Assembly (NCBI GenBank): GCA_009840525.1
Contig: VXNP01000141.1
Coordinates: 1 to 64,000, forward strand
From: Gammaproteobacteria bacterium
Lineage (GTDB): Bacteria; Gemmatimonadota; Gemmatimonadetes; Longimicrobiales; Gaopeijiaceae
Direction: 5' to 3'
Length of the DNA: 64,000 nt
Shown here: positions 1-64,000 of the stretch, piece after piece
Position numbering within the stretch: the stretch's first letter is position 1
Layout of the letters: each line of letters starts with the position of its first letter
Notes under the pieces: generated by a model
Seen by the model: only the letters and a program-made list of their open reading frames with translations
What the model was told of the DNA's origin: nothing
The model's database searches: none
Program-made: the position numbers and the translations under genes

Positions 1-1248
1 GGTGGGGAACGGCTGGGTGGGGGCGGTCCACTCGCCGGGCACCTCGCTGGGCGCCACCGGCCGCTCCTCGATGGGCCACACCGGCTCGCCGGTGTAGCGG
101 TCGAAGACGTAGGTGAACGCCTGCTTGGTGACCTGCGCCACCGCCGGGATGGTGCGCCCGTCCACGTTGATGTCGAGGAGGATCGGTGGCGCGGGCGGGT
201 CGTAGTCCCAGATGCCGTGATGCACCATCTGGAAGTGCCACACGCGCTCGCCGGTGCGCGCGTCCAGGCACACGAGGCTCTGCGAGAAGAGGTTGTCGCC
301 GGGGTGGTGGCCGCCGTAGTAGTCGCCCGTCGGAGCCTCGATGGGCAGGTATACGTAGCCGCGCTCCAGATCCGCCGAGAACGGGGTCCAGACGGCCGCA
401 TTGCCGGTGTTGCGCCAGGACCCGTCGAGCCAGGTGTCGTTCCCGTACTCGCCCTCCTGCGGGATGGTGTGGAAGATCCACAGCCGTTCGCCGGTGCGCA
501 CGTCGTAGCCGCGCACGTGACCGGGCGGCATGTCGGGCTTCGGAGGCGAGCTTCCCGAGGGAAGCGCGGTCCCCACCACGGCCACGTCGCCCACGATCAC
601 CGGCGGGGAGCTCGAACCCAGCGGGTCGTTGTCGATGTCGACCTCGCGGGGGCCGAACTCCGCGCGCAGGTCGACGACCCCGTCCTGGCCGAAGGCCGGG
701 TCCGGCCGTCCGGTCTTCGCGTCCAGCGAGACCATGTGGTAGGCCGGGGTGATCACCAGGACGCGCTCCGCCTGGCCGTCGGTCCAGTAGGCGACCCCGC
801 GTCCGGAGTTGGCGCGCGGAGCGGTCTCGGCGCGCACCCCCTCGTCCATGCGGTGCATCCACAGGGTCTCGCCGGTGGCCCCGTCGATGGCCACGACCGC
901 CCGCCGGTAGCCCGCCGTGACGTACAGGGTGCCGTCCACGGCGAGGGGGGTCACCCGGTAGTTGAACTCGGGCCGGTCGCCGAAGTTGCGCGACTCCCAG
1001 CGCCACGCGACCTCCAGGTCGGCGACGTTGTCGGCGGTTATCTGGTCGAGAGGCGCGTACTTGGTGCTCCCCGCGTCACCTCCGTAGTAGAGCCAGTTGC
1101 CGCCGGCCGTCCCCTGCTGCGCAGCGAGTTCCGGCGCGGCTGACGGTCCCGCCAGCACCGCGGCGAACAAGACCGCCACGGCTGGCAGGAGGGGTGGACG
1201 GGGACTGGCGCAGTGGATGGACCGGGGGCGGCTCGAAGTGCCGGGCAT
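1..1248 (-). CDS. PQQ-dependent dehydrogenase (quinoprotein), 5' part
   Basis: Likely periplasmic quinoprotein that oxidises a sugar or alcohol using PQQ and feeds electrons to the respiratory chain; the substrate cannot be read from sequence. 416 codons are present and the gene runs off the left edge, so the C-terminus is missing. The ATG at 1248 has AGGAG five bases upstream. Residues about 19-36 form a hydrophobic signal peptide followed by an Ala-rich cleavage region. The mature start contains NWLYYGGDAGSTKYAPL, the usual first propeller blade of this family. Further on are PTGDYYGGHHPGDN near residue 300 and GIWDYDPPAPP near 350, both characteristic of the glucose/alcohol dehydrogenase eight-bladed propellers. 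No c-type haem motif (CxxCH) is visible in the part present, but such a domain could lie beyond the edge. Confidence 0.9.
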   Translation of the reverse strand, partial: MPGTSSRPRSIHCASPRPPLLPAVAVLFAAVLAGPSAAPELAAQQGTAGGNWLYYGGDAGSTKYAPLDQITADNVADLEVAWRWESRNFGDRPEFNYRVTPLAVDGTLYVTAGYRRAVVAIDGATGETLWMHRMDEGVRAETAPRANSGRGVAYWTDGQAERVLVITPAYHMVSLDAKTGRPDPAFGQDGVVDLRAEFGPREVDIDNDPLGSSSPPVIVGDVAVVGTALPSGSSPPKPDMPPGHVRGYDVRTGERLWIFHTIPQEGEYGNDTWLDGSWRNTGNAAVWTPFSADLERGYVYLPIEAPTGDYYGGHHPGDNLFSQSLVCLDARTGERVWHFQMVHHGIWDYDPPAPPILLDINVDGRTIPAVAQVTKQAFTYVFDRYTGEPVWPIEERPVAPSEVPGEWTAPTQPFPT

Positions 1249-1358
1249 CGGGGCTCCTGGCTGCGGGGATGCGCACGCGGCATGCATGCGGGCACAGGAG
1301 CGAATGTCGTGCGCGACAGGCCGCTTCACAACCGTACGGCCCGGGGGGTGCTCGATGC

Positions 1359-1826
1359 TCAGTTCGAGTGCATCTTGAAACTCCACCGCCGCGGACCGGA
1401 TCGCTTCCGGTTCGAGTCGGTCTCCTCGTCCGGAGCGGCCGCCGGCGCCTCGGCAGGCTGTTGCGCGGGATCGGCATCCTCAGGAAGGGACATCGTCTCG
1501 AGTGCCGCGTCACGCGTCTCGTATACGGGGATGATCTTGTCGAAGCCGCTGAGCGTGACGACCGCGGCAATCGCCGCCGGGAGCCCGCACATCCCCATCG
1601 CCTTACCGGACCCGCGGAATCTCTTGGCCAGCACCAGCAGGACGCTCAGGCCGGCGCTGCTCATGTAGGAAAGATCGCGCAGGTCGAGGAGGAGGGCTCT
1701 CTCGTCCGCCGGCACCTCCGACACCAGGGCTTCGCGGAATGCCGCGCTGCTCACGCCATCGACACGACCCGCAGGCGAGGCGATCAGCACGCCATTCATC
1801 CTTTCCCAACTGACCTTCAGGTCCAT
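1359..1826 (-). CDS. STAS-domain protein (anti-anti-sigma factor type)
   Basis: 155-residue cytoplasmic protein. Residues 1-105 form a STAS domain of the SpoIIAA/RsbV type: an N-terminal strand with [13 protein letters not shown], then [20 protein letters not shown], where the MSSAGL loop is the place that carries the phosphorylatable serine in this family. The last 45 residues are an Ala/Pro/Glu-rich tail without predicted structure. In known systems such proteins are phosphorylated by an RsbW-type kinase and release a sigma factor when unphosphorylated. No partner kinase is adjacent, but the permease at 4885-6621 carries a degenerate RsbW-like tail. The gene is divergent from the cysD operon and lies 110 bases upstream of the quinoprotein gene on the same strand. 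The partner is unknown. Confidence 0.85.
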
Positions 1827-1858
1827 GGGCCTACCCGGGCACTTGCGTGGTATGGGAA

Positions 1859-1886
1859 TTCAGCGCGCACTACGACAGGATACTAT
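1859..1886 (+). promoter_or_regulatory. Possible promoter for the cysD-cysNC operon
   Basis: TTCAGC (1859-1864), a 16-base spacer and TACTAT (1881-1886) form a weak sigma-70-like match in the divergent gap. It would give a leader of about 170 bases before the preferred cysD start at 2063 and would argue against any start further upstream. The -35 box is poor. Confidence 0.3.
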
Positions 1887-2062
1887 CGCTGCAAGCTGCA
1901 GGCTTCGTTACCCGGTGTCAACACGCCTCGGGTTCACCTCCGGATGATCTACCCACGGCGCGGAATCTCCCGCCGGAACCAGTTGAACCGGTACCGGAAC
2001 GGTGGTACGATCCCGTCGCCAAGCGTCTCCGGGACGAATTCCACGATGCAATCTGCGAGAAC

Positions 2063-3001
2063 ATGAGCGGGAAGGGCGAGAGCAGCGGCCGCACCGACCG
2101 TTCGGGGGCCCACTGGCTCTCGGCGCTCGAATCCGAGGCCATTGAGATCATCCGCGAAGGAGCGGCGACGGCGGCCCGACCCGTCATGCTCTATTCGATG
2201 GGCAAGGACTCGTCGGTGTTGCTCCATCTGGCCCGCAAGGCGTTCTGGCCCGCGCGCCCCCCCCTTCCCCTGCTGCACATCGACACCACCTGGCAGTTCC
2301 GGGAGATGATCGCCTTCCGCGATCGCATGGCCGCCGAGGCGGGCGTCGAGCTGCAGGTGCACGTGAACCGGGAGGGCCTGAAGGCCGGCGCAGACCCGTT
2401 CGCCGACGGATCGGAACGCTATGCCGACGTGATGATCACCGAAGCGCTGCGACAGGCACTGGACGCGGGGAAGTACGACATCATCTTCGTGGGTGGGCGG
2501 CGGGACGAGGAGAAGTCGCGGGCGAAGGAGCGGGTGTTTTCCTTCCGCGATGCGGCCCATCAGTGGGATCCGAAGGCCCAGCGTCCAGAGCTCTGGAGCC
2601 TGTACAACACGCGTGTCCAACAGGGTGAATCGCTCCGGGTCTCGCCCCTCTCCAACTGGACCGAGGCCGATGTCTGGCGCTACATCGCGGCGGAAGGGAT
2701 CCCGGTGGTTCCGTTGTACTTCGCGAAGAAGCGCCCGGTCGTCGAACGTGAAGGCCAGTGGATCATGGTCGACGACGAGCGCATGCCTCTCGAGCCCGGC
2801 GAGGAGCCGCGGCTGCTTCCGGTCCGCTTCCGCACCCTGGGATGCTATCCGCTCACAGCTGCCGTCGAGAGCGGCGCCGACACCCTGGAGGCGATCCTCG
2901 CCGAGACGCTGGCGACCCACGATTCCGAACGCCGGGGACGCCTGGTGGACCATGACGGGGACGCCTCCATGGAACGCAAGAAGCGGCAGGGCTACTTCTG
3001 A
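2063..3001 (+). CDS. cysD: Sulfate adenylyltransferase subunit 2 (CysD)
   Basis: Small catalytic subunit of ATP sulfurylase, which adenylates sulfate to APS with help of GTP hydrolysis by CysN. The protein is 312 residues, close to the usual 300. Near the N-terminus is the PP-loop region [18 protein letters not shown]; mid-protein is [20 protein letters not shown], and the C-terminus ends RKKRQGYF, all standard for CysD. The reading frame is open back to 1847, but homology begins at [17 protein letters not shown], so ATG 2063 is chosen; it has only a weak purine-rich site upstream. Its TGA stop shares one base with the ATG of the next gene (TGATG), so the two subunits are probably translationally coupled. 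Confidence 0.95.
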
Positions 3002-4845
3002 TGGCATCCGGTCCGGCGGCGGTGCGACCGCCCCTGCGCTTCGTCCTGTGCGGCGCCGTGGACGACGGCAAGAGCACCCTTCTCGGCCGGCTGCTCTGCG
3101 ACTGCCGGCAGGTCTTTGCCGATCAGATGCGCAAGGTGGAGGAGGATTCCCGGCGCTGGGGAACGCGGGGCGACCAGGCGGACCTGGCGCTCCTGGTCGA
3201 CGGTCTCCGCGACGAGCGCGAGCAGGGCATCACCATTGACGTCGCCTACCGCAGTTTCGAGACGGCACGGCGCCGTTTCATCGTCGCCGACGCGCCCGGG
3301 CACGAGCAGTACACCCGCAACATGGCGACCGGCGCCTCGAACGCCGAGCTGGCGGTCGTTGTGGCCGACGCCCGCAAGGGAATCCTGCCCCAGACCGCCC
3401 GGCACACCCGTATCGCGGCCATGTTCGGGATCCGGCACGTGGTCCTTGCGGTCAACAAGATGGATCTGGTGCTCTGGGACCGGAGCATCTTCCAGGCGAT
3501 CGCGGACGAGTACCGGTCACTGGCGCGGGATTCGGGCGTCGAGAACCTGCGGATCACGCCCGTATCTTCGCTAACGGGAGAGAATCTCACCCGCCGCCGC
3601 GATTCGGCCGGGTGGTATGCCGGCCCGACGCTGCTCGAGCACCTGGAGACGGTGGACGTTGAATCCTCCATCGAGAGGGAGTCCTTCCGGATGTCCGTCC
3701 AGTACGTCAACCGCCCCGACCCCGATTTTCGCGGCTACAGCGGCCGAGTGGCGGCCGGCAGGGTCGCCGTGGGGGACCGCGTGCACATATCCCCGTCGGG
3801 AGCGGAGACCGTCGTGGAGTCGATCGTGGTCTGGCAGGGGGCCCGGGAGCGGGCCGAGCGAGGCGACTCGGTGACGCTGACCCTCGCCAACGAGGTGGAT
3901 GTGACGCGCGGAGACGTAATCGCGGAAGCCTTCAATCCGCCGGGCGTGACGGACCAGTTCCAGGCCAACCTGATCTGGATGAGCGACCGCCCTCTGGTGG
4001 TCGGCCGCTCCTATCTGCTGAAGATCCATTCGCGGGAAGTGACCGCGACCGTCACCCGCATCAAGTACCGGCTGGACGTCTCGCGGGGAAGCAGGCTGGC
4101 GGGCGCCACGCTGAACCTCAACGACCTCGGCACGGTCAACATCGCGACCAACCGCCCGATCCCGTACGCCCCCTTCGAGCAGTATCCGAGGCTGGGCAGC
4201 TTCATCATGATCGACCCGATCAACAACGAGACTGCAGGCGCCGGCACCGTCAACTTTGCACTCAGGCGCGCGTCCAACATCCGCTGGCAGGACTTCCACG
4301 TCACCCGCGAAGCCCGCCAGGAACTCAAGCTGCAGCGGGCCCGGTGTCTGTGGCTCACGGGACTCCCGGCATCGGGCAAGTCCACCATCGCCGACCTGCT
4401 CGAGAAGCGCCTCCACGCGGAGGGTCATCACACCTACCTCCTTGACGGCGACAACGTCCGCCACGGACTCAACCGGGACCTCGGCTTCACCGAGGCCGAC
4501 CGGGTGGAGAACATCCGCAGGGTGGCCGAGGTGGCCCGACTGATGGTCGATGCGGGGCTGATCGTGATCGTGTCCTTCATCAGTCCCTTCCGGTCGGAAC
4601 GGGCTTTCGCCCGCGGTCTGTTCGCATCCGGTGACTTCAACGAGATCTTCGTCGACGCGTCCATCGAAGTCTGCGCCGCGCGCGACCCGAAAGGACTGTA
4701 TGCCAGGGCGATGAGGGGCCAGCTCAGGAACTTCACCGGCATCGACAGCCCCTATGAGCAGCCCGAGAACCCGGACCTTCACCTCGACACCGAGAAGCTG
4801 GGGCCCGAGGAGTGCGTGGAGTCGATTCTGCGGCTGCTGGTCTGA
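3001..4845 (+). CDS. cysNC: Bifunctional sulfate adenylyltransferase subunit 1 / APS kinase (CysNC)
   Basis: 614-residue fusion of the ATP-sulfurylase GTPase subunit with APS kinase, giving PAPS from APS. The CysN part (about 1-435) has the G1 loop GAVDDGKST at 18-26, DAPGHEQY (G3) and NKMDL (G4), followed by EF-Tu-like beta-barrel domains. The APS kinase part (about 440-614) has its own P-loop GLPASGKST at 454-462, LLDGDNVRHGLNRDLGF, and FISPFRSER with the conserved serine. Both catalytic halves look intact. With cysD this completes sulfate activation; no PAPS reductase, sulfite reductase or sulfate permease of the SulP or CysTWA type is in the window. The stop is 39 bases from the convergent end of the permease gene. 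Confidence 0.95.
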   Translation: MASGPAAVRPPLRFVLCGAVDDGKSTLLGRLLCDCRQVFADQMRKVEEDSRRWGTRGDQADLALLVDGLRDEREQGITIDVAYRSFETARRRFIVADAPGHEQYTRNMATGASNAELAVVVADARKGILPQTARHTRIAAMFGIRHVVLAVNKMDLVLWDRSIFQAIADEYRSLARDSGVENLRITPVSSLTGENLTRRRDSAGWYAGPTLLEHLETVDVESSIERESFRMSVQYVNRPDPDFRGYSGRVAAGRVAVGDRVHISPSGAETVVESIVVWQGARERAERGDSVTLTLANEVDVTRGDVIAEAFNPPGVTDQFQANLIWMSDRPLVVGRSYLLKIHSREVTATVTRIKYRLDVSRGSRLAGATLNLNDLGTVNIATNRPIPYAPFEQYPRLGSFIMIDPINNETAGAGTVNFALRRASNIRWQDFHVTREARQELKLQRARCLWLTGLPASGKSTIADLLEKRLHAEGHHTYLLDGDNVRHGLNRDLGFTEADRVENIRRVAEVARLMVDAGLIVIVSFISPFRSERAFARGLFASGDFNEIFVDASIEVCAARDPKGLYARAMRGQLRNFTGIDSPYEQPENPDLHLDTEKLGPEECVESILRLLV

Positions 4846-4884
4846 GTCGGCCTGCGGCCCCGGTCGCGAGCCCTCCCAGCGGCG

Positions 4885-6621
4885 CTACCTGTCCACGCGA
4901 ATCGTGACGATATCCGCGTTGTGATACTGCTGGTGCTTCACGGACGACGCGTAGTGGCGAAGGAGGCGCAGCGACAGGTCGCGCTTGCTCTCCAGGTCCG
5001 GGATGTCGCCGAGCAGGACGATCTGGTTCTCCAGATTCCCGGCGTCGGTCGCCGCGCTGAACTCGATAATGGCTCCCGTGCGGTCGTTGCGCGCGACGAC
5101 GCGCAGCCGCCGGTCGCCGGCGTGGCTCCCGTCCTCCTCCTGCCGGGCCAGGCTGAGCAGCGCTTCCTCCGAGGCCGCCCGGAGGCGCCCCCTTCCCTCG
5201 CCGTCCCACCCGTACTTCCCCGCGAACCCGACCACGAACTCGTCGAGGGCGCGAAGGCTGTCCGGACTGAGCGGCATCTCCACCCTTCGCCGCCGGGGCC
5301 CGGTCAGCTCCAGGAACAGGTTCAGCAGGAGGATAGTCACCCCGCCGGCTGTCAGCCCGTTCGCCAGCATCTGCGCGGCGGGCGTGCCCAGGTGCTGCGG
5401 GAATACCGCCTGGAACTGGATGCCGACGCCGACCCAGAAGGAGAATCCCGCGATCAGCGAGCTGTTGCGCCCTCCGTCCGCCTGGAAGACGACACGCATG
5501 CCGCGGGCAAAGACGAGCCCGATGACGACGACAATAAAGGCCCCCAATACGGGTCCCGGGATGGACAGCACGAGGGCGCTGATCTTGGGAACGAACGCAA
5601 GGCCGATGAAGATGGCTCCGATGTAGACGCCCACCCTCCTTGCCGCCACGCCGATGCCCTCCGCCATGCCGATGCCGGCGGGATAGGGCCAGATGGGCAG
5701 GACGCCCGCGACCCCCGACAGCAACGTGCCCGCGCCGCAGGCGGCCACGGCGCCCTGGACCCTCCGGAAGTCGATCGCCTTCTGTTCGCGCCGCGAGAGA
5801 CGCTGCATGACGATGGCGTCGCCGATCTGCCTGACCGTGATGACCAGGGTGACGAACAGAAAGGCCGGCAGGAGCAGCCAGAAGCTCGAATCGAACCCTG
5901 CGTCGAGACGGGGCAACGCCGTGGCGGGGATCCCGAACCAGCGGGCCTCGCGCACCGGCGTGAGATCGAAGATCCCGAAGAGAGCCGCCGTAGCACACCC
6001 CAGAGCGATCGCGACCACCGGAGTCCAGGCTCGCAGCAGTCGGGGGGCGCGCAGCATCAGGGCAAGCACGGCGGTCGCCGTGACGAGCGTGACGGTGGGC
6101 CCTGCGGCCGCGGGCGCCTGCGGGGGAACCTCGATCAGCAGCGCGAACCCCATGGGCATCACCGTGACCGAGATGAGCGCCATGAGCGTGCCCGACACCA
6201 CCGGCGTAATGATTCGCCGGAGCAGGATCAGGCGGGCCGCCAGGCCGAGCTGGAAGAGCCCCGAGGCAATCACCAGCACGGCGAGCAACGCGGGACCGCC
6301 CGCGGCCAGCGCCAGGACGGCGACGCCGATCGAGGCTCCGGAGGCTCCCATGACCATCAGGTTGGCGCTCCCCACTCCCGCCACTCGCCGCGCCTGGACG
6401 ATGGTCGTCAGCCCGCCGATGACCATGCTGGCGAAGATGGCCCAGGAGAGGTAGGCGCCCGTCAGATTCGCCGCGCGCGTAACGATTGCGGTGACCACGA
6501 CCACGGGCGTGCATACCAGCACGGCCACCTGCAGCCCGAGGATGAACGAGGCGGGATGCGGCGGCGGCTCGTCGGCCGCGTAGCGGAGGCCTCCTGCCGG
6601 CTTTCCGGGGCCGGATTCCAC
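4885..6621 (-). CDS. NCS2 (nucleobase:cation symporter-2) family permease with C-terminal RsbW-like tail
   Basis: 578-residue inner-membrane transporter. Residues about 25-440 hold 12-14 hydrophobic segments with the NCS2 layout: LGLQ in the first helix, a GLTTIVQARRVAGVGSAN stretch, and a second half with FVPKISALVLSIPGPVLGAF. The region that in xanthine/uracil permeases reads like PNTTYSENIG is here PIWPYPAGIGMAEGIG, and the QH of helix 1 is QV, so the substrate is probably not a classical nucleobase. Residues about 450-578 are soluble and follow the order of an anti-sigma-type GHKL ATPase: SEEALLSL in place of the N-box EEALTN, and a final LSLRLLRHYASSV-(x)n-DIVTIRV. The N-box Asn is absent, so ATP binding is doubtful. 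The GTG start at 6621 has AGGAG eight bases upstream. Convergent with cysNC; a sulfur-compound substrate is only a guess. Confidence 0.8.
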   Translation of the reverse strand: MESGPGKPAGGLRYAADEPPPHPASFILGLQVAVLVCTPVVVVTAIVTRAANLTGAYLSWAIFASMVIGGLTTIVQARRVAGVGSANLMVMGASGASIGVAVLALAAGGPALLAVLVIASGLFQLGLAARLILLRRIITPVVSGTLMALISVTVMPMGFALLIEVPPQAPAAAGPTVTLVTATAVLALMLRAPRLLRAWTPVVAIALGCATAALFGIFDLTPVREARWFGIPATALPRLDAGFDSSFWLLLPAFLFVTLVITVRQIGDAIVMQRLSRREQKAIDFRRVQGAVAACGAGTLLSGVAGVLPIWPYPAGIGMAEGIGVAARRVGVYIGAIFIGLAFVPKISALVLSIPGPVLGAFIVVVIGLVFARGMRVVFQADGGRNSSLIAGFSFWVGVGIQFQAVFPQHLGTPAAQMLANGLTAGGVTILLLNLFLELTGPRRRRVEMPLSPDSLRALDEFVVGFAGKYGWDGEGRGRLRAASEEALLSLARQEEDGSHAGDRRLRVVARNDRTGAIIEFSAATDAGNLENQIVLLGDIPDLESKRDLSLRLLRHYASSVKHQQYHNADIVTIRVDR

Positions 6622-6787
6622 AGGCGTCGCTCCTGGATGCCGGTTCGTGGTTGTGTCGGAACGCGAGGGGGCATGGCGAGTATAGCTACCGGCGCCCGAA
6701 TCCGGAAAACGGAGCCGGGGCGCCGCCGGTCACGGGCGAGCTTTCGATGGGAGGAGGATTGCAGCAGGCAGTGCTGAGGAGCCGGCG

Positions 6788-7495
6788 TTGAGTCCGCGGT
6801 CCGGAGGCCGTCCCCGCGAGTCGGCGTGGACGCGGGCGCTGGCGGTCTCGGTCCTGGCAGCGGTTTCGCCGCTGGCCCCGGGCGCCCCTTCCCTGCAGGC
6901 ACAGGTATCGCCGGAGATTCTCCAGGTCCTGCAGCAGGGAGGAGCGTGGGTCGCTCTGCCCATCGAGGACGGCGTCGGCTCCTTCCAGAGCCAGCCGGTG
7001 CCAACCCTGGGGATCCAGCTTAAGGGCCATCTGCTCATCTGGGCGGAGCACACGGGAAGCTGGCATGTCGTCATGCGCGACCTGGCGCGAGCCGAGGACC
7101 CGGTCATCCTCGAACACCTGATGGTACCGGGAGAGCGCGTGGACTTCGACTACCAGACCGGCATGCTGGGGCAGATCCAGATCGACGTGCGGTGGAGCGA
7201 GGCCCGCGACACGACGCTCCGGGTCTGGATAGGGACGGAGTTAACGCCCGGGGAGCCGGACGCACTGACATCTACTGACGTCTACTGGAATCATGCCGGG
7301 AGCGGAGGCTCCGCGCTATCGACGGGAAGCCACCGTCTCCGCGAGCAGACAGAGGATCTCGTACATCAGCGACGCCCCGACCAGAGCCGTGCCCCCGCTG
7401 GGATCGAGGGGCGGGGCGACCTCCACCACGTCGGCCCCCACGAGGTTGAGGCCGCGCAGGCCGTGCAGGAGCGCGATCGCCTCGCGCGTGGTTAG
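6788..7495 (+). CDS. Secreted protein of unknown function, 3' end doubtful
   Basis: Not recognised. The TTG at 6788 opens a frame with a basic N-terminus and a clear signal peptide (about residues 14-37, ending SLQAQ). Residues 40-150 look like genuine beta-rich secreted protein (GHLLIWAEHTGSWHVVM, GERVDFDYQTGMLGQIQIDV). From about residue 177 (nucleotide 7316) the frame runs antisense to the end of the agmatinase gene and the composition changes to low-complexity Arg/Gln/His sequence. The true protein therefore probably ends near 7300, and a lost stop or a frameshift is likely. The gene is divergent from the permease gene and is the only plus-strand gene in this stretch. Confidence 0.5.
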   Translation: MSPRSGGRPRESAWTRALAVSVLAAVSPLAPGAPSLQAQVSPEILQVLQQGGAWVALPIEDGVGSFQSQPVPTLGIQLKGHLLIWAEHTGSWHVVMRDLARAEDPVILEHLMVPGERVDFDYQTGMLGQIQIDVRWSEARDTTLRVWIGTELTPGEPDALTSTDVYWNHAGSGGSALSTGSHRLREQTEDLVHQRRPDQSRAPAGIEGRGDLHHVGPHEVEAAQAVQERDRLARG

Positions 7496-8293
7496 CCCGC
7501 CGATCTCGGGCGTTCCGGTGCCCGGCGTGAAGGCGGGGTCGATCCCGTCCACGTCGAAGGTGATGTAGGTCGGGCCGTCGCCCACCACCCGGCGGGCCTC
7601 CTCCACCACTCCCTCCACCCCCAGCCGCCGGAACTCGTCGATCTTCACGACGCGCATGCCGTGTTCCATCGAGAACTCGAAGCCGTCCAGGAAGTTCTGG
7701 TAGCCGCGAATGCCGATCTGGATCGAGCGTTCGGGATCGAGCACCCCCGCCTCCACTGCGCGGCGGAAGGGAGCGCCGTGGTGGTATTTCGAACCGCCGA
7801 TCGCGTCCCAGGTGTCGAGATGCGCGTCGATCTGCACCATGCCGAGCGGCCGGCCGGCCCCCAGCGCCTTCATGATCGGGTAGGTGATGGAATGGTCTCC
7901 CCCGGCGCTCAGCGGCACCGGGCCGGCCGCGCGGAGACGGGTGAAGAGGGCTTCGATCTGCGCGACCACTTCGTCGAGGTGGTAGATGCTGTCGAATCGC
8001 ACATCCCCCACGTCGGCGATCCGGCACAGCGAGAAGGGATCGACCCCCGTCAGCACGTTGATCCTGCGGACGACGTTCGACCTGTTGCGGATCTCGCGCG
8101 GCCCGTGGCGCGCACCCGGCTGGAAGGTCACGCCGTGGTCTGTCGGCACGCCCACGAGCGCGATGTCGAGGCCCTCGAGCGTCGTGGCGAGCGGTGCGCG
8201 CAGGAGCGTGGCTCCGCCCATGAAGCGCAGATCGTCGAGCGGCCGGTAGGTCTCGCCCGTGACCGGCGAGACGGCATCGTAGAAGTCATTCAC
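7316..8293 (-). CDS. Agmatinase/arginase-family ureohydrolase
   Basis: 325-residue binuclear manganese hydrolase that removes urea from a guanidino compound such as agmatine, guanidinobutyrate or arginine. All metal-binding signatures are present in order: GGDHSIT, DAHLDTWD and FDVDGIDPAFTPGTGTPE. The extended loop and length fit agmatinase or guanidinobutyrase rather than the shorter arginase, but the substrate cannot be fixed. No signal peptide, so it is cytoplasmic. It lies downstream of the aminotransferase gene on the same strand but is separated from it by a terminator-like hairpin, so it probably has its own promoter. Confidence 0.9.
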   Translation of the reverse strand: MNDFYDAVSPVTGETYRPLDDLRFMGGATLLRAPLATTLEGLDIALVGVPTDHGVTFQPGARHGPREIRNRSNVVRRINVLTGVDPFSLCRIADVGDVRFDSIYHLDEVVAQIEALFTRLRAAGPVPLSAGGDHSITYPIMKALGAGRPLGMVQIDAHLDTWDAIGGSKYHHGAPFRRAVEAGVLDPERSIQIGIRGYQNFLDGFEFSMEHGMRVVKIDEFRRLGVEGVVEEARRVVGDGPTYITFDVDGIDPAFTPGTGTPEIGGLTTREAIALLHGLRGLNLVGADVVEVAPPLDPSGGTALVGASLMYEILCLLAETVASRR

Positions 8294-8304
8294 TCGGGCG
8301 CCTC

Positions 8305-8342
8305 AAAGAAAACGGGGCCGGCCCCTGACCGGGACCGGCCCC
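8305..8342 (-). terminator. Rho-independent terminator after the aminotransferase gene
   Basis: An eight-base GC stem, GGGGCCGG (8314-8321) with CCGGCCCC (8335-8342), is followed on the minus strand by GTTTTCTTT (8313-8305). It sits 32 bases past the stop of the gene ending at 8375 and just ahead of the agmatinase-family start at 8293. Confidence 0.75.
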
Positions 8343-8374
8343 TTCTGTTCCGGAGGCCGCGGATGCCGCCGCGA

Positions 8375-9553
8375 TCAGCCGGAGGTTGTCGTGGTGGCGG
8401 TTCTGGGCGGCATGATCTCCTTCCAAGCCGTCATGAAGCGCGCCATCTCCTCCTCGGTGCCGACCGATACACGCAGGTAGTCGAGCATCGGCGGGAAGTC
8501 GCGGCCCACGAGCACGCCCCTCTCCCGGAACGCGGCCCGGACTTCGGCGGCCGGACGTCCGGTGTTCACCATGAAGAAGTTGGTCTCCGACGGGAGCACC
8601 TCGTAGCCCATGGCCTGAAGCTCCTCGGTGGTCTGCTTGCGCAGGCGCAACGTGGTCTCGCGCACGAAGCGCTCATTCTCGAGGTCCTCCAGCGCGGCGA
8701 CTCCGCCCCACCTCACCAGCGCGTTCACGCTGCCGGTGGTGTAGGTGCGCATGTCGCTGATCATGTCGGGCGGCGCGATGCCGTAGCCGAGACGCAGCCC
8801 GGCCATGCCGTAGATCTTGGAGAAGGTGCGCGCGACGATGACCTTGCGCCCTTCGTTCACGTAGGGCACCGCCGTCTCGTAGGCGGGATCCTCGACGAAG
8901 TGATGGTAGGCCTCGTCGATGAGAACCGGGATGTCCTCGGGGATTTCGTCCAGCACCCGCCGGACGTCGTCGGCCGGGACCGCCATGCCGGTCGGGTTGT
9001 TGGGGTTGCACAGGTAGAAGAGCCCTACCTCCCGGTAGTTCTTCTTGGTGGCGTCGATCATCGCCGGGATGTCCTGCGAGTAGTCGTCAAGCAGCGGCAG
9101 CATGATGGCGTCCGCGTCGATCCCGGTGGCGACGCCAAAGACGCTCAGGTAGGTCGGCCGGACGCCGATGACCTTCTTCTTGTGGCCGAGGTAGGTGTGC
9201 GCCACCACCCTGAGGGTCTCACCCGAGCCCGCCCCCAGCAGGATGTTCTCCGACTCCACGCCGTGGTGCTCGGCGATCTTCTGCTGGATGTCGCCGTCGG
9301 GATAGCCGTACCGGTTGGCGTACTTCCAGGCGCCGTTCATCGCCTCCATCATCCGCTCGGACGGGCCGTACGGATTCTCGTTGGAGGAGAGCTTGGCGAA
9401 GGAATCGTAGTCGTACTCCTGCGGAGTGAGGCTGAGCGGGCGCGGCGGCGAATCCCACCCCAGAAGTCCGGTGGGCCTGAGCCCGGCATACCCCAGCGCC
9501 GCGGCCGCTCCTCCCATGAAGCGGCGGCGAGTAACGGAATTCCTCGATTGCAT
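8375..9553 (-). CDS. Tat-exported PLP-dependent aminotransferase (HisC-like, fold type I)
   Basis: 392-residue protein. The first 30 residues carry a twin-arginine signal, TRRRFMGGAAAALGYAG, so a folded, cofactor-loaded enzyme would be exported to the periplasm. The mature part is a class I/II aminotransferase close to histidinol-phosphate aminotransferase: SSNENPYGPSERMM at the N-terminus, YLCNPNNPTG (substrate/PLP Asn), IDEAYHHF (Asp and Tyr contacting PLP) and RTFSKIYGMAGLRLGYGIA with the Schiff-base lysine. No his genes are nearby, so a biosynthetic HisC role is unlikely; it may act on an amino acid or peptide-derived substrate in the periplasm. The Tat signal is visible; the substrate is unknown. 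Confidence 0.88.
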   Translation of the reverse strand: MQSRNSVTRRRFMGGAAAALGYAGLRPTGLLGWDSPPRPLSLTPQEYDYDSFAKLSSNENPYGPSERMMEAMNGAWKYANRYGYPDGDIQQKIAEHHGVESENILLGAGSGETLRVVAHTYLGHKKKVIGVRPTYLSVFGVATGIDADAIMLPLLDDYSQDIPAMIDATKKNYREVGLFYLCNPNNPTGMAVPADDVRRVLDEIPEDIPVLIDEAYHHFVEDPAYETAVPYVNEGRKVIVARTFSKIYGMAGLRLGYGIAPPDMISDMRTYTTGSVNALVRWGGVAALEDLENERFVRETTLRLRKQTTEELQAMGYEVLPSETNFFMVNTGRPAAEVRAAFRERGVLVGRDFPPMLDYLRVSVGTEEEMARFMTAWKEIMPPRTATTTTSG

Positions 9554-9670
9554 GGCAACCTCCTCAGAGATGAGAGCGCGACGAACGCGAACGGTACGAA
9601 ATCCAGCCTATAGAGTGGCCGCGGGGGCCCTTAAACGCAAATCCCCTGGCGCGGTCCCGGGCGCCCCTCA

Positions 9671-12600
9671 TCAGGCGATCTCGGCGGCCCGCGAGGAGTA
9701 GTGCCGGCGGAAGAATCGCCCGATGTCGTCGACCACCTGGTACATCACCGGCACCACGATCAGAGTGAGGAAGGTCGCGAAGATGATCCCGGCGATGACC
9801 GCGATGGCCATCGGCCCCCACCACGCCGCCTGATCCCCTCCCCAGTACAGGTCCGGAGTGAGGCTTCCGTACAGGCCGAAGAAGTCGAAGTTGAGCCCGA
9901 TCGCGAGCGGTACAAGCCCGAGCGCCGTGGTCACCGCGGTCAACACCACCGGGCGGAAGCGGGTCATGCCGCCCAGCACCAGCGCGTCCCGCCGGTTCAC
10001 TCCGTCGCGCCCGCGCAGCACGTCGATGTAGTCGATGAGCACGATGGCGTTGTTCACCACGATTCCGGCAAGGGAGATGATGCCCACCCCGGTCATGATG
10101 ATGCCGAAGGGCATCTGGAACACCATCAGCCCCAGCAGCACGCCGACGGTGGACATGATCACCGAGGTCAGGATGATGAAGGGCTTCACCAGCGAGTTGA
10201 ACTGCGAGATGAGGATGAAGCCGATGAGGAAGAGCGCCATCAGGAATGCGGTGGTGAGGAAGGCCTGGGCCTCCGCCTGCTCCTCGTTCTCGCCCGTGTA
10301 GCGGATCTGGTATCCCGGCGGGAGCGACTCCGCGAACCCGGCGAGCGCCAGTTGCACCTCGCCCAGCACGGCGTTGGAGTTGAAGCCGGCGCGCACCTCC
10401 GACGACACCGTCACGGAGCGGTCCATGTCCAGACGCTGGATGGAGCCGGCGCCCTCTCCCACTTCCCAGGACGCGACCGAGAGCAGCGGAATGGGGTCGC
10501 CCTCCGACAGCACCGTGAGTTCGGCGAGCGTGCTGAGTTCGTCCCGATCCTCCTCCGCCAGGCGCACGATGATGTCGTACTCGTCGTTGCCGGTCCGGTA
10601 CTTGGCGGCTTCGATGCCCTGGATGGCGCCCCGGATGGCCTGGCCCACACGGAGGGTCGAGAGCCCGTAGAGGGCCGCTTTCTCCCGGTCCACGCGCACG
10701 CCCAGTTCGGGACGGGCGTCGTCGAGGTTGCTGTTGAGGCGGACAAGCTTGGCGTAGACGGGATCCGCCTGCAGGGTGGCGATCATCTCGTCGGCGAGCT
10801 GGTTCAGCAGCTCGGGGTCCGAACCCGACAGTTCGACGTTCACGGGCGGACCGGTGGCGGGTCCCTCTTCGGCCTTGTCGACCGAGATGTCGGCTCCCGC
10901 GAGGTCGCTGCCGATCGTTTCCTGCAGCATCGCCAGCGTCTGGAAGGCGTCGGTCCGCTGGTCCTGGAATTCCACCATGGAGATGGTCACGAGTCCGGCT
11001 TCCGGGCCGCCCGGGCCGCCGCCCATCGGACCGCCTCCCCCGCCTCCGCCCACGGTGGCCACCACCGACTCGCCGTCGAGCGCAACCCCCTCGTAGGCGG
11101 GCAGTTTGTCCTCGATGCGGCGCACCAGCCGGTCGGTGAAATCAGCGCGGGTGCCGGTCGGGGCGTCGACGTCGATCATGATCTGCCGGGGCGGAATTGC
11201 TTCGGGGAAGTACTCCACTCCCGCGTTGAACCGCCCGAACAGGACCACCGTCACCACGAGCATCGCCGCGCAACCGGCGAGTACGAGGACGGGGTGGTTG
11301 AGCGCGCGCGTCAGCTGGGCTTCGTACAAGACGATCGCCCGCTCAAGCCACCAGTGCTGGAAGGCCAGGGCCGCGCGCTTGATCGCGAAGTGGTAGAGGG
11401 CCCACAGCAGCCCCGCGGTGACGAGCAGCAGCGCGGCAGTGAGCGGATTGGCGAGCGCGAAGCCGAGAATAACCCCGGCGCTGACACCGACCAGGGTGAG
11501 GCGCGCCGCCCGCGTGAGCGGCGGAGGCTCCTCCCCTTCGCGCAGGATGAACATCGAGCACAGCGTCGGAACGATCACAAGCGCCACGAAGAGCGAGCTG
11601 GAGAGCGTCACGATGAGGGTCGTGGGCAGGTAGCCCATGAACTCGCCCGAGATGCCCGGCCAGAAAAGGAGCGGCGCGAACGCCGCCAGGGTGGTGAGCG
11701 TCGCCGCGATTACCGGACCGGCCACTTCGCCCGTCGCCTTCTTGGCCGCGAGCCTCCGGTTCCACCCGCGTTCCACGTAGCGGTAGATGTTCTCCACCAC
11801 CACGATCGCGTTGTCGACGAGCATCCCCAGCGCCAGGATGAGCGAGAAGAGCACGACCATGTTCATGGACACGCCCAGCAGCCTGAGCACTCCGAACGAC
11901 AGGAACATCGACGAGGGGATCGAGATGGCGACGAAGAGCGACGTGCGCAGCCCCAGGAAGAACAGCAGCACGCTCACGATCAGGATGAGCCCGGAGATGA
12001 TGTTGTTCTCGAGCGAGCTCACCATGGAGAAGATGTCGCGCGACATGTCCCCGGTGATCTTCACCGTCATGGTCGCCGGGAAGAGCGGCGTCATCTCGTC
12101 GATGACCGCCCTCACCCGATCCGCGGTCTCGATGATGTTCTCTCCCGACCGCTTGACGATGTCCAGCGTCACCACCGGCGACCCGTCCAGCCGGGCGTAG
12201 CTCTCGCGCTCCGAGAACCCGAACTCGACGTCCGCCAGGTCGCGCACATAGATGGGGCCCGCGTCGTCGGCGGTGATGACCAGATCCTGGATCAGCTCGG
12301 GATCGTCGAACTCGCCGTCCACCCGTACGAGGAAGCGCTGGTTGCCCACGTCGATGGAGCCGCCCGGGATGTTGACGTTCTCGGCCGCGATCGCGTCGAT
12401 GACGTCCTGGAGCGCCAGGTTGTAGAACTGGAGTCTCGACAGGTGGACATCCACCTTGACCTCGCGTTCGAGCCCGCCCCGCACGTCCACGCGCAGAATC
12501 TCGGGAACGCTCTCCAGTTCATCCTGCAGGTCTTCGGCGATCTCCTTCAGGTAGACCAGGTCGAAGTCGCCCGCGAGGTTCACCTGCATGATCGGGAGTT

Positions 12601-13114
12601 CGGAGAAGGTGAACTCCAGGATGGCCGGCTCTTCGGCGTCCTCGGGCAACTCGGGCTTGGCCAGGTCGACCTTCTCGCGGATCTGCTGGAGCGCTTCCTC
12701 GATGTTGACCGTGGTCTCGAACTCGGCGGTTACGCTGGAATACCCCTCGATGGAAGTGGACGAAAGCTCCTTGATATCGGAGATGGTGCTGAGTTCCTCC
12801 TCGATCGGGCGGGTGACCAGCGTTTCGATGTCGGCAGGCGACACTCCCGGGTAGATGGTGTTCACGGCGATGAGCGGGATCTCGATCTCCGGGAACGATT
12901 CCTTCGGGATTACCTGGTAGGAGGTCAGGCCGGTGATCGTGATGAGGATCAGCAATACCACGGAACTGGTGCGGTGGTCGATGGCGAAGCTGGTCAGCAC
13001 GAATTCCTTGAAGCGCGCCAGGTAGCCCGCGTCGCTGCGGGGCCGGCCCGCGCCCACGTCCTCGCCCTGCGCGTTCGTCTCTCCGGCCGTCCGTTCGTCC
13101 CTGAACTCTGACAT
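9671..13114 (-). CDS. RND-family multidrug/efflux transporter, inner-membrane permease
   Basis: 1147-residue trimeric proton-driven pump subunit (AcrB/MexB-like superfamily). Twelve membrane segments are evident, with large periplasmic loops after segments 1 and 7. TM4 reads LGMLVDNAIVVVENIYRYVERG, with Asp-Asn where AcrB has Asp-Asp, a pattern common in the broader HAE families. The N-terminus before TM1 is long (about 45 residues) and hydrophilic. A Gly-rich insert (GGGGGGGPMGGGPGG, around nucleotides 10998-11055) lies in the second periplasmic loop. The ATG at 13114 follows a GAGAGA site; a TTG seven codons upstream (13135) is less likely. Last gene of the tetR-tolC-MFP-RND operon, 38 bases after the adaptor gene. 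Confidence 0.93.
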   Translation of the reverse strand: MSEFRDERTAGETNAQGEDVGAGRPRSDAGYLARFKEFVLTSFAIDHRTSSVVLLILITITGLTSYQVIPKESFPEIEIPLIAVNTIYPGVSPADIETLVTRPIEEELSTISDIKELSSTSIEGYSSVTAEFETTVNIEEALQQIREKVDLAKPELPEDAEEPAILEFTFSELPIMQVNLAGDFDLVYLKEIAEDLQDELESVPEILRVDVRGGLEREVKVDVHLSRLQFYNLALQDVIDAIAAENVNIPGGSIDVGNQRFLVRVDGEFDDPELIQDLVITADDAGPIYVRDLADVEFGFSERESYARLDGSPVVTLDIVKRSGENIIETADRVRAVIDEMTPLFPATMTVKITGDMSRDIFSMVSSLENNIISGLILIVSVLLFFLGLRTSLFVAISIPSSMFLSFGVLRLLGVSMNMVVLFSLILALGMLVDNAIVVVENIYRYVERGWNRRLAAKKATGEVAGPVIAATLTTLAAFAPLLFWPGISGEFMGYLPTTLIVTLSSSLFVALVIVPTLCSMFILREGEEPPPLTRAARLTLVGVSAGVILGFALANPLTAALLLVTAGLLWALYHFAIKRAALAFQHWWLERAIVLYEAQLTRALNHPVLVLAGCAAMLVVTVVLFGRFNAGVEYFPEAIPPRQIMIDVDAPTGTRADFTDRLVRRIEDKLPAYEGVALDGESVVATVGGGGGGGPMGGGPGGPEAGLVTISMVEFQDQRTDAFQTLAMLQETIGSDLAGADISVDKAEEGPATGPPVNVELSGSDPELLNQLADEMIATLQADPVYAKLVRLNSNLDDARPELGVRVDREKAALYGLSTLRVGQAIRGAIQGIEAAKYRTGNDEYDIIVRLAEEDRDELSTLAELTVLSEGDPIPLLSVASWEVGEGAGSIQRLDMDRSVTVSSEVRAGFNSNAVLGEVQLALAGFAESLPPGYQIRYTGENEEQAEAQAFLTTAFLMALFLIGFILISQFNSLVKPFIILTSVIMSTVGVLLGLMVFQMPFGIIMTGVGIISLAGIVVNNAIVLIDYIDVLRGRDGVNRRDALVLGGMTRFRPVVLTAVTTALGLVPLAIGLNFDFFGLYGSLTPDLYWGGDQAAWWGPMAIAVIAGIIFATFLTLIVVPVMYQVVDDIGRFFRRHYSSRAAEIA

Positions 13115-13152
13115 ATCCGTCTCTCTCGCGTTCAATCAGTTGGGTTGTGCGG

Positions 13153-14229
13153 TCAGTTGACAACCCGCACCCGGTCGCCGTCGGCGATCAGCTGCTGGCC
13201 GATGACGACGAGCCGGTCTCCGGCCCGAAGGCCTTGTTCGATGACCACGAGGTTGCGCTGGGCGGGTCCCAGCTCAACATCGCGCAGCCGCGCCACTCCA
13301 TCGTCACCGGCACCTTCCACCACGTACGCGACGTACCCGTCCTCCACCCTCAGCAGCACCTCCCGCGGCACCACCACCACGTCCGTGCGGGTCTCGCGCA
13401 CGATCTCGATGTTGGCCACCATCTCCGGCTTGATGAGCCCGCCCGGGTTGCCGAGGGTCAGCTCGACCGGAAAGGTCCGGTCCTCGGGATCGACCGCGGC
13501 CCCCACGTAGGTGATGTCGCCCTCGAAGATCTCCCCCTCGAGCACCTGGAAGGTCACGGTGGCCGCGGAGCCTGGCCGCACGTCGAGCGCGAACCGCTCG
13601 GGCACGCCGCCGCGGATGCGCACCGGGTCCAGGTCCACCACGCGGGCCACCGGCGTCCCCGGCATGATCATGCTGCCGAGTTCGATGTCCCGGGAGTCGA
13701 GCACGCCCCCGAACGGTGCCCGGATGACGGTGGCGTCGAGCCGGGCGGAAAGCGCGGTCAGGCTCGCCGCCGACTGCTCGGCCGTGTAGCGGGCCTCCAG
13801 GTATTGCAGCTCGGACCCGACCTGATCCTCCTCGAAGAGCCGCCTGTACCGCTCCCAGGTCTCCTGCGCCAGGTCCGCGCGGGCGCGCGCCTCGTCCACC
13901 TGCGCCCGCAACTGCGTGTCGTCCAGCCGGGCCACCGCCTGACCAGCCCGTACCGGACTCCCCTGGTCCACCAGGATCGAGGCCACGAGCCCTGCTTCGG
14001 TGGCCGACACGACCACGTCGCGGTTCGCGCGCACGGTGCCCGTGAGCCGGATCAGCTCGGTGAAGCCGGTGGGCGCGATCGGCTCCACCTCCACGTTGAT
14101 CACCCGCGTGGCGCCTTCGATGATGGGCGGAATGGTGTCGCCCGCCTCCGCGCTGCTGCTGCAGGCGGCCACGACCCCCGCAAGCCCCAGCGCCACTCCC
14201 CTTGTCATCCGCCGTACTGCTCGATTCAT
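13153..14229 (-). CDS. RND efflux periplasmic adaptor (membrane fusion) lipoprotein
   Basis: 358-residue MFP subunit bridging the RND pump and the outer-membrane channel. A lipoprotein signal ends in VVAAC with Cys23, so it is probably anchored in the inner membrane. The order is as expected: a barrel-sandwich (lipoyl-like) half, a helical hairpin around residues 105-160 (DEARARADLAQETWERYRRLFEE), a second half-barrel (VIRAPFGGVLDSRDIELGSMI) and beta-barrel domains to the C-terminus. It starts 28 bases after the tolC-like stop and ends 38 bases before the pump gene. Confidence 0.93.
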   Translation of the reverse strand: MNRAVRRMTRGVALGLAGVVAACSSSAEAGDTIPPIIEGATRVINVEVEPIAPTGFTELIRLTGTVRANRDVVVSATEAGLVASILVDQGSPVRAGQAVARLDDTQLRAQVDEARARADLAQETWERYRRLFEEDQVGSELQYLEARYTAEQSAASLTALSARLDATVIRAPFGGVLDSRDIELGSMIMPGTPVARVVDLDPVRIRGGVPERFALDVRPGSAATVTFQVLEGEIFEGDITYVGAAVDPEDRTFPVELTLGNPGGLIKPEMVANIEIVRETRTDVVVVPREVLLRVEDGYVAYVVEGAGDDGVARLRDVELGPAQRNLVVIEQGLRAGDRLVVIGQQLIADGDRVRVVN

Positions 14230-14257
14230 CGTCGTTTCCTCGAAGACTTCGTGTTGT

Positions 14258-15793
14258 CTACTGTCCGTCAGCCTGCCTGAATTGCGAATCCACCATCGGC
14301 ACGGCGCCGACCGCTTCGTCGAGCTGCGCCCAGGCCACCAGATAGTCGTACACGGCCTGCGCGTAGTTGAACTCGCTCTGTCTGAGCGCCACCTCGGCGT
14401 CCGTAAGCTCGAGCTGGCCGCTCAGACCCTCGCGGTATTGCGCGGAGGCGATCTCGAAGCCGCGCTGCGCCTGTTGGACCGCCAGCTTCTGCCCGCGCGC
14501 CCGGGCCCGCGCCTCATCGGCCAGTTCGATCAGCGACTTTACCTGGCTCGCCGCCTGGTCGCGCGCGAACCGGAACTGGGTCTCGGCCTGCCGCCACGCC
14601 GCCCGGCGCTGGTCGACGCGGGCGTCCTTGCGGAAGCCCTCGAAGATGGGGACGCTGACCGAGATGCCGACGGCCTGCGCCGACGCCCGCGTCATGGGGT
14701 CGCCGAAGAAGTCCGGCGCTCCGTTCTGCTGCGCCTGGAGCACGTAGTTGCCGAAGAACGACACCGTGGGCAGGTACTGCATCTGCTCGAGGCGCATTTC
14801 GGAGTGGCGCAGGCGCTCGGTCATCTCCAGTTGGCGCAGATCGGACCGGCGTTCCCACGCCTGCTGGACCCGCTGCTCGGCGGCCCCCTCGAGCGGCGCC
14901 GAACTGGCGAACGCGAGGATCGCACGGTTGGCCGCAGTGTTGCCCGCGGGATCATCCAGGTCCATCGAGGCCAGAGACCCGGCCACCTGCAGACTCTCCT
15001 GGTCTTGAACCGCGAGTTCCACCGCAAGCACCCGGCGGAACTGCATCGCGGCGTTTTCGGCCCGGCGCAGGTTCGGTTCCAGGTTTGCCAGTTCCACCTC
15101 GATGCGGAGCTGGTCGTAGTCCGACGCCAGGCCGGCCCGGTTCATCGCGCTGGTCTCCTTCAGGGACTGGCGCACCCGGGTGACCGAATTGCGCGTGAGC
15201 CGCTCCTGTTCCTGCGCCAGGAGCAGATCGTAATAGGCCAGCCGCACCCGCGTGACCAGGTTCTGGCTGCGCCCGCGCACAAACTCCTCCTGGATCGACG
15301 CCAGGCGCTGGGCCGCCCCCAGGCCTACGAATACGCGCGCATCGAAGAGGGGTTGCTCCACGACCAGGCTCGTGTTCCAGCTGTTGTCGGCACCGAACTG
15401 TACCTGGATGAAATCGTCGGGACCCGCATTGGGATCGAAGAAAGCCGGCATGAACGTCACGGCGGGAGAGACGTTGCGCGTGTAGTTCGCATCCATGCTG
15501 ACGGTCGGCAGGACGCCGCCCCAGGCCTCCGACACCTGCTCCTGCGCCAGGTCCAGGGCAAAGCGAGCATCGCGCACGTCGCGGTTGCGCCGGAGCGCCA
15601 TGGAGACCACCTCCGGGAGCGTGAGCGCCTCGCTTGCCGGTGCGGCGGCCAAACCCGGCTCCTGGGCACCAAGAAGGGCCGGCAGAGCGGTCTCAACGGC
15701 CACGATCATGCAGAGAACAGCGTTCACGAACACCCCCACGGCCCGCGGCCTCCGCGGGACTCCCGTCCACCCTCGTCCTCCATCGTTCATCAT
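14258..15793 (-). CDS. TolC-family outer-membrane efflux channel
   Basis: 511-residue outer-membrane factor. A signal peptide is present (about residues 15-42, ALPALLGAQEPG region). The two internally repeated halves typical of TolC can be seen: SEALTLPEVVSMALRRNRDVRDARFALDLAQEQV and, in the second half, long amphipathic helices such as RRAAWRQAETQFRFARDQAASQV followed by YREGLSGQLELTDAEVALRQSEFNYAQAVYDYL. The first ATG (15793) overlaps the tetR stop in ATGA, arguing for translational coupling; the adjacent in-frame ATG at 15790 is an alternative. Supplies the exit duct for the pump encoded downstream. Confidence 0.92.
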   Translation of the reverse strand: MMNDGGRGWTGVPRRPRAVGVFVNAVLCMIVAVETALPALLGAQEPGLAAAPASEALTLPEVVSMALRRNRDVRDARFALDLAQEQVSEAWGGVLPTVSMDANYTRNVSPAVTFMPAFFDPNAGPDDFIQVQFGADNSWNTSLVVEQPLFDARVFVGLGAAQRLASIQEEFVRGRSQNLVTRVRLAYYDLLLAQEQERLTRNSVTRVRQSLKETSAMNRAGLASDYDQLRIEVELANLEPNLRRAENAAMQFRRVLAVELAVQDQESLQVAGSLASMDLDDPAGNTAANRAILAFASSAPLEGAAEQRVQQAWERRSDLRQLEMTERLRHSEMRLEQMQYLPTVSFFGNYVLQAQQNGAPDFFGDPMTRASAQAVGISVSVPIFEGFRKDARVDQRRAAWRQAETQFRFARDQAASQVKSLIELADEARARARGQKLAVQQAQRGFEIASAQYREGLSGQLELTDAEVALRQSEFNYAQAVYDYLVAWAQLDEAVGAVPMVDSQFRQADGQ

Positions 15794-16473
15794 CCGTATG
15801 CCTCGCTGTATTCGGTTGGCTGGTACTCGTCTGTTTCCCCTGAACGGTTCCGTCGATCCTGCTCCGGGTCCCGCACCTCGCTGAGCAGCTTGCGGGTCCC
15901 GAGGCCAAGCAGCATTCGTCGGGCGGAAGCCCGGTAGGCTTCCCGGAACTCGGCCTCGCTGAGCTCCAGAAGTCCCCGCATGTAGATCGTGATCAGGCCA
16001 TGCGAATGGGCCCACATGGTCATCCCCACGTCGCGGATGTCGGCTTCGGCTCTCAGGTACCCGGCATCGACGCACTCGCGCACCCGATCCATCCAGAACT
16101 GGTGCGTAGCCTGCGCGTGGGCAGCCACTTCGGGCGGATAGTCCGACCAGCCGAAGCGTTCCGGCGAAAGGTACATCATCTCGTACCAGCGCGGATGCGT
16201 CAGAGCGAAGTCGAGGTTCTCCTCCCCGGCCCGCTTGAACCGCTCCAGGGGCGTGGCGGCCGAGAGCGCCCGGTAGATGTAGCTGGCCGACTGCCGGTAG
16301 GCTTCGCGCACCATGTCGCGCAGCACCTCTTCCTTGCTCGCGTAGTAGCGGTAGATCGCGGGCGCGGTCACGCCGAGCCTGCCGGCCAGCTTGCGCATGG
16401 ACAGCGCCTCGAGCCCCCCGGAGAGGTAGAGTTCGGTGGCGTGGCTTCTGATGTCGGATCGCTGAATCGCCAT
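15790..16473 (-). CDS. TetR/AcrR-family transcriptional regulator
   Basis: 227-residue repressor, first gene of the efflux operon. Residues 1-50 are the helix-turn-helix domain: IRSHATELYLSGGLEALSMRKLAGRLGVTAPAIYRYYASKEEVL in pieces, with the recognition helix around VTAPAIYRYY. The C-terminal two thirds are the ligand/dimer domain, of the TetR_C type seen with AcrR-like proteins. The frame is open further upstream, but ATG 16473 begins just before the HTH. An imperfect palindrome overlaps this start codon (16473-16489), suggesting autoregulation and control of the tolC, adaptor and pump genes. The stop overlaps the tolC start. Confidence 0.92.
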   Translation of the reverse strand: MAIQRSDIRSHATELYLSGGLEALSMRKLAGRLGVTAPAIYRYYASKEEVLRDMVREAYRQSASYIYRALSAATPLERFKRAGEENLDFALTHPRWYEMMYLSPERFGWSDYPPEVAAHAQATHQFWMDRVRECVDAGYLRAEADIRDVGMTMWAHSHGLITIYMRGLLELSEAEFREAYRASARRMLLGLGTRKLLSEVRDPEQDRRNRSGETDEYQPTEYSEAYG

Positions 16474-16489
16474 GTGAACAGTGTAAACA
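16473..16489. promoter_or_regulatory. Candidate TetR operator over the tetR start
   Basis: TGTGAACAGTGTAAACA is a 17-base palindrome around a central G with 12 of 16 positions symmetric, built from two TGTnnACA units. It overlaps the tetR start codon and lies between tetR and the divergent metalloprotease gene, where a repressor could block transcription or translation initiation. Confidence 0.55.
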
Positions 16490-16714
16490 AATCGCCTGGC
16501 GGGTTCAACGGCCCGGACTCGCTTGCCCCGGCCCTCCGACCGCATCATCCGCACGGTTGCCTGCTGCCCCGACCGAAACCCGGGATCGCGCCCTGTCCCG
16601 CGACGTGGCATCGGTCGTCACGGTTTTCTAACTTCCGGGCGATCCCGTCGCATTCGACAACTCCCGCCACGTTCACAGACCCCCGCCACGCCGAATTTGC
16701 TGCCGGAGACTCCC

Positions 16715-18613
16715 ATGAAATGCTCTGACGTCCCGCTCCGCGCGATGCCCCTTCTTCGCCTGTTGCCGATTGTGCTCGTTCCGCTTGCCCTGGCCGCCTG
16801 CGCCGTCGGGCGCGCGGATCCCGGACCCACTCCCTCGCCCGCGGGACCGGATCGGGACGACGACGCCATTTCGTCGTACTCCGATGTGATCACTGGTGAC
16901 GCCGTCAGCGACGACGGCCTGTTCGCCGTCCACCAGGTCGATACGGACTTCTTCTACGAGATCCCCGTCGAACAGTTCGGGCGCGAGATGCTCGTGGTGT
17001 CGCGAATCTCCCGAACGGCGGAGAACGTGGGCTGGGGCGGCGCCAAGGAGGGGACCGCGGTTGTGCGCTGGCAGCGGCGCGGCGACCAGGTGCTGCTGCG
17101 CCAGGTGAGCCACGAGAACTATGCCGACCCCGAGAGCACCATCTACCAGTCGGTGCTGAACTCCAACTTCGAGCCGGTCATCCAGGTCTTCGACATCGAT
17201 ACGGTGTCCGACGACTCGTCGGCGGTCGTCATTCAGGTCAACGACCTGTTCGAGAGCGACGTGCCGCTCTTCGGCATTCGCCCGCAGCGGCGGGAGGCCT
17301 ACGAGGTCCGCAGCCTCGACGGGGACCGCACCTTCATCGAGTCCGTGCGCAGCTTCCCGCGCAACGTGGAGGTGCGGCGGGTGGTCACCTACCAGGCCAC
17401 CGAGGCTCCGTCCGACGCCGAGTCGAACACCCTCTCGCTCGAGATGAACCACTCCATGCTGCTGCTGCCCGACGAACCCATGCAGCCGCGCCTGTGGGAC
17501 GAGCGGGTCGGCTACTTCTCCGTGACCCGCACCAACTACGGGCTGGACGAGCAGCGCGCCGAGCAGGAGCGCTTCATCACGCGCTGGCGCCTCGAACCCT
17601 CCGACCCGGAGGCGTGGGCGCGCGGAGAGCTGGTCGACCCCGTCAAGCCCATCATCTACTACGTGGATCCCGCGACGCCGGACAAGTGGCGCCCCTACAT
17701 CATCCAGGGGGTGAACGACTGGCAGGTGGCGTTCGAGGCCGCCGGATTCAGCAACGCCATCGAGGGACGGGAACCCCCCTCGCCGGAGGAGGACCCCGAC
17801 TGGAGCCCCGAGGATGCGCGCTATTCGGTGATCCGCTACCTGGCCTCGTCGGTCCAGAACGCGTCGGGACCTCACGTCCATGATCCGCGGACGGGGGAGA
17901 TCCTCGAGAGCGACATCCAGTGGTACCACAACGTGATGAACCTGCTGCGCAACTGGTACCTGGTGCAGACCGCGGCCCGCGAGGAGAACGCGCGCGGGGT
18001 GAAGTTCGACGACGAGGTGATGGGCGAGCTGATCCGTTTCGTGTCCGCGCACGAGGTGGGGCACACCATCGGGCTGCCGCACAACATGAAGTCGTCGGCC
18101 GCGTATCCGGTCGATTCGCTGCGCACGAGCTTCACCTGCACGATGGGGACGGCGGCCTCGATCATGGACTACGCCCGCTTCAACTACGTGGCGCAGCCGG
18201 GAGACGACGCCTGCGTGCTGCCGCGCGTGGGCCCCTACGACATCTATTCGATCCGCTGGGGCTACCGGCCCATCCCGGAAGCGGGTGCGCCGGAGGAAGA
18301 GAGGCCGACGCTGCACAAGTGGATTCTGGACACCGGCGATGACCCGGTGTATCGCTTCGGCGATCCCAGCCAGACCGACCCGGAGTCGCTGACCGAGGCC
18401 ATCGGCAACGACGCCATGCGCGCGTCGGAACTGGGCATCGCCAACCTGAAGCGCATCGCCACCTCACTGCGTGACTGGACCTACGAGGCAGGCGAGGGCT
18501 ACGCGCAGCTGCGCGAGCTGCACCAGCAGATCGGGGCGCAGTGGAACCGCTACTCGGGACACGTGCTGACCAACGTCGGCGGGGTGCACTGGAACCGGAA
18601 GAGCCAGGACTAG
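16715..18613 (+). CDS. Zinc-dependent metalloprotease lipoprotein (DUF5117/DUF5118-like), truncated by an in-frame TAG
   Basis: 632 residues before the stop. Lipoprotein signal: hydrophobic run ending LALAAC with Cys29, so the protein is exported. The zinc site HEVGHTIGLPH (residues 446-456) is the HExxHxxGxxH of metzincins, with a later SIMDY that fits a Met-turn. The region before it (IIYYVDPATPDKWRPYIIQGVNDWQVAFEAAGF, in pieces) matches the large bacterial family with DUF5117 and DUF5118 flanks. The frame stops at TAG 18611-18613 inside the C-terminal helical domain; the same frame continues without another stop to 19159 with matching family sequence. The catalytic domain is complete, so a shortened protein could still fold. 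Confidence 0.85.
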   Translation: MKCSDVPLRAMPLLRLLPIVLVPLALAACAVGRADPGPTPSPAGPDRDDDAISSYSDVITGDAVSDDGLFAVHQVDTDFFYEIPVEQFGREMLVVSRISRTAENVGWGGAKEGTAVVRWQRRGDQVLLRQVSHENYADPESTIYQSVLNSNFEPVIQVFDIDTVSDDSSAVVIQVNDLFESDVPLFGIRPQRREAYEVRSLDGDRTFIESVRSFPRNVEVRRVVTYQATEAPSDAESNTLSLEMNHSMLLLPDEPMQPRLWDERVGYFSVTRTNYGLDEQRAEQERFITRWRLEPSDPEAWARGELVDPVKPIIYYVDPATPDKWRPYIIQGVNDWQVAFEAAGFSNAIEGREPPSPEEDPDWSPEDARYSVIRYLASSVQNASGPHVHDPRTGEILESDIQWYHNVMNLLRNWYLVQTAAREENARGVKFDDEVMGELIRFVSAHEVGHTIGLPHNMKSSAAYPVDSLRTSFTCTMGTAASIMDYARFNYVAQPGDDACVLPRVGPYDIYSIRWGYRPIPEAGAPEEERPTLHKWILDTGDDPVYRFGDPSQTDPESLTEAIGNDAMRASELGIANLKRIATSLRDWTYEAGEGYAQLRELHQQIGAQWNRYSGHVLTNVGGVHWNRKSQD

Positions 18614-19159
18614 GACGGCTATCCGTACCAGCGCGTGGAGCGCGAGACCCAGGAGCGGGCGATGGCGTATCTGGACGAGCAGGTCTTCCGGACGCCGTCG
18701 TGGCTGATCGATCCCGATATACTCGACCGCGTGCAGGGGTCCGGGGCGCCCGACCTGCTTGGGGGCTGGCAGGCCTCGGCCCTCAACCGTCTGCTCGACG
18801 TGAACCGCATGAAGCGCCTGATCGAGCAGGAGGCGTTCGACGGCACGGCGGCGTACGGGCTGAACGAGATGCTCGACGACCTGCGCGGCGCGCTCTGGCG
18901 CGAGACGGCGAACGGCGAGGCCACGGACACCTACCGGCGCAACCTGCAGCGGGTGCATCTGGATCGCTTCGCGGAGCTGATGGAGGACCAGGACGCCCTC
19001 GCCACCGATATCGTGCCGGCGGTGCGCGGGCAGTTGGCGACGCTGGCCGGCGAGGTGCGCGCGGGCGCCGGGCGTACCCGCGACCGGGCGACCCGGCTCC
19101 ACTACGACGACGTGCTGGTGCGCATCGAGGCGATGCTGGATCCGGCGAACGGGAGTTGA
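18614..19159 (+). pseudogene. Separated C-terminal part of the metalloprotease
   Basis: Directly after TAG 18611-18613 the same reading frame goes on for 181 codons: DGYPYQRVERETQERAMAYL, then EQVFRTPSWLIDPDIL and a helical domain (DVNRMKRLIEQEAF, LNEMLDDLRGALWRETANGE). This is the usual C-terminal domain of the same protease family, so it is one gene split by a single codon. An internal GTG at 18635 could restart translation, but no ribosome-binding site is evident. Explanations are a nonsense mutation, readthrough, or a base-call error. Its TGA overlaps the TTG start of the next gene. Confidence 0.75.
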
Positions 19160-20166
19160 CGCGCGGACCGGGGGCCGCGGCGCCCTTCCGGCCGCGGGCG
19201 TTCCGGCCCCCGTGGTGGCTGAAGAGCCCGCACGCCCAGACGCTCGCGGGGTCTTTCTTCCGTCCCGCCGGCTGGCATCCGCTCGAGCGTTGCCGGCTGG
19301 ATACCCCGGACGGCGACTTCCTCGACCTGGACTTCACCCCCGATCCGGGCCCGGACGCCCCCATCGCGCTCGTGCTTCACGGCCTGGAGGGCTACATCCG
19401 CCGTCGCTACGCGGCGGGCGTGCTGAGCCGCCTGTTCGACTGCGGCGTGCGAGGCGTCGGGCTGAACTTCCGCGGCTGCGGGGGAGAAGTGAACCGGACC
19501 GCCCGCTTCTATCACGCCGGGGAAACGGGCGACCTGTCCTTCGTCGCGGAGCACCTCCGGCGCCGCCATCCCGGCCGGCCCATCGGCGCGATCGGCTTCA
19601 GCCTGGGGGGAAACGTCATCCTCAAGTACCTGGGCGAGAGGGGAACGGAAAGCCCGATCAGTGCCGCCGCGACCGTCTGCGTGCCATTCGATCTGGGGGC
19701 ATCCTGCGACCGGATCAGCCGCGGCTTCATGGGCGGCTTCTACACCAGCTACTTCCTGCGTTCACTGCGAAGGAAGGTGCGCGCGAAACAGGCTCTGCTC
19801 GGCAGGATCATCGACACCGCACCAGCGCTCCACGCCCGCACCCTGCGCGAGTTCGACGATGCGCTCACGGCGCCGCTGCACGGCTTCGCCGACGCGGCCG
19901 ACTACTACACCAGGGCGGACGCGCGCCCGTTCCTCCCGCGCATCCGGGTGCCGGCGCTGCTCATCCAGAGCCGCGACGATCCCATTGCGAGCCCCGACGC
20001 CATCCCCTGCGAGCAGGTGGCGTCCAACCCTCATCTTGTGGCTGCGTTCGCCCCCGGCGGCGGCCACGTCGGCTTCGTCCAGGGCGAGACGCCATGGCGC
20101 GCGTCGATCCACGCCGACGGCGAGGCCGTTCGCTTCCTGGTGCACCATCTGAGCCCGAAAAGCTGA
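19156..20166 (+). CDS. YheT-like alpha/beta hydrolase
   Basis: 336-residue cytoplasmic hydrolase of the YheT/UPF0017 type. It opens with PPWWLKSPHAQTLAGSFF, typical of the family. The oxyanion region is LVLHGLEGYIRRRY, the nucleophile elbow is IGFSLGGN (Ser), the acid is probably in SRDDPIAS and the catalytic His in PGGGHVGFV. The physiological substrate of the family is not established; carboxyl esters are likely. The TTG start at 19156 shares two bases with the TGA of the preceding protease frame (TTGA). No ATG, GTG or TTG closer to the homology start was found, so coupling to the upstream frame is plausible, and this favours the upstream fragment being translated. Confidence 0.85.
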   Translation: MTRGPGAAAPFRPRAFRPPWWLKSPHAQTLAGSFFRPAGWHPLERCRLDTPDGDFLDLDFTPDPGPDAPIALVLHGLEGYIRRRYAAGVLSRLFDCGVRGVGLNFRGCGGEVNRTARFYHAGETGDLSFVAEHLRRRHPGRPIGAIGFSLGGNVILKYLGERGTESPISAAATVCVPFDLGASCDRISRGFMGGFYTSYFLRSLRRKVRAKQALLGRIIDTAPALHARTLREFDDALTAPLHGFADAADYYTRADARPFLPRIRVPALLIQSRDDPIASPDAIPCEQVASNPHLVAAFAPGGGHVGFVQGETPWRASIHADGEAVRFLVHHLSPKS

Positions 20167-20218
20167 CCACGTCTGCCCCAACCACCTCGGTGTCTTCGCC
20201 CGCAGGCGATCACCTCCC

Positions 20219-20247
20219 TTGACGAGTTGCGGTTGTCCTTGTAGCGT
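20219..20247 (+). promoter_or_regulatory. Promoter of the cold-shock gene
   Basis: TTGACG (20219-20224), a 17-base spacer and TAGCGT (20242-20247) give a reasonable sigma-70-type promoter. Transcription from it would leave a leader of about 190 bases before the csp start, similar in length to the structured leaders of cspA-type messages. Confidence 0.55.
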
Positions 20248-20442
20248 TTGCGCGCTTGCTCCGCCGGGCACTCACGATCCGGCGCCCCGATCCGCAGCTT
20301 CAGAATCATCTGCCGTACGCATCATCCGCCGTAGCCACTCGCCGCACAGGCTTTTCGTATTTGTCTCACCACCGTCGGGATCGCGCCGTGCGGCACTGTC
20401 TTGTCCACTGCCGGTCCCGCGTCATCAGGAGGAAGAAGTAGC

Positions 20443-20655
20443 ATGAGAACGACTGGAACCGTGAAATGGTTCAACGACGCCAAAGGGTATGGATTCCTGG
20501 ATCCCGAAGGGGGAAACCAGGACTGCTTCGTCCACTACTCGGCCATCTCGGGAGACGGTTTCCGCTCCCTGGCCGAGGGCGAGCGCGTCGAGTTCGACAT
20601 CGTCGACGGCCCCAAGGGCCCCGCAGCGGAGAACGTGGTCCGGCTGGAGTCCTGA
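20443..20655 (+). CDS. Cold-shock domain protein (CspA family)
   Basis: 70-residue single OB-fold RNA/DNA-binding protein that melts RNA structure in cold or growth-phase adaptation. It begins [20 protein letters not shown] and has both nucleic-acid motifs: KGYGFL (RNP1) and DCFVHYSAI (RNP2). The length is standard. ATG 20443 has AGGAGG ten bases upstream. It stands alone with its own predicted promoter and a long leader that may fold in a temperature-dependent way. Cysteine in DCFVHY is slightly unusual; most homologues have Val or Ile there. Confidence 0.97.
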
Positions 20656-20734
20656 CCTGAAACCGAGGAAGCGTTCCGGCGCTGCCTCGCGAAACAACCG
20701 CGGCTGTCCGAACTTCTCCTGACGAAGATGCGGT

Positions 20735-21247
20735 TCAGACCCGGAAGAAGGCTCGGCCCTGCCAACTGTGGCGGGCCGGGCCTTCCCATTCCCCTCCCCT
20801 GAACTCCTCCAGCCGCGTGATGGTGTTGTTGAACACGGGCGTGTCCAGCGTCACCTCCCCGGCATCCGCCAGTTTCCTGAACCCTCCCCGGCTCACCCGC
20901 TCGACGCCGCGGGACGAGCGGTAGTACACAGGCATGTTGTCGACGAGCCGGGACCCGATCTCGGCTTCCAGATCCTTGAGCATGTGCACGAGGGCGTCGA
21001 TCGAGCAGCCCGAAGGAGGCGTCACGCTCTCGTCGACCGCAACCGCCAGGAACCGGTCGTAGAGCCACGCCCGTCCCGCCGCCAGAGGGGCTCCGTGGGC
21101 CTTCCAGCGGGACAGGAAGCCGTCCACGCGCTCGAGCAGCGCGGCGCACTCCCGCTGAGACAGGGGTCGCTCGCTCGCGAACACCCAAAGCCGCGCCTGG
21201 TCGGGCAGGCGTTCGAAGACGGAATCGGTCTGCTGTGTCCTGGTCAC
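20735..21247 (-). CDS. Conserved protein of unknown function
   Basis: 170 residues, no signal peptide or membrane segment. The order of features, LWVFASERPLSQRECAALLE, FLSRWKAHGAPLAAG, FLAVAVDES, SGCSIDALVHMLKDLEAEIG and MPVYYRSSRG, resembles a small family found in Bacteroidota and relatives that is often mislabelled ABC transporter ATPase although it has no Walker motifs. The function is unknown. GTG 21247 starts immediately after the TAG of the AI-2E-type permease (no gap), with GAGGA just upstream, so the two are certainly co-transcribed and probably coupled. Confidence 0.8.
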   Translation of the reverse strand: MTRTQQTDSVFERLPDQARLWVFASERPLSQRECAALLERVDGFLSRWKAHGAPLAAGRAWLYDRFLAVAVDESVTPPSGCSIDALVHMLKDLEAEIGSRLVDNMPVYYRSSRGVERVSRGGFRKLADAGEVTLDTPVFNNTITRLEEFRGGEWEGPARHSWQGRAFFRV

Positions 21248-22309
21248 CTATTCCTCACGCGCGAGGGAATCGCCCGCACCCTTCCCGAGCAGGACCGCCA
21301 TCCAGCGGAGATCGGGGGTGTTTTCGAGCAGGATCTTGAGAATCATGGTCAGCGGAATCGACAGGAACATCCCCAGCGGGCCCCAGACCCATCCCCAGAA
21401 GATGAGGGAGAGGACGACGACGAGGGTTGAAAGGCCCAGTCGGCGCCCCATCAGGTTGGGTTCGATGATGTTTCCGAAGACGGTGTTGATGCCCAGGTAG
21501 ACGACGCCCACGCCCAGCGCCGAGCCCAGGCCGAACTGGATGAGCGCCAGCAATACCGCCGGCACCGAGGCGATCACGGAGCCGATGGTGGGAATGTAGT
21601 TGAGCACGAAGCCGATGAGCCCGAGCAATACCGGAAAGTCGAGGCCGATGGCCGCCGCGAAGAGACCGATGGTGATCCCGGTGGCCAGGGAAACCAGCGT
21701 CTTGATGGTCAGGTAGGTCTGGACTTCGCGAACGATCTTGGTCAGCCTGATCGAGTCGTCCCCGACATCGCCCAGCGCCATGCGCAGCTTGCGCGGGAAG
21801 ACCGCCGCCTCGGCCAGAATGAAGACCATGATCAGCAGGACCAGGAAGGTGTCGGTCACCAGGGCCAGGACCCGCTGGATGGTGCCGGTGGCGAAGTCGA
21901 GCGCTGCTTCGAACGAGAACAGGTCGGTCAACGCCGCGAAGACGTTGCCCACGAGGGGAAGCTCGACCTCGGCCAGCCTCGCCTCCCATACTTCCCAGAG
22001 CAGGAGCAGACGAATCTCGTATGCGGGATAGCGGGCCTGGAACTCGGCGAACGCCTGACTCGCCAGCAGCAGCAGGCCTCCCACGACGGCGGCCACCAGG
22101 AGCACGGAGATCAGGATTGCGAGCGGGGAGGGCACGCCGTACCGGCGCAGCCACATCATCACCGGAAGGGTGAGGAACGCGAGGACCAGTGCCAGGAAGA
22201 AGAGCGAGAGAATGCTGGCCGCCAGCTTCAGGCCGGCGACGACGACCACGACCGATGCGAGGACCCCCAGCACGCGGGCGCCGCGCTTGTCTTCCTGTCG
22301 TTCCAGCAT
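21248..22309 (-). CDS. AI-2E family transporter (YdiK/TqsA type)
   Basis: 353-residue inner-membrane protein with about eight hydrophobic segments and a soluble loop around residues 90-145. The C-terminal half has the family pattern [29 protein letters not shown], then [20 protein letters not shown] and [21 protein letters not shown]. Members have been linked to autoinducer-2 export and to Na+/H+ exchange, and substrate cannot be inferred here. Start ATG 22309 is 13 bases from the divergent release-factor-like gene. It is followed with no gap by the unknown protein at 20735-21247. Confidence 0.92.
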
Positions 22310-22322
22310 TCGCGATCTACCA

Positions 22323-22694
22323 GTGAGCGAGACCGGAGCATCCGGGCGCTACGCCCTCCCCGAGTCCGACGAGGTGCTCCTGCGTGAATGTAGGGTCGAC
22401 ACGCTGCGCGCCGGAGGCAAGGGCGGGCAGCATCAGAACGTGACCGACAGCGCCGTCCGCCTCACGCATCTGCCCACCGGCATCGTGGTGGTGGCCCGGG
22501 AGCGCCGCAGCCAGCACCGCAATCGGCAGGTCGCCCTGGCCAGGCTTCGCCGGCGGCTCGAGGAACATCTGGCCCGGAAGCCGAAGCGGATTCCCACGCG
22601 CGTGCCCGAGGCCCAGAAACGCAAGCGGCTGGAGGCGAAGCGCCGGCGCGGTCAGGTGAAGCGGTTGCGGCGGAGGCCGGAGGAGGAGGGCTAG
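22323..22694 (+). CDS. Stand-alone GGQ release-factor-like peptidyl-tRNA hydrolase
   Basis: 123-residue protein consisting of just the catalytic domain of class I release factors: [20 protein letters not shown] with GGQ at residues 34-36, followed by [19 protein letters not shown] and a basic tail ([20 protein letters not shown]). No stop-codon-recognition domain is present. The layout resembles ArfB/YaeJ or the RF-H class, which rescue stalled ribosomes; the long basic tail would sit in the mRNA channel as in ArfB. GTG 22323 is chosen because the frame upstream overlaps the divergent permease gene. Its stop overlaps the stop of the convergent lipoprotein gene (CTAG). Confidence 0.85.
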
Positions 22695-23902
22695 GGCATC
22701 CTGTCGATTCTCCAGACGTCGACGTGGTCCAGGTCGAGGCTGTCCTGGCGGATCGTTATGAGATGATCGGCGCTGAAGGAGGGCGCGGCGCGTTCCTTGC
22801 GCGGAGGGGCGGGTACGGTGCCGAGCAGTCGCCCTTCCGGGTCGAAGAGCTCCCAGCGGTTCCCGGCAGTTCGGATCACCTCCACCCAGAGTTTGCCGTC
22901 GGGAGCGATGAAGATGCCCTGGATGAAGGACTTCGCTTCCGGCCGGCTGGGTCGCCGGGGATCGCACTCCGCTTCCGGCCGCTCGGCAATGAGTTCCTCG
23001 AAATCCCGATTCCCGGCAGCCCATTCCTCGTCCGAAATGGGCTCCGGCGGCAGGGGACGTTCGATTACGCGCAGGGTATCGCCGTTGCCCGCGGTGACCG
23101 CGATTCGATACGCATCCGTCATCGCCGAATACATCACGGCGCCGGGACCGGGGTGCTGAGCCAGCCCGGGACCGAACGGGATGGGGAATAAGGTGATCAT
23201 TCCGCCATATCGGCAGAGGATACTGCCAGCCGGACCCGGCGGGGGTTGGAGCCACGACAGCGTGTCACCCGTCTCCCCACGGCCGTCGTGGCCGACGAGC
23301 ACGGACTCGACTCCGGTCGCATTCCTGAGAAACCCGAGTCGATAGAACTCGTCCGGGCCGACGGGCATGAGCCGAATGCCGGCGGGGTCGCCGCTGACGC
23401 TCCCCTCGACCCGCTGTTGTCCGAGCCACTCGCCCTCGGCCGAGAACGCCCCGATGCGACCCAGACTGGAATCCAGGGTCAGGAGACGGTCGCCCATCCA
23501 TGCAACCGAATACAGACTTCGAAACTCGCCCGGGCCATCACCGTTCCGGCCGAAGGTGCGTCGATGGACCCCGTCCAGGCCGAAGACCCGGACTTCGTCG
23601 TTGAAGCCGTCGGCCACGAACAGGGCTTCATCCGGCCCGAGAGCGGCGCTGTCGACCCGGCCGAACTCCTCTGGAGCGCCCGTTTCCGACAGGGACTTTG
23701 GGCCGATGGACACGACCGGGGTAAGCTGCCATTCGGGGGCGGTGCCCGTGTTGGTCACGCGCACGATGCCGCCGACGGTGTCGGTCGTGATCGTGAGGTC
23801 GGTGGCGGGCGGGGCTTCCGACGCACAGGCCGCGGCGACCCCCGCGAGGAGCGCGAGGACGGGAAGTGCGAACGGGAGCCTACCGGGCGAGCCGAGGTTC
23901 AT
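22691..23902 (-). CDS. Six-bladed beta-propeller (NHL-like) lipoprotein
   Basis: 403 residues with a lipoprotein signal ending GVAAAC (Cys26). The mature part has the repeating pattern of 6-bladed propellers: [27 protein letters not shown] with [15 protein letters not shown], then further blades ([37 protein letters not shown]). This NHL-type signature is common in surface lipoproteins of Gemmatimonadota and Bacteroidota; ligands are unknown. ATG 23902 has GGGAGGA upstream. Convergent with the GGQ gene and divergent from the beta-barrel gene. Confidence 0.82.
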
Positions 23903-24057
23903 GGTGTCCTCCCCGGGGTACAGCGTCAGGTGAGCGTGAAGCTGATTCGCTCGGAATCGTCTCCTGGTCCGAATATTGCTCTACCGATGTCTGCCCGGCC
24001 AGCCTTTCCGTCCGGACGCCCGGCAGCCTTCTCCACCCATCCACCAGCGGGGTTCTC

Positions 24058-24783
24058 ATGAAGCGGTTTTCAACACTCCTGTTGCCGACACTCCTGACCG
24101 CCGTCTTCCTCACGCTGGGAGCAACACCCGTTCGCGCGCAGACCACGCTGTCCCTCACGGGCGGCGTGAGCCTGGCCTCCCTGAACACCGACTTCGACGG
24201 AGCGTTGGCTCCGGATATCGAGTCCATTACAGGGATGTCTGTCGGCCTGGCGGCCACCATTCCGGTCACGGACCGGTTCGGAGTCCAGCTTGGGGGCCGC
24301 TACGTCCAGAAGGGAGGAAGCCTGGACTTGCTCGGCATGATGATGGAGATGTTCGGCAGGTCGGAGGGGATGGAGCAGGTCACAAGTTTCGAAACGGACT
24401 TCAGGATGGACTATGTCGAGTTCTCGGCCCTGGCCAGAGTGCGATTCCCGCTGTCGGGAGACCGTATGTCCGGTCACTTGCTCGCGGGACCGGCGCTGGG
24501 CCTGCAGTCATCATGCGAAGTGGGCGTGCGCATCCGCGAACCGGGCTTTCCCGAAGCGGACGTCAACATGGATTGCGAGGAATTCGGCCCCATCTTCAAG
24601 GGGAAGCTCGATCTCGGCCTCGCCGGGGGCGCCGGAATCGACATCGGGCTGACCGATTCAATCGATGCCCGTCTGGGCTTGCTCTATACTTTGGGGCTCT
24701 CCAACGTCGTGGATGACGATGATGAGACGATGAAGCACCGCGCGCTCACGATTCGGACCGGCGTGGCGATTCCGGTCGGCTGA
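24058..24783 (+). CDS. Outer-membrane beta-barrel protein (PorT-like)
   Basis: 241 residues with a signal peptide cleaved after PVRAQ. The mature protein alternates short amphipathic strands with turns (SLTGGVSLASLNTDF, RFGVQLGGRYVQKGGSLDL, YVEFSALARVRFPL, KLDLGLAGGAGIDIGL, DARLGLLYTLGLSNV), the pattern of small eight- to ten-stranded outer-membrane barrels of the outer-membrane-beta-barrel/PorT class. Two cysteines (SSCEVGV and NMDCEEF) may form a loop disulphide. The final residue is not aromatic, unlike most BamA substrates. Followed after 59 bases by the DinB gene on the same strand. Confidence 0.75.
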   Translation: MKRFSTLLLPTLLTAVFLTLGATPVRAQTTLSLTGGVSLASLNTDFDGALAPDIESITGMSVGLAATIPVTDRFGVQLGGRYVQKGGSLDLLGMMMEMFGRSEGMEQVTSFETDFRMDYVEFSALARVRFPLSGDRMSGHLLAGPALGLQSSCEVGVRIREPGFPEADVNMDCEEFGPIFKGKLDLGLAGGAGIDIGLTDSIDARLGLLYTLGLSNVVDDDDETMKHRALTIRTGVAIPVG

Positions 24784-24842
24784 AGCCGGCAGCGGTGGGC
24801 GCGCCCGGGCTTCCGACTGACACGACGGAGAACAGACAGAGT

Positions 24843-25364
24843 ATGGTGAATCCAACCCGAAAACCGCACTCGGACGAGTACGCCGACTTGTACGCAAGCT
24901 ACGTCGGCGCCGTCGAGGAACCGCTTCTCGAAAGACTGGAGAGCGAGGCCGCGGAGTGGCGTGATCTCCTCGCGGCCGTGCCGCCCGACCACGAGGGATA
25001 TCGCTACGCCCCGGGGAAGTGGTCGATCCGCGAAGTGGTGGGACACGTCATCGATGCCGAGCGGATGTTCAGCGTGCGGGCGATGGCCTTCGCGCGGGGA
25101 GACGCGTCGCACTATCCGTCGTTCGACGAAAACGCCTACGCGGCCGAGTCCGGGGCCGACCAGCGCTCCCTTGCCGACCTCTCGGAGGAGCTGTCGACGG
25201 TCCGGACGGCAACCCTTCTGCTGCTCCGCAGCTTCCCGGAGGACGCGTGGAACCGGCGCGGCGTCGCCAGCGGCTACGAGTTCACCGTCAGAAGCCTGGC
25301 CTGGATCATCGCCGGGCACTCGCGTCATCACCGGCAGGTGCTGACGGAGCGCTATCTGGCGTAG
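24843..25364 (+). CDS. DinB-family protein (four-helix metal-binding)
   Basis: 173-residue cytoplasmic protein of the DinB/YfiT superfamily. The likely metal-binding histidines are His in WSIREVVGHVIDAERMF and the pair in IIAGHSRHHRQVLTERYL, in the spacing expected for the four-helix bundle. Family members include thiol S-transferases and many of unknown activity. ATG 24843 is chosen over an upstream in-frame GTG because homology begins at HSDEYADLYASYVGAV. It lies 59 bases after the barrel gene and converges on the VPS10-like gene 7 bases away. Confidence 0.85.
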   Translation: MVNPTRKPHSDEYADLYASYVGAVEEPLLERLESEAAEWRDLLAAVPPDHEGYRYAPGKWSIREVVGHVIDAERMFSVRAMAFARGDASHYPSFDENAYAAESGADQRSLADLSEELSTVRTATLLLLRSFPEDAWNRRGVASGYEFTVRSLAWIIAGHSRHHRQVLTERYLA

Positions 25365-25371
25365 CTCGGCG

Positions 25372-28300
25372 CTACCCGGCCTCCCGCGCCTCTCGCGTCA
25401 GCGTCTCCAGCATCTCCATGTAGAACGCACGCTGTGCCTGCTGGTCCTGCGTCAGCGGGGCGACCACGCCTTCCACCGCCCCGGTAAGGCGGGCGAACCG
25501 GCTGGCCAGCTCGCCGAATTCGCGGCGCAGGTCGCGCAGCCTGGCGGCGCGGGGGCCGGCGTCGTCCTCGGCGATCCCTTCCAGCGCCTCCTCGATGCCC
25601 GATCCCTCGGAGGCGACCCGGGCTCTCGCGTCGGCCAGCTCCAGCAAAGTGGCTGTCCACGCCGCCCTTACGTCGACTGGCGCATCGATTCGCGGATCCT
25701 CCCGCACCAGAAGACGTTGCGCGGACTCGACGCCAGCAGCCTGCAGGCGCGCGGTGTAGGTGCCAGGGACGACCAGCGGGCCCCGTCCAGCCTCCACATC
25801 GTGGCGCATGTCCCACACCACGCGGTTCATCCCCTGCCCTGCCGTTCCTTCGATCGTTGCAACGCCGGCGCCCCCTTCGTCTTCGATGGCAACGCTCACC
25901 GTTCCTTCGGCCCCTTCCTCGCCGAGCCAGTAGTCGAGGATGGCGCCGCTGGGCGGATTCTCGCCCTGGTAGTGCACGTCGCCGGCGTGTGCGGCTCCGC
26001 CTGCGCGCCGGATCTGGGTGGCGGGCTCGATGGTGAACAGGTGGGCCGGGCCGGCCATGATCTCCGGCGTCAGCTCCTGAAGCGCATTGATCTGGTCGAG
26101 GATCCAGATTCCGCGCCCGTGGGTCCCGAGCACCAGGTCGTTGTCGCGCGGATGGATCACGAGGTCATTGAACGGGAGGGTCGGCATGCCGCCCCGCAGT
26201 TCGGTCCAGTGCACCCCGCCGTCCATCGTGTAGAAAAGCCCGATCTCTGCGCCCAGGAAGAACACCGCGGGATTGCGCGGGTCTTCGCGCACCGTTCGCA
26301 GCACGCGCTCGGCGGGCAGATCGCCGGTGATCGAGACCCAGGTCTCCCCGTAGTCGTCGGAGCGGTACAGGTAGTTGGCGTAGTCGTCGTTGCGGTAGTT
26401 GTTCCAGACCGCGTAGACGCGCGCTTCCTCGTGCCGGGAGGGCTCGATGCCGTTCACCCACGCGCCGGGAGGAAGGCCGGGGAAGTCCGGGAGGACGGTG
26501 GGCTCGTCCGAGTCGGACACGTCGCGGGCGGCCACGTCGGTCCAGCGCTCGCCGCCGTCGCGCGAGACGTGCAGGCGGCCATCGGCGGTACCGGCGTAGA
26601 TGAGCCCCTGCTGGAGCGGGCTCTCCGCGACGGCCGAGATGGTGGGATAGTAGGGGACGCCGTCGTCCAGGGACGGCGTGAGGTCATCCGGCATCTGCCC
26701 CATGACCGGCAGCGTGCGTCGGTCCACGCCGGTGGTGAGGTCGCCGAGCGCCTGCCACGAATCGCCCTGGTCGGTGGTCTTCCACATTGTCCGGGTCCCG
26801 GCGTACAGGGTGGACCCGTCGTGCGGAGAGATGATGAATGGACCGTCCCAGTTCGCGGGTTCCATGGCGTTGCCGAGGCGCTGCTCCTCGAAGGTGCCCA
26901 CCTCCCTCCAGGTCTCCCAGTTGCGGCGGCCCGCGATATTGCCTTCGGGATTGCCGGGCCGGATGCTGGTCCGCTGCCCGCTCCGAATATCGAGTCTGGA
27001 TAATCCCAGATATTGTGATTCCGTATATATGATATAGTTGTTGGTCGTATCCGGTATATTCACAAAGCCATCGCCGCCGCCGAGGCGGGTCCAGTCGCTG
27101 TTGACGATCCCCTCCGTGCGGTACGTCTCGCTGGGCCCCATCCACGAGCCGTTGTCCTGGAGACCGCCATAGACGTTGTAGGGCTCGGCCATGTCCACCT
27201 GGACCCGGTAGTACTGGCTCACCGGCAAGTCGGAAATGTAGAGCCAGTTCAGGCCGCGATCGTAGGAGATGCCGAGCCCGCCGTCGTCGGCCTTCATCAC
27301 GTGGCGCGAGTCGTCAGGGTTGACCCAGACCAGGCGGTCGTCGCCGTGCAGGCTCTGCGGCGGCACGGTGAAGGTGCGCCCGCCATCGTCCGAGAAGGAG
27401 TAGCTGTTCACCATGTAGATGCGCTGGTCGTCGCTCGGGTCGACCAGGATCTGGCTCGCGTACATGGGCCGCGGATTCCAGTCGCTCATGAACTCCCAGG
27501 TCTCGCCGCGGTCCTCGGACCGGTAGATGCCGGCGCGCCGCTCGGTGTAGGCGGTGGAGGCGTTGTAGCGGTAGCCCTGTTCGACGCTCACGTAGACGAT
27601 GCGCGGGTCGCTCCGGTAGATGGAGATGCCGATGCGTCCCAGAATCCCATCCGGGAGCCCGCGCACGGTCCCCGGCCCCGACAGCCGGTCCCAGGTGTCG
27701 CCGCCGTCGGCGCTGCGGTAGAGCGCGCTCCCCGGGCCCCCGCCGTGGAACCCCCAGGGGCGGCGGCGGCGCTGGTAGGTGGCTGCGTAGATGATGCCCG
27801 GGTTCTCCGGGTCGAGCGCCACGTCGACCACGCCGGTGTCTTCGTCGATGTGCAGGATCCGCTGCCAGGTCGCGCCCCCGTCGGCGCTCCGGTACAGGCC
27901 ACGCTCGTCGTTGGGACCCCACAGGTGGCCCATCGCCGCAACGTAGATGAGATCGGGGTCGTCGGGGTGGAGGGCGATGCGCCCGATGTGCTTGCTGTCG
28001 CGAAGCCCCACGTTCGTCCACGTCTCGCCGCCATCGGTGCTCTTGTACACGCCGTCGCCCCACGAGGAGCTCTGCCGGTTCGCCCGCTCGCCGGTGCCGA
28101 CCCAGACGATCGAAGTGTCGCGCTGATGGAGCGCGATCGCTCCCACCGAGTGCGTGCCTTCGTGCTCGAACACCGGCACCAGGGTGATGCCGTTGTCGCC
28201 GGTCTTGTAGACGCCCCCGGTCGACGAGGCGACGTAGAACTTGATGGGGTCGGACTCCGCCACCGCCAGATCCACGATCCGCCCGCTCATGACGGCGGGG

Positions 28301-28455
28301 CCGATGTTGCGGGGGCGGAGGGCGCCCAGTTGTTCGGTTGTGACCTGGGCGTGAGCGGGGCTGACGCCGGTCGTGAGAACCGCCGCGAGCACGCAGGACA
28401 GGAGCCGGCGGTGGAACCAGTGCGGGAAGCTGGTCGAAGAGGTCCGGTGAGTCAT
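25372..28455 (-). CDS. VPS10/sortilin-like BNR-repeat exported protein
   Basis: 1027 residues with a signal peptide ending SPAHAQ. The rest is a chain of BNR/Asp-box propeller repeats (SxDxGxTW): STDGGETWTNVG, SADGGATWQRIL, SADGGDTWDRLS, SEDRGETWEFMS, SRDGGERWTDVA, SDDYGETWVSI, and others, forming one or two large propellers of the sortilin/VPS10 type. Such proteins in Bacteroidota and Gemmatimonadota are annotated as glycosyl hydrolases, but catalytic residues are not demonstrated here. The C-terminal 200 residues hold an Ig-like domain (YTARLQAAGVESAQRLLV) and a helical end. Codons around 27001-27060 are strikingly AT-rich within an otherwise GC-rich gene. Confidence 0.85.
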   Translation of the reverse strand: MTHRTSSTSFPHWFHRRLLSCVLAAVLTTGVSPAHAQVTTEQLGALRPRNIGPAVMSGRIVDLAVAESDPIKFYVASSTGGVYKTGDNGITLVPVFEHEGTHSVGAIALHQRDTSIVWVGTGERANRQSSSWGDGVYKSTDGGETWTNVGLRDSKHIGRIALHPDDPDLIYVAAMGHLWGPNDERGLYRSADGGATWQRILHIDEDTGVVDVALDPENPGIIYAATYQRRRRPWGFHGGGPGSALYRSADGGDTWDRLSGPGTVRGLPDGILGRIGISIYRSDPRIVYVSVEQGYRYNASTAYTERRAGIYRSEDRGETWEFMSDWNPRPMYASQILVDPSDDQRIYMVNSYSFSDDGGRTFTVPPQSLHGDDRLVWVNPDDSRHVMKADDGGLGISYDRGLNWLYISDLPVSQYYRVQVDMAEPYNVYGGLQDNGSWMGPSETYRTEGIVNSDWTRLGGGDGFVNIPDTTNNYIIYTESQYLGLSRLDIRSGQRTSIRPGNPEGNIAGRRNWETWREVGTFEEQRLGNAMEPANWDGPFIISPHDGSTLYAGTRTMWKTTDQGDSWQALGDLTTGVDRRTLPVMGQMPDDLTPSLDDGVPYYPTISAVAESPLQQGLIYAGTADGRLHVSRDGGERWTDVAARDVSDSDEPTVLPDFPGLPPGAWVNGIEPSRHEEARVYAVWNNYRNDDYANYLYRSDDYGETWVSITGDLPAERVLRTVREDPRNPAVFFLGAEIGLFYTMDGGVHWTELRGGMPTLPFNDLVIHPRDNDLVLGTHGRGIWILDQINALQELTPEIMAGPAHLFTIEPATQIRRAGGAAHAGDVHYQGENPPSGAILDYWLGEEGAEGTVSVAIEDEGGAGVATIEGTAGQGMNRVVWDMRHDVEAGRGPLVVPGTYTARLQAAGVESAQRLLVREDPRIDAPVDVRAAWTATLLELADARARVASEGSGIEEALEGIAEDDAGPRAARLRDLRREFGELASRFARLTGAVEGVVAPLTQDQQAQRAFYMEMLETLTREAREAG

Positions 28456-28656
28456 CGAAGAGTCCGGTCAATGGGAGAGAGCGACGCTGACACGAGCCTC
28501 ATATTCGGCTGTCGCCCGCAGGCGATCAACCTTGCAGCTGCAATCAACCCCGCATCCGCCGGTGATCCGCGTGGCGGGGGCGATACCCCGCCGGTGCGTA
28601 GCGGCTTGTCGTCGAATGTTCGATGTTCCGATGACGTTTCTATCCTGGAGTTGTCA

Positions 28657-29346
28657 ATGACGCGATTCGTCGTGCCCGTGATCCTGCTCGCGTCGCTCCT
28701 CGCGAGCGGCCGGCCGGCTCGTGCGCTGCAAGGAAACATTTCAGTCGGCGGCCGCGTCGGGACGCTCGGCATGGGAGCCGAGGTTACGGTAGCATTGAAC
28801 GAGCGAGTGGCGATCCGCGGCGGAATCGGTTTTTTCGGATTCGAGGTTGATGTGACGGAGAGATCCAACCTCGCCGCTAACCGCACCGCGAAGCTGTCCC
28901 TGCCGGGCGCGCTCCTTGCCGTCGGGGTCGAGAGATCGTTCGGCGTCCTCCGGGCGGAAGCGGGTCTGCTGATGAAATCCGGAGACCCGGCCTACGAGAT
29001 CACCTACGGCAGCCGCGCATCCATCGACATAGGCGGGGGCTACTACAGGGAGCCGGACGTCAGCACGCTGACCACGACATTCGAATCGAGAGCGATCGCG
29101 CCCTACGCACTTCTCGGTTTCGCCCCGAGCCTGTCGCGCAGGATCGCCCTTGTGGTGGATCTTGGCGCCGCGTTTCCGCTGGACGCGGGACTGGAGATGT
29201 CCGCGACGGGGGATCCGGCGGTGCTGAGCTCGTCCGGGTTCCGTGCCGACCTCGAGGCCGAGCGACGGGATGCCGAAGCCGACGCCGGCGCTTTCCTCAA
29301 CTACTGGCCCATCATCAGCATCGGCCTGCGCTATGGGCTGAGGTGA
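28657..29346 (+). CDS. Small exported beta-barrel-like protein
   Basis: 229 residues: a signal peptide (GRPARA|LQ) and then alternating strands with Gly turns (NISVGGRVGTLGMGAEVTVAL, RVAIRGGIGFFGFEVDV, YGSRASIDIGGGYY), ending in ISIGLRYGLR. The layout suggests a small outer-membrane barrel, but no named family is recognised. ATG 28657 has GGAG seven bases upstream. It is the first gene of a three-gene operon: the next start is five bases after its stop. Divergent from the VPS10-like gene. Confidence 0.65.
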   Translation: MTRFVVPVILLASLLASGRPARALQGNISVGGRVGTLGMGAEVTVALNERVAIRGGIGFFGFEVDVTERSNLAANRTAKLSLPGALLAVGVERSFGVLRAEAGLLMKSGDPAYEITYGSRASIDIGGGYYREPDVSTLTTTFESRAIAPYALLGFAPSLSRRIALVVDLGAAFPLDAGLEMSATGDPAVLSSSGFRADLEAERRDAEADAGAFLNYWPIISIGLRYGLR

Positions 29347-29351
29347 ACGGA

Positions 29352-30578
29352 ATGACTCACAAAGGCAGGACGCCGCTGGCTCCCCATGAAGTGCTGCGCG
29401 TTATGGATGCCGCCCAGGTCATCCACAGGCGACGGCAGGCGCTCGAGGAGCACGAGGCCTTCGACCGCGATGCCGCGGTCCGCGACATACAGCGCATGTA
29501 CGAGGAGTTGGGCGACCTCGTGGACAGCGAGACGATCGAGAAGGCGCTCGACGATTATCTCTCCCAGCGCTACGGCTTCACCCCGGCACCGCCCGGTGTC
29601 GGGAGGAGCATGGCGCTTCTCTACATCCGCCGCGGCTGGATCGCCAGGCGCGTTCTACTGCCCGCGGCCGCGGTTACGGCTCTCATCTGGGGGAGCATTG
29701 CGGGCGCCGGGGTGATGTCCGAGCGAGCATTCGCGCGCGACGTTGAGCGCCTCAGGGGGGAGCTGGCCGACATCCGCGCGGCCCGGGCCACGGAACGCGC
29801 AGAGCTCGAGGCTCTGTTCTCGCAAGGCACGCCGCCCGACCTCCCCGCCGCGGAAGCCGATGAGTTCGCGGCCAGCCTGGCGGCCGCGGGGATCCGGTTG
29901 TCGGCGGTCGAGGAGGCACTCGACCCCATCGCCCGGGAGGCCGCCCGGGAAGATCTCGCGCGCCCTGATCTGGACCGGCTTCGAGAGGGGACCACGGCCG
30001 TGGAAGGCGACCTGGAGCTGGCCCGCGCCGGGATCGGCCGGGCGGACGCGGCGCTCGAGCGCCATGCCCGCCTGGCCGCCCTCGAGGCCGATGTCGTCCG
30101 TCTCCACGCCGCCGTGCTCGCGGAAGCCGCCGAGGACCTGGTCCGGGAGCATGCCGGAGACCTCGCCCGCGAAGCCGAGTCCCGCATCGCCGCCCGGGAT
30201 GTCGACGGACTCGGCGCCGCGGTGGGGCGCTATCGCGATCTGCTCGACGCGGTCTCCACGGAGTACCGCATCGTCGTTACGGGGGGTGTGTGGCGCTATC
30301 CCGACGGCGCGCGCGATATCCGCAACCACTACCTGTTGGTACAGGCGCTGGGGACCGACGGCGAGGCGGTGCCGGTGACGATTCGCAGCGAGGAGGACGG
30401 CGAGGCGAGACGCGTGCGGCAATGGGGAGAGCGGGTTCCGCAGGAGGTGTACGATCGCGTCGCCGCCGACAGGGCGGACAACGGCATCATCGACGACGAG
30501 GAGTTCGGCTTCAAGGCCAGAGGGTTCGTCACCGCAGAACGCCGCTACGCCGACATCGGCCAGATCACGGAGTGGTAG
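29352..30578 (+). CDS. Single-span membrane protein with coiled coil (DUF6384-like)
   Basis: 408 residues. Residues 10-75 form a short helical cytoplasmic domain (LRVMDAAQVIHRRRQALEEH, MYEELGDLVDSETIEKALDDYL), followed by YGFTPAPPGVGRSMALLYIRR and one membrane segment at about 101-121. Residues 125-320 are mostly coiled coil rich in Ala, Glu and Arg; the end (TEYRIVVTGGVWRYPDGARD, NHYLLVQALGTDGE) is a small beta-rich domain. This matches, from memory, what databases call DUF6384; the function is unknown. ATG 29352 has GAGGTG six bases upstream; GTG 29343 overlaps the previous stop and is a weaker choice. Coupled to both neighbours. Confidence 0.7.
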   Translation: MTHKGRTPLAPHEVLRVMDAAQVIHRRRQALEEHEAFDRDAAVRDIQRMYEELGDLVDSETIEKALDDYLSQRYGFTPAPPGVGRSMALLYIRRGWIARRVLLPAAAVTALIWGSIAGAGVMSERAFARDVERLRGELADIRAARATERAELEALFSQGTPPDLPAAEADEFAASLAAAGIRLSAVEEALDPIAREAAREDLARPDLDRLREGTTAVEGDLELARAGIGRADAALERHARLAALEADVVRLHAAVLAEAAEDLVREHAGDLAREAESRIAARDVDGLGAAVGRYRDLLDAVSTEYRIVVTGGVWRYPDGARDIRNHYLLVQALGTDGEAVPVTIRSEEDGEARRVRQWGERVPQEVYDRVAADRADNGIIDDEEFGFKARGFVTAERRYADIGQITEW

Positions 30579-30580
30579 CC

Positions 30581-31972
30581 ATGCAGACCGGCAGTGACAT
30601 CCACCGCGGCATCGTCAGGCGCATTCGCCGGGTTCGGAGTGAGCTGGACGAGCGGGAGCGAAGCATCGACGGACTGCAGGTCGCGCTGCGCGAGGCGGGC
30701 GAACGCAGGTGCGCCGCCATTCGCGCGCTGGCCGAGTTCCATCTTCCGGCGATGCGGGAGGAAGCCGTTGCGGCCACCCTCGCCGGGATGGAGTCCAGTG
30801 TGCGCGCCATCTTCGACGAAAAGAAGGACCGTCTGCGCGAGGTCGAGACGCGGATTCCCGAGCAGCGCGACGACGTCGCGGCGACCGAAGCCGCGCTGGC
30901 ATCTGTGACCGAAGCGCTGAACAAGACCGGCGAAGAGCGGGCCCGACTGGCGCGAGTGGTGTTCGAGGAGCTCCAGGCCATGTCCCGGTGGCAGCGTCTC
31001 TTCGAGCGGGCGCGCCTGCTTGAGGCCCGGGTGGCCGCCTCGGAGCAGCGCCACGAAGCGGCGGAGCGCGAACAGGCCGAAAAGGTACCCGCGTACGAGG
31101 GCGACGCCCTCTTCTCCTACCTCGCGCGCCGGGGCTACGGTACGCCCGGGGCCGCCGGCAACGTCCTCACCCGCCGTCTGGACGGGTGGGTGGCGGAGGT
31201 GACGCAGTACGAGGACGCCCGCGCCAGCTATGACTTCCTGAACGCGCTTCCCGGTCACGCCGCAGCCGTCCTCGAGAAGGATCGCGCGGCCCTGGCCACG
31301 GCGCTCCCGCCCCTGGCCCGCCTGGAGGAGGAGGTCATGGACCGCAACGGGCTCACCCCGGTGCTCGCGCGCGGGGAGCAGCTCTACGCGGAGCGCGAGG
31401 CGGCCCGCCACGCGGTGCGTGAGGCCGAAGCCGCGCTGCGCGAACTCACCGACGAGTTGGCCGTTCTCCACGACGAGCGCGGATCCTACTATGAGTCGGC
31501 GATCGACGGCCTGGAGGCGTTTCTGGAGGGCCGCACGCTGGAGGAGCTGGTCGCCATGGCGCGCGCCACCCGCGATCCGCGCGACGACGCCCTGGTGGCG
31601 CAACTGCTTGAGATCGATGGCCGGCTCGCCGAGCTGCGGACGGAGCTTGCCAGGCGCCGGAGGCAGCGCACGCGTCTCGCCGAGCGCCTGGCGGGCCTGG
31701 AGGAGATCCGCGACCGCTTCGAGGCCGACGACTGGAACGGGCGACGGTCGCGCTTCGACGATGGACTCGACCTCAACGCCCTGCTCCTCGGCTTCGTCGC
31801 AGGGCACCACTCTTCCCTGTACGTGCATCGGATGCTGGGGCGGAACCAACACTTTCTGCCGGTCCAAAGCTCCGGCGTGGGTGGCTTCGGCGCGGGTGGC
31901 TTCGGAGGCGGCGGGTTCTCGACCGGGGGCGGCTTCGGAGGCGGCGGGTTCTCGACCGGGGGTGGCTTCTGA
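30581..31972 (+). CDS. Coiled-coil protein with Gly-rich repeat tail
   Basis: 463 residues, no signal peptide or membrane span. Almost the whole length (1-425) is alpha-helical and strongly coiled-coil, rich in Glu, Arg and Ala, with breaks near 170-230 (YLARRGYGTPGAAGNVLTRR). The last 30 residues switch to Gly-rich repeats, FGGGGFSTGGG twice, a tail also seen on membrane-associated TPM/YgcG-type proteins. Starts two bases after the stop of the DUF6384-like gene, so co-translated with it. A partner or scaffold of that membrane protein is a reasonable inference; no enzymatic motif is visible. Confidence 0.7.
   Translation: MQTGSDIHRGIVRRIRRVRSELDERERSIDGLQVALREAGERRCAAIRALAEFHLPAMREEAVAATLAGMESSVRAIFDEKKDRLREVETRIPEQRDDVAATEAALASVTEALNKTGEERARLARVVFEELQAMSRWQRLFERARLLEARVAASEQRHEAAEREQAEKVPAYEGDALFSYLARRGYGTPGAAGNVLTRRLDGWVAEVTQYEDARASYDFLNALPGHAAAVLEKDRAALATALPPLARLEEEVMDRNGLTPVLARGEQLYAEREAARHAVREAEAALRELTDELAVLHDERGSYYESAIDGLEAFLEGRTLEELVAMARATRDPRDDALVAQLLEIDGRLAELRTELARRRRQRTRLAERLAGLEEIRDRFEADDWNGRRSRFDDGLDLNALLLGFVAGHHSSLYVHRMLGRNQHFLPVQSSGVGGFGAGGFGGGGFSTGGGFGGGGFSTGGGF
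31898..31963 (+). repeat. Two tandem 33-base repeats coding a Gly-rich tail
   Basis: Unit 31898-31930 is repeated at 31931-31963 with a single base difference (GGC/GGT at the end). Each encodes eleven residues, GFGGGGFSTGG. A partial third unit (GGCTTC) follows before the stop. Copy number could vary between strains by slippage. Confidence 0.9.
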
Positions 31973-32008
31973 CCGGAGGGCGCGGTGCCGGCGATGGCAC
32001 TGCCGAGA

Positions 32009-32623
32009 TCAGTCCGGTTTGGCTTGCAGGCTCAGAAGGTCGGCCGCGCGCTCCAGGTCGGAGGGAGTGTTCACGTTGAAGAAGGCGTGCTCGGCGCCAG
32101 CGACGGATGCGAGTTCGTCGCGGGCCACCACGACCGAGTCGTGCGCGCGCACGAACTCCCCCATGCCGAACCGGCCGGTCGCGAGCCAGTCCTGCGCGGC
32201 GGCCGCGAGGCTGATGGGATAACAGGCGCACAGCGGCTCGATGCCGAGCGGACCGCCGCTGGCCGGCACGGTCGGGCGGGCGTCGTCGAAGCCGGTGGCC
32301 AGGCGCGCCACCAGAGCGGGCGGCACCAGGGGCAGGTCGCACCCGAGCAGGAAGACCCCCGCGTCCCCTCGCTCCCGCGCCCACGCAAGGGCCGCGTGCA
32401 GCCCACCGAGCGGGCCGGCGCCGGGTGTGAGGTCGGGGCGGAAGGGCACGGCCGCGCGCGGATGGCCGGCCGGCAGATCATCCGCCCGGTTGGCGATCAC
32501 CCCGGTCTCCAGACCGGCGGCGTGCAGGATGGCCAGCGCGCGCTCGAGCAACGTCCGCCCCGCCAGCCGCGCCCGCGCCTTGGGGCTGCCGTAGCGGCGG
32601 CTTTGCCCTCCCGCCAGCACCAC
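32009..32623 (-). CDS. mobA: Molybdenum cofactor guanylyltransferase (MobA)
   Basis: 204 residues. The nucleotidyltransferase signature LAGGQSRRYGSPKA is at the very N-terminus, with GAGPLGGLHAAL, LGCDLPLVP (Asp binding Mg-GTP), and a C-terminal NVNTPSDLERA. MobA joins GMP to molybdopterin for DMSO-reductase/formate-dehydrogenase-type enzymes. The chosen GTG 32623 gives only one residue before VLAGG; the frame stays open upstream as far as the fdhD stop, with GLG..LFGVVLAGG, but no ATG, GTG or TTG is found there, so the real start may be non-canonical or the protein slightly shorter than usual. Next to fdhD, supporting a molybdoenzyme-maturation role. Confidence 0.85.
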   Translation of the reverse strand: MVLAGGQSRRYGSPKARARLAGRTLLERALAILHAAGLETGVIANRADDLPAGHPRAAVPFRPDLTPGAGPLGGLHAALAWARERGDAGVFLLGCDLPLVPPALVARLATGFDDARPTVPASGGPLGIEPLCACYPISLAAAAQDWLATGRFGMGEFVRAHDSVVVARDELASVAGAEHAFFNVNTPSDLERAADLLSLQAKPD

Positions 32624-32715
32624 CCCGAAGAGCCGTGGGCGGGGCCGGTCCCCTGCGCTCGTCGTCGCGCCGGAAGGCCCGGCACCGCCCGCGCGTTGGC
32701 GGTGCCCGAGCCCGT

Positions 32716-33564
32716 TCAGGTGCGCACCCGCGCCCGTCCCGCGTACACGTTGAAACCGGTCGCGCGCGTGAACCCCACCAGGGTGACGTTGAAGCGCCGC
32801 GCCAGCTCCACCGCGAGCGAGGAGGGCGCGCCCACCGCCGCCACCACCGGCACCCCGGCCATCGTCGCCTTCTGCAGGAGTTCGAAGGAGGTCCGCCCGC
32901 TCACCAGCACGATGCGGTCGGCAAGGGGCAGCCGTCCGGCCAGGAATTCCCGCCCGATCAGCTTGTCCAGCGCGTTGTGCCGCCCCACGTCCTCGCGCAG
33001 CCCGAGCAGTGCGCCGTCGCGATCAAACAGCCCGGACGCGTGGATGCCTCCCGTCTTCTCAAATACAGGCTGCGCCGCGCGGAGCGCATCCGGCAGGCTC
33101 TTCAGCACATCGGCCCGCACCGTCAGGTGCCCGTCGGCGACCGGCGCGCACCCCTGCACTTCGATGGCGTCGAGCGACGCCTTGCCGCACACCCCGCAAC
33201 TGGAGGTCATGTAGAAGTTGCGGTTCAGGAGGCCCGGGTCGAAGGCGGCGTCGGGCGCCAGCCGCACCTCGAGCAGGTTGTACTCCTGCTGCTCGTCACC
33301 CGTGCAGTACGAAATCTCCTGAACGTCGCGCCGGTGCGACACCAGCCCCTCGGCGAAGAGGAAACCGGCCGCCAACTCGAAATCGTCGCCGGGCGTGCGC
33401 ATCGTGACCGACACGCTGCGCGTCTGCCATCCGTCCCCGTCGGCGAAGCGCACGCGGATCTCGAGAGGCTCCTCGACAGCCACGACATCCTGGCGCATGG
33501 TGCGGTCCCGGTCGCGCAGGCGGGTGACCCTGAGGCGCGTGATGCGGCGGCGTGGAATGATCAT
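32716..33564 (-). CDS. fdhD: FdhD: formate dehydrogenase sulfurtransferase/chaperone
   Basis: 282 residues. FdhD takes sulfur from a cysteine desulfurase and sulfurates the molybdenum cofactor of formate dehydrogenases. The reactive Cys pair motif is SSCGVCGKAS; flanking family motifs TMRTPGDDFELAAGFLFAEGL, DVGRHNALDKLIG and SGRTSFELLQKATMAGVPVV are all present in pieces. ATG 33564 is used; no clear ribosome-binding site precedes it. mobA lies 92 bases downstream on the same strand. No formate dehydrogenase gene is in the window. Confidence 0.96.
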   Translation of the reverse strand: MIIPRRRITRLRVTRLRDRDRTMRQDVVAVEEPLEIRVRFADGDGWQTRSVSVTMRTPGDDFELAAGFLFAEGLVSHRRDVQEISYCTGDEQQEYNLLEVRLAPDAAFDPGLLNRNFYMTSSCGVCGKASLDAIEVQGCAPVADGHLTVRADVLKSLPDALRAAQPVFEKTGGIHASGLFDRDGALLGLREDVGRHNALDKLIGREFLAGRLPLADRIVLVSGRTSFELLQKATMAGVPVVAAVGAPSSLAVELARRFNVTLVGFTRATGFNVYAGRARVRT

Positions 33565-33687
33565 GGCCTAAAGTCAGCCGCCCCGATGGGGATGGTCAAG
33601 AAGTCGCGTACTTGCGGGACCTCTGAAACTCCGGGCAAGTTGACAGGCACAATCCGGACCCGCAGTCCCCGAGAGAGGAGCCTCATC

Positions 33688-34746
33688 ATGAAGAATCTGA
33701 ACCTGTCCTGGCGCGCGATCGCCCTTCCGGTCCTGATCCTGGCCGCGACATCGGCGCTGGGCGGCGTGGTGCTCGCCGGGGTATCCAGCACCACCGACGA
33801 AGTCGCGAGCGCCGCCACCAGCTTCGTCGCCACCCTGGACGCCGAGGGCCGCGACCGGGCCATGTATCCGCTCGGGGACGCGGAGCAGTTCAACTGGCAC
33901 TTCGTCCCGAGAGAGCGCAACGGCCTCCCGCTGAAGGCGATGACGCTTGTGCAGCGCACGGCCGCCCATCAGCTGCTCAAGTCGGCGCTGAGCACCCAGG
34001 GGTATCTCAAGGCCAACAGCATCATCGAACTTGAACGCGTGCTCGGCGTCATCGAGGAACGCGAGGAATTTCGCGATCCCGAGGACTACTACTTCACCAT
34101 CTACGGGTCCCCCTCGGCCGACGAGCCCTGGGCCTGGCGCTTCGAGGGGCATCATCTCTCGATGAGCTTCTCCTCCCTGGGAGATGAAATGCTGGTCGTG
34201 GGCCCCGCCTTCATGGGCAGCAACCCGCACACGGTATCCTCCGGCCCCAAGGCCGGGCTTCGCGTGCTCGGCAATGAGGAGGACCTTGCGCGCGGGCTCG
34301 TGATGATGCTCTCCTCGAGCCAGCGCGGGTCGGCCGTCATCGCCAGCGAAGCCTACGACGACATCATCACGGGGGCCGAGCGCACCGTGGATCTCGCGTA
34401 CGAAGGGATCCGGGCCTCCGCGCTCAACGACGCCCAGCGCGCGCAACTTGACCGGATCATCGGCGAGTACGTGCACAACATGGACCACGAATCCGCGCAC
34501 CGTTGGATGCAACGCATCGCGGCCGGCTCCGACGACGAGCTCTACTTTGCCTGGGCGGGCGCCACCGAGGCGGGCGAGGGCCACTACTACCGCGTTCATT
34601 CGCCGGAATTCCTCATCGAGTACGACAACACCCAGGGCAACGCCAACCATGTGCACTCGGTGTGGCGCGATCTCAGAGACGACTTCGGCGGGGACGTGCT
34701 GCGGGAGCACTACGAGCAGGCGCCGCACGATCATCCGCACCGTTAA
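33688..34746 (+). CDS. Exported DUF3500-family protein
   Basis: 352 residues with a signal peptide (ALPVLILAATSALGGVVLAG). The conserved features of DUF3500 are visible: FNWHFVPRERNGLPLKAMT near residue 68, LIxLRVLG-type segment VLGVIEEREEFRDPEDYYFTIYG (in pieces), WAWRFEGHHLSMSF and the C-terminal NTQGNANHVHSVWRDLRDDFGGD. The clustered His and Trp residues suggest ligand or metal binding, but the biochemical role of the family is unknown. ATG 33688 has GAGAGAGGAG upstream. Its 3' end faces the amidohydrolase gene across a strong inverted repeat. Confidence 0.85.
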   Translation: MKNLNLSWRAIALPVLILAATSALGGVVLAGVSSTTDEVASAATSFVATLDAEGRDRAMYPLGDAEQFNWHFVPRERNGLPLKAMTLVQRTAAHQLLKSALSTQGYLKANSIIELERVLGVIEEREEFRDPEDYYFTIYGSPSADEPWAWRFEGHHLSMSFSSLGDEMLVVGPAFMGSNPHTVSSGPKAGLRVLGNEEDLARGLVMMLSSSQRGSAVIASEAYDDIITGAERTVDLAYEGIRASALNDAQRAQLDRIIGEYVHNMDHESAHRWMQRIAAGSDDELYFAWAGATEAGEGHYYRVHSPEFLIEYDNTQGNANHVHSVWRDLRDDFGGDVLREHYEQAPHDHPHR

Positions 34747-34837
34747 CCGGAACCGGACCTTGGCCGCGCACGGGGGAACTGCCGCGCGGCGGGCATAGCC
34801 GGGCGCCGTCAACGCAGACTCGGCACAGCCAACAACA

Positions 34838-34880
34838 GACCCACTACCGGTAGGGGGTAGCCTACTACCGGTAGTGGGTC
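34838..34880. repeat. Perfect 16-base inverted repeat between convergent genes
   Basis: GACCCACTACCGGTAG (34838-34853) and CTACCGGTAGTGGGTC (34865-34880) are exact reverse complements around an 11-base loop. Each arm also contains the self-palindrome CTACCGGTAG. It could end transcription of both converging genes or be a dispersed palindromic element; there is no U-run. Confidence 0.85.
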
Positions 34881-34908
34881 CGTGTCTGTTCGCCCGTTCG
34901 ACCTCCCC

Positions 34909-36393
34909 TCACTCCCCTCCCGGCGGCGGCACGTCGACGGCGGCGAAGTCCGGCAGGTCCTCCGGCCCGCGGGGGCCGATCTTCCCCTTCGAGGATGCAA
35001 GCAGCTCGACCGGGTCGTAGGCCACCCCGTCCTTGAACACCATGCGCACCTGGCGGGTGTTGCGGATGTCGTCCAGCGGATTCGCTCCGAGGATGACCAG
35101 GTCGGCGATCTTGCCGGCTTCGATGGTGCCCAGGTCACCGTCCACCCGAAGGGCCTCGGCCGCGTTCCTGGTGGCGAACCGGAGCACGGCGGCCTCGGGG
35201 ATCCCCGACTTCACGAACAGCGCCAGCTCCCGGTGCACCGAGAAGGGCGAGAAGAACTCGCCCGTGGACGGGTGGTCGGTTCCCATCGTGATCAGGTGCC
35301 CGCCCCCCATGTCGTAGAAGCGCTTGACGAGCTGTTGCTTGACATTGTAGATGCGCTCGAACTGCTCGCTCACCTGCCGGGGCTCCGCGGCGAGGCGCTC
35401 CTCGACGAGTTCGCGGGCGTATGGGGTCAGGTAGCTCATCTCGTCCGCGAAGGGCTCGAAGATGTCGGGATCGCGCCCTCCCGAGTAGCCGTACGCGCTC
35501 ATGGTGGCGTTGTAGTTGACGCCCTCGTCCAGGTAGAGCTGGACGATGTGCTCGAACTCGGGCATGTCCGGGGTCATCTCCTCGAAGGAGGCGTAGGCGG
35601 AACGCACCGCCGGCATCGCATCCCCGCCCATGAAGTGCTCGATGCGGTCGATGCCCATGTGGATGGCGTCGCGCGGGTTGACCGAGCCCCCGAAGCCCGA
35701 GCCCAGATGGCCGGTCACGCTGAGGCCGTGGTAGTGGGCCCGCTCGATCAGAGCCTCCAACTGCGGGGCCCGGATGGTCTTGGCCTTGAAGCCCGCCACA
35801 CCCTCCTCGACCAGCGCGTCCACCTGGCGGTGGACCTCCTCGGCCGTGAAAAAGGGATCCCACCCCACCCGCGACGAGCCGAAGTAGGGCCCGGACCGGA
35901 GCAGCCGCGCGCCCACCTGCTCGCCCGACTGCAGGCGCTCCTGGAGGGCGCGCATCTTGTCCGGGCTGGCTTCCCCGTTCGGGAAGGTGCTGGTCACCCC
36001 GTTGGCCAGGAAGAGCGCGGGATAGACGGTCGTCTCGTCGACGCGGCCTTCCCCCAGCAGGTCGAGGTGGAAGTGGGCGTGCAGGTCGAGCATGCCGGGG
36101 AGGATCACCTCCCCGTCCCCGACCTCCACCACCGTGGCTCCGGCCGCGACCGCCTCTGACGCCGCCACGGCGTCTACCGCCTGGAAGCGCCCGTCCGCCA
36201 TCACGATTCCCGGGTTGGGCACGACGGCGTCCCCGGTCCCGTCGAACAGGCCGCCGCCCCAGACGACCGTCACGTCCGATGCGGCGGGCGCCCCTTCCTC
36301 CGCCGGCGAACATGCCGTGGCGACGAGCGCGAGGAAGGCGCAACCCAGCACCGCGCGTCCCGCGGCGATTCCGTATGCCCTGAACCCGATCAT
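34909..36393 (-). CDS. Amidohydrolase-family lipoprotein (dipeptidase/imidazolonepropionase-like)
   Basis: 494 residues with lipobox LVATAC (Cys28). The metal-dependent amidohydrolase core is visible: ILPGMLDLHAHFHLDLL (HxH after strand 1), GFKAKTIRAP with the usual carbamylated-lysine position, SVTGHLGSG and IEHFMGGDAMP (His ligands), and TMGTDHPSTG (Asp). The end has the typical beta-domain ADLVILGANPLDDIRNTRQVRMVFKDG. Substrate is probably a small amide or peptide. ATG 36393 has AGGAG nine bases upstream. It lies 52 bases after the susD-like gene, so it may act on what that transporter brings in. Confidence 0.88.
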   Translation of the reverse strand: MIGFRAYGIAAGRAVLGCAFLALVATACSPAEEGAPAASDVTVVWGGGLFDGTGDAVVPNPGIVMADGRFQAVDAVAASEAVAAGATVVEVGDGEVILPGMLDLHAHFHLDLLGEGRVDETTVYPALFLANGVTSTFPNGEASPDKMRALQERLQSGEQVGARLLRSGPYFGSSRVGWDPFFTAEEVHRQVDALVEEGVAGFKAKTIRAPQLEALIERAHYHGLSVTGHLGSGFGGSVNPRDAIHMGIDRIEHFMGGDAMPAVRSAYASFEEMTPDMPEFEHIVQLYLDEGVNYNATMSAYGYSGGRDPDIFEPFADEMSYLTPYARELVEERLAAEPRQVSEQFERIYNVKQQLVKRFYDMGGGHLITMGTDHPSTGEFFSPFSVHRELALFVKSGIPEAAVLRFATRNAAEALRVDGDLGTIEAGKIADLVILGANPLDDIRNTRQVRMVFKDGVAYDPVELLASSKGKIGPRGPEDLPDFAAVDVPPPGGE

Positions 36394-36445
36394 GATGATC
36401 AACTCCTGATAGCTGGGTGGTCGCTGATGTTCCGTCTCCCGGCTG

Positions 36446-37729
36446 CTAGCCCGAGAGGTTGACGTTGTTGTTCACCTCGATGTCGGGCAGCGGCATGCAG
36501 CTGTAGGGCTGGAAGCTGTTGCCCTTGTGATTCACTCCCTGCGGGAACTGGATGTTGTGGCGGATCATGTCGCTGTGCCAGTGGCCCTCCAGGAAGAAGG
36601 TGCGCTTCCTCTCGTCCAGGATGGTCTCCAGCATGTCGTCGATCTCGCTCATCCGGATGTGGGGAATGCCGTATACGTCCCGCACCCGGTTCAGGGCGTC
36701 GAGCGCGGTCTGCCCCATGCGTGCTTCGGCGATGATGAATTGCGCCTCGCGCCATGACGCGATGGGAATGGGATCGTCGCGCGCCGTGTACTTGAGCTGG
36801 TCCCACTGGTCGGTTTCGCCGTCCTGGCCCTTGCGCCCGGTGTTGACGACCGGCACGCGCGGATCGGGCATACCTGCAACCGTCAGGTCACGCCAGGCGA
36901 CGCCCACCGACAGGTAGTCGGTCTCGGTGCGGTTGTAGGTCGAGTTCTCGCGCCGGATCTGCGCAGTCGAGTATTCGGCGTTGCGCACGAACCCCTCGGG
37001 CACCTGCTCCGCGTCCGCTGCGGCTTCCGAGAGGTTGCCCAGATCCAGGTTCACGCGCGCCCGTCCCACCCGCGCCATGTTGACGATGGATGGATCCGAG
37101 GCCTGGCTGATCGCGGTGGTGAAGCGCTCCGCGGCAAGCGCCAGCACCTCGCGCGGCTGCATGAGCGGCCCGTTGTCGACCGCCATCTCGCAGTAGTTCT
37201 CGCCCAGGTGCACCAGGCTGTAGCCCGCGTACGCGTTCAGGGTGCCCAGCACGTTGGACTTGTCGGGAACATCCGCGTCGCTGAACTCGGTGATGCGGCG
37301 CACAGCGTCCTCGGCCAGGAAGCGGGCTCGCTGGAAGGGCGTGTAGTAACCGTAGTTGGTGGCCGCCCGGGAGGTCGAGCAGGCGCCCGAGGTGGCCCGG
37401 ATTTCGGTCTCCCCGCGCCAGCCCCAGACGTTGGAGCTCAGGAAGAAGTTGGAGGCGATGAACTCGCCCGTGAGAAACGCGTTGGTGGGAACCAGGGTGT
37501 TGAGGGCGCACTCGAACTCGCCCAGGGCGCTGATGACCATGGTGCCGGCCAGTGCCGGATCGTCGAGGGCGGCGTCCTCGACCTGCCCGGGGATTTCCAC
37601 CTCGAGGAGGGATTCACAGGCCACCGTTCCCGCGAGCAGAATGCCGCTCAGGACCGCGATCGCCCGAGAGCCCCTTCCCTGCCGGTGAGTTCGGCGCCGG
37701 CGTCCGATGTATTCGCTGTACCGTCTCAT
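36446..37729 (-). CDS. RagB/SusD-family nutrient-binding outer-membrane lipoprotein
   Basis: 427-codon-range protein (about 427 residues) with a long basic leader and a lipobox ILLAGTVAC (Cys38). The helical TPR-like SusD fold is suggested by LVPTNAFLTGEFIASNFF, YYTPFQRARFLAEDAVRRI, NAYAGYSLVHLGENYC, RFTTAISQASD and, near the end, IIDERKRTFFLEGHWHSDMIR-type sequence (ILDERKRTFFLEGHW), the most conserved SusD region. It would sit as a lid on the SusC-like channel encoded upstream. ATG 37729 has GAGGTG six bases upstream. The gene is 67 bases after susC and 52 bases before the amidohydrolase. Confidence 0.9.
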   Translation of the reverse strand: MRRYSEYIGRRRRTHRQGRGSRAIAVLSGILLAGTVACESLLEVEIPGQVEDAALDDPALAGTMVISALGEFECALNTLVPTNAFLTGEFIASNFFLSSNVWGWRGETEIRATSGACSTSRAATNYGYYTPFQRARFLAEDAVRRITEFSDADVPDKSNVLGTLNAYAGYSLVHLGENYCEMAVDNGPLMQPREVLALAAERFTTAISQASDPSIVNMARVGRARVNLDLGNLSEAAADAEQVPEGFVRNAEYSTAQIRRENSTYNRTETDYLSVGVAWRDLTVAGMPDPRVPVVNTGRKGQDGETDQWDQLKYTARDDPIPIASWREAQFIIAEARMGQTALDALNRVRDVYGIPHIRMSEIDDMLETILDERKRTFFLEGHWHSDMIRHNIQFPQGVNHKGNSFQPYSCMPLPDIEVNNNVNLSG

Positions 37730-37796
37730 TGTCGTCACCTCGTGCCCCTGCGGATTGGATTCGTTGCTTCGAAGGTCGATCATCGTTCCACCTCCC

Positions 37797-40700
37797 TCAG
37801 AAGCTCAGGCGCACGTTCGCCGTGAAGCTGGCGAACGGCGGCATGACGGTCTGCTGATCCGCGCGGATGTTGCCGGTGCTGCGCAGCTCCGCATCCCAGG
37901 ACCATCTCCCTCCGAATCCACCCGGAGGCATCACCCGGCCGTCGCGCCAGGTGCCCCATCCGTGGGCCTTGGTCCAGAGCATGGCCATGTTGCGCGCGGA
38001 CACGCTGATGACGCCCCGGGAAGCCCCGATGTGGGTGAGCAGGTCCCCGGGAATACTGTGGCTCGCCCCGACCTCGCGAAGGCGCAGGAACCCGCCCTCG
38101 TGAAAGCCCATGGTGTTGTTCTCGTACTGGCGCCGGGCCTGCACCTCGGGAATGCAGCGGCAGATGACGGCCTCGGTCACGCCGATGTTGTGCGCCGCCC
38201 GCAGCTCGGAATTGAAGTTCCAGTGGCCCCCGTTGCCCTCGATGCGCGCGTAGAGGCGCAGGTTGTTGATGCTGAAGCTGTTGGTGATGCCGACCTGCCA
38301 TGTGGGCGTGGACGGCGCCCAGTGGACGTCGGGCGCGCCGGCGCAGTCCACGCCGGAGCCGCCCGAGTCGATGCCGCCGACACCGGTTCCGCCGTCGCAC
38401 ATCGCCGAGGTCACGAAGCCGCCGGCGTCGATCTGCGCCGACAGCACCCGCTTGGCGAAGAAGGCGCCGATGGAGTAGCCCTCGTAGTGGGACTGCTGGC
38501 CGCCCGCGGGCACGAACGACAGCCCGCCCAGATCCTGGATCTCGTTGTTCATGGTGGCGAACTGGCCGCTGATGTCCCAGCTGAAGACCGGTCCTTCCAC
38601 GGCTCGGAAGTCGACGCCGACCTCGTTCCCCCAGGCCTTCACCTCGGCCAGATTCACAATCTGACTACCGGAGAAGCCCGTGGAGGTCGGGACCGGGCGC
38701 CGGACGATGGCGTCCTTGATGGTGCGGTCGTAGCGGCTGAAGATGAGTTCCAGCCGTCCGCCCAGCAGGCTCAGGTCGAACCCGTACTCCAGCTCCTCGC
38801 CGCGCTCCGGCTTGAGCTGCGGGTTGCCGAAGGAGCCGGGGAGCAGGCCGGGCTGGTCGCCGAAACCCACGCCCGGGACGTAGAGGCGCGCCGCGTCGAA
38901 GGTGCCGGGCTGCTGTCCGGCGGCGCCCCAGGCCGAGCGCAGCCGCAGCTGTTCGATCCAGCCCACGTCGAAGAAGTCCTCTTCGGTGACGACCCAGGTG
39001 GCGCTGAACTTGGGGTAGACGGCCGCGTCGAAGTCGGCCCCGAAGGCGCTGTTGTCGTCTCCCCGCACCGCGGCGGTAAGGAAGACGCGGTTGTTCCAGT
39101 CCAGCTGCTGCTGGACGTAGGCGCCCAGGGTGATGTTCTCGGTGAAGTTCTCGCCGCTGTCGCGATCGGCGCCGCCGCTCACGGTCGTAATGGGCACGGC
39201 CGGGAACTCGGAGCCTTCGGCTTCGATGATGGAAGTCTGGCGCTGGTAGTACTGGACGCCCACCGAACTCGTGAGCCGGAGGCCGGGACGCACATCCAGG
39301 AAGGCCGATCCGCTGTAGTCGAGTGTGGTGAAGCGATTGGCGATGCGCGCAACATCCTTCAAGCCGAGACCGCGCCGTCCCCAGAAGTGCGAGCGGCCCT
39401 CGGGCTGGCGCGGGATGAGCACCCAGTCGACCGCCTCGCCCCGGTCCAGCCCGAAGGAGAGGCGATGCGTGGTCCATTCCGCCGGGTTGTACCCGAGCTC
39501 GAGACTCGTCGTGATGCGGTCGTTGTCGGCCCTGGTGGTGTGCTTGGACCACTCCTCGGGGGGCGCCACCATGAAGCCGCGCTGCGGCGTCTCGATCGTG
39601 CTGGGAAATCCCCAGATGATGCCGCTGAAGGGTTCCGCGCCGAACCCGCCGCGGTTCTGGGCGAGCCGCACCCGGTTCTGCATGTATCCGGTGCTGGTCC
39701 GGAGCGAGACATCCTCGGAGAGCACCAGATCCAGGTTGACCCGCGCGTTGAGGCGGGTGGCGAAGTCGTAGCCTACGATGCCCTCGTCGTCGTCCCAGGA
39801 GAGCGACGTGTAGTAGCGCACGTCCTCGGTGCCTCCCCTCAGCCCCAGGTTGTAGCCCTGCTGGAGGCCGGTGCGGAAGATGGGCGGGCGTCCCGCGTCG
39901 ATCTCCTGCTGGACGAGGTTGAAACCCTCGAGCTGCCCGGTGTTGGCGTTTCTGCGCCACTGCAGGCCGTTGGCGCACGCGAGCGCGTCCAGCGATGCAG
40001 GGTTGTTGTAGCAGGAGTTCGGATCCCCGCCCGCGCGGCCCGCCGAGTTCTGGAGCCAATTGGCCCCGCTGCGCACGCTGATGTCGAAGCGGGGCTCGCC
40101 CACCGCTCCGCGCTTGGTGATGATCTGGATCACGCCGTTGGAGGCCTCGGTGCCGTAGAGGGTGGCTGCCGAGGGCCCCTTGATGACCTCGATGCTCTCG
40201 ATGTCCTCGGGGCTCAGGTCGTTAAGGCGGCTGACCCGGGCTCCGCCGCGCACGCCCGGTCCGCCGCGGGGGTTGGAGTCCATGCGGATGCCGTCGATGT
40301 AGACGATCGGATCGTTGCCGAGCGACATGCTGGTGGTGCCGCGGATGCGGATCGGCGAGCCGGTGCCGACCTGGCCGGCCGACGGCAGCATGATCATGCC
40401 GGGGGTGCGCTGGGCCAGGAGCGTCTGGACGTTGGTGACCGGCGCGACCTCCAGCACGGCCGCCGCGTCCACCGTCTCTACCACGTTGCCGATGGCGCGC
40501 CGCTGGGTTCCTCCGGCGGTGCCGGTGACCACGATCTCGTCGAGCGCGAGCGCCTCCTCCCGGAGCGACACGTTGATCTCGGTGGCCAGGTCCACGGTGA
40601 CGGTCGCGGTCACGGTCTGCGTGCCGAAGCCCAAACTTTCGAAGGCGACCTCGTGGCTTCCGGCGGGGACGCTCAGGATGTAGCGTCCGTTCTGGTTGGT

Positions 40701-40889
40701 GGCGGTGCCCAGGTCAAGTCCCTGGATGTAGACCTGGACTCCGGCGAGGGGTTGGAGGGTTTCGGCGTTGACCACCTGGCCGACGAGATTGCCCGTTTGG
40801 GCAGCGGCGGGCGTGCCGGAGGCAAGGACCACAGCCAAGGCTCCGGCGAGGCAGGCAAGCGCCCGTGCGAACGGACGAAACTTACCCAT
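37797..40889 (-). CDS. SusC/RagA-type TonB-dependent outer-membrane receptor
   Basis: 1030 residues with a signal peptide (ALAVVLASGTPAAAQ). Then a carboxypeptidase-regulatory-like domain (LVGQVVNAETLQPLAGVQVYI, NQNGRYILSVPAG), the DEIVVTGTA segment typical of SusC start of plug, and the plug with TPGMIMLPSAGQVGTG, IRIRGTTSMSLGNDPIVYIDG and SPEDIESIEVIKGPSAATLYG-type sequence. The rest is a large 22-strand barrel ending FTANVRLSF with terminal Phe. With SusD it imports an oligomeric nutrient, here of unknown type, using TonB energy. ATG 40889 has GAGGAG six bases upstream. First gene of the susC-susD-amidohydrolase operon. Confidence 0.94.
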   Translation of the reverse strand: MGKFRPFARALACLAGALAVVLASGTPAAAQTGNLVGQVVNAETLQPLAGVQVYIQGLDLGTATNQNGRYILSVPAGSHEVAFESLGFGTQTVTATVTVDLATEINVSLREEALALDEIVVTGTAGGTQRRAIGNVVETVDAAAVLEVAPVTNVQTLLAQRTPGMIMLPSAGQVGTGSPIRIRGTTSMSLGNDPIVYIDGIRMDSNPRGGPGVRGGARVSRLNDLSPEDIESIEVIKGPSAATLYGTEASNGVIQIITKRGAVGEPRFDISVRSGANWLQNSAGRAGGDPNSCYNNPASLDALACANGLQWRRNANTGQLEGFNLVQQEIDAGRPPIFRTGLQQGYNLGLRGGTEDVRYYTSLSWDDDEGIVGYDFATRLNARVNLDLVLSEDVSLRTSTGYMQNRVRLAQNRGGFGAEPFSGIIWGFPSTIETPQRGFMVAPPEEWSKHTTRADNDRITTSLELGYNPAEWTTHRLSFGLDRGEAVDWVLIPRQPEGRSHFWGRRGLGLKDVARIANRFTTLDYSGSAFLDVRPGLRLTSSVGVQYYQRQTSIIEAEGSEFPAVPITTVSGGADRDSGENFTENITLGAYVQQQLDWNNRVFLTAAVRGDDNSAFGADFDAAVYPKFSATWVVTEEDFFDVGWIEQLRLRSAWGAAGQQPGTFDAARLYVPGVGFGDQPGLLPGSFGNPQLKPERGEELEYGFDLSLLGGRLELIFSRYDRTIKDAIVRRPVPTSTGFSGSQIVNLAEVKAWGNEVGVDFRAVEGPVFSWDISGQFATMNNEIQDLGGLSFVPAGGQQSHYEGYSIGAFFAKRVLSAQIDAGGFVTSAMCDGGTGVGGIDSGGSGVDCAGAPDVHWAPSTPTWQVGITNSFSINNLRLYARIEGNGGHWNFNSELRAAHNIGVTEAVICRCIPEVQARRQYENNTMGFHEGGFLRLREVGASHSIPGDLLTHIGASRGVISVSARNMAMLWTKAHGWGTWRDGRVMPPGGFGGRWSWDAELRSTGNIRADQQTVMPPFASFTANVRLSF

Positions 40890-41176
40890 GCGTACTCCTC
40901 TGGAGGCGCGTACTGCCGAGTGATCCGCCAGGAGGTGGACCCGTCGGAGAAACGGGTCGCGTGGGCCAGCTGCCTGGCGGGGGTCCAAACTGTCCGAAGA
41001 ACGCCTCCACGGTGATTCTACGGCTCGGGTCAAGCGGCGGCCAGTCGGCGGGTGGTCGGCGCGGGGCACCGGGGGGGGCCGCTCTACGGATTGGACACGC
41101 CCTCCCGGCGGCGTCAGGTTCAGACAGGCGGGGTGAAGCAGGCCCCGCCCGTCCATGCCGATCCGGGAGGTGGCCG

Positions 41177-41884
41177 GTGGCGTCAGCAGTTGGAAGCGAT
41201 CGCGGCCGCCGGTGGTGGGTGGTGGTGCTGGTGGCGGCGGTCGCGGTCGGCTGCGCGCCCGGGGACGGCGGCTCGGCTCTCACCACTCGCGAGATCCTGC
41301 TCGATCCCACCCTCCCGGCGTGGAGCGAAACCGCTCCCGACACCTTCGTGGCCCGCTTCGAGACCAGCGCGGGCAGCTTCGCCATCGAGGTGGCGCGGGC
41401 CTGGGCGCCCGTCGGGGCCGACCGGTTCTACAACCTGGTGCGCCACGGTTACTACGACGACGCGCGCTTCCACCGCACCGTGCCGGACTTCATCGTCCAA
41501 TGGGGGCTCGCGGGCGACCCCGAGGTCACGGCCGCGTGGATCGGCCAGACCATCCCGGACGACGAGGCGGTGGTGGCCGGCAACGTGCGCGGCACTGTCG
41601 CGTTCGCCTTCACGGAGCCGCACACGCGCACGACACAGGTGTACATCAATCTCGTGGACAACAGCCGCCTGGACGCGCAGGGCTTCCCGCCCTTCGGCCG
41701 GGTGGTGGAGGGGATGGAGGTTGTGGACCGCATCTACCCGGGGTACGGCGAGAACTCCGGGGGCGGGCTGCGGCGCGGCGACCAGAGCGCGATCGTGGCG
41801 GGTGGCAACGACTATCTCGACCGCGAGTTCCCGATGCTCACCCGCCTCCTGAGGGCCACGGTGGAGCACGGCTCGAAGGAGTGA
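41177..41884 (+). CDS. Cyclophilin-type peptidyl-prolyl isomerase, lipoprotein
   Basis: 235 residues. Lipoprotein signal with AVAVGC (Cys26). The cyclophilin core is clear: FETSAGSFAIEVARAWAPVGADRFYNLVRHGYYDDARFHRTVPDF in pieces, followed by VAFAFTEPHTRTTQVYINLVDNSRLDAQGFPPFGRVVEGMEVVD. The catalytic Arg (ARFHRT) and Phe are present. It would assist folding of exported proteins in the envelope. GTG 41177 has GGGAGG six bases upstream; no ATG start is available near the lipobox. Co-transcribed with the next small lipoprotein gene, which starts two bases after its stop. Confidence 0.9.
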   Translation: MASAVGSDRGRRWWVVVLVAAVAVGCAPGDGGSALTTREILLDPTLPAWSETAPDTFVARFETSAGSFAIEVARAWAPVGADRFYNLVRHGYYDDARFHRTVPDFIVQWGLAGDPEVTAAWIGQTIPDDEAVVAGNVRGTVAFAFTEPHTRTTQVYINLVDNSRLDAQGFPPFGRVVEGMEVVDRIYPGYGENSGGGLRRGDQSAIVAGGNDYLDREFPMLTRLLRATVEHGSKE

Positions 41885-41886
41885 CC

Positions 41887-42321
41887 ATGGAATCCATACG
41901 GGTGAAGAACCGCCCGACCGGCGCATGGCGGTGGCTGCAACTGGTGCTGCCGCTTGCGGTGGCAGTCGTCTCAGCCTGCGTCGTGGGTGCCCCCGGACCC
42001 GCGCGCAGCACGTCCCAGGGAGACATCACGCGCCCCGAACTGGAACAGATTCTGAGCGAGAGCGCGTACCAGGCGGTCGAGCAGCTGCGGCCATCGTGGC
42101 TCTTCTACCGGCGCACCCCCACCATTTCGAACCCCAATCCGGAGCCGGCCGTGTACGTCGACCAGGCAAAGCTGCTCGCGCTGGACGATCTGCGGAGCAT
42201 TCCCGTGCAGGACGTGGAGCAGATCCGCTTCCTATCTTCCCGGGACGCGACCACGATCTACGGGACCGGCCACATGTGGGGCGCGATCGTGGTGACCACC
42301 CGACGGCCCGGCCAGGACTGA
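41887..42321 (+). CDS. Small lipoprotein resembling a TonB-receptor plug domain
   Basis: 144 residues. Lipobox VVSAC (Cys31) is followed by a short linker and then a domain that looks like the plug domain of TonB-dependent receptors: VYVDQAKLLALDDLRSIP, VEQIRFLSSRDATTIYGTGH and WGAIVVTTRRPGQ at the end. The same pattern, LYGTEASNGVIQIITKRG, occurs in the SusC-like protein at 37797-40889. There is no barrel, so it must be a stand-alone domain. Such small proteins recur in Gemmatimonadota; their role is unknown. Two bases after the cyclophilin gene. Confidence 0.75.
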   Translation: MESIRVKNRPTGAWRWLQLVLPLAVAVVSACVVGAPGPARSTSQGDITRPELEQILSESAYQAVEQLRPSWLFYRRTPTISNPNPEPAVYVDQAKLLALDDLRSIPVQDVEQIRFLSSRDATTIYGTGHMWGAIVVTTRRPGQD

Positions 42322-42425
42322 CGAGCGCCGGCTGCCGGGGACCTGGCGGCCGCCCCGCATCGGCGCGCATCGAAAAGCCTGACGCGGGACCGATGACGGT
42401 CGATCGAATTCGGTGTGCCGGACAC

Positions 42426-42454
42426 TTGACCTGATCCCCCTGCCTGTGGATCTT
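42426..42454 (+). promoter_or_regulatory. Candidate promoter of the HhH-PepSY operon
   Basis: TTGACC (42426-42431), 17-base spacer, GATCTT (42449-42454). The -10 box is only a partial match. A predicted start near 42461 would be covered by the Fur-type box at 42464-42484. Confidence 0.4.
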
Positions 42455-42463
42455 CAGGGCGAG

Positions 42464-42484
42464 TTGAGAATGAGTCTCATTTTA
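42464..42484 (+). promoter_or_regulatory. Fur-box-like operator
   Basis: TTGAGAATGAGTCTCATTTTA contains TGAGAAT-G-AGTCTCA, a 7-1-7 palindrome with six of seven paired positions, close to the Fur consensus (GATAATGATAATCATTATC and the TGAGAAT..TCTCA forms known in Gammaproteobacteria). It lies about 70 bases before the HhH lipoprotein start. Confidence 0.7.
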
Positions 42485-42552
42485 TTCGGATCGCGCTCGG
42501 CGCACCTTTGGCGCTACACGCAACGAGACTCGCCACAGGAAACGGAGAAAGA

Positions 42553-43251
42553 ATGTCGCGCAGTCAAGCCGTAGCACTCGCCCTTGCCGTGATTCCGCTC
42601 CTGTCGGCCGGCTGTGCCCCGGATAGCGATGCGGCGGAGTCCGAGCCCGCCGCCGCCGGGGGCGTCGAGGCCGTGGGCGGTATGAACGCCGAACGGATGG
42701 CCGTCCTCTCCAACCCCAACCTCGTCACCGAAGACGAGTTGACCGCCGTCCCGGGGATCACGGCAGAGGCTGCCGCGGCGATTGTCGGCGGACGGCCCTA
42801 CCTGCGGGCGGCGGACCTGCACGCGGTGCTGGCGGGGGCGATCGGAGAAGAGGCGGCGCTGGGAGCGTACCGTGCGCTCTGGCTGCCGATCAACCTCAAC
42901 GACGTGACCAACGACGAGGTCCTGCTGATTCCGGGCGTTGGGGATCGGATGGCGCATGAGTTCGAAGAGTACCGCCCATACGTCGATTTGGGCGAGTTTC
43001 GCATGGAGATCGGGAAGTACGTGGACGAGGAAGAGGTGGAGCGTCTCGCCCGGTACGTGTACGTCCCCATCGACCTGAACAGCGCCACGCGCGAAGAGAT
43101 CATGGCGGTTCCGGGGATGAGCGAGCGCATGGCGCACGAGTTCGAGGAGTACCGCCCGTACACCGACCTGGACCAGTTCCGGCGCGAGATCGGCAAGTAC
43201 GTGGACGAGAACGAGGTCGCACGGTTTGAGCGCTACGTGACGCTGAACTAG
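42553..43251 (+). CDS. Helix-hairpin-helix repeat lipoprotein (ComEA-like)
   Basis: 232 residues with lipobox PLLSAGC (Cys21), so it is an exported lipoprotein. It has three helix-hairpin-helix units: a divergent one (TEDELTAVPGITAEAAAAIV), then two nearly identical 60-residue units at 113-172 and 173-232, each with an LIPGVGDRM or AVPGMSERM hairpin and the shared AHEFEEYRPY and EIGKYVDE. HhH domains usually bind DNA in ComEA-like proteins, but here the acidic repeats, lipid anchor and Fur-type operator suggest another role, perhaps in iron or haem handling with the PepSY protein 52 bases downstream. ATG 42553 has GGAGAAAG just upstream. Confidence 0.8.
   Translation: MSRSQAVALALAVIPLLSAGCAPDSDAAESEPAAAGGVEAVGGMNAERMAVLSNPNLVTEDELTAVPGITAEAAAAIVGGRPYLRAADLHAVLAGAIGEEAALGAYRALWLPINLNDVTNDEVLLIPGVGDRMAHEFEEYRPYVDLGEFRMEIGKYVDEEEVERLARYVYVPIDLNSATREEIMAVPGMSERMAHEFEEYRPYTDLDQFRREIGKYVDENEVARFERYVTLN
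42889..43248 (+). repeat. Tandem 180-base duplication in the HhH gene
   Basis: 42889-43068 and 43069-43248 align with an exact period of 180 bases (60 codons), with conserved blocks such as GCGCATGAGTTCGAAGAGTA / GCGCACGAGTTCGAGGAGTA. The differences are mainly synonymous in the conserved blocks, indicating an old duplication held under protein-level selection. Confidence 0.85.
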
Positions 43252-43303
43252 GACGGATAGCGCCGCGGCTGGGCGCGGGCCTCGTCGGCCCGGCGGCGTG
43301 CGG

Positions 43304-44452
43304 ATGATCCGCGCAATCATCTTCTGGCTGCATCTTTCTGTAGCTGCGGCCGCCGGGCTGGTCATCCTGATGTTGGCGGCGACGGGGGTGGTTCTGTCGC
43401 TGGAGGAGATGGTCACGGAGCTTGCGGAGCGGCGGCATGTCGTGGCCGCACCCGAAGGTGTGGAACGGCTGCCGCCGGAGGAGATCGCGGGAGCGGCGCG
43501 ATTCGCGGCCACTTCGCTGAGCTACCGCTCAGACCCGCGGGCACCGGTGCGCGTGTACGAGGGGCGGGACCGGTACGCCCGCATCGATCCGTACACGGGG
43601 CAGGTGCTGGCAACGGGACCGGGCGGGCTCGAGCGGTTTTTCGAGGGCGTTCACAACTGGCACCGCTGGTTCAACGTCTCGGGAGGCTCGGTGCGTCGCG
43701 CCCGGGCGGTGACGGGGGCGGTCAACATGGCCTTCCTCTTTCTGCTGCTTACCGGACCGATCCTGTGGATCCCGCGGCCCGTCACGCGGCGATCGCTCAC
43801 CAACGTGATCCTCCTCCGTCGCGAGGCGAGAGGCGCCGGGCGCGACCTCAACTGGCACCAGGTGGTCGGGATCTGGTCTGTCCTGCCGCTGGCCGCGATC
43901 GCGGCAACAGGGATGGCCACGTCGTATCCGGCTGTGGGAGATCGGGTCTACCCGATGGTGGGGAATGCGGTGTCCGGCGGCGCGTGGGCGGTTGGGTCAG
44001 CGTCGAGAGAGGTGGTGTTCGAGGAGGCGGCGATTCCGGAGGACTCGGCTGGCGTGGCGGAGCCGGACCTGAGGGCGGTGCTCGCAACCGCCGAGGCATG
44101 GGTGCCGGGGTGGCGGACCCTGATCCTCAACTTGCCGCGCCCCGCTGACCGTGAGGTCCGCGTCGAGGTGCAGGGGGGCCGCGCCGGCCAGCCTCACAGG
44201 ACCGGCTTTCTCACCCTGGACACCGCCTCCGGCGCCGCGCGGGCATGGGAGTCCTTCGCCGACGATTCGCCTGCACGGCGGGCGCAGCAGTTCCTGCGGT
44301 ACGCGCATACGGGAGAGTACTGGGGGCTCGGGGGCCAATTGTTGGCAGGACTCTTTTCGTTGGCGGCCGCGCTGATGGTGTGGACCGGCCTTTCGCTGGC
44401 CGTGCGCCGGCTGCGACGCTTCGTCAGCCTCCGGCGGGAGCCGCGGAGATAG
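43304..44452 (+). CDS. PepSY-associated TM helix protein (PepSY_TM, ferric-reductase-like)
   Basis: 382 residues. Four membrane helices with two PepSY-like periplasmic loops are seen: helix 1 with FWLHLSVAAAAGL, a loop with VRVYEGRDRYARIDPYTGQVLA, helix 2 around MAFLFLLLTGPILWI, helix 3 with LNWHQVVGIWSVLPLAAIAATG, and a last helix after RYAHTGEYWGL. Conserved histidines (LH, VHNWHRW, NWHQ, YAHTGEYWG) are in the places proposed to bind haem in PepSY_TM proteins such as PiuB and the ferri-siderophore reductases. ATG 43304 is preferred; GTG 43298 is two codons upstream. Downstream of the HhH lipoprotein and the Fur-type box, so likely iron-regulated. Confidence 0.88.
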   Translation: MIRAIIFWLHLSVAAAAGLVILMLAATGVVLSLEEMVTELAERRHVVAAPEGVERLPPEEIAGAARFAATSLSYRSDPRAPVRVYEGRDRYARIDPYTGQVLATGPGGLERFFEGVHNWHRWFNVSGGSVRRARAVTGAVNMAFLFLLLTGPILWIPRPVTRRSLTNVILLRREARGAGRDLNWHQVVGIWSVLPLAAIAATGMATSYPAVGDRVYPMVGNAVSGGAWAVGSASREVVFEEAAIPEDSAGVAEPDLRAVLATAEAWVPGWRTLILNLPRPADREVRVEVQGGRAGQPHRTGFLTLDTASGAARAWESFADDSPARRAQQFLRYAHTGEYWGLGGQLLAGLFSLAAALMVWTGLSLAVRRLRRFVSLRREPRR

Positions 44453-44467
44453 GAGCGGGGCCGCGAT

Positions 44468-46390
44468 TCACCAGCGCGCCCGCGTGCGGATGTCTTCGGC
44501 GACCTGCCCGGCGAACGCCTCCCGGTCCATGACCACCTGCTTCCTGCCCGCGCCGCGCCTGCGGACCGCCACCGTCCCCGCCTCGGCCTCGCGCTTCCCC
44601 ACCACCCCCATGTAGGGCACCTTCTTCACCTCGGCCTCGCGGATGCGGTAGCCGAGCGTGTCCTGGTCGTCCAGCTGGGCGCGCACCCCGTTCGCGCGCA
44701 GAAGCTCCACCAGCTCCTGGGCGCTCTCGCTCCACACCTCCGAGACCGGGAGGACGCGCACCTGCTCCGGGGCCAGCCATACGGGGAAAGCGCCCGCGTA
44801 GTGCTCCACGAGCCCGCCGATGAAGCGCTCCATCGACCCCAGCATGGTGCGGTGGATGACCACCACGTTGTGGCGCCGGTTGTCGCTGCCCACGTAGTCG
44901 AGGCCGAAGCGCTGGGGCATCAGGAAGTCGAGCTGGAAGGTCGGCCCCTGCCATTTCCGCCCGAGCGCGTCCACCAGCAGGATGTCCACCTTCGGACCGT
45001 AGAAGGCGCCTCCGCCCTCGTCTATCTCGTATGCCTGACCGCGTTCCTCGAGCACTGCCGCGAGCGTTTCCACCGCGGCGTCGTAGACGTCGGGGTCGCC
45101 AATCGCCTTCTCGGGACGGGTCGAGAGCGCCACCTCGAACTCGTAGCCGAAGACCCCCAGCAGGTACGCGACCAGGTCCAGCATGCGATGGTACTCGCCG
45201 CTGATCTGATCCTCGCGCACGAAGATGTGGGCGTCGTCCTGTGTGAACGACCTCACCCGCAGCATCCCGTGCAGCGTCCCCGTGCGCTCGTAGCGGTAGC
45301 AGGTGCCGAGTTCCGCATAGCGGAGCGGGAGATCCCGGTAGGAGCGGCTCCGCGAGCGGTAGATCATGAAGTGATGCGGGCAATTCATCGGCTTCATGCG
45401 GAAGCGGTGCCCCTCGTCGGCCATCGGGGGAAACATGTCCTCGCTGAAGACCTCCAGGTGCCCGGAGATGCGGTACAGTTCCTCGCGCGCGACGTGCGGG
45501 CTGTAGACCAGTTCGTAGCCGTGCTCGAGCAGCGTCGTCTTCAGGAACTCCTCCACCGTGTGGCGCACCAGGCCCCCGTTCGGGTGCCAGAGGACGAGCC
45601 CGGACCCGACCTCCTCCTGGATGCTGAACAGGTCCAGCTCCCTGCCGAGCACGCGGTGGTCGCGCCGGCGCGCCTCCTCGAGCCGCTCAAGGTGCTCGTC
45701 CAGCGCCTTCCTGCTGAAGAACGCGGTACCGTAGATGCGCTGCAGCATCTGGCGGCTCTCGTCACCCCTCCAGTAGGCGCCCGCGGTCGAGAGCAGCTTG
45801 AAGTGCTTCACGCCGCCGGTGGAGGGCACGTGTGGCCCGCGGCACAGGTCCAGGAAGGGACCGTCCCGGTAGACCGTGATCACCTCGTCGTCCTCGAGTT
45901 CCTCCAGGCGCTCGAGCTTCAGGGGATCGTCGGCGAAAAGCTCCCTGCCCTCCTCCTTGCTGACGCGGCGGCGCTCGAAGGGATAGTCGGCGGCGACGAT
46001 GTCGCGCATGCGCGCCTCGAAGGCCTCGAGATCTTCGGGGGTGAAGGGCTCGTCGACTTGGAAGTCGTAGTAGAAGCCGTCGTCGATCGAGGGGCCGAAG
46101 CCGATGCCCGCGTTGGGATGCAGCTCGCGAACCGCGGTGGCCAACACGTGGGCGGCGGAGTGGCGCAGCACGGGGAGGGCGTCGTCGTCCCGGCTGGTGA
46201 GGATGCGCACTTCGGCACCCGGCGATACCGGCCGGGCCAGATCGACGACCTCGTCGTCGACCACGGCCGCCAGCGCGGCCCTGGCGAGTCCGGGGCCGAT
46301 GCCGGCCGCGATGTCGGCGGCGCTGCTGCCGCGCGGCACCTCGACGGGACTGCCGTCGGGAAGCCGCACCTGGATGGATTCGTCAGCCAT
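44468..46390 (-). CDS. thrS: Threonyl-tRNA synthetase
   Basis: 640 residues, the full standard length. An N-terminal TGS domain (1-65) is followed by the editing domain (RHSAAHVLATAVRELHP and CRGPHVPSTG), the class II catalytic core (MNCPHHFMIYRSRSRSYRDLP, RTGTLHGMLRVRSFTQDDAHIF in pieces, GAFYGPKVDILLVDALGRKWQ) and the C-terminal anticodon domain (VWLAPEQVRVLPVSE to VMDREAFAGQVAEDI). Zinc ligands Cys and His are in place. Convergent with the PepSY gene, 15 bases apart; the downstream gene order is set by groEL's terminator on the other side. Confidence 0.98.
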   Translation of the reverse strand: MADESIQVRLPDGSPVEVPRGSSAADIAAGIGPGLARAALAAVVDDEVVDLARPVSPGAEVRILTSRDDDALPVLRHSAAHVLATAVRELHPNAGIGFGPSIDDGFYYDFQVDEPFTPEDLEAFEARMRDIVAADYPFERRRVSKEEGRELFADDPLKLERLEELEDDEVITVYRDGPFLDLCRGPHVPSTGGVKHFKLLSTAGAYWRGDESRQMLQRIYGTAFFSRKALDEHLERLEEARRRDHRVLGRELDLFSIQEEVGSGLVLWHPNGGLVRHTVEEFLKTTLLEHGYELVYSPHVAREELYRISGHLEVFSEDMFPPMADEGHRFRMKPMNCPHHFMIYRSRSRSYRDLPLRYAELGTCYRYERTGTLHGMLRVRSFTQDDAHIFVREDQISGEYHRMLDLVAYLLGVFGYEFEVALSTRPEKAIGDPDVYDAAVETLAAVLEERGQAYEIDEGGGAFYGPKVDILLVDALGRKWQGPTFQLDFLMPQRFGLDYVGSDNRRHNVVVIHRTMLGSMERFIGGLVEHYAGAFPVWLAPEQVRVLPVSEVWSESAQELVELLRANGVRAQLDDQDTLGYRIREAEVKKVPYMGVVGKREAEAGTVAVRRRGAGRKQVVMDREAFAGQVAEDIRTRARW

Positions 46391-46491
46391 CGGTCATCGG
46401 GAGAGTTGCGGGGACTGGGATGCTTCGGGACAACGGTCGCCGAACATACACGGTGGAACGCGAATTGTGCGCGCCGCCGAAGAAACGGCAA

Positions 46492-46523
46492 GGAGCCCGG
46501 ACGACCATCGCCGCCCGGGCTCC
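46492..46523 (-). terminator. Hairpin terminator after groEL
   Basis: GGAGCCCGG (46492-46500) pairs with CCGGGCTCC (46515-46523) across a 14-base loop; on the minus strand it is followed by TTGCCGTTTCTTC, a partly T-rich tract. It lies 43 bases after the groEL stop and before thrS. Confidence 0.6.
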
Positions 46524-46566
46524 CGTGTGTCGGGCCGGACCAGGGGCCGGCCGCGCGGGCTGGGGC

Positions 46567-48210
<1,644 letters not shown>

Positions 48211-48299
48211 GCTTTGTTTCTCCTCTGTTTAGAGCGGCGGGCGGCACCCGGCCGCGCGCCTGCTCGTCGTGTTGCCGTTCGGTTTCTCTCGGGAAGCGG

Positions 48300-48611
48300 T
48301 CAGTCGGTGATGATGGCGAGGATGTCCGACTCGCGGAGGATGAGCAGCTCCTCGTCGTCCACCGTGACCTCGGTGCCGCTGTACTTGCCGTACAGGACGG
48401 TGTCGCCGACGGAGACGTCGGCCGCGATGCGCTTGCCGTCGTCGGAGAGCTTGCCGGGGCCGACCGCGAGCACGGTGCCCTGCTGGGGCTTCTCCTTCTG
48501 GGCGGTGTCCGGGATGTAGAGACCGCCGCGGGTCTGCTCCGTCTCCTCGGCCGCCTGGACGACGACCCGGTCGGCGAGCGGCTTGATTCTGTTCGCTGCA
48601 CTCGTTGCCAT
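48300..48611 (-). CDS. groES: Co-chaperonin GroES
   Basis: 103 residues, slightly longer than the usual 95-97 because of a seven-residue N-terminal extension (MATSAAN). It starts the conserved part with [31 protein letters not shown] (in pieces; the mobile loop that binds GroEL) and ends [17 protein letters not shown]. Paired directly with groEL downstream; promoter and CIRCE are upstream. Confidence 0.98.
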
Positions 48612-48681
48612 GCGTGGGTTCTCCTGTGAATGGTGGTCCGAATACAGGTCTTTCCGGCCGGATCTCCGGCGCGAGCGTGTG

Positions 48682-48708
48682 TTAGCACTCGACGCCGAGG
48701 AGTGCTAA
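48682..48708 (-). promoter_or_regulatory. CIRCE element (HrcA operator)
   Basis: TTAGCACTC-N9-GAGTGCTAA, a perfect match to the CIRCE inverted repeat, 71 bases upstream of the groES start. HrcA repressor would bind here and release under heat or unfolded-protein stress; no hrcA gene is in the window. Confidence 0.95.
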
Positions 48709-48716
48709 CGGCCAGA

Positions 48717-48744
48717 AAAGTACCTCGGGGACAACGGATGTCAA
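48717..48744 (-). promoter_or_regulatory. Promoter of the groES-groEL operon
   Basis: On the minus strand TTGACA (48744-48739), a 16-base spacer and TACTTT (48722-48717) form a good housekeeping-sigma promoter. The CIRCE element covers the start region just downstream, the usual arrangement. Confidence 0.75.
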
Positions 48745-48807
48745 CCCTTCCGCAGAGCGCGGGGGCGCCGGGGGCGGGCGGGTTCGGCGCCGAGAGGCGG
48801 CGCGGCG

Positions 48808-51800
48808 TTACTCGGGACGCCGGAGCAGTTCCTCCAGCGTGTGCACGGCTCCGCCCAGGATGACCGTGTGCACGGAGCGGGTCGCGGCAATGTCCCGCAG
48901 GGGATCCTCGTCGAGGACGATCAGGTCGGCGAAGGCGCCGGGGGCGACCACGCCGAGGCGCCCCTCGTACCCGAGGGCTTCGCCCGACTCCGACGTGGTG
49001 GCGCGCAGAACGTCGACGGGACGCATGCGGCCGTAGCGGACCAGGATCTCCATCTCCGCGTGCAGGCTGAGGCCGCGCGGAATGATGGGCGAGTCGGTGC
49101 CCATGATGACCCGGCCCCCGCCCTCGAGCACGCGGCGCGGGAGAGATGACATGCGTTCGACCATGCGGCGCGCCAGGGCCAGGTCTGGAGGGATGCGCGC
49201 GCTGGCGGGGGCGTCCGGGGAGAAGGCCTCGACACGCGGGTCGTAGAGGAGGTCGGGCCTCTCGGCGGCGAGCAGGCCGTACCCTCCGTAGATGCCGACC
49301 GTGGGCGTGAGCGTCATGCCCGAGGCGGCCAGGAGATCGACCGCGTCGGCATAGATCCCGTTGGTCTCGGAGACCTTGGTCGAGTAGCCGCGCCGGCTGG
49401 TGCCGCGCACATGCTCGACCCCGTCGCCGCCGTACGCGACCGCGGGATAGAGTTCGTGCGAGCTGACCGGGATGCCGAGGGCGTGCGCCTCGGCGATGGC
49501 CCGGCGCTGCATCGGGTCCGAGAGGCGCACGTAGGTCTTGATCATGTCGTGGCCGAGGGTGGCGGCGCGCCCCATCTGCAGTTCGACCTGTGCGCTCGCG
49601 CCCAGGGCGGGCGCGTTGGGGTAGTAGATGCGGCTGCCGTCGATGGTGCCGCCGGTCCCGAAGATGCGCGGCGCGATGCGCCGGCCGGACTCGCCGGCCT
49701 CCTTGGCTTCGGTGAGCTCGTAGCCGTCGCAGGCGGGGCAGCGGGTCGCGGTCACCCCCCACGAGAGCCAGAGCCGGCCCTTGGACTCCCCGTCGGCCAG
49801 GCCGCCGTGGGTGTGCATCTCGATCAGGCCGGGCATGACCACCTGCCCGGCGGCGTCCACGACCCTGTCGGCAGTGCGCGCGGGGTCGCGGTCGGCCACC
49901 TGGGTGATGACGCCGTCCTCGATGACGATGTCCACGTCGCGGCGGAGCGTCTCGGAGCGGCCGTCGAACAGGGCGCCGGCGCGCACCAGCACCGAGGCCG
50001 GAGGCGCCGGGCGCGTCCAGGCGAGGGTGGGAGTGATGTCCTCGGCGGCGCCGGTGAGGGCGTCGATGCGGCGCAGGCGGTCGTCGCTCAGGTAGACAAG
50101 GGAGCGCGAGTCGCCGGTCCAGGAGGGGTCGTCGGCGGCCTCGTTGGTGAGGCGGCGGGGGAGGTCGGCGGTCTCGCCCTCGGGGGTCATGGCGACCGTC
50201 CAGAGCACGCCGTCCGAGATGTAGGCCACATGGCGGCCGTCCGGCGACCATGCCGGGCCGTCGTTGGCGCGGCTGCCGACCGACCCGTGCAGGGGCAGGT
50301 CGAGGTAGCGGTCGGCGGCCTGGAAGGGGTTGGCGGGCGAGGCGGCCGGCCCCGGGTCGCCACCCGCCCAGGCGGGCAGATCGTGGGTGTGGCCGTGCCC
50401 GCGAGGGACGGGGAGGGCGGGCGCCGTGGTGGTGGCCGCGCGCGACCCGCGCCCGGCGGCCCGGTGAAGCTCATCCGCGGTGGCGGCGCGCGCGCCTGCG
50501 CTCGGCACCGGGGGAGTGTCGGCACCGCTCGTCCCGGCTGCGTCGGCGGTGCGTAGGGGGCGGCTGGGCACCACCAGGGCGCGGTTCACGCCCTCCCGGA
50601 AGCGTCCCGAGTAGGGTGAGAGCGCGGAGACCAGCACGGAGGCGCCGTCGGGCGACCAGGAAGGCCGCCCCGCCCCGTTCAACCCGGCACGCAGGGTCTC
50701 CACCGCCCCGGTCGCCAGGTCGACCACCTGCACCGCCGTCCCTGCCGCCGAACCCACGAAGGCGATGCGGCTCCCGTCCGGCGACCAGGCCGGCATGGTG
50801 GCGGCGGCCCCCTCGGTCACCCGGCGGTCGCCCCCCGCCCCCAGGTCGCGCACGTAAAGGTCGAGCGACCCGTCGCGGTCGGAGGCGAACGCCAGGCGGC
50901 CACCATCGGGCGACCAGGCGGGATCGGCCTCGATCCAGGGATCGTCGGTGAGGCGCTCCGCCTCCCCGCCGATGGTATGCAGCCAGAGGTCGCCCAGCGC
51001 CGAAAACGCCACCTGCGTCCCGTCGGGGGAGACCGCCGGCGATACGATGCCGCGCACCGGGAATGGGCCGGGCGCCCGCAGATCGCGCGTCCGCCGTGCA
51101 TAGTCGGTCCGGTCGAGAGCCACCGTCGCGGAGAACGCCACGTCCCGCCGGCCGCTGCCGTCGGCCCGGCGCCACCGCACCAGCCCGTCCCCCGTGTGGT
51201 ACAGGTCCCCGGCCACCGTCCAGGATGCCCGGAACGGAAAGACATCCTCTTCCTCGCCGGTAAGAGTGCGCGGCTCGCCTCCGCTCACCGCCACCGCATA
51301 CAGGCGCGAACGCCCTTCCGATATCGAGTTGAACGAGAGCGTCCCGCCGTCCGTGCTCCACGAAGGCGCGTTCAACTCGCCACCGTCCCCTTCCGCGACC
51401 CTTCGCGGCCCCCCGTCTCCGGCCACGACCCCGGGTCCCCCGCTTCCGGTCAGCCAGATCCCGGACCGGTCTCCATCCGCTGCGAACGCGACTTCCCGGC
51501 CATCGGGAGAAAACGCGGGCCCGTATTCGTTGCCGGGCCAGTCCGTCAGCCGCTCGAGTCCCCCGCCGTCCAGTCCCGTCACCCACACGTCGTAGCTCCC
51601 GCCCCGGTCCGACGAAAACGCGAGGCGGCCGCCGTCCGGCGACCAGTGCGGCTCGCGGTGGTCGAACCGGCCGCGCGTGTGCTGGCGCAATCCCGTCCCG
51701 TCCGCGCCCACGCTCCAGATGTGGTAGTTGCCGTCCCAATACGCCTGGAAGGCGATGCGGCTTCCGTCCGGCGACCATGCCGGCTGGCGCGCATCCCCCA

Positions 51801-52044
51801 CGGGATCGGTGAGGGCCGTTGCGGCTCCCCCGCTGGCGGGCATCACCCAGATGCGGCCCAACAGGTCGAGCGCAAGCGCGCTCTCGTCCGGGGAGAGCGC
51901 GACGGCCACGTTGGTGCCCTCCGAGATCGTGACCTCGATCGTTCTCCCGGGTTCGCCCGCGGGAGCGGTCTGTGCACCGGCCGGGACGGGAGCGGCCCCG
52001 GCGGCGCAACCGATCGCGACTACGACGGCAATGTATCTGGACAC
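48808..52044 (-). CDS. Exported PD40/TolB-like propeller fused to amidohydrolase
   Basis: 1078 residues with a signal peptide (AAVVVAIG-type, ending PAGAQ). The N-terminal 650 residues are WD40-like PD40/TolB repeats: AWSPDGSRIAFQAYWDG, HWSPDGGRLAFSSDRGG, AFSPDGREVAFAAD, AWSPDGGRLAFASDRDGS, AWSPDGRHVAYIS. The last 400 are an amidohydrolase: VVMPGLIEMHTHGGLAD (HxH), GATLGHDMIKTYVR, GIPVSSHELYP, MGTDSPIIPRG and ADLIVLDEDPLRDI. Propeller plus amidohydrolase fusions are frequent in Gemmatimonadota and Bacteroidota; peptides are the likely substrates. Start GTG 52044 with AGGAG upstream. Confidence 0.87.
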   Translation of the reverse strand: MSRYIAVVVAIGCAAGAAPVPAGAQTAPAGEPGRTIEVTISEGTNVAVALSPDESALALDLLGRIWVMPASGGAATALTDPVGDARQPAWSPDGSRIAFQAYWDGNYHIWSVGADGTGLRQHTRGRFDHREPHWSPDGGRLAFSSDRGGSYDVWVTGLDGGGLERLTDWPGNEYGPAFSPDGREVAFAADGDRSGIWLTGSGGPGVVAGDGGPRRVAEGDGGELNAPSWSTDGGTLSFNSISEGRSRLYAVAVSGGEPRTLTGEEEDVFPFRASWTVAGDLYHTGDGLVRWRRADGSGRRDVAFSATVALDRTDYARRTRDLRAPGPFPVRGIVSPAVSPDGTQVAFSALGDLWLHTIGGEAERLTDDPWIEADPAWSPDGGRLAFASDRDGSLDLYVRDLGAGGDRRVTEGAAATMPAWSPDGSRIAFVGSAAGTAVQVVDLATGAVETLRAGLNGAGRPSWSPDGASVLVSALSPYSGRFREGVNRALVVPSRPLRTADAAGTSGADTPPVPSAGARAATADELHRAAGRGSRAATTTAPALPVPRGHGHTHDLPAWAGGDPGPAASPANPFQAADRYLDLPLHGSVGSRANDGPAWSPDGRHVAYISDGVLWTVAMTPEGETADLPRRLTNEAADDPSWTGDSRSLVYLSDDRLRRIDALTGAAEDITPTLAWTRPAPPASVLVRAGALFDGRSETLRRDVDIVIEDGVITQVADRDPARTADRVVDAAGQVVMPGLIEMHTHGGLADGESKGRLWLSWGVTATRCPACDGYELTEAKEAGESGRRIAPRIFGTGGTIDGSRIYYPNAPALGASAQVELQMGRAATLGHDMIKTYVRLSDPMQRRAIAEAHALGIPVSSHELYPAVAYGGDGVEHVRGTSRRGYSTKVSETNGIYADAVDLLAASGMTLTPTVGIYGGYGLLAAERPDLLYDPRVEAFSPDAPASARIPPDLALARRMVERMSSLPRRVLEGGGRVIMGTDSPIIPRGLSLHAEMEILVRYGRMRPVDVLRATTSESGEALGYEGRLGVVAPGAFADLIVLDEDPLRDIAATRSVHTVILGGAVHTLEELLRRPE

Positions 52045-52085
52045 TTGACTCTCCTGGCTGAATCATCGCCGGTGTTCAATGATAC

Positions 52086-53267
52086 TCACGCATTTCCACG
52101 TTCGTCCATCGCCCGCACCCGGGCCGCGCGCAACTCCGACAATGGAACCGCGGGACCGCCCCAGGCCAGGCGTCCCCGGAGTGTGACGATCATCGAGCGC
52201 CACCAACTCCAGGCGATGACCGCGCTGGCCACCGGAAGCGCAAGTCCGCTCCACCAGCGGAAGCGGGAGACTCTGGCGACACAGATGGCGAAGCCCCAGG
52301 CAACCATCGCGGCAGCGGCGAACAGCGCGGCGGCGAAGGCGTCCACGGGGACGAGCGCGACGCCCAGCACGACGGGTGCGATGCCGGTCCACACCAGTCC
52401 CACCGTCTGCACGAGGACGGCCGACATCCGGTAGTCCCTGAACGCGAACAGGTTCTTTTCCAATCCCCGGACGAGACTCCGGACGTCCGGATACCACTCG
52501 CACCACACGCTGGATTCGGCCCGGACGAGGTCCGAGCGGTGGCCGGTCAGCTTCACCAGCCGGCCCAGTTGATAGTCCTCATCGGGCCGCAGGGCAACCT
52601 GCCTGTGTCCTCCGATGGCGCGGTAGGAGTCGGCCCGGAACAGGTTGTAGGCGCCCACGCCGAAGGAGGCCGTGCTCCGGGGATCGCGAACCTGCCACAA
52701 CCTCGCAGTGATGTGCGCGCCCCAGTGGAACACGATCACGCAGGCCTGCAGCATGAGACTTCGCATCACCAGCGCGGGCAGGACGGCGAAATGGTCCAGC
52801 CTGTTTCTCTGGAGGTGGCGCACCCCGCGCCTCACCGCCCCACGCCCGAACACCACGTCTCCGTCGGTAAAGAGAAGCAGGTCGCCGCTCGCCGCCAGCG
52901 CCCCTTTCCAGGAAGCGTGGTTCTTCCCGAACCATCCCGCCGGCAATTCCTCGACGTGAAGCACCGTGAGGCGGTCGTCCTGCGCGCTCAGCCGATCGGC
53001 GATCTCGCCGGTGCGGTCCTGCGAGCGGTCGTCGACGAAGATGACCTCGTAGTCCGGATAATCGAGGGCGAGCAGCGACGCGAGCGCCCGTTCCACCCCC
53101 GCTTCCTCGTTCCGGGCGGCCACCACCACCGACAGCCGGGGGAGGGGCGGATCGCAGTCGCGGGCGTCTCCAATCCGTTCGAGGCGGAAGACCCGACGGT
53201 AGCTGTAGAGGGTGATGAGCGCCATGGCCACCCAGACAGCCAGGGTGACGGCGGCGACGATGAGCAT
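52086..53267 (-). CDS. Glycosyltransferase family 2 membrane protein
   Basis: 394 residues. An N-terminal membrane helix (about 2-22) is followed by the GT-A domain: LSVVVAARNEEAGVERALASLL, VIFVDDRSQDRTGEIAD, LLFTDGDVVFGRGAVRRG (DxD-type motif), and PDEDYQLGRLVKLTG (acceptor-site Glu/Asp). Two to three more helices make up the C-terminal 110 residues. The arrangement is like CrtQ-type and hopanoid-associated transferases, so lipid glycosylation at the inner membrane is likely. ATG 53267 is used; a TTG three codons upstream (53276) is possible, and no clear ribosome-binding site precedes either. 41 bases downstream on the same strand is the PD40-amidohydrolase gene. Confidence 0.85.
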   Translation of the reverse strand: MLIVAAVTLAVWVAMALITLYSYRRVFRLERIGDARDCDPPLPRLSVVVAARNEEAGVERALASLLALDYPDYEVIFVDDRSQDRTGEIADRLSAQDDRLTVLHVEELPAGWFGKNHASWKGALAASGDLLLFTDGDVVFGRGAVRRGVRHLQRNRLDHFAVLPALVMRSLMLQACVIVFHWGAHITARLWQVRDPRSTASFGVGAYNLFRADSYRAIGGHRQVALRPDEDYQLGRLVKLTGHRSDLVRAESSVWCEWYPDVRSLVRGLEKNLFAFRDYRMSAVLVQTVGLVWTGIAPVVLGVALVPVDAFAAALFAAAAMVAWGFAICVARVSRFRWWSGLALPVASAVIAWSWWRSMIVTLRGRLAWGGPAVPLSELRAARVRAMDERGNA

Positions 53268-53294
53268 GGCGGTCAATGTCGCCCGGGTTTCTCG

Positions 53295-54839
53295 TCAATC
53301 AGGGCCATGGGGGGCGGATCCGCCGGCGCCGCGGGCGCGTTCCAGCAGCGCCAGCCGCAACTCACGCCCCATGGGAGTGAGCCGATACCTCTGCCTGCCG
53401 CTCGTGGGCTTGTCCGGGATCGTCATCTCGATGAGGCCGGCGTCGAGTGCCGGTCGCAGGTAGTTGACCACCAGGTTGCTTCGGTTCCTGAGGCCGAGGC
53501 CCTGGAGAATCTGCGCGCGCGATCGATCGCGATCCAGAACCCGTACCAGATCCCTGACCTGGACCGTGGTCTTGCGCTCCCAGACGAGCGTGGCATCCCT
53601 GTGTCGGTCAGGGGTTTTTGTCCCGGCATCCCGCAGGTTGAACAGGCTTGCCTGCAAGGCGGCGAAGTCGTCGTCGCCGATGCCCGAGGGCTGGAGCCGG
53701 ATGGCGGGCGGGCGCCTGAAGCTTGTGGTGACTTCGGTTCCGGAAGACTCGATCCGAGGCTCCAGGACCCCGTACTCCCGGCAGAGCGACTTCATGCGCC
53801 GGATGCCGGTGCCGATTCCTCCAACCAGGCCCATGCGGGCGAGCATGCTGTAGAGCAGCGGATTGCGGGGAACGCTCTTGGTTCCCAGATCGCCCTCGTT
53901 CATGCCCTCGGGCAGCCCTCCGGGGCTGACGATTTCCACACGGTCCTTGAAGACACGCACCCGTACATGGTTGCGGGAACGGTAGTCACGGTGGGCGATC
54001 GCGTTCACGAGCGCCTCGCGCAAGGCTTCCTCGGGCAGCTCGGGACGGCCCCTGGCGTCTTCACGCCAGATCGTGAACTGAACGTTGATTCTGCGCAGCA
54101 CCCACGCCAGCACTTCGTCCGCGATCTCGAGCAGCGAGCCGTGGAAGTCCTGCCGTTCGAGACTTCCCACCTCCTCGGTCCCCCGAAAGAAGGCACAGGA
54201 TACGTGCGCGCTCTCCGTGAACTGGCGGATGTCCTGGGCGAGCAGCCACGCGCCGGCGTACGTCATCCGGTCTTCGTTGTCGACGAGGCCGAGATTGCGC
54301 AGCGCCAGCATCGCGTGCATGGCTTCCGGAATCTTCGCCCGACCGATGAACCGCTCCCAGACGTCGGCCTTCAGATGAGCCTCCATCGAAAAGGCCTCAC
54401 AGGGCTCCTTGTCGAAGTGAGCGCGTCCGACAGCGTAGTAGAGATCCCTGATCTCCGCATTCGTCAGTCGCCGGCTGCCGCCCCCCTCGCGCACGAAGGC
54501 GCGCCATCCGATGGAATAGGGCTTGTATTTCTGGGGCGGGACGGTCACGCGCATCACTTCGCCCACGCTCTCGACCTCCACCACGATCGGCGGGTCGCCG
54601 GACCGGGCAACAGTGAGCACTTTGACGCGGGTTCGGCGGTGGTTCCCGACGCCGACGACCTCCCCGGACCTGGACACGCCGAGCAGGATCGTCCCCCCGT
54701 CTCCGTTTGCGAACGCGCACAACTCCCTGCCGAATTCTCGCCCGAGCGAACGTTGGAACTCGACCTCGGGACCCTCGCCGGCGGCGATCAGGTCGAGGAG
54801 TTCCTGGCGGGTCACCGGGAAGCCGGCCGCCCCGGGCAC
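53295..54839 (-). CDS. AlbA_2/Schlafen-type ATP-binding transcriptional regulator
   Basis: 514 residues. Residues about 10-130 form the AlbA_2 (Schlafen AAA_4) domain: GPEVEFQRSLGREFGRELCAFANGDGGTILLGVSRSGEVVGV in pieces. Residues 275-370 match the HATPase_c_4 domain common in these regulators: LREALVNAIAHRDYRSRNHVRVRVFKDRVEIVSPGGLPEGM. The C-terminal 120 residues contain a winged helix-like region (RSRAQILQGLGLRNRSNLVVNYLRPALDAGLIEM). Similar proteins are annotated as RecG-like or ATP-dependent DNA helicase though they have no helicase motifs. Start GTG 54839. Could act in DNA-related regulation or defence; unproven. Confidence 0.82.
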   Translation of the reverse strand: MPGAAGFPVTRQELLDLIAAGEGPEVEFQRSLGREFGRELCAFANGDGGTILLGVSRSGEVVGVGNHRRTRVKVLTVARSGDPPIVVEVESVGEVMRVTVPPQKYKPYSIGWRAFVREGGGSRRLTNAEIRDLYYAVGRAHFDKEPCEAFSMEAHLKADVWERFIGRAKIPEAMHAMLALRNLGLVDNEDRMTYAGAWLLAQDIRQFTESAHVSCAFFRGTEEVGSLERQDFHGSLLEIADEVLAWVLRRINVQFTIWREDARGRPELPEEALREALVNAIAHRDYRSRNHVRVRVFKDRVEIVSPGGLPEGMNEGDLGTKSVPRNPLLYSMLARMGLVGGIGTGIRRMKSLCREYGVLEPRIESSGTEVTTSFRRPPAIRLQPSGIGDDDFAALQASLFNLRDAGTKTPDRHRDATLVWERKTTVQVRDLVRVLDRDRSRAQILQGLGLRNRSNLVVNYLRPALDAGLIEMTIPDKPTSGRQRYRLTPMGRELRLALLERARGAGGSAPHGPD

Positions 54840-54916
54840 GCCCGCCGGGACATCACATCCTGTATGCTCACTTGTATCATGATCGCTCTAAGGGCTGGCG
54901 CGCGCGGTCGGGGTTG

Positions 54917-56107
54917 TCAAGGGTCCGCGCGGCCTCCCCCGGCCGTCGACCCGAGCACCGTGATGGTCGCCGTGCCGACGTAGTTCGCGCCGGCGCGCGT
55001 CGCCTTGACGTCGATCCTTCCCGTTCCCGGCCCCACAGCCCTCGCCAGGCCAGTGTCGCTCACCGTCACCACCGCCGGGTTGGACGTCGACCAGACATAG
55101 TCGGTGTCTTCGACCACGTGTCCGTTCCCGTCGAGGGCGACGGCGCTCAGGAGCAGCGTGTCGCCGATCGCGAGGGTATCGGCCTCCGGGGTCACGCGCA
55201 CCTCGGTCGCAAGCTGCGCGACGGTCACGCCCGCGGAATCGCGCAGTTCGCCGGTGGTCGCGAACACGTCCGTGCTGCCGGTCCGCACCGCGGTGACCAG
55301 GCCGGTCGAATCGACCGTCGCGACTGCGTCGTGTTCGGACATCCAGGTGACCGCCAGGGCCGGTCCGTGGTGGCCGTTGGCGTCGACACCGCTCGCGACC
55401 AGCCGGATGGTATCGCCGAGCGAGAAGAGCGTCGTGGCGGGCGGGACCACGTCCAGCTCGACGATGACCTGCGAGACCGTAACCGCGGCGGCCCCGCTGA
55501 CCGCGTCCGCTTGAGCGGTGATGTTCGCAGTGCCGTTTCCGACCGCGGTGACCAGGCCGCTGGAATCGACCGTGGCTACCGCGTCGTCTTCCGAGGACCA
55601 GGTGACGGTTGCGTCTTCCACGGCGTTGTCGTTCGCGTCGAACGGCGCGGCTGTGAACTGTACGGAATCGCCGAGGGACGAGAATTCCACCGAAGCCGGC
55701 GATATGTCGACGCGCGCCGCGCGCTGGGCCACGGTAACGGCGGCGGTACCGGCCGCGCTGCCGGAGGTGGCCGTGACGGTGGCGCTTCCGTTCGCAACCG
55801 CGGTGACCAGTCCACCGGCGCTCACGCTCGCGACCGAATTGTCGGTGGTCGTCCAGCTGACGGACGCCCCCGCCATCGCCTGGCCGTTCTGGTCGGCGAC
55901 GGCCGCGGTGAGCTGGAGCGTCTCGCCGAGAGACGAGAGGTCGACGGCAGCCGGCGAGATGCTGACGGTTGTGGCGACGGGAGGCTCCGGAGGCTCGGTT
56001 GGCGCCGCCTCGTCAGTGCCACCACAGGCGACGATCAGGGCCAGCACCAGGATGGGCACCGCCAGGGTCCACGCGGGCGCGGCCCGCCACGGCTCAGGTC
56101 TCCTCAT
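54917..56107 (-). CDS. Lipoprotein with four BIG2-type Ig-like domains
   Basis: 396 residues. Lipobox LALIVACGG (Cys28), a short Pro/Thr/Glu linker, then four tandem bacterial Ig-like (BIG2) domains of about 85-90 residues. Each carries the same blocks: SxGDTLxL..A, WTTTDNSVASVSAGGLVTAV, WSSEDDAVATVDSSGLVTAV, WMSEHDAVATVDSTGLVTAV and WSTSNPAVVTVSDTGLARAV. Such repeats act as adhesive or spacer modules on cell surfaces. ATG 56107 follows a purine-rich GGGAGAGAAGG. No C-terminal anchoring or secretion motif is visible. Confidence 0.9.
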   Translation of the reverse strand: MRRPEPWRAAPAWTLAVPILVLALIVACGGTDEAAPTEPPEPPVATTVSISPAAVDLSSLGETLQLTAAVADQNGQAMAGASVSWTTTDNSVASVSAGGLVTAVANGSATVTATSGSAAGTAAVTVAQRAARVDISPASVEFSSLGDSVQFTAAPFDANDNAVEDATVTWSSEDDAVATVDSSGLVTAVGNGTANITAQADAVSGAAAVTVSQVIVELDVVPPATTLFSLGDTIRLVASGVDANGHHGPALAVTWMSEHDAVATVDSTGLVTAVRTGSTDVFATTGELRDSAGVTVAQLATEVRVTPEADTLAIGDTLLLSAVALDGNGHVVEDTDYVWSTSNPAVVTVSDTGLARAVGPGTGRIDVKATRAGANYVGTATITVLGSTAGGGRADP

Positions 56108-56234
56108 GGCCTTCTCTCCCGGTTTCAGGACGGGCTCGGGGTCGTGGGTCGTGCCAACATGCATACCCCCGCAAGTCGGGCTTGGTGCGGCTCCGGTTCG
56201 CGGCGGGCTACATGGATGCTCCGTCAGATCAGCG

Positions 56235-57020
56235 CTACCCCGAATGTGCCGCCACATGCTCCCCCGCGAGCTCCAGCCCGATGAGCGTAAGCAGCGGGTC
56301 CACGTGGTCGAAGGCGGCAACGTGCTTCGCCACCAGCGGAGAGAAGCCACCGGTGCCCACAACCATGGGATCGGCAACGTCCCATTCCGCTCGCACGCGC
56401 TCGATCATCCCCGCGATCGCGTCCATGGTGGTGAAGAAGATGCCGGAGTGGATGCAGGATTCGGTGCGTTTGCCGATCACCCGCTTCGGGGGAATTAACT
56501 CCACGGGCGGGAGCTTGGCGGTCCGGGCCGCGAGCCACTCCTTGCCGGACATGAGGCCGGGGGCGATCACGCCCCCCTGGAAGCGGCCGTCGGCGGTGAT
56601 GCAGTCGTAGGTGGTGGCGGTGCCCAGGTCGACGACGATGCAGTCGCGCCCGAAGAGCCGGGAAGCGGCCATGGTGTTGGCGACGCGGTCGGCGCCCACG
56701 GTGCGCGGCTCCTCCACGTCGAGGACGATGGGCAGGGGTGTGGACGCGTCGATGACCACCAGCTCCGCGGAACCAAGCCGGGCCGCGGCTTCCCGCAGGA
56801 CATCGGAGGCGGAGGGGACCACCGAGCCCAGCACCACGCGGGTCAGGGCACCGGGGTCGTAGCCGTCCGAGCGGAGGAGCGTGCCGAGCAGCAGCACATA
56901 CTCGTCGGGGGTGCGCGGCACGTGAGTGCTTACCCGCCAGCGGCCCGCGACCCCTTCCCGCCCGGGGGCGAAGAGGGCCAGCACGGTTTCGGTATTGCCC
57001 ACATCAAGTACCAGATGCAT
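56235..57020 (-). CDS. coaX: Type III pantothenate kinase
   Basis: 261 residues. First step of coenzyme A synthesis, phosphorylating pantothenate; ASKHA fold and not feedback-inhibited by CoA. N-terminal LVLDVGNTETVLALF is the phosphate 1 motif, VGADRVANTMAA the pantothenate-binding region, and IVVDLGTATTYDCITADG phosphate 2. C-terminal FFTTMDAIAGMIERVR and VVGTGGFSPLVAKH complete the domain. ATG 57020. Last gene of the secD-to-coaX run; 23 bases after birA. Confidence 0.97.
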   Translation of the reverse strand: MHLVLDVGNTETVLALFAPGREGVAGRWRVSTHVPRTPDEYVLLLGTLLRSDGYDPGALTRVVLGSVVPSASDVLREAAARLGSAELVVIDASTPLPIVLDVEEPRTVGADRVANTMAASRLFGRDCIVVDLGTATTYDCITADGRFQGGVIAPGLMSGKEWLAARTAKLPPVELIPPKRVIGKRTESCIHSGIFFTTMDAIAGMIERVRAEWDVADPMVVGTGGFSPLVAKHVAAFDHVDPLLTLIGLELAGEHVAAHSG

Positions 57021-57043
57021 GTCGAGGTTCCTCGGGTGGATGC

Positions 57044-57868
57044 CTACGGATCCGGCAACAGCCTCACGCCGCCGGAACGAATCTCGCGCCTCGCGCCTCC
57101 GGATTCCTCGAAGAGGAGCGCCCCCGCGGAGGTGATGCCGCGGGCCGTTCCCATCTCGCCGCTCCTGAGCACGACGCGGCGGCCGCTGAGGGCATCGCGC
57201 CGGGTGAGTTCCCGGTGCAGCGCTCCCTTCAGCCGGGGCGCCTCCGGGATCAGCACCTCCCGCAGCCGGGCGAGCAGCGCACCCGCGAGGGCGGGCGCGG
57301 ACACGGACATCGCGCCCATCGCGCGCAGGGAGCCGGCGCGGCCGCGGAGTTCCGGCGGGAAGTCCGCCGCGCGCTGCGAGATATTGATGCCCGCTCCGAT
57401 CGCCATGCCCCGGCCCCCGGCGCCGTCGTCCCATGATTCGCACAGGATGCCGCCGACCTTGCGGCCCGCCACGACAAGATCGTTCGGCCACTCGATCTCC
57501 GCCCGCAAGTCCGGGCAGACTTCCTCGATCGCGCGCGCAGCCGCGATTCCGACGAGGAGGGGGACGATGGAATGTGCGGATGGGCGCCCCGCGAGCACCA
57601 CGGTCATCCAGAGCCCGGAGCCGGGCGGGGACAGCCACCGCCGCCCTTCCCTCCCCCGACCCAGGGTCTGCTCGTCCGCGATGATCACCGAAAACGAGGG
57701 CGCGCCCGCGCGGGCGATGCTGCGGGCCCGGTCGTTGGTGGAGCCGAGGCGACGGTGCACTTCGAGGAGCGGCACGCCCCACCGCTCCGCCCAATGGGCG
57801 ACCGGTTCGCCCTGCCAGATCCGGGAGCCGCGGTCACCGGTATGCCGGACCGGCCTGCCGCCGCGCAT
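57044..57868 (-). CDS. birA: Biotin-[acetyl-CoA-carboxylase] ligase, class I (no HTH)
   Basis: 274 residues. Activates biotin with ATP and attaches it to the carboxylase carrier domain. The catalytic part is complete: GSTNDRARSIARAG, QTLGRGREGRRWLSPPGSGLWMTVVL (biotinyl-AMP loop), IEWPNDLVVAGRKVGGILCES and INISQRAADFPPELR. There is no N-terminal winged-helix, so it is not a BirA-type repressor. The C-terminal SH3-like part (ALSGRRVVLRSGEMGTARGI) is present. ATG 57868, eleven bases after the uppP stop; 23 bases before coaX. Confidence 0.93.
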   Translation of the reverse strand: MRGGRPVRHTGDRGSRIWQGEPVAHWAERWGVPLLEVHRRLGSTNDRARSIARAGAPSFSVIIADEQTLGRGREGRRWLSPPGSGLWMTVVLAGRPSAHSIVPLLVGIAAARAIEEVCPDLRAEIEWPNDLVVAGRKVGGILCESWDDGAGGRGMAIGAGINISQRAADFPPELRGRAGSLRAMGAMSVSAPALAGALLARLREVLIPEAPRLKGALHRELTRRDALSGRRVVLRSGEMGTARGITSAGALLFEESGGARREIRSGGVRLLPDP

Positions 57869-57879
57869 GGCTTCGCCGC

Positions 57880-58683
57880 CTACCCGATCCACAGGTACCC
57901 GAGGAAGAGCAGCCCCAGAACCCAGGGGTACGGGGCGAAGCGGTGGAACGAACGGGCGCGCAGCGCGGCCAGGAAGATCCTGATGGCAACCAGGCCGGTC
58001 GCGGCGGCCGCCACCGCCCCGAATACGAGCGGCGCGGTGCCGAGGGCCGGCGCCGTGGCCCCGGCGTCCACGAGCTGGAGGAGGGCGGCTCCGAGTATGG
58101 CGGGCACAGACATCAGGAACGAGAACTCGGCCGCGTCGTCGGACGCAACGCCCAGCCAGAGGGCCGCCACCACGGTCGAACCCGAGCGCGAGATGCCGGG
58201 AAGGAGCGCGAACGCCTGGGCGACCCCGATGAGCATCGCGACGCCCAGCCCGCGCGCCCCCGGGAACGGTGCAGACTGCGGCGCCCGCGACCGCATCGCC
58301 GCGCGCGCGCTCCACAACACCCCACCCGTGACCAGGAACGCCACCCCCGCCGCGGCCGGCGTCTCGAACGCCGCCTCCACGACATCGCCCAGGAGGAAGT
58401 AGACCGCTGCCGCCGGTACGTTGGCGAGCGCGATGAGCCCGAGGTAGCGCCACGTCTCCGGGTCCAGCCGGACCGATCCCCGCATGAGCGCGCCCACCCT
58501 GCGCCGGTATGCGACCAGCACCGAAACCAGCGTCGCGAAGTGCACGGCGACTTCGAAGGCGACACCGGGCAGTTCGATTCCGAGCAGTGCCTGGCCGACG
58601 ACCAGGTGCCCGGAGCTCGAGACCGGGAGGAATTCGGTGAACCCCTGGACCACACCCAGCAGGACGGCCTCCGGGACACTCAC
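57880..58683 (-). CDS. uppP: Undecaprenyl-diphosphatase (UppP/BacA)
   Basis: 267 residues. Inner-membrane enzyme that dephosphorylates C55-PP so the lipid carrier is recycled for peptidoglycan and other polymers; overproduction gives bacitracin resistance. Both active-site signatures are present: GFTEFLPVSSSGHLVV near residue 14 and PGISRSGSTVVAALW near 160. About eight membrane helices. Start GTG 58683 shares four bases (GTGA) with the miaA stop, so it is translationally coupled to miaA. Confidence 0.97.
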   Translation of the reverse strand: MSVPEAVLLGVVQGFTEFLPVSSSGHLVVGQALLGIELPGVAFEVAVHFATLVSVLVAYRRRVGALMRGSVRLDPETWRYLGLIALANVPAAAVYFLLGDVVEAAFETPAAAGVAFLVTGGVLWSARAAMRSRAPQSAPFPGARGLGVAMLIGVAQAFALLPGISRSGSTVVAALWLGVASDDAAEFSFLMSVPAILGAALLQLVDAGATAPALGTAPLVFGAVAAAATGLVAIRIFLAALRARSFHRFAPYPWVLGLLFLGYLWIG

Positions 58684-59627
58684 CGGTCCGACGTCTCGCC
58701 GTTGGCGCCGCCCAGCGCACGCCAGGCCCCCAGCACCTCTGCGCATTGAGTTTCAAGCGGCTTCAGGCCATCGATCCTGACTGCGTCCGGGGGCAACTGG
58801 TTGCGGAACCAGGTGAGCTGGCGGCGGGCGTAGCCACGGGTCGCGCGCCGGGTCGCGTCCAGAGCCTCCTCGAGGTCAAGACGTCCCTCCAGGTATCCGA
58901 GGATCTCGCGATAGCCGGTGCCGGACATCCCGGGATCGTCCGCCCCGTAGCCGCCAGCCGCAAGGACGCGGACTTCCTCGATCATCCCCCGCTCGGCCAT
59001 CCTGCCCACGCGCTCGTTGATTCGCCCGTAGAGTTCGTCGCGCGGCAGTTCCAGCACCACGACCATGCCCTCGGTGGCCGGAGCGTTCGCCTCCGCGGTT
59101 CGGTGCCACCACGACAGCGGACGGCCCGTGAGCAGGGTCACTTCGAGGGTGCGCTCGATGCGCTGGACCCCGCCTGCGACCGCGAGTCGGGCCCGATCCG
59201 GATCCAGCACGCGGACCCAGCGCTCCAGCTCCTCCATTCCGCGCTGCGCAAGGAAGCGGCGCAGGCGCGCCACCCGACCCGGGTCCAGTTGTGGCTCCTC
59301 GAAGAGAGGCTCCATCAGTGCCTTCAGAAAGAAGCCGGTGCCTCCCGCCAGTACCGGCACTCGCCCGCGCGCGCGGATTCGGCTCATCCAGCGGGCGGCG
59401 TCGCGGGCAAACTCGCCGGCGCTGTAGGATTCGTCCGGATCCCGGATGTCGACGCCGTGATGCGGGATGCGGGCGCGGATGCCGGCGGCCACCTTGTCGG
59501 TGCCGATATCCATCCCGCGGTAGATCTGGCGCGAGTCCATGGAGATGACCTCGCCATCCAGCGCCTCGGCGACCGCCAACGAGAGTGCCGTCTTGCCCGT
59601 GGTCGTCGCGCCGGTGATGGCGAGCAA
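58680..59627 (-). CDS. miaA: tRNA dimethylallyltransferase (MiaA)
   Basis: 315 residues. Transfers an isopentenyl group to A37 of tRNAs reading UNN codons. The P-loop GATTTGKTALS is near the N-terminus; next MDSRQIYRGMDIGTDK (DSRQ motif), ESYSAGEFARDAARW, VLAGGTGFFLKAL and TGYREILGYLEG with the conserved terminal QLTWFRNQLP. The chosen TTG (59627) lies one base after the mutL stop; the frame is open upstream inside mutL but homology starts here. Its stop overlaps uppP's start. Confidence 0.96.
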   Translation of the reverse strand: MLAITGATTTGKTALSLAVAEALDGEVISMDSRQIYRGMDIGTDKVAAGIRARIPHHGVDIRDPDESYSAGEFARDAARWMSRIRARGRVPVLAGGTGFFLKALMEPLFEEPQLDPGRVARLRRFLAQRGMEELERWVRVLDPDRARLAVAGGVQRIERTLEVTLLTGRPLSWWHRTAEANAPATEGMVVVLELPRDELYGRINERVGRMAERGMIEEVRVLAAGGYGADDPGMSGTGYREILGYLEGRLDLEEALDATRRATRGYARRQLTWFRNQLPPDAVRIDGLKPLETQCAEVLGAWRALGGANGETSDR

Positions 59628-59628
59628 C

Positions 59629-61482
59629 TCAGGTGCGGCCAAAGCGGCGCTCCAGCTCCGACAGGGACAGGCGCACGGCGGTCGGACGCCCATGGACGTC
59701 GTGATGCGGGAGATCGGTGGCGAAGAGGCGGTCGATCAACTCCCGCATCTCCTCCTGCGACAGCTCCCGGCCGGCCTTAATGGCGCCCTTGCAGGCGAAG
59801 GTCATCGCGATGCGCTCGTGCTGGTTGCGGGCGGCCCGCACCAGTTCCGACCCGTGCGTCAGCTCGCCGATCATCTCGCGCAGGCAGTGCTCGGCGTCGA
59901 AGTACGGATGCGGGTTCGGCACCGCGTGCACGATGATGGAGTTGCCCCCGAACCCGTCGACCTCGAAGCCCGCGCGGGCGAGCATGCCGAACAGCGGCTC
60001 GACGTGCTGGTATTCGGCCGGCGGCAGGGTCAGGGTGATGGGGAACAGCAGGCGCTGGCCGGGCTGCCCGCCCCTGCCGAAAGCCTCCATCAGCTCCTGG
60101 AAGAGGATGCGCTCGTGGGCGGAGTGCTGGTCGATCATCATCATCCCGCCCCGCACCTCGACGAGGATGTAGGTCCCGTGAAGCTGCCAGAGGCGCGCGG
60201 GTTCCACGGGAACTTCCTCGGTCGGAGCGACCGGCCTGGCTGCATCGGCGGCCGCCGGCGCCCCGCTGGCGAAAAGCGCCATCTGCGCATCGGCGGCTTC
60301 GGAGGGTGGGTCGGACGACCGGTCCGCCTTCCCGGGCGCGTACTTCGCCGACTCGCGCACCCTGGCCGCGCCTGCGCCAGCGCCAACGGGCGGAGCGGAG
60401 GACGGACTCGATTCCGGCGCGAAGTCCTGCGCGCGCGAAGTCGTGTCGTCGGACTCACCGGGAGCGTCGAGCGTGGCGGCGCTCTCTTCACCCGCCAGCG
60501 CGCGCCGGATTTCGTCCTCGATGAAGCCTTCCACCGCGGTCCGGTCGCGGAAGCGCACCTCCAGCTTGGCCGGGTGCACGTTCACGTCGACCTCGCCGGC
60601 GGGGAGGTCGAGGTAGAGGAAGAACCAGGGGCGCACGGCCTCGCGAATGGTGGTGCGGTAGGCGCGGCGTACCGTGTCCCTGAGGCCCTTGTCCCGGAAC
60701 GGTCGGCCGCCCACGAAAAGGTAGGTGCGGCGCGGACCCGGACGCGCCTGGTCGGGGCGCTGCAGGAGGCCGCTCACCCGGCCGACCTTCCCCGCCCCCG
60801 CGAACCCGAACATGGAGGCGCGGGCGTCCTTGCCCCACAGCCGGCCGACCCGGCGCGCGGGGCCCGGGTCGGCGGGCAGATCCATCAGCGTGCGCCCGTC
60901 GGAGGTGAGGGTGAACGCGACCTCGGGATGGGCCAGGGCAAGCGACGTGAGCTCGGCGGCCACCACGCGGGTTTCCGCGGATCCGCTCTTCAGAAAGCGC
61001 CTGCGCGCGGGCGCGTTGAAGAAGAGGTTGGCCGCCTCCAGCGTGGTGCCGCGGGCCCGCGCGAGATCGTCGACGCTGGTGATGGTTCCGCCGGTCGCCC
61101 GAATGCGGGTGCCCGCGCCCGACTCGTCGCAGGTCTCGAGCGTCAGCCGCGATACCGCCGCGATCGAGGGCAGCGCCTCGCCACGGAAGCCGAAGCTCGC
61201 GACTCCGCGCAGCTCCCGGGCGCTCGCGATCTTGCTGGTGGCGTGGCGCTCGAGGCACATGATCGCATCCTGGCGCCCCATGCCGAACCCGTCGTCGATC
61301 ACCCGGATGCGCTGCCTCCCGCCCCGCTCCATCTCGACCCGGATGTGCGCGGCGCCGGCGTCCAGAGCGTTCTCGACCAGCTCCTTCACAACCGACGCCG
61401 GACGCTCGACCACCTCGCCGGCGGCGATCTGGTTCGCCACCGCGTCCGGAAGCACCTGAATGGGGCGGGCGGGCGGCGTCAC
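59629..61482 (-). CDS. mutL: DNA mismatch repair protein MutL
   Basis: 617 residues. The N-terminal GHKL ATPase domain is intact: AGEVVERPASVVKELVENALDAGA, VIDDGFGMGRQDA, RHATSKI and FGFRGEALPSIA. A Pro/Ser/Ala-rich linker spans about residues 330-420. The C-terminal dimerisation domain has DQHSAHERILFQE, where endonuclease-type MutLs read DQHAxxERxxYE, plus ACKGAIKAG and PHHDVHGRPTA where many have CPHGRP. GTG 61482 overlaps the tatD stop in GTGA. Downstream miaA starts one base after its stop. Confidence 0.96.
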   Translation of the reverse strand: MTPPARPIQVLPDAVANQIAAGEVVERPASVVKELVENALDAGAAHIRVEMERGGRQRIRVIDDGFGMGRQDAIMCLERHATSKIASARELRGVASFGFRGEALPSIAAVSRLTLETCDESGAGTRIRATGGTITSVDDLARARGTTLEAANLFFNAPARRRFLKSGSAETRVVAAELTSLALAHPEVAFTLTSDGRTLMDLPADPGPARRVGRLWGKDARASMFGFAGAGKVGRVSGLLQRPDQARPGPRRTYLFVGGRPFRDKGLRDTVRRAYRTTIREAVRPWFFLYLDLPAGEVDVNVHPAKLEVRFRDRTAVEGFIEDEIRRALAGEESAATLDAPGESDDTTSRAQDFAPESSPSSAPPVGAGAGAARVRESAKYAPGKADRSSDPPSEAADAQMALFASGAPAAADAARPVAPTEEVPVEPARLWQLHGTYILVEVRGGMMMIDQHSAHERILFQELMEAFGRGGQPGQRLLFPITLTLPPAEYQHVEPLFGMLARAGFEVDGFGGNSIIVHAVPNPHPYFDAEHCLREMIGELTHGSELVRAARNQHERIAMTFACKGAIKAGRELSQEEMRELIDRLFATDLPHHDVHGRPTAVRLSLSELERRFGRT

Positions 61483-62288
61483 TGCGCGGCCGACGAGTGC
61501 TCGACGCGGCCCTCTGCTTCCTCGGGGTTCAGGCCGAAGAAGCGGAGGGCGTTGCGGGCGGTATGGCGCTCCACCTCTTCCGGGCTCTCACCCCGCACAT
61601 CCGCCACGCCGTCCCGCACCCGCGCCACCCAGGCGGGCTCGTTGCGCCGGCCCCGATGCGGCACCGGCGCCAGGTAGGGCGAGTCGGTCTCGATCATGAG
61701 ACGGTCGCGGGGCACCGCCCGCAGAGCTTCCTGGCCGTCGAAGTTCCTGAAGGTCACGAGCCCGGTGAACGAGATGTGCCAGCCCGCGTCGAGCGCTTCC
61801 TCGAGCAACCTCATCCCGCCGGTGAAGCAGTGGAGCACCCCTCGCGCCGCGCCCTTGAACTCCCGGATCACCGCGCCGGTGTCGTCATCCGCGGACCGCG
61901 AGTGCACCACCAGCGGGAGCCCGGTCTCGGCCGCCAGGCGGGCATGGGCGCGGAACAGGACGCGCTGGCGGTCGCGCGGACAGAAGTCGTAGTGGTAGTC
62001 CAGGCCCGTCTCGCCGACGGCTACCAGGCGCGACGAGGCATCCAGCAGTTCCCCGACCCGACGTACATCATCCGGGCCGGCCCGTCCCGCCTCATGGGGA
62101 TGTACGCCCGCCGTCCCCCACACCTGCCGGTGCGCCCGGGTCAGCTCCGCCACCCGCTCCGCGTCCGCCACCGACGACGCGATGGAGACGATCCCCCCGA
62201 CGCCGGCGGCGCGCGCCCGCTCGATGGTCTCGACCCGGTCGGCGTCGAAGCGCCGGTCGGTCAGATGGCAGTGGGATTCGAACAGCAT
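61479..62288 (-). CDS. tatD: TatD-family metal-dependent DNase/hydrolase
   Basis: 269 residues, cytoplasmic TIM-barrel hydrolase with 3'-5' exonuclease activity in known members. Metal ligands are in their usual places: FESHCHLTD (HxH), VAVGETGLDYHYD (Glu), LVVHSRSADD (His), LHCFTGG (His) and IETDSPYLAP (Asp). ATG 62288 is used, since the upstream frame has low-complexity sequence. Its stop overlaps the mutL GTG. 96 bases separate it from secF upstream. Confidence 0.94.
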   Translation of the reverse strand: MLFESHCHLTDRRFDADRVETIERARAAGVGGIVSIASSVADAERVAELTRAHRQVWGTAGVHPHEAGRAGPDDVRRVGELLDASSRLVAVGETGLDYHYDFCPRDRQRVLFRAHARLAAETGLPLVVHSRSADDDTGAVIREFKGAARGVLHCFTGGMRLLEEALDAGWHISFTGLVTFRNFDGQEALRAVPRDRLMIETDSPYLAPVPHRGRRNEPAWVARVRDGVADVRGESPEEVERHTARNALRFFGLNPEEAEGRVEHSSAAQ

Positions 62289-62384
62289 CGCGGTCGTGGA
62301 CCCGGCGGGCCCGGCGACAGCACAGGCAGGGCCGGAAATCCGGGATATCCTGGCCGGCACATCCGGGGGCCCGGCCTCGCCAGC

Positions 62385-63425
62385 TCAGGCGCGAGCGCCC
62401 GCGACCCGCCGCCCTTTCCTGCCTCGCTTCTTCCTCTTCCCCGGCCGCCGCGACGGCGGCGTTCCGCTCACCGGGCCTCTCGGGCCTCCGCGCTGAGCTT
62501 CCACCAGATCCTTCGTGCCCCAGCGCCTCTGGATCTCCAACAGCGCCGGTGAGGCGACGAAAATCGAGGAGTAGGTCCCGACCAGGACCCCGAGAATCAA
62601 CACGGTGGTGAAGTCGCGGATCACCGCGCCCCCGAAGATGAGCAGGGCCATCAGCACTCCGAGCGTCGTGCCGGAGGTGAGCACCGTCCTCGGAAGGGTC
62701 TCGTTGATCGACCGGTTGACGAGCGCCACCGGGTCGTCGCGGCGGCCGCCCTTGGCGTTCAGGTTCTCCCGCACCCGGTCGAATACGACGATCGTGTCGT
62801 TGAGCGAATACCCGATGATGGTCAGAATGGCCGCCACCGTCGGCAGCGCGATCTCGACCCGGAAGAGCGCCAGGAAGCCCAGCGTGATGAGGCTGTCGTG
62901 AACGGTCGCGATGACGGCCGCCACGCCAAAGCGGAACTCGAAGCGGATGGCCAGATAGATGAGGGTCAGCGCGAATGAGAACAGGATCGCGAGCGCCGCC
63001 TTCTGCTGGAGTTCCGCGCCGATCTTTGGGCCAACCAGTTCGGTGCGGACCACCTCGATATCGCTATTCGGGAAGGCGCCCTGGATCTGCCCGCGTATCT
63101 CGAGCGCCACCGCCTCCACCTCCCGGTCCTCGGCCAGCGGGGCACGGATCACGAACTCGTTTCCTTCGTTGCCGATGCTGGTGATGGGAGGGGCCTGGGC
63201 GCCGCCCAGCGCGGACCGCAGCTCCGCCGCGTCCATCGCCTCGTCGAAACGCACCTGCACCAGCGAGCCGCCCGTGAAGTCCACGCCGTAGTTCTGCCAG
63301 CTGCCGATGAGCACGATGTTCGCCACCATCGACGCCAGCGCGATGACGAGCACCACGGCCGAGAAGACGTACGCCTTTCTGCGCGCCTCGATGAAGCGGT
63401 ATCGCGCGTTTCCGAAGAGTCTCAT
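62385..63425 (-). CDS. secF: Protein translocase subunit SecF
   Basis: 346 residues, six membrane helices with one periplasmic domain after helix 1. Family motifs are seen: NYGVDFTGGSLVQVRF (after TM1), LVGPKIGAELQQKAALAILFSF and IGYSLNDTIVVFDRVREN (TM4-TM5 region). SecDF drives late stages of Sec export using the proton-motive force. The C-terminus has a basic 40-residue tail (SRRPGKRKKRGRKGRR), longer than most. 20 bases after secD. Confidence 0.97.
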   Translation of the reverse strand: MRLFGNARYRFIEARRKAYVFSAVVLVIALASMVANIVLIGSWQNYGVDFTGGSLVQVRFDEAMDAAELRSALGGAQAPPITSIGNEGNEFVIRAPLAEDREVEAVALEIRGQIQGAFPNSDIEVVRTELVGPKIGAELQQKAALAILFSFALTLIYLAIRFEFRFGVAAVIATVHDSLITLGFLALFRVEIALPTVAAILTIIGYSLNDTIVVFDRVRENLNAKGGRRDDPVALVNRSINETLPRTVLTSGTTLGVLMALLIFGGAVIRDFTTVLILGVLVGTYSSIFVASPALLEIQRRWGTKDLVEAQRGGPRGPVSGTPPSRRPGKRKKRGRKGRRVAGARA

Positions 63426-63445
63426 GATTCAGATGGTCTCGCGAT

Positions 63446-64000
63446 TCAGATGCTGATGGGATCCGTGGCCCTCTTCCGGGACAGGTATATGAAGAAGAAG
63501 CTGCGCGTCACGTAGAGCGCGGTGAAGAACGAAGCCAGAATCCCGATCGAGAGGGTTACGGCGAAGCCGCGCACGGGCCCGGTGCCGAACTGGAACAGGA
63601 TCAGCGCCGTGATCAGGGTCGTGAGGTTGGCGTCCACGATCGCCGACAAGGCGTTGCCGAAGCCGTCCTCGACCGCGGTGCGCACGGCCCTTCCGGCATC
63701 CAGTTCCTCCCGGATGCGTTCGAAGATGAGCACGTTGGCATCCACCGCCATGCCGACCGAGAGGATGAGCCCCGCGATGCCCGGCACGGTCAGCGTCGCC
63801 CCGAACATGGCCAGGCCGCCCAGCACCAGGACCACGTATACGCCCAGCGCGAACACCGAGAGGACGCCGGCGACGCGGTAGTAGGTGCACATGATCAGGA
63901 CCACCAGCACGAGACCGATCATGCCGGCTATGCGCCCCTGGTCCACCGAGTCCTGCCCGAGGGAGGGGCCGACCGTGCGCTCCTCCATGATGCGCAGTGG
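63446..64000 (-). CDS. secD: Protein translocase subunit SecD, 3' part
   Basis: C-terminal 184 codons of SecD; the gene continues past the right edge, so no start is present and the internal ATG at 63988 is not one. Visible are TVGPSLGQDSVDQGRIAG (junction after the periplasmic P1 domain), the membrane helices, and VGMAVDANVLIFERIREEL followed by GNALSAIVDANLTTLITALILF. Partner of SecF, 20 bases upstream of it. Confidence 0.97.
   Translation of the reverse strand, partial: PLRIMEERTVGPSLGQDSVDQGRIAGMIGLVLVVLIMCTYYRVAGVLSVFALGVYVVLVLGGLAMFGATLTVPGIAGLILSVGMAVDANVLIFERIREELDAGRAVRTAVEDGFGNALSAIVDANLTTLITALILFQFGTGPVRGFAVTLSIGILASFFTALYVTRSFFFIYLSRKRATDPISI

Follow-up and report, generated by a model that had tools for sequence, protein, structure and literature searches.

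Does the gene at positions 4885..6621 (minus strand) of the window, by which we mean the whole 64,000-nucleotide stretch analysed here, really encode an NCS2 transporter fused to a degenerate anti-sigma domain, and what could such a protein transport? Anti-sigma GHKL domains are familiar as soluble switches, and SulP transporters for their STAS tails. An earlier note on this DNA had proposed that the permease carries an altered substrate motif and ends in the kinase-side counterpart of the SulP STAS tail. We could confirm that the fusion is a real, conserved and lineage-expanded family, and the evidence on its substrate and on the role of its tail is weighed below.

The fusion gene and its substrate site

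The ORF encodes 578 amino acids from a GTG start, for which ATG stands at the same position in one ortholog (L012), and the gene is delimited by the ORF list, full-length orthologs and dN/dS ratios. It is not a chance ORF, since orthologs of the protein are conserved at 63-96% identity over the full length in about 30 MAGs, mostly titled Gemmatimonadetes or Gemmatimonadota and in some cases Candidatus Palauibacter or BD2-11. Compared with five close orthologs, the membrane part gave dN/dS ratios of about 0.16-0.21 and the tail ratios of 0.10-0.40; these values are well under 1, and the fusion gene is intact and under purifying selection. Isolate names, taken together with published ecology (PMC10469786), suggest a sponge origin for many of the MAGs. 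Records titled Gammaproteobacteria (L010, L016 and L032) carry the locus at 95-96% identity and with identical gene order, and their labels are probably wrong.

The transporter keeps the NCS2 fold, as had been claimed for it: residues 25-404 (5410..6549, minus strand) match the Xan_ur_permease family PF00860 with 119.6 bits (E=1.8e-34) against a cutoff of 27. This was the sole membrane-domain match in the Pfam search, which returned neither PF00916 nor a STAS domain for the protein. The nearest NCBIfam model is that of the PbuX-type xanthine permeases (TIGR03173), at 175 bits and far below its cutoff, and with phmmer the membrane domain aligns to UraA (8omz) with E=2.6e-9. The substrate site of UraA is formed by E241, H245 and E290, the triple alanine mutant of which served as a negative control (PMC11362169), and the TM8 glutamate coordinates the substrate directly in both UraA and UapA (PMC8298490). 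In the phmmer alignment, in which the 8omz chain is numbered with an offset of one, UraA Glu241 corresponds to Arg264 (5830..5832, minus strand), His245 to Asp268 and Glu290 to Ala315, and both Arg264 on TM8 and Ala315 on TM10 are invariant in 28 aligned orthologs. Ala315 lies within the TM10 substrate motif PIWPYPAGIGMAEG (residues 309-322; 5656..5697, minus strand), which does replace the PNTTYSENIG-type motif as the earlier note had read it. The Pro, Tyr and Gly framework of this motif, shared with UraA, PbuX and UapA, is retained in the window protein, whereas the TM8 Glu has become Arg, the TM10 Glu/Gln Ala and the TM1 His Val.

NCS2 proteins usually have Gln-His in helix 1. In sequence and family alignment Gln31-Val32 (6526..6531, minus strand) stands in its place, within LQV at residues 30-32, so the QV reported earlier is also there. 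The altered substrate site is thus real, and it is larger than first described, the position of the TM8 substrate glutamate being taken by an arginine. A pocket that has gained a basic residue in place of an acidic one speaks for an anionic substrate. The idea that this arginine occupies the same place as that of the SLC26 transporters was rejected, since their conserved arginine is on TM10 and not on TM8 (PMC8298490); an anion site at the TM8 arginine would be analogous to the SLC26 site at most.

The C-terminal tail

Where the tailless relatives seen here end, the window protein adds a folded cytoplasmic tail of about 139 residues (residues 440-578; 4888..5304, minus strand). An AlphaFold model of this tail, built from 28 natural orthologs, reached a pLDDT of 73.8 and a pTM of 0.71, and its 19 best PDB matches in Foldseek were all chains of UsfX, RsbW or SpoIIAB complexes (E 4.6e-8 to 1.8e-4, with a TM of 0.71 for the best match). 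The full-length model was poor (pLDDT 44) and was used only for the order of secondary structure in the tail. Direct sequence searches of the window tail were negative: neither the window protein nor its tail alone gave a significant tail match in Pfam or NCBIfam, a PDB sequence search with tail profiles gave no match, and the tail profile, when compared by hhalign with 24 local HATPase_c_2 proteins, scored no better than shuffled columns. The GHKL assignment consequently rests on the fold comparison and on the Pfam and NCBIfam matches of other family members. Against PF13581 (HATPase_c_2) the window tail itself remained below cutoff (14.2 bits, E 0.046), whereas the tail of a paralog in the same genome (L002) scored 29.6 bits, above the cutoff of 27.4, and at a loose threshold 17 of 26 family tails matched. 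The NCBIfam model RsbA_anti_sig (NF041045) matched 6 of 20 diverse tails (best E 2.9e-5), in L002 over model positions 183-299 of 303, with scores far below the 210-bit cutoff and with the rest of the RsbA model unmatched. The predicted fold, together with curated HMMs on family members, supports a GHKL/RsbW-like domain, and the anti-sigma order of elements suggested for the tail, which was to be checked on just such a model, holds up on the same evidence.

Alignment with the canonical HATPase_c_2 proteins of the phylum places SEEALLSL (residues 484-491; 5149..5172, minus strand) at the N-box, where the earlier note had put it, with Glu486 kept and the N-box Asn, correctly described as missing, replaced by Ser490. 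The loss goes further, as the tail has neither the G1 motif DxGxG nor the glycines of G2 (GRG): the helix equivalent to the G2 box, RDLSLRLLRHYASSV (4939..4983, minus strand), aligns with GGRGxFLMRxLxDEV of the canonical proteins with its glycines gone. The closing LRLLRHYASSV...DIVTIRV is present at the C-terminus. In every family member read, the N, G1 and G2 boxes are degenerate, with Ser, Leu or another residue for the N-box Asn. Given the known roles of these motifs, ATP binding by the tail is unlikely. The tail therefore resembles RsbW, SpoIIAB and UsfX in predicted fold (TM about 0.7), element order and N-box Glu, and differs from them in its missing N-box Asn, G1 and G2 glycines and in its fusion to a transporter.

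Distribution and gene neighbourhood

The survey for the same fusion that had been suggested revealed a lineage-wide family and not a single odd gene. Seven tailed NCS2 proteins and one tailless PF00860 protein are encoded in the window's genome, and the tail occurs in 49 of 395 Gemmatimonadota genomes. All 49 belong to two families (f1 and f7), and a single genome yields up to ten tail matches, a few of the matches being fragments. For bacteria outside Gemmatimonadota, the one scan of a genome collection had a single sequence as query and recovers close relatives only. A plasmid collection searched for the tail gave no match, and among open-licence papers we found no description of an NCS2-anti-sigma fusion. 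In a tree of the membrane parts, the tailed proteins form one group relative to the tailless PbuX-like outgroups, and the first-branching tailed lineages have the PNTTY motif and a Glu on TM8. The clade of the window protein (SH-aLRT 100) sits on a long branch and has Arg, in one case Lys, at TM8; according to the family alignment and the tree, the WPY motif in TM10 is specific to it. A third tailed group has Arg, Lys or Gln at TM8 and other motifs. Many paralogs keep PNTTY and an acidic TM8 residue (Glu/Asp), and the tailless outgroup has Glu.

Three other loci of the family may be recorded here. L008 (G000:C26:26619-26708) is probably a decayed copy: only 30 residues remain, and they match nothing but the end of the tail (E=6.9e-13). 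Two tailed paralogs have Lys at the TM8 site, and the genes near them were named from reading the sequence only: L006 lies between ABC polyamine-type and TRAP-type transporter genes (L109:5047-11893), and L007 shares a contig with a dihydropyrimidinase-like gene (L110:3511-4947, L110:10991-12835).

In the window, the transporter gene is convergent with cysNC (sulfate adenylyltransferase subunit 1/APS kinase; 3001..4845, plus strand; NF004035, 884.8 bits, above cutoff), from which 39 bases separate it. Before cysNC comes cysD (sulfate adenylyltransferase subunit 2; 1847..3001, plus strand; NF009214, 478.6 bits, above cutoff), the true start of which is probably nearer 2060-2117, the HMM match beginning at residue 72-91 of the longest ORF. 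Next to it is a stand-alone STAS protein of the anti-sigma antagonist type (1359..1826, minus strand; PF01740, E=4.6e-16; TIGR00377 above cutoff), a candidate partner of the tail. When related loci were compared, every contig of the window's genus that extends far enough retained this block of STAS, cysD, cysNC and transporter; in one genome (G078) the transporter and the STAS-cysD pair are on different contigs. In the Palauibacter-type family (f7, g73) cysD and cysNC are directly upstream of the transporter on one strand, and the order cysD-cysNC-transporter was seen in eight loci (L021, L024-L026, L029, L034, L035 and L038), with no STAS gene near the f7 loci. A STAS gene is directly downstream of the ortholog in L022, L036 and L039 and close downstream in L030, and within the window's family the clusters examined contain STAS genes.

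In the second genus of that family, the transporter often follows a DmdA/GcvT-like gene, with STAS next in several genomes. In three genomes of this genus (G061, G127 and G151) a distance of about 11-25 kb on one contig separates the transporter from cysD, cysNC and STAS, and cysD is likewise linked to the transporter in four more (G173, G233, G247 and G299); in other assemblies the genes are on separate contigs and give no information on linkage. The cluster between cysD and the transporter is conserved and holds STAS, class-V aminotransferase (SufS-like), GcvT-like, two FAD amine-oxidase-like and DmdA-like genes (L184:3106-13299, L187:2614-12075). Some clusters have a small conserved domain (like VVxENIxDIAxxxIEKYEYxN...RRKxxLxxMF) fused to the end of STAS, and near others it is encoded on its own (copies at L187:2614-3264, L187:12137-12835, L015:5802-6146 and L030:10503-10769), the stand-alone copy in L015 having no Pfam match.

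Across genomes, cysD was found in 36 of 38 with the WPY clade and in 4 of the 11 that bear the tail but lack the clade (Fisher p=1e-4, ignoring relatedness), clade membership being called from the profile score (best E below 1e-60) and not from each sequence. One genome (G392) was counted as clade-positive after its sequence was read; otherwise the figures are 35/37 and 5/12 (p=3e-4). The PNTTY paralogs of the window's genome carry the same tail and have no sulfur or STAS neighbours, so the function of the tail is not tied to sulfur.

Substrate and role of the tail

The explanation that we tentatively prefer, at a little short of an even chance, is that the gene encodes an NCS2 transporter of an anion, probably of a sulfur compound, with a dead anti-sigma tail that docks a regulatory protein, plausibly STAS. 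Under this explanation an NCS2-fold (SLC23-type) elevator transporter would have given up nucleobases in favour of an anion, most likely a sulfur-containing one that is consumed or formed around APS/PAPS metabolism (sulfate, organosulfate or sulfonate). The RsbW/SpoIIAB-like GHKL tail, having lost its ATP site, would now be a cytoplasmic docking or regulatory module, to which the small STAS proteins from the same clusters plausibly bind, and the protein would resemble in its action a SulP transporter whose STAS part comes in trans. We infer the anionic substrate, the STAS binding and the regulation of transport; docking of STAS in trans is the leading guess, since a STAS protein is the natural partner of anti-sigma GHKL domains (PMC8256260) and, in the window's family, STAS genes are found alongside the clade. 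From those same clusters, the proposal that the tail is a kinase-side counterpart of the SulP STAS tail gains weight. SulP/SLC26 proteins with STAS, including AtSULTR4;1, are comparable in their related 7+7 inverted-repeat membrane fold (PMC8298490, PMC11362169), in a C-terminal cytoplasmic domain drawn from the world of anti-sigma partner switching, and in the sulfate-gene context. They differ in that the window tail is the anti-sigma GHKL side, with STAS encoded separately, and the membrane part is NCS2 with its basic residue on TM8 and not TM10. The most elaborate form of the proposal, in which an NCS2 transporter of an inorganic or organic sulfur anion is regulated in trans by stand-alone STAS on the dead GHKL tail, as a split mirror image of SulP-STAS within a lineage-specific expansion to at most about ten differently tuned copies per genome, is rather unlikely as a whole.

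Several observations count against the anion reading. The window's genome also has a SulP transporter (its one PF00916 match, on contig C10 and not C101), which would make a sulfate role redundant. SulP is likewise present in 18 of 19 genomes tested, and the idea that the fusion protein is the sole sulfate transporter was rejected on these grounds. No CysT/CysW-type permeases above cutoff were found. Also against it are the f7 loci with no STAS nearby and the DMSP-demethylase-like and GcvT-like neighbours in the second genus; the substrate could be an osmolyte or an organosulfate. In most genomes tested, the PF01507 search found CysD alone, with no second member such as PAPS reductase (CysD was the only PF01507 protein in G045, G098, G059, G127, G056, G072 and G060), which would fit a sulfate activation that may feed PAPS to sulfation rather than to assimilation.

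It is somewhat unlikely, to our mind, that the protein is instead a transporter of nucleobases or purine derivatives with an unusual specificity, its tail being only a folding, trafficking or dimerisation module and its linkage to cysD/cysNC historical. The proximity to PbuX-type permeases, the PNTTY paralogs with the same tail and the dihydropyrimidinase-like gene on the contig of L007 would agree with such a protein, but the residues that hold the nucleobase in UraA/UapA are gone, Arg having replaced the TM8 Glu and Ala the TM10 Glu/Gln, and the cysD/cysNC linkage persists in two bacterial families with different gene orders, the clade and cysD also co-occurring.

Transport of a zwitterionic methylated osmolyte (DMSP or betaine-like) or of its product is distinctly improbable. 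In its favour, the gene clusters with GcvT-like and FAD amine-oxidase-like genes in the second genus, where it comes directly after one of DmdA/GcvT type (390-395 bits with NF009133, against a cutoff of 410), and one ortholog follows a BCCT carrier. However, neither the window's genus nor the Palauibacter-type genus has such genes next to the transporter, the two sharing only cysD/cysNC there, and the DmdA-like protein, being below the curated cutoff, may act on another methylated compound. Doubtful to the same degree is a transceptor that would sense its ligand and sequester a STAS protein (or a sigma factor) on its tail, feeding the RsbV/RsbW network of the genome: the anti-sigma fold and the stand-alone STAS genes adjoining canonical HATPase_c_2 genes (contigs C52 and C121) speak for it, and the set of tailed paralogs, which reaches about ten in a genome and differs in substrate sites, would suit a sensor array, but no sigma factor gene is adjacent to the transporter in the window and most tailed paralogs have no STAS neighbour.

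In Gemmatimonadota that are probably associated with marine sponges, transporters of the uracil/xanthine family have multiplied while carrying a catalytically dead RsbW-like domain, and the window copy, with the nucleobase-binding acidic residues lost and sulfate-activation and STAS genes nearby, suggests a new kind of regulated anion transporter. The change of TM8 Glu to Arg would offer an evolutionary route by which the fold shared by SLC4, SLC23 and SLC26 passes from nucleobases to anions. If the preferred explanation is true, a transporter family bearing the other half of the STAS/anti-sigma pair would tie membrane transport directly to partner switching and would provide a natural test of what the SLC26 STAS tail does. 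A possible role would also emerge for a multi-copy family of the mostly uncultured sponge-associated and marine Gemmatimonadota.
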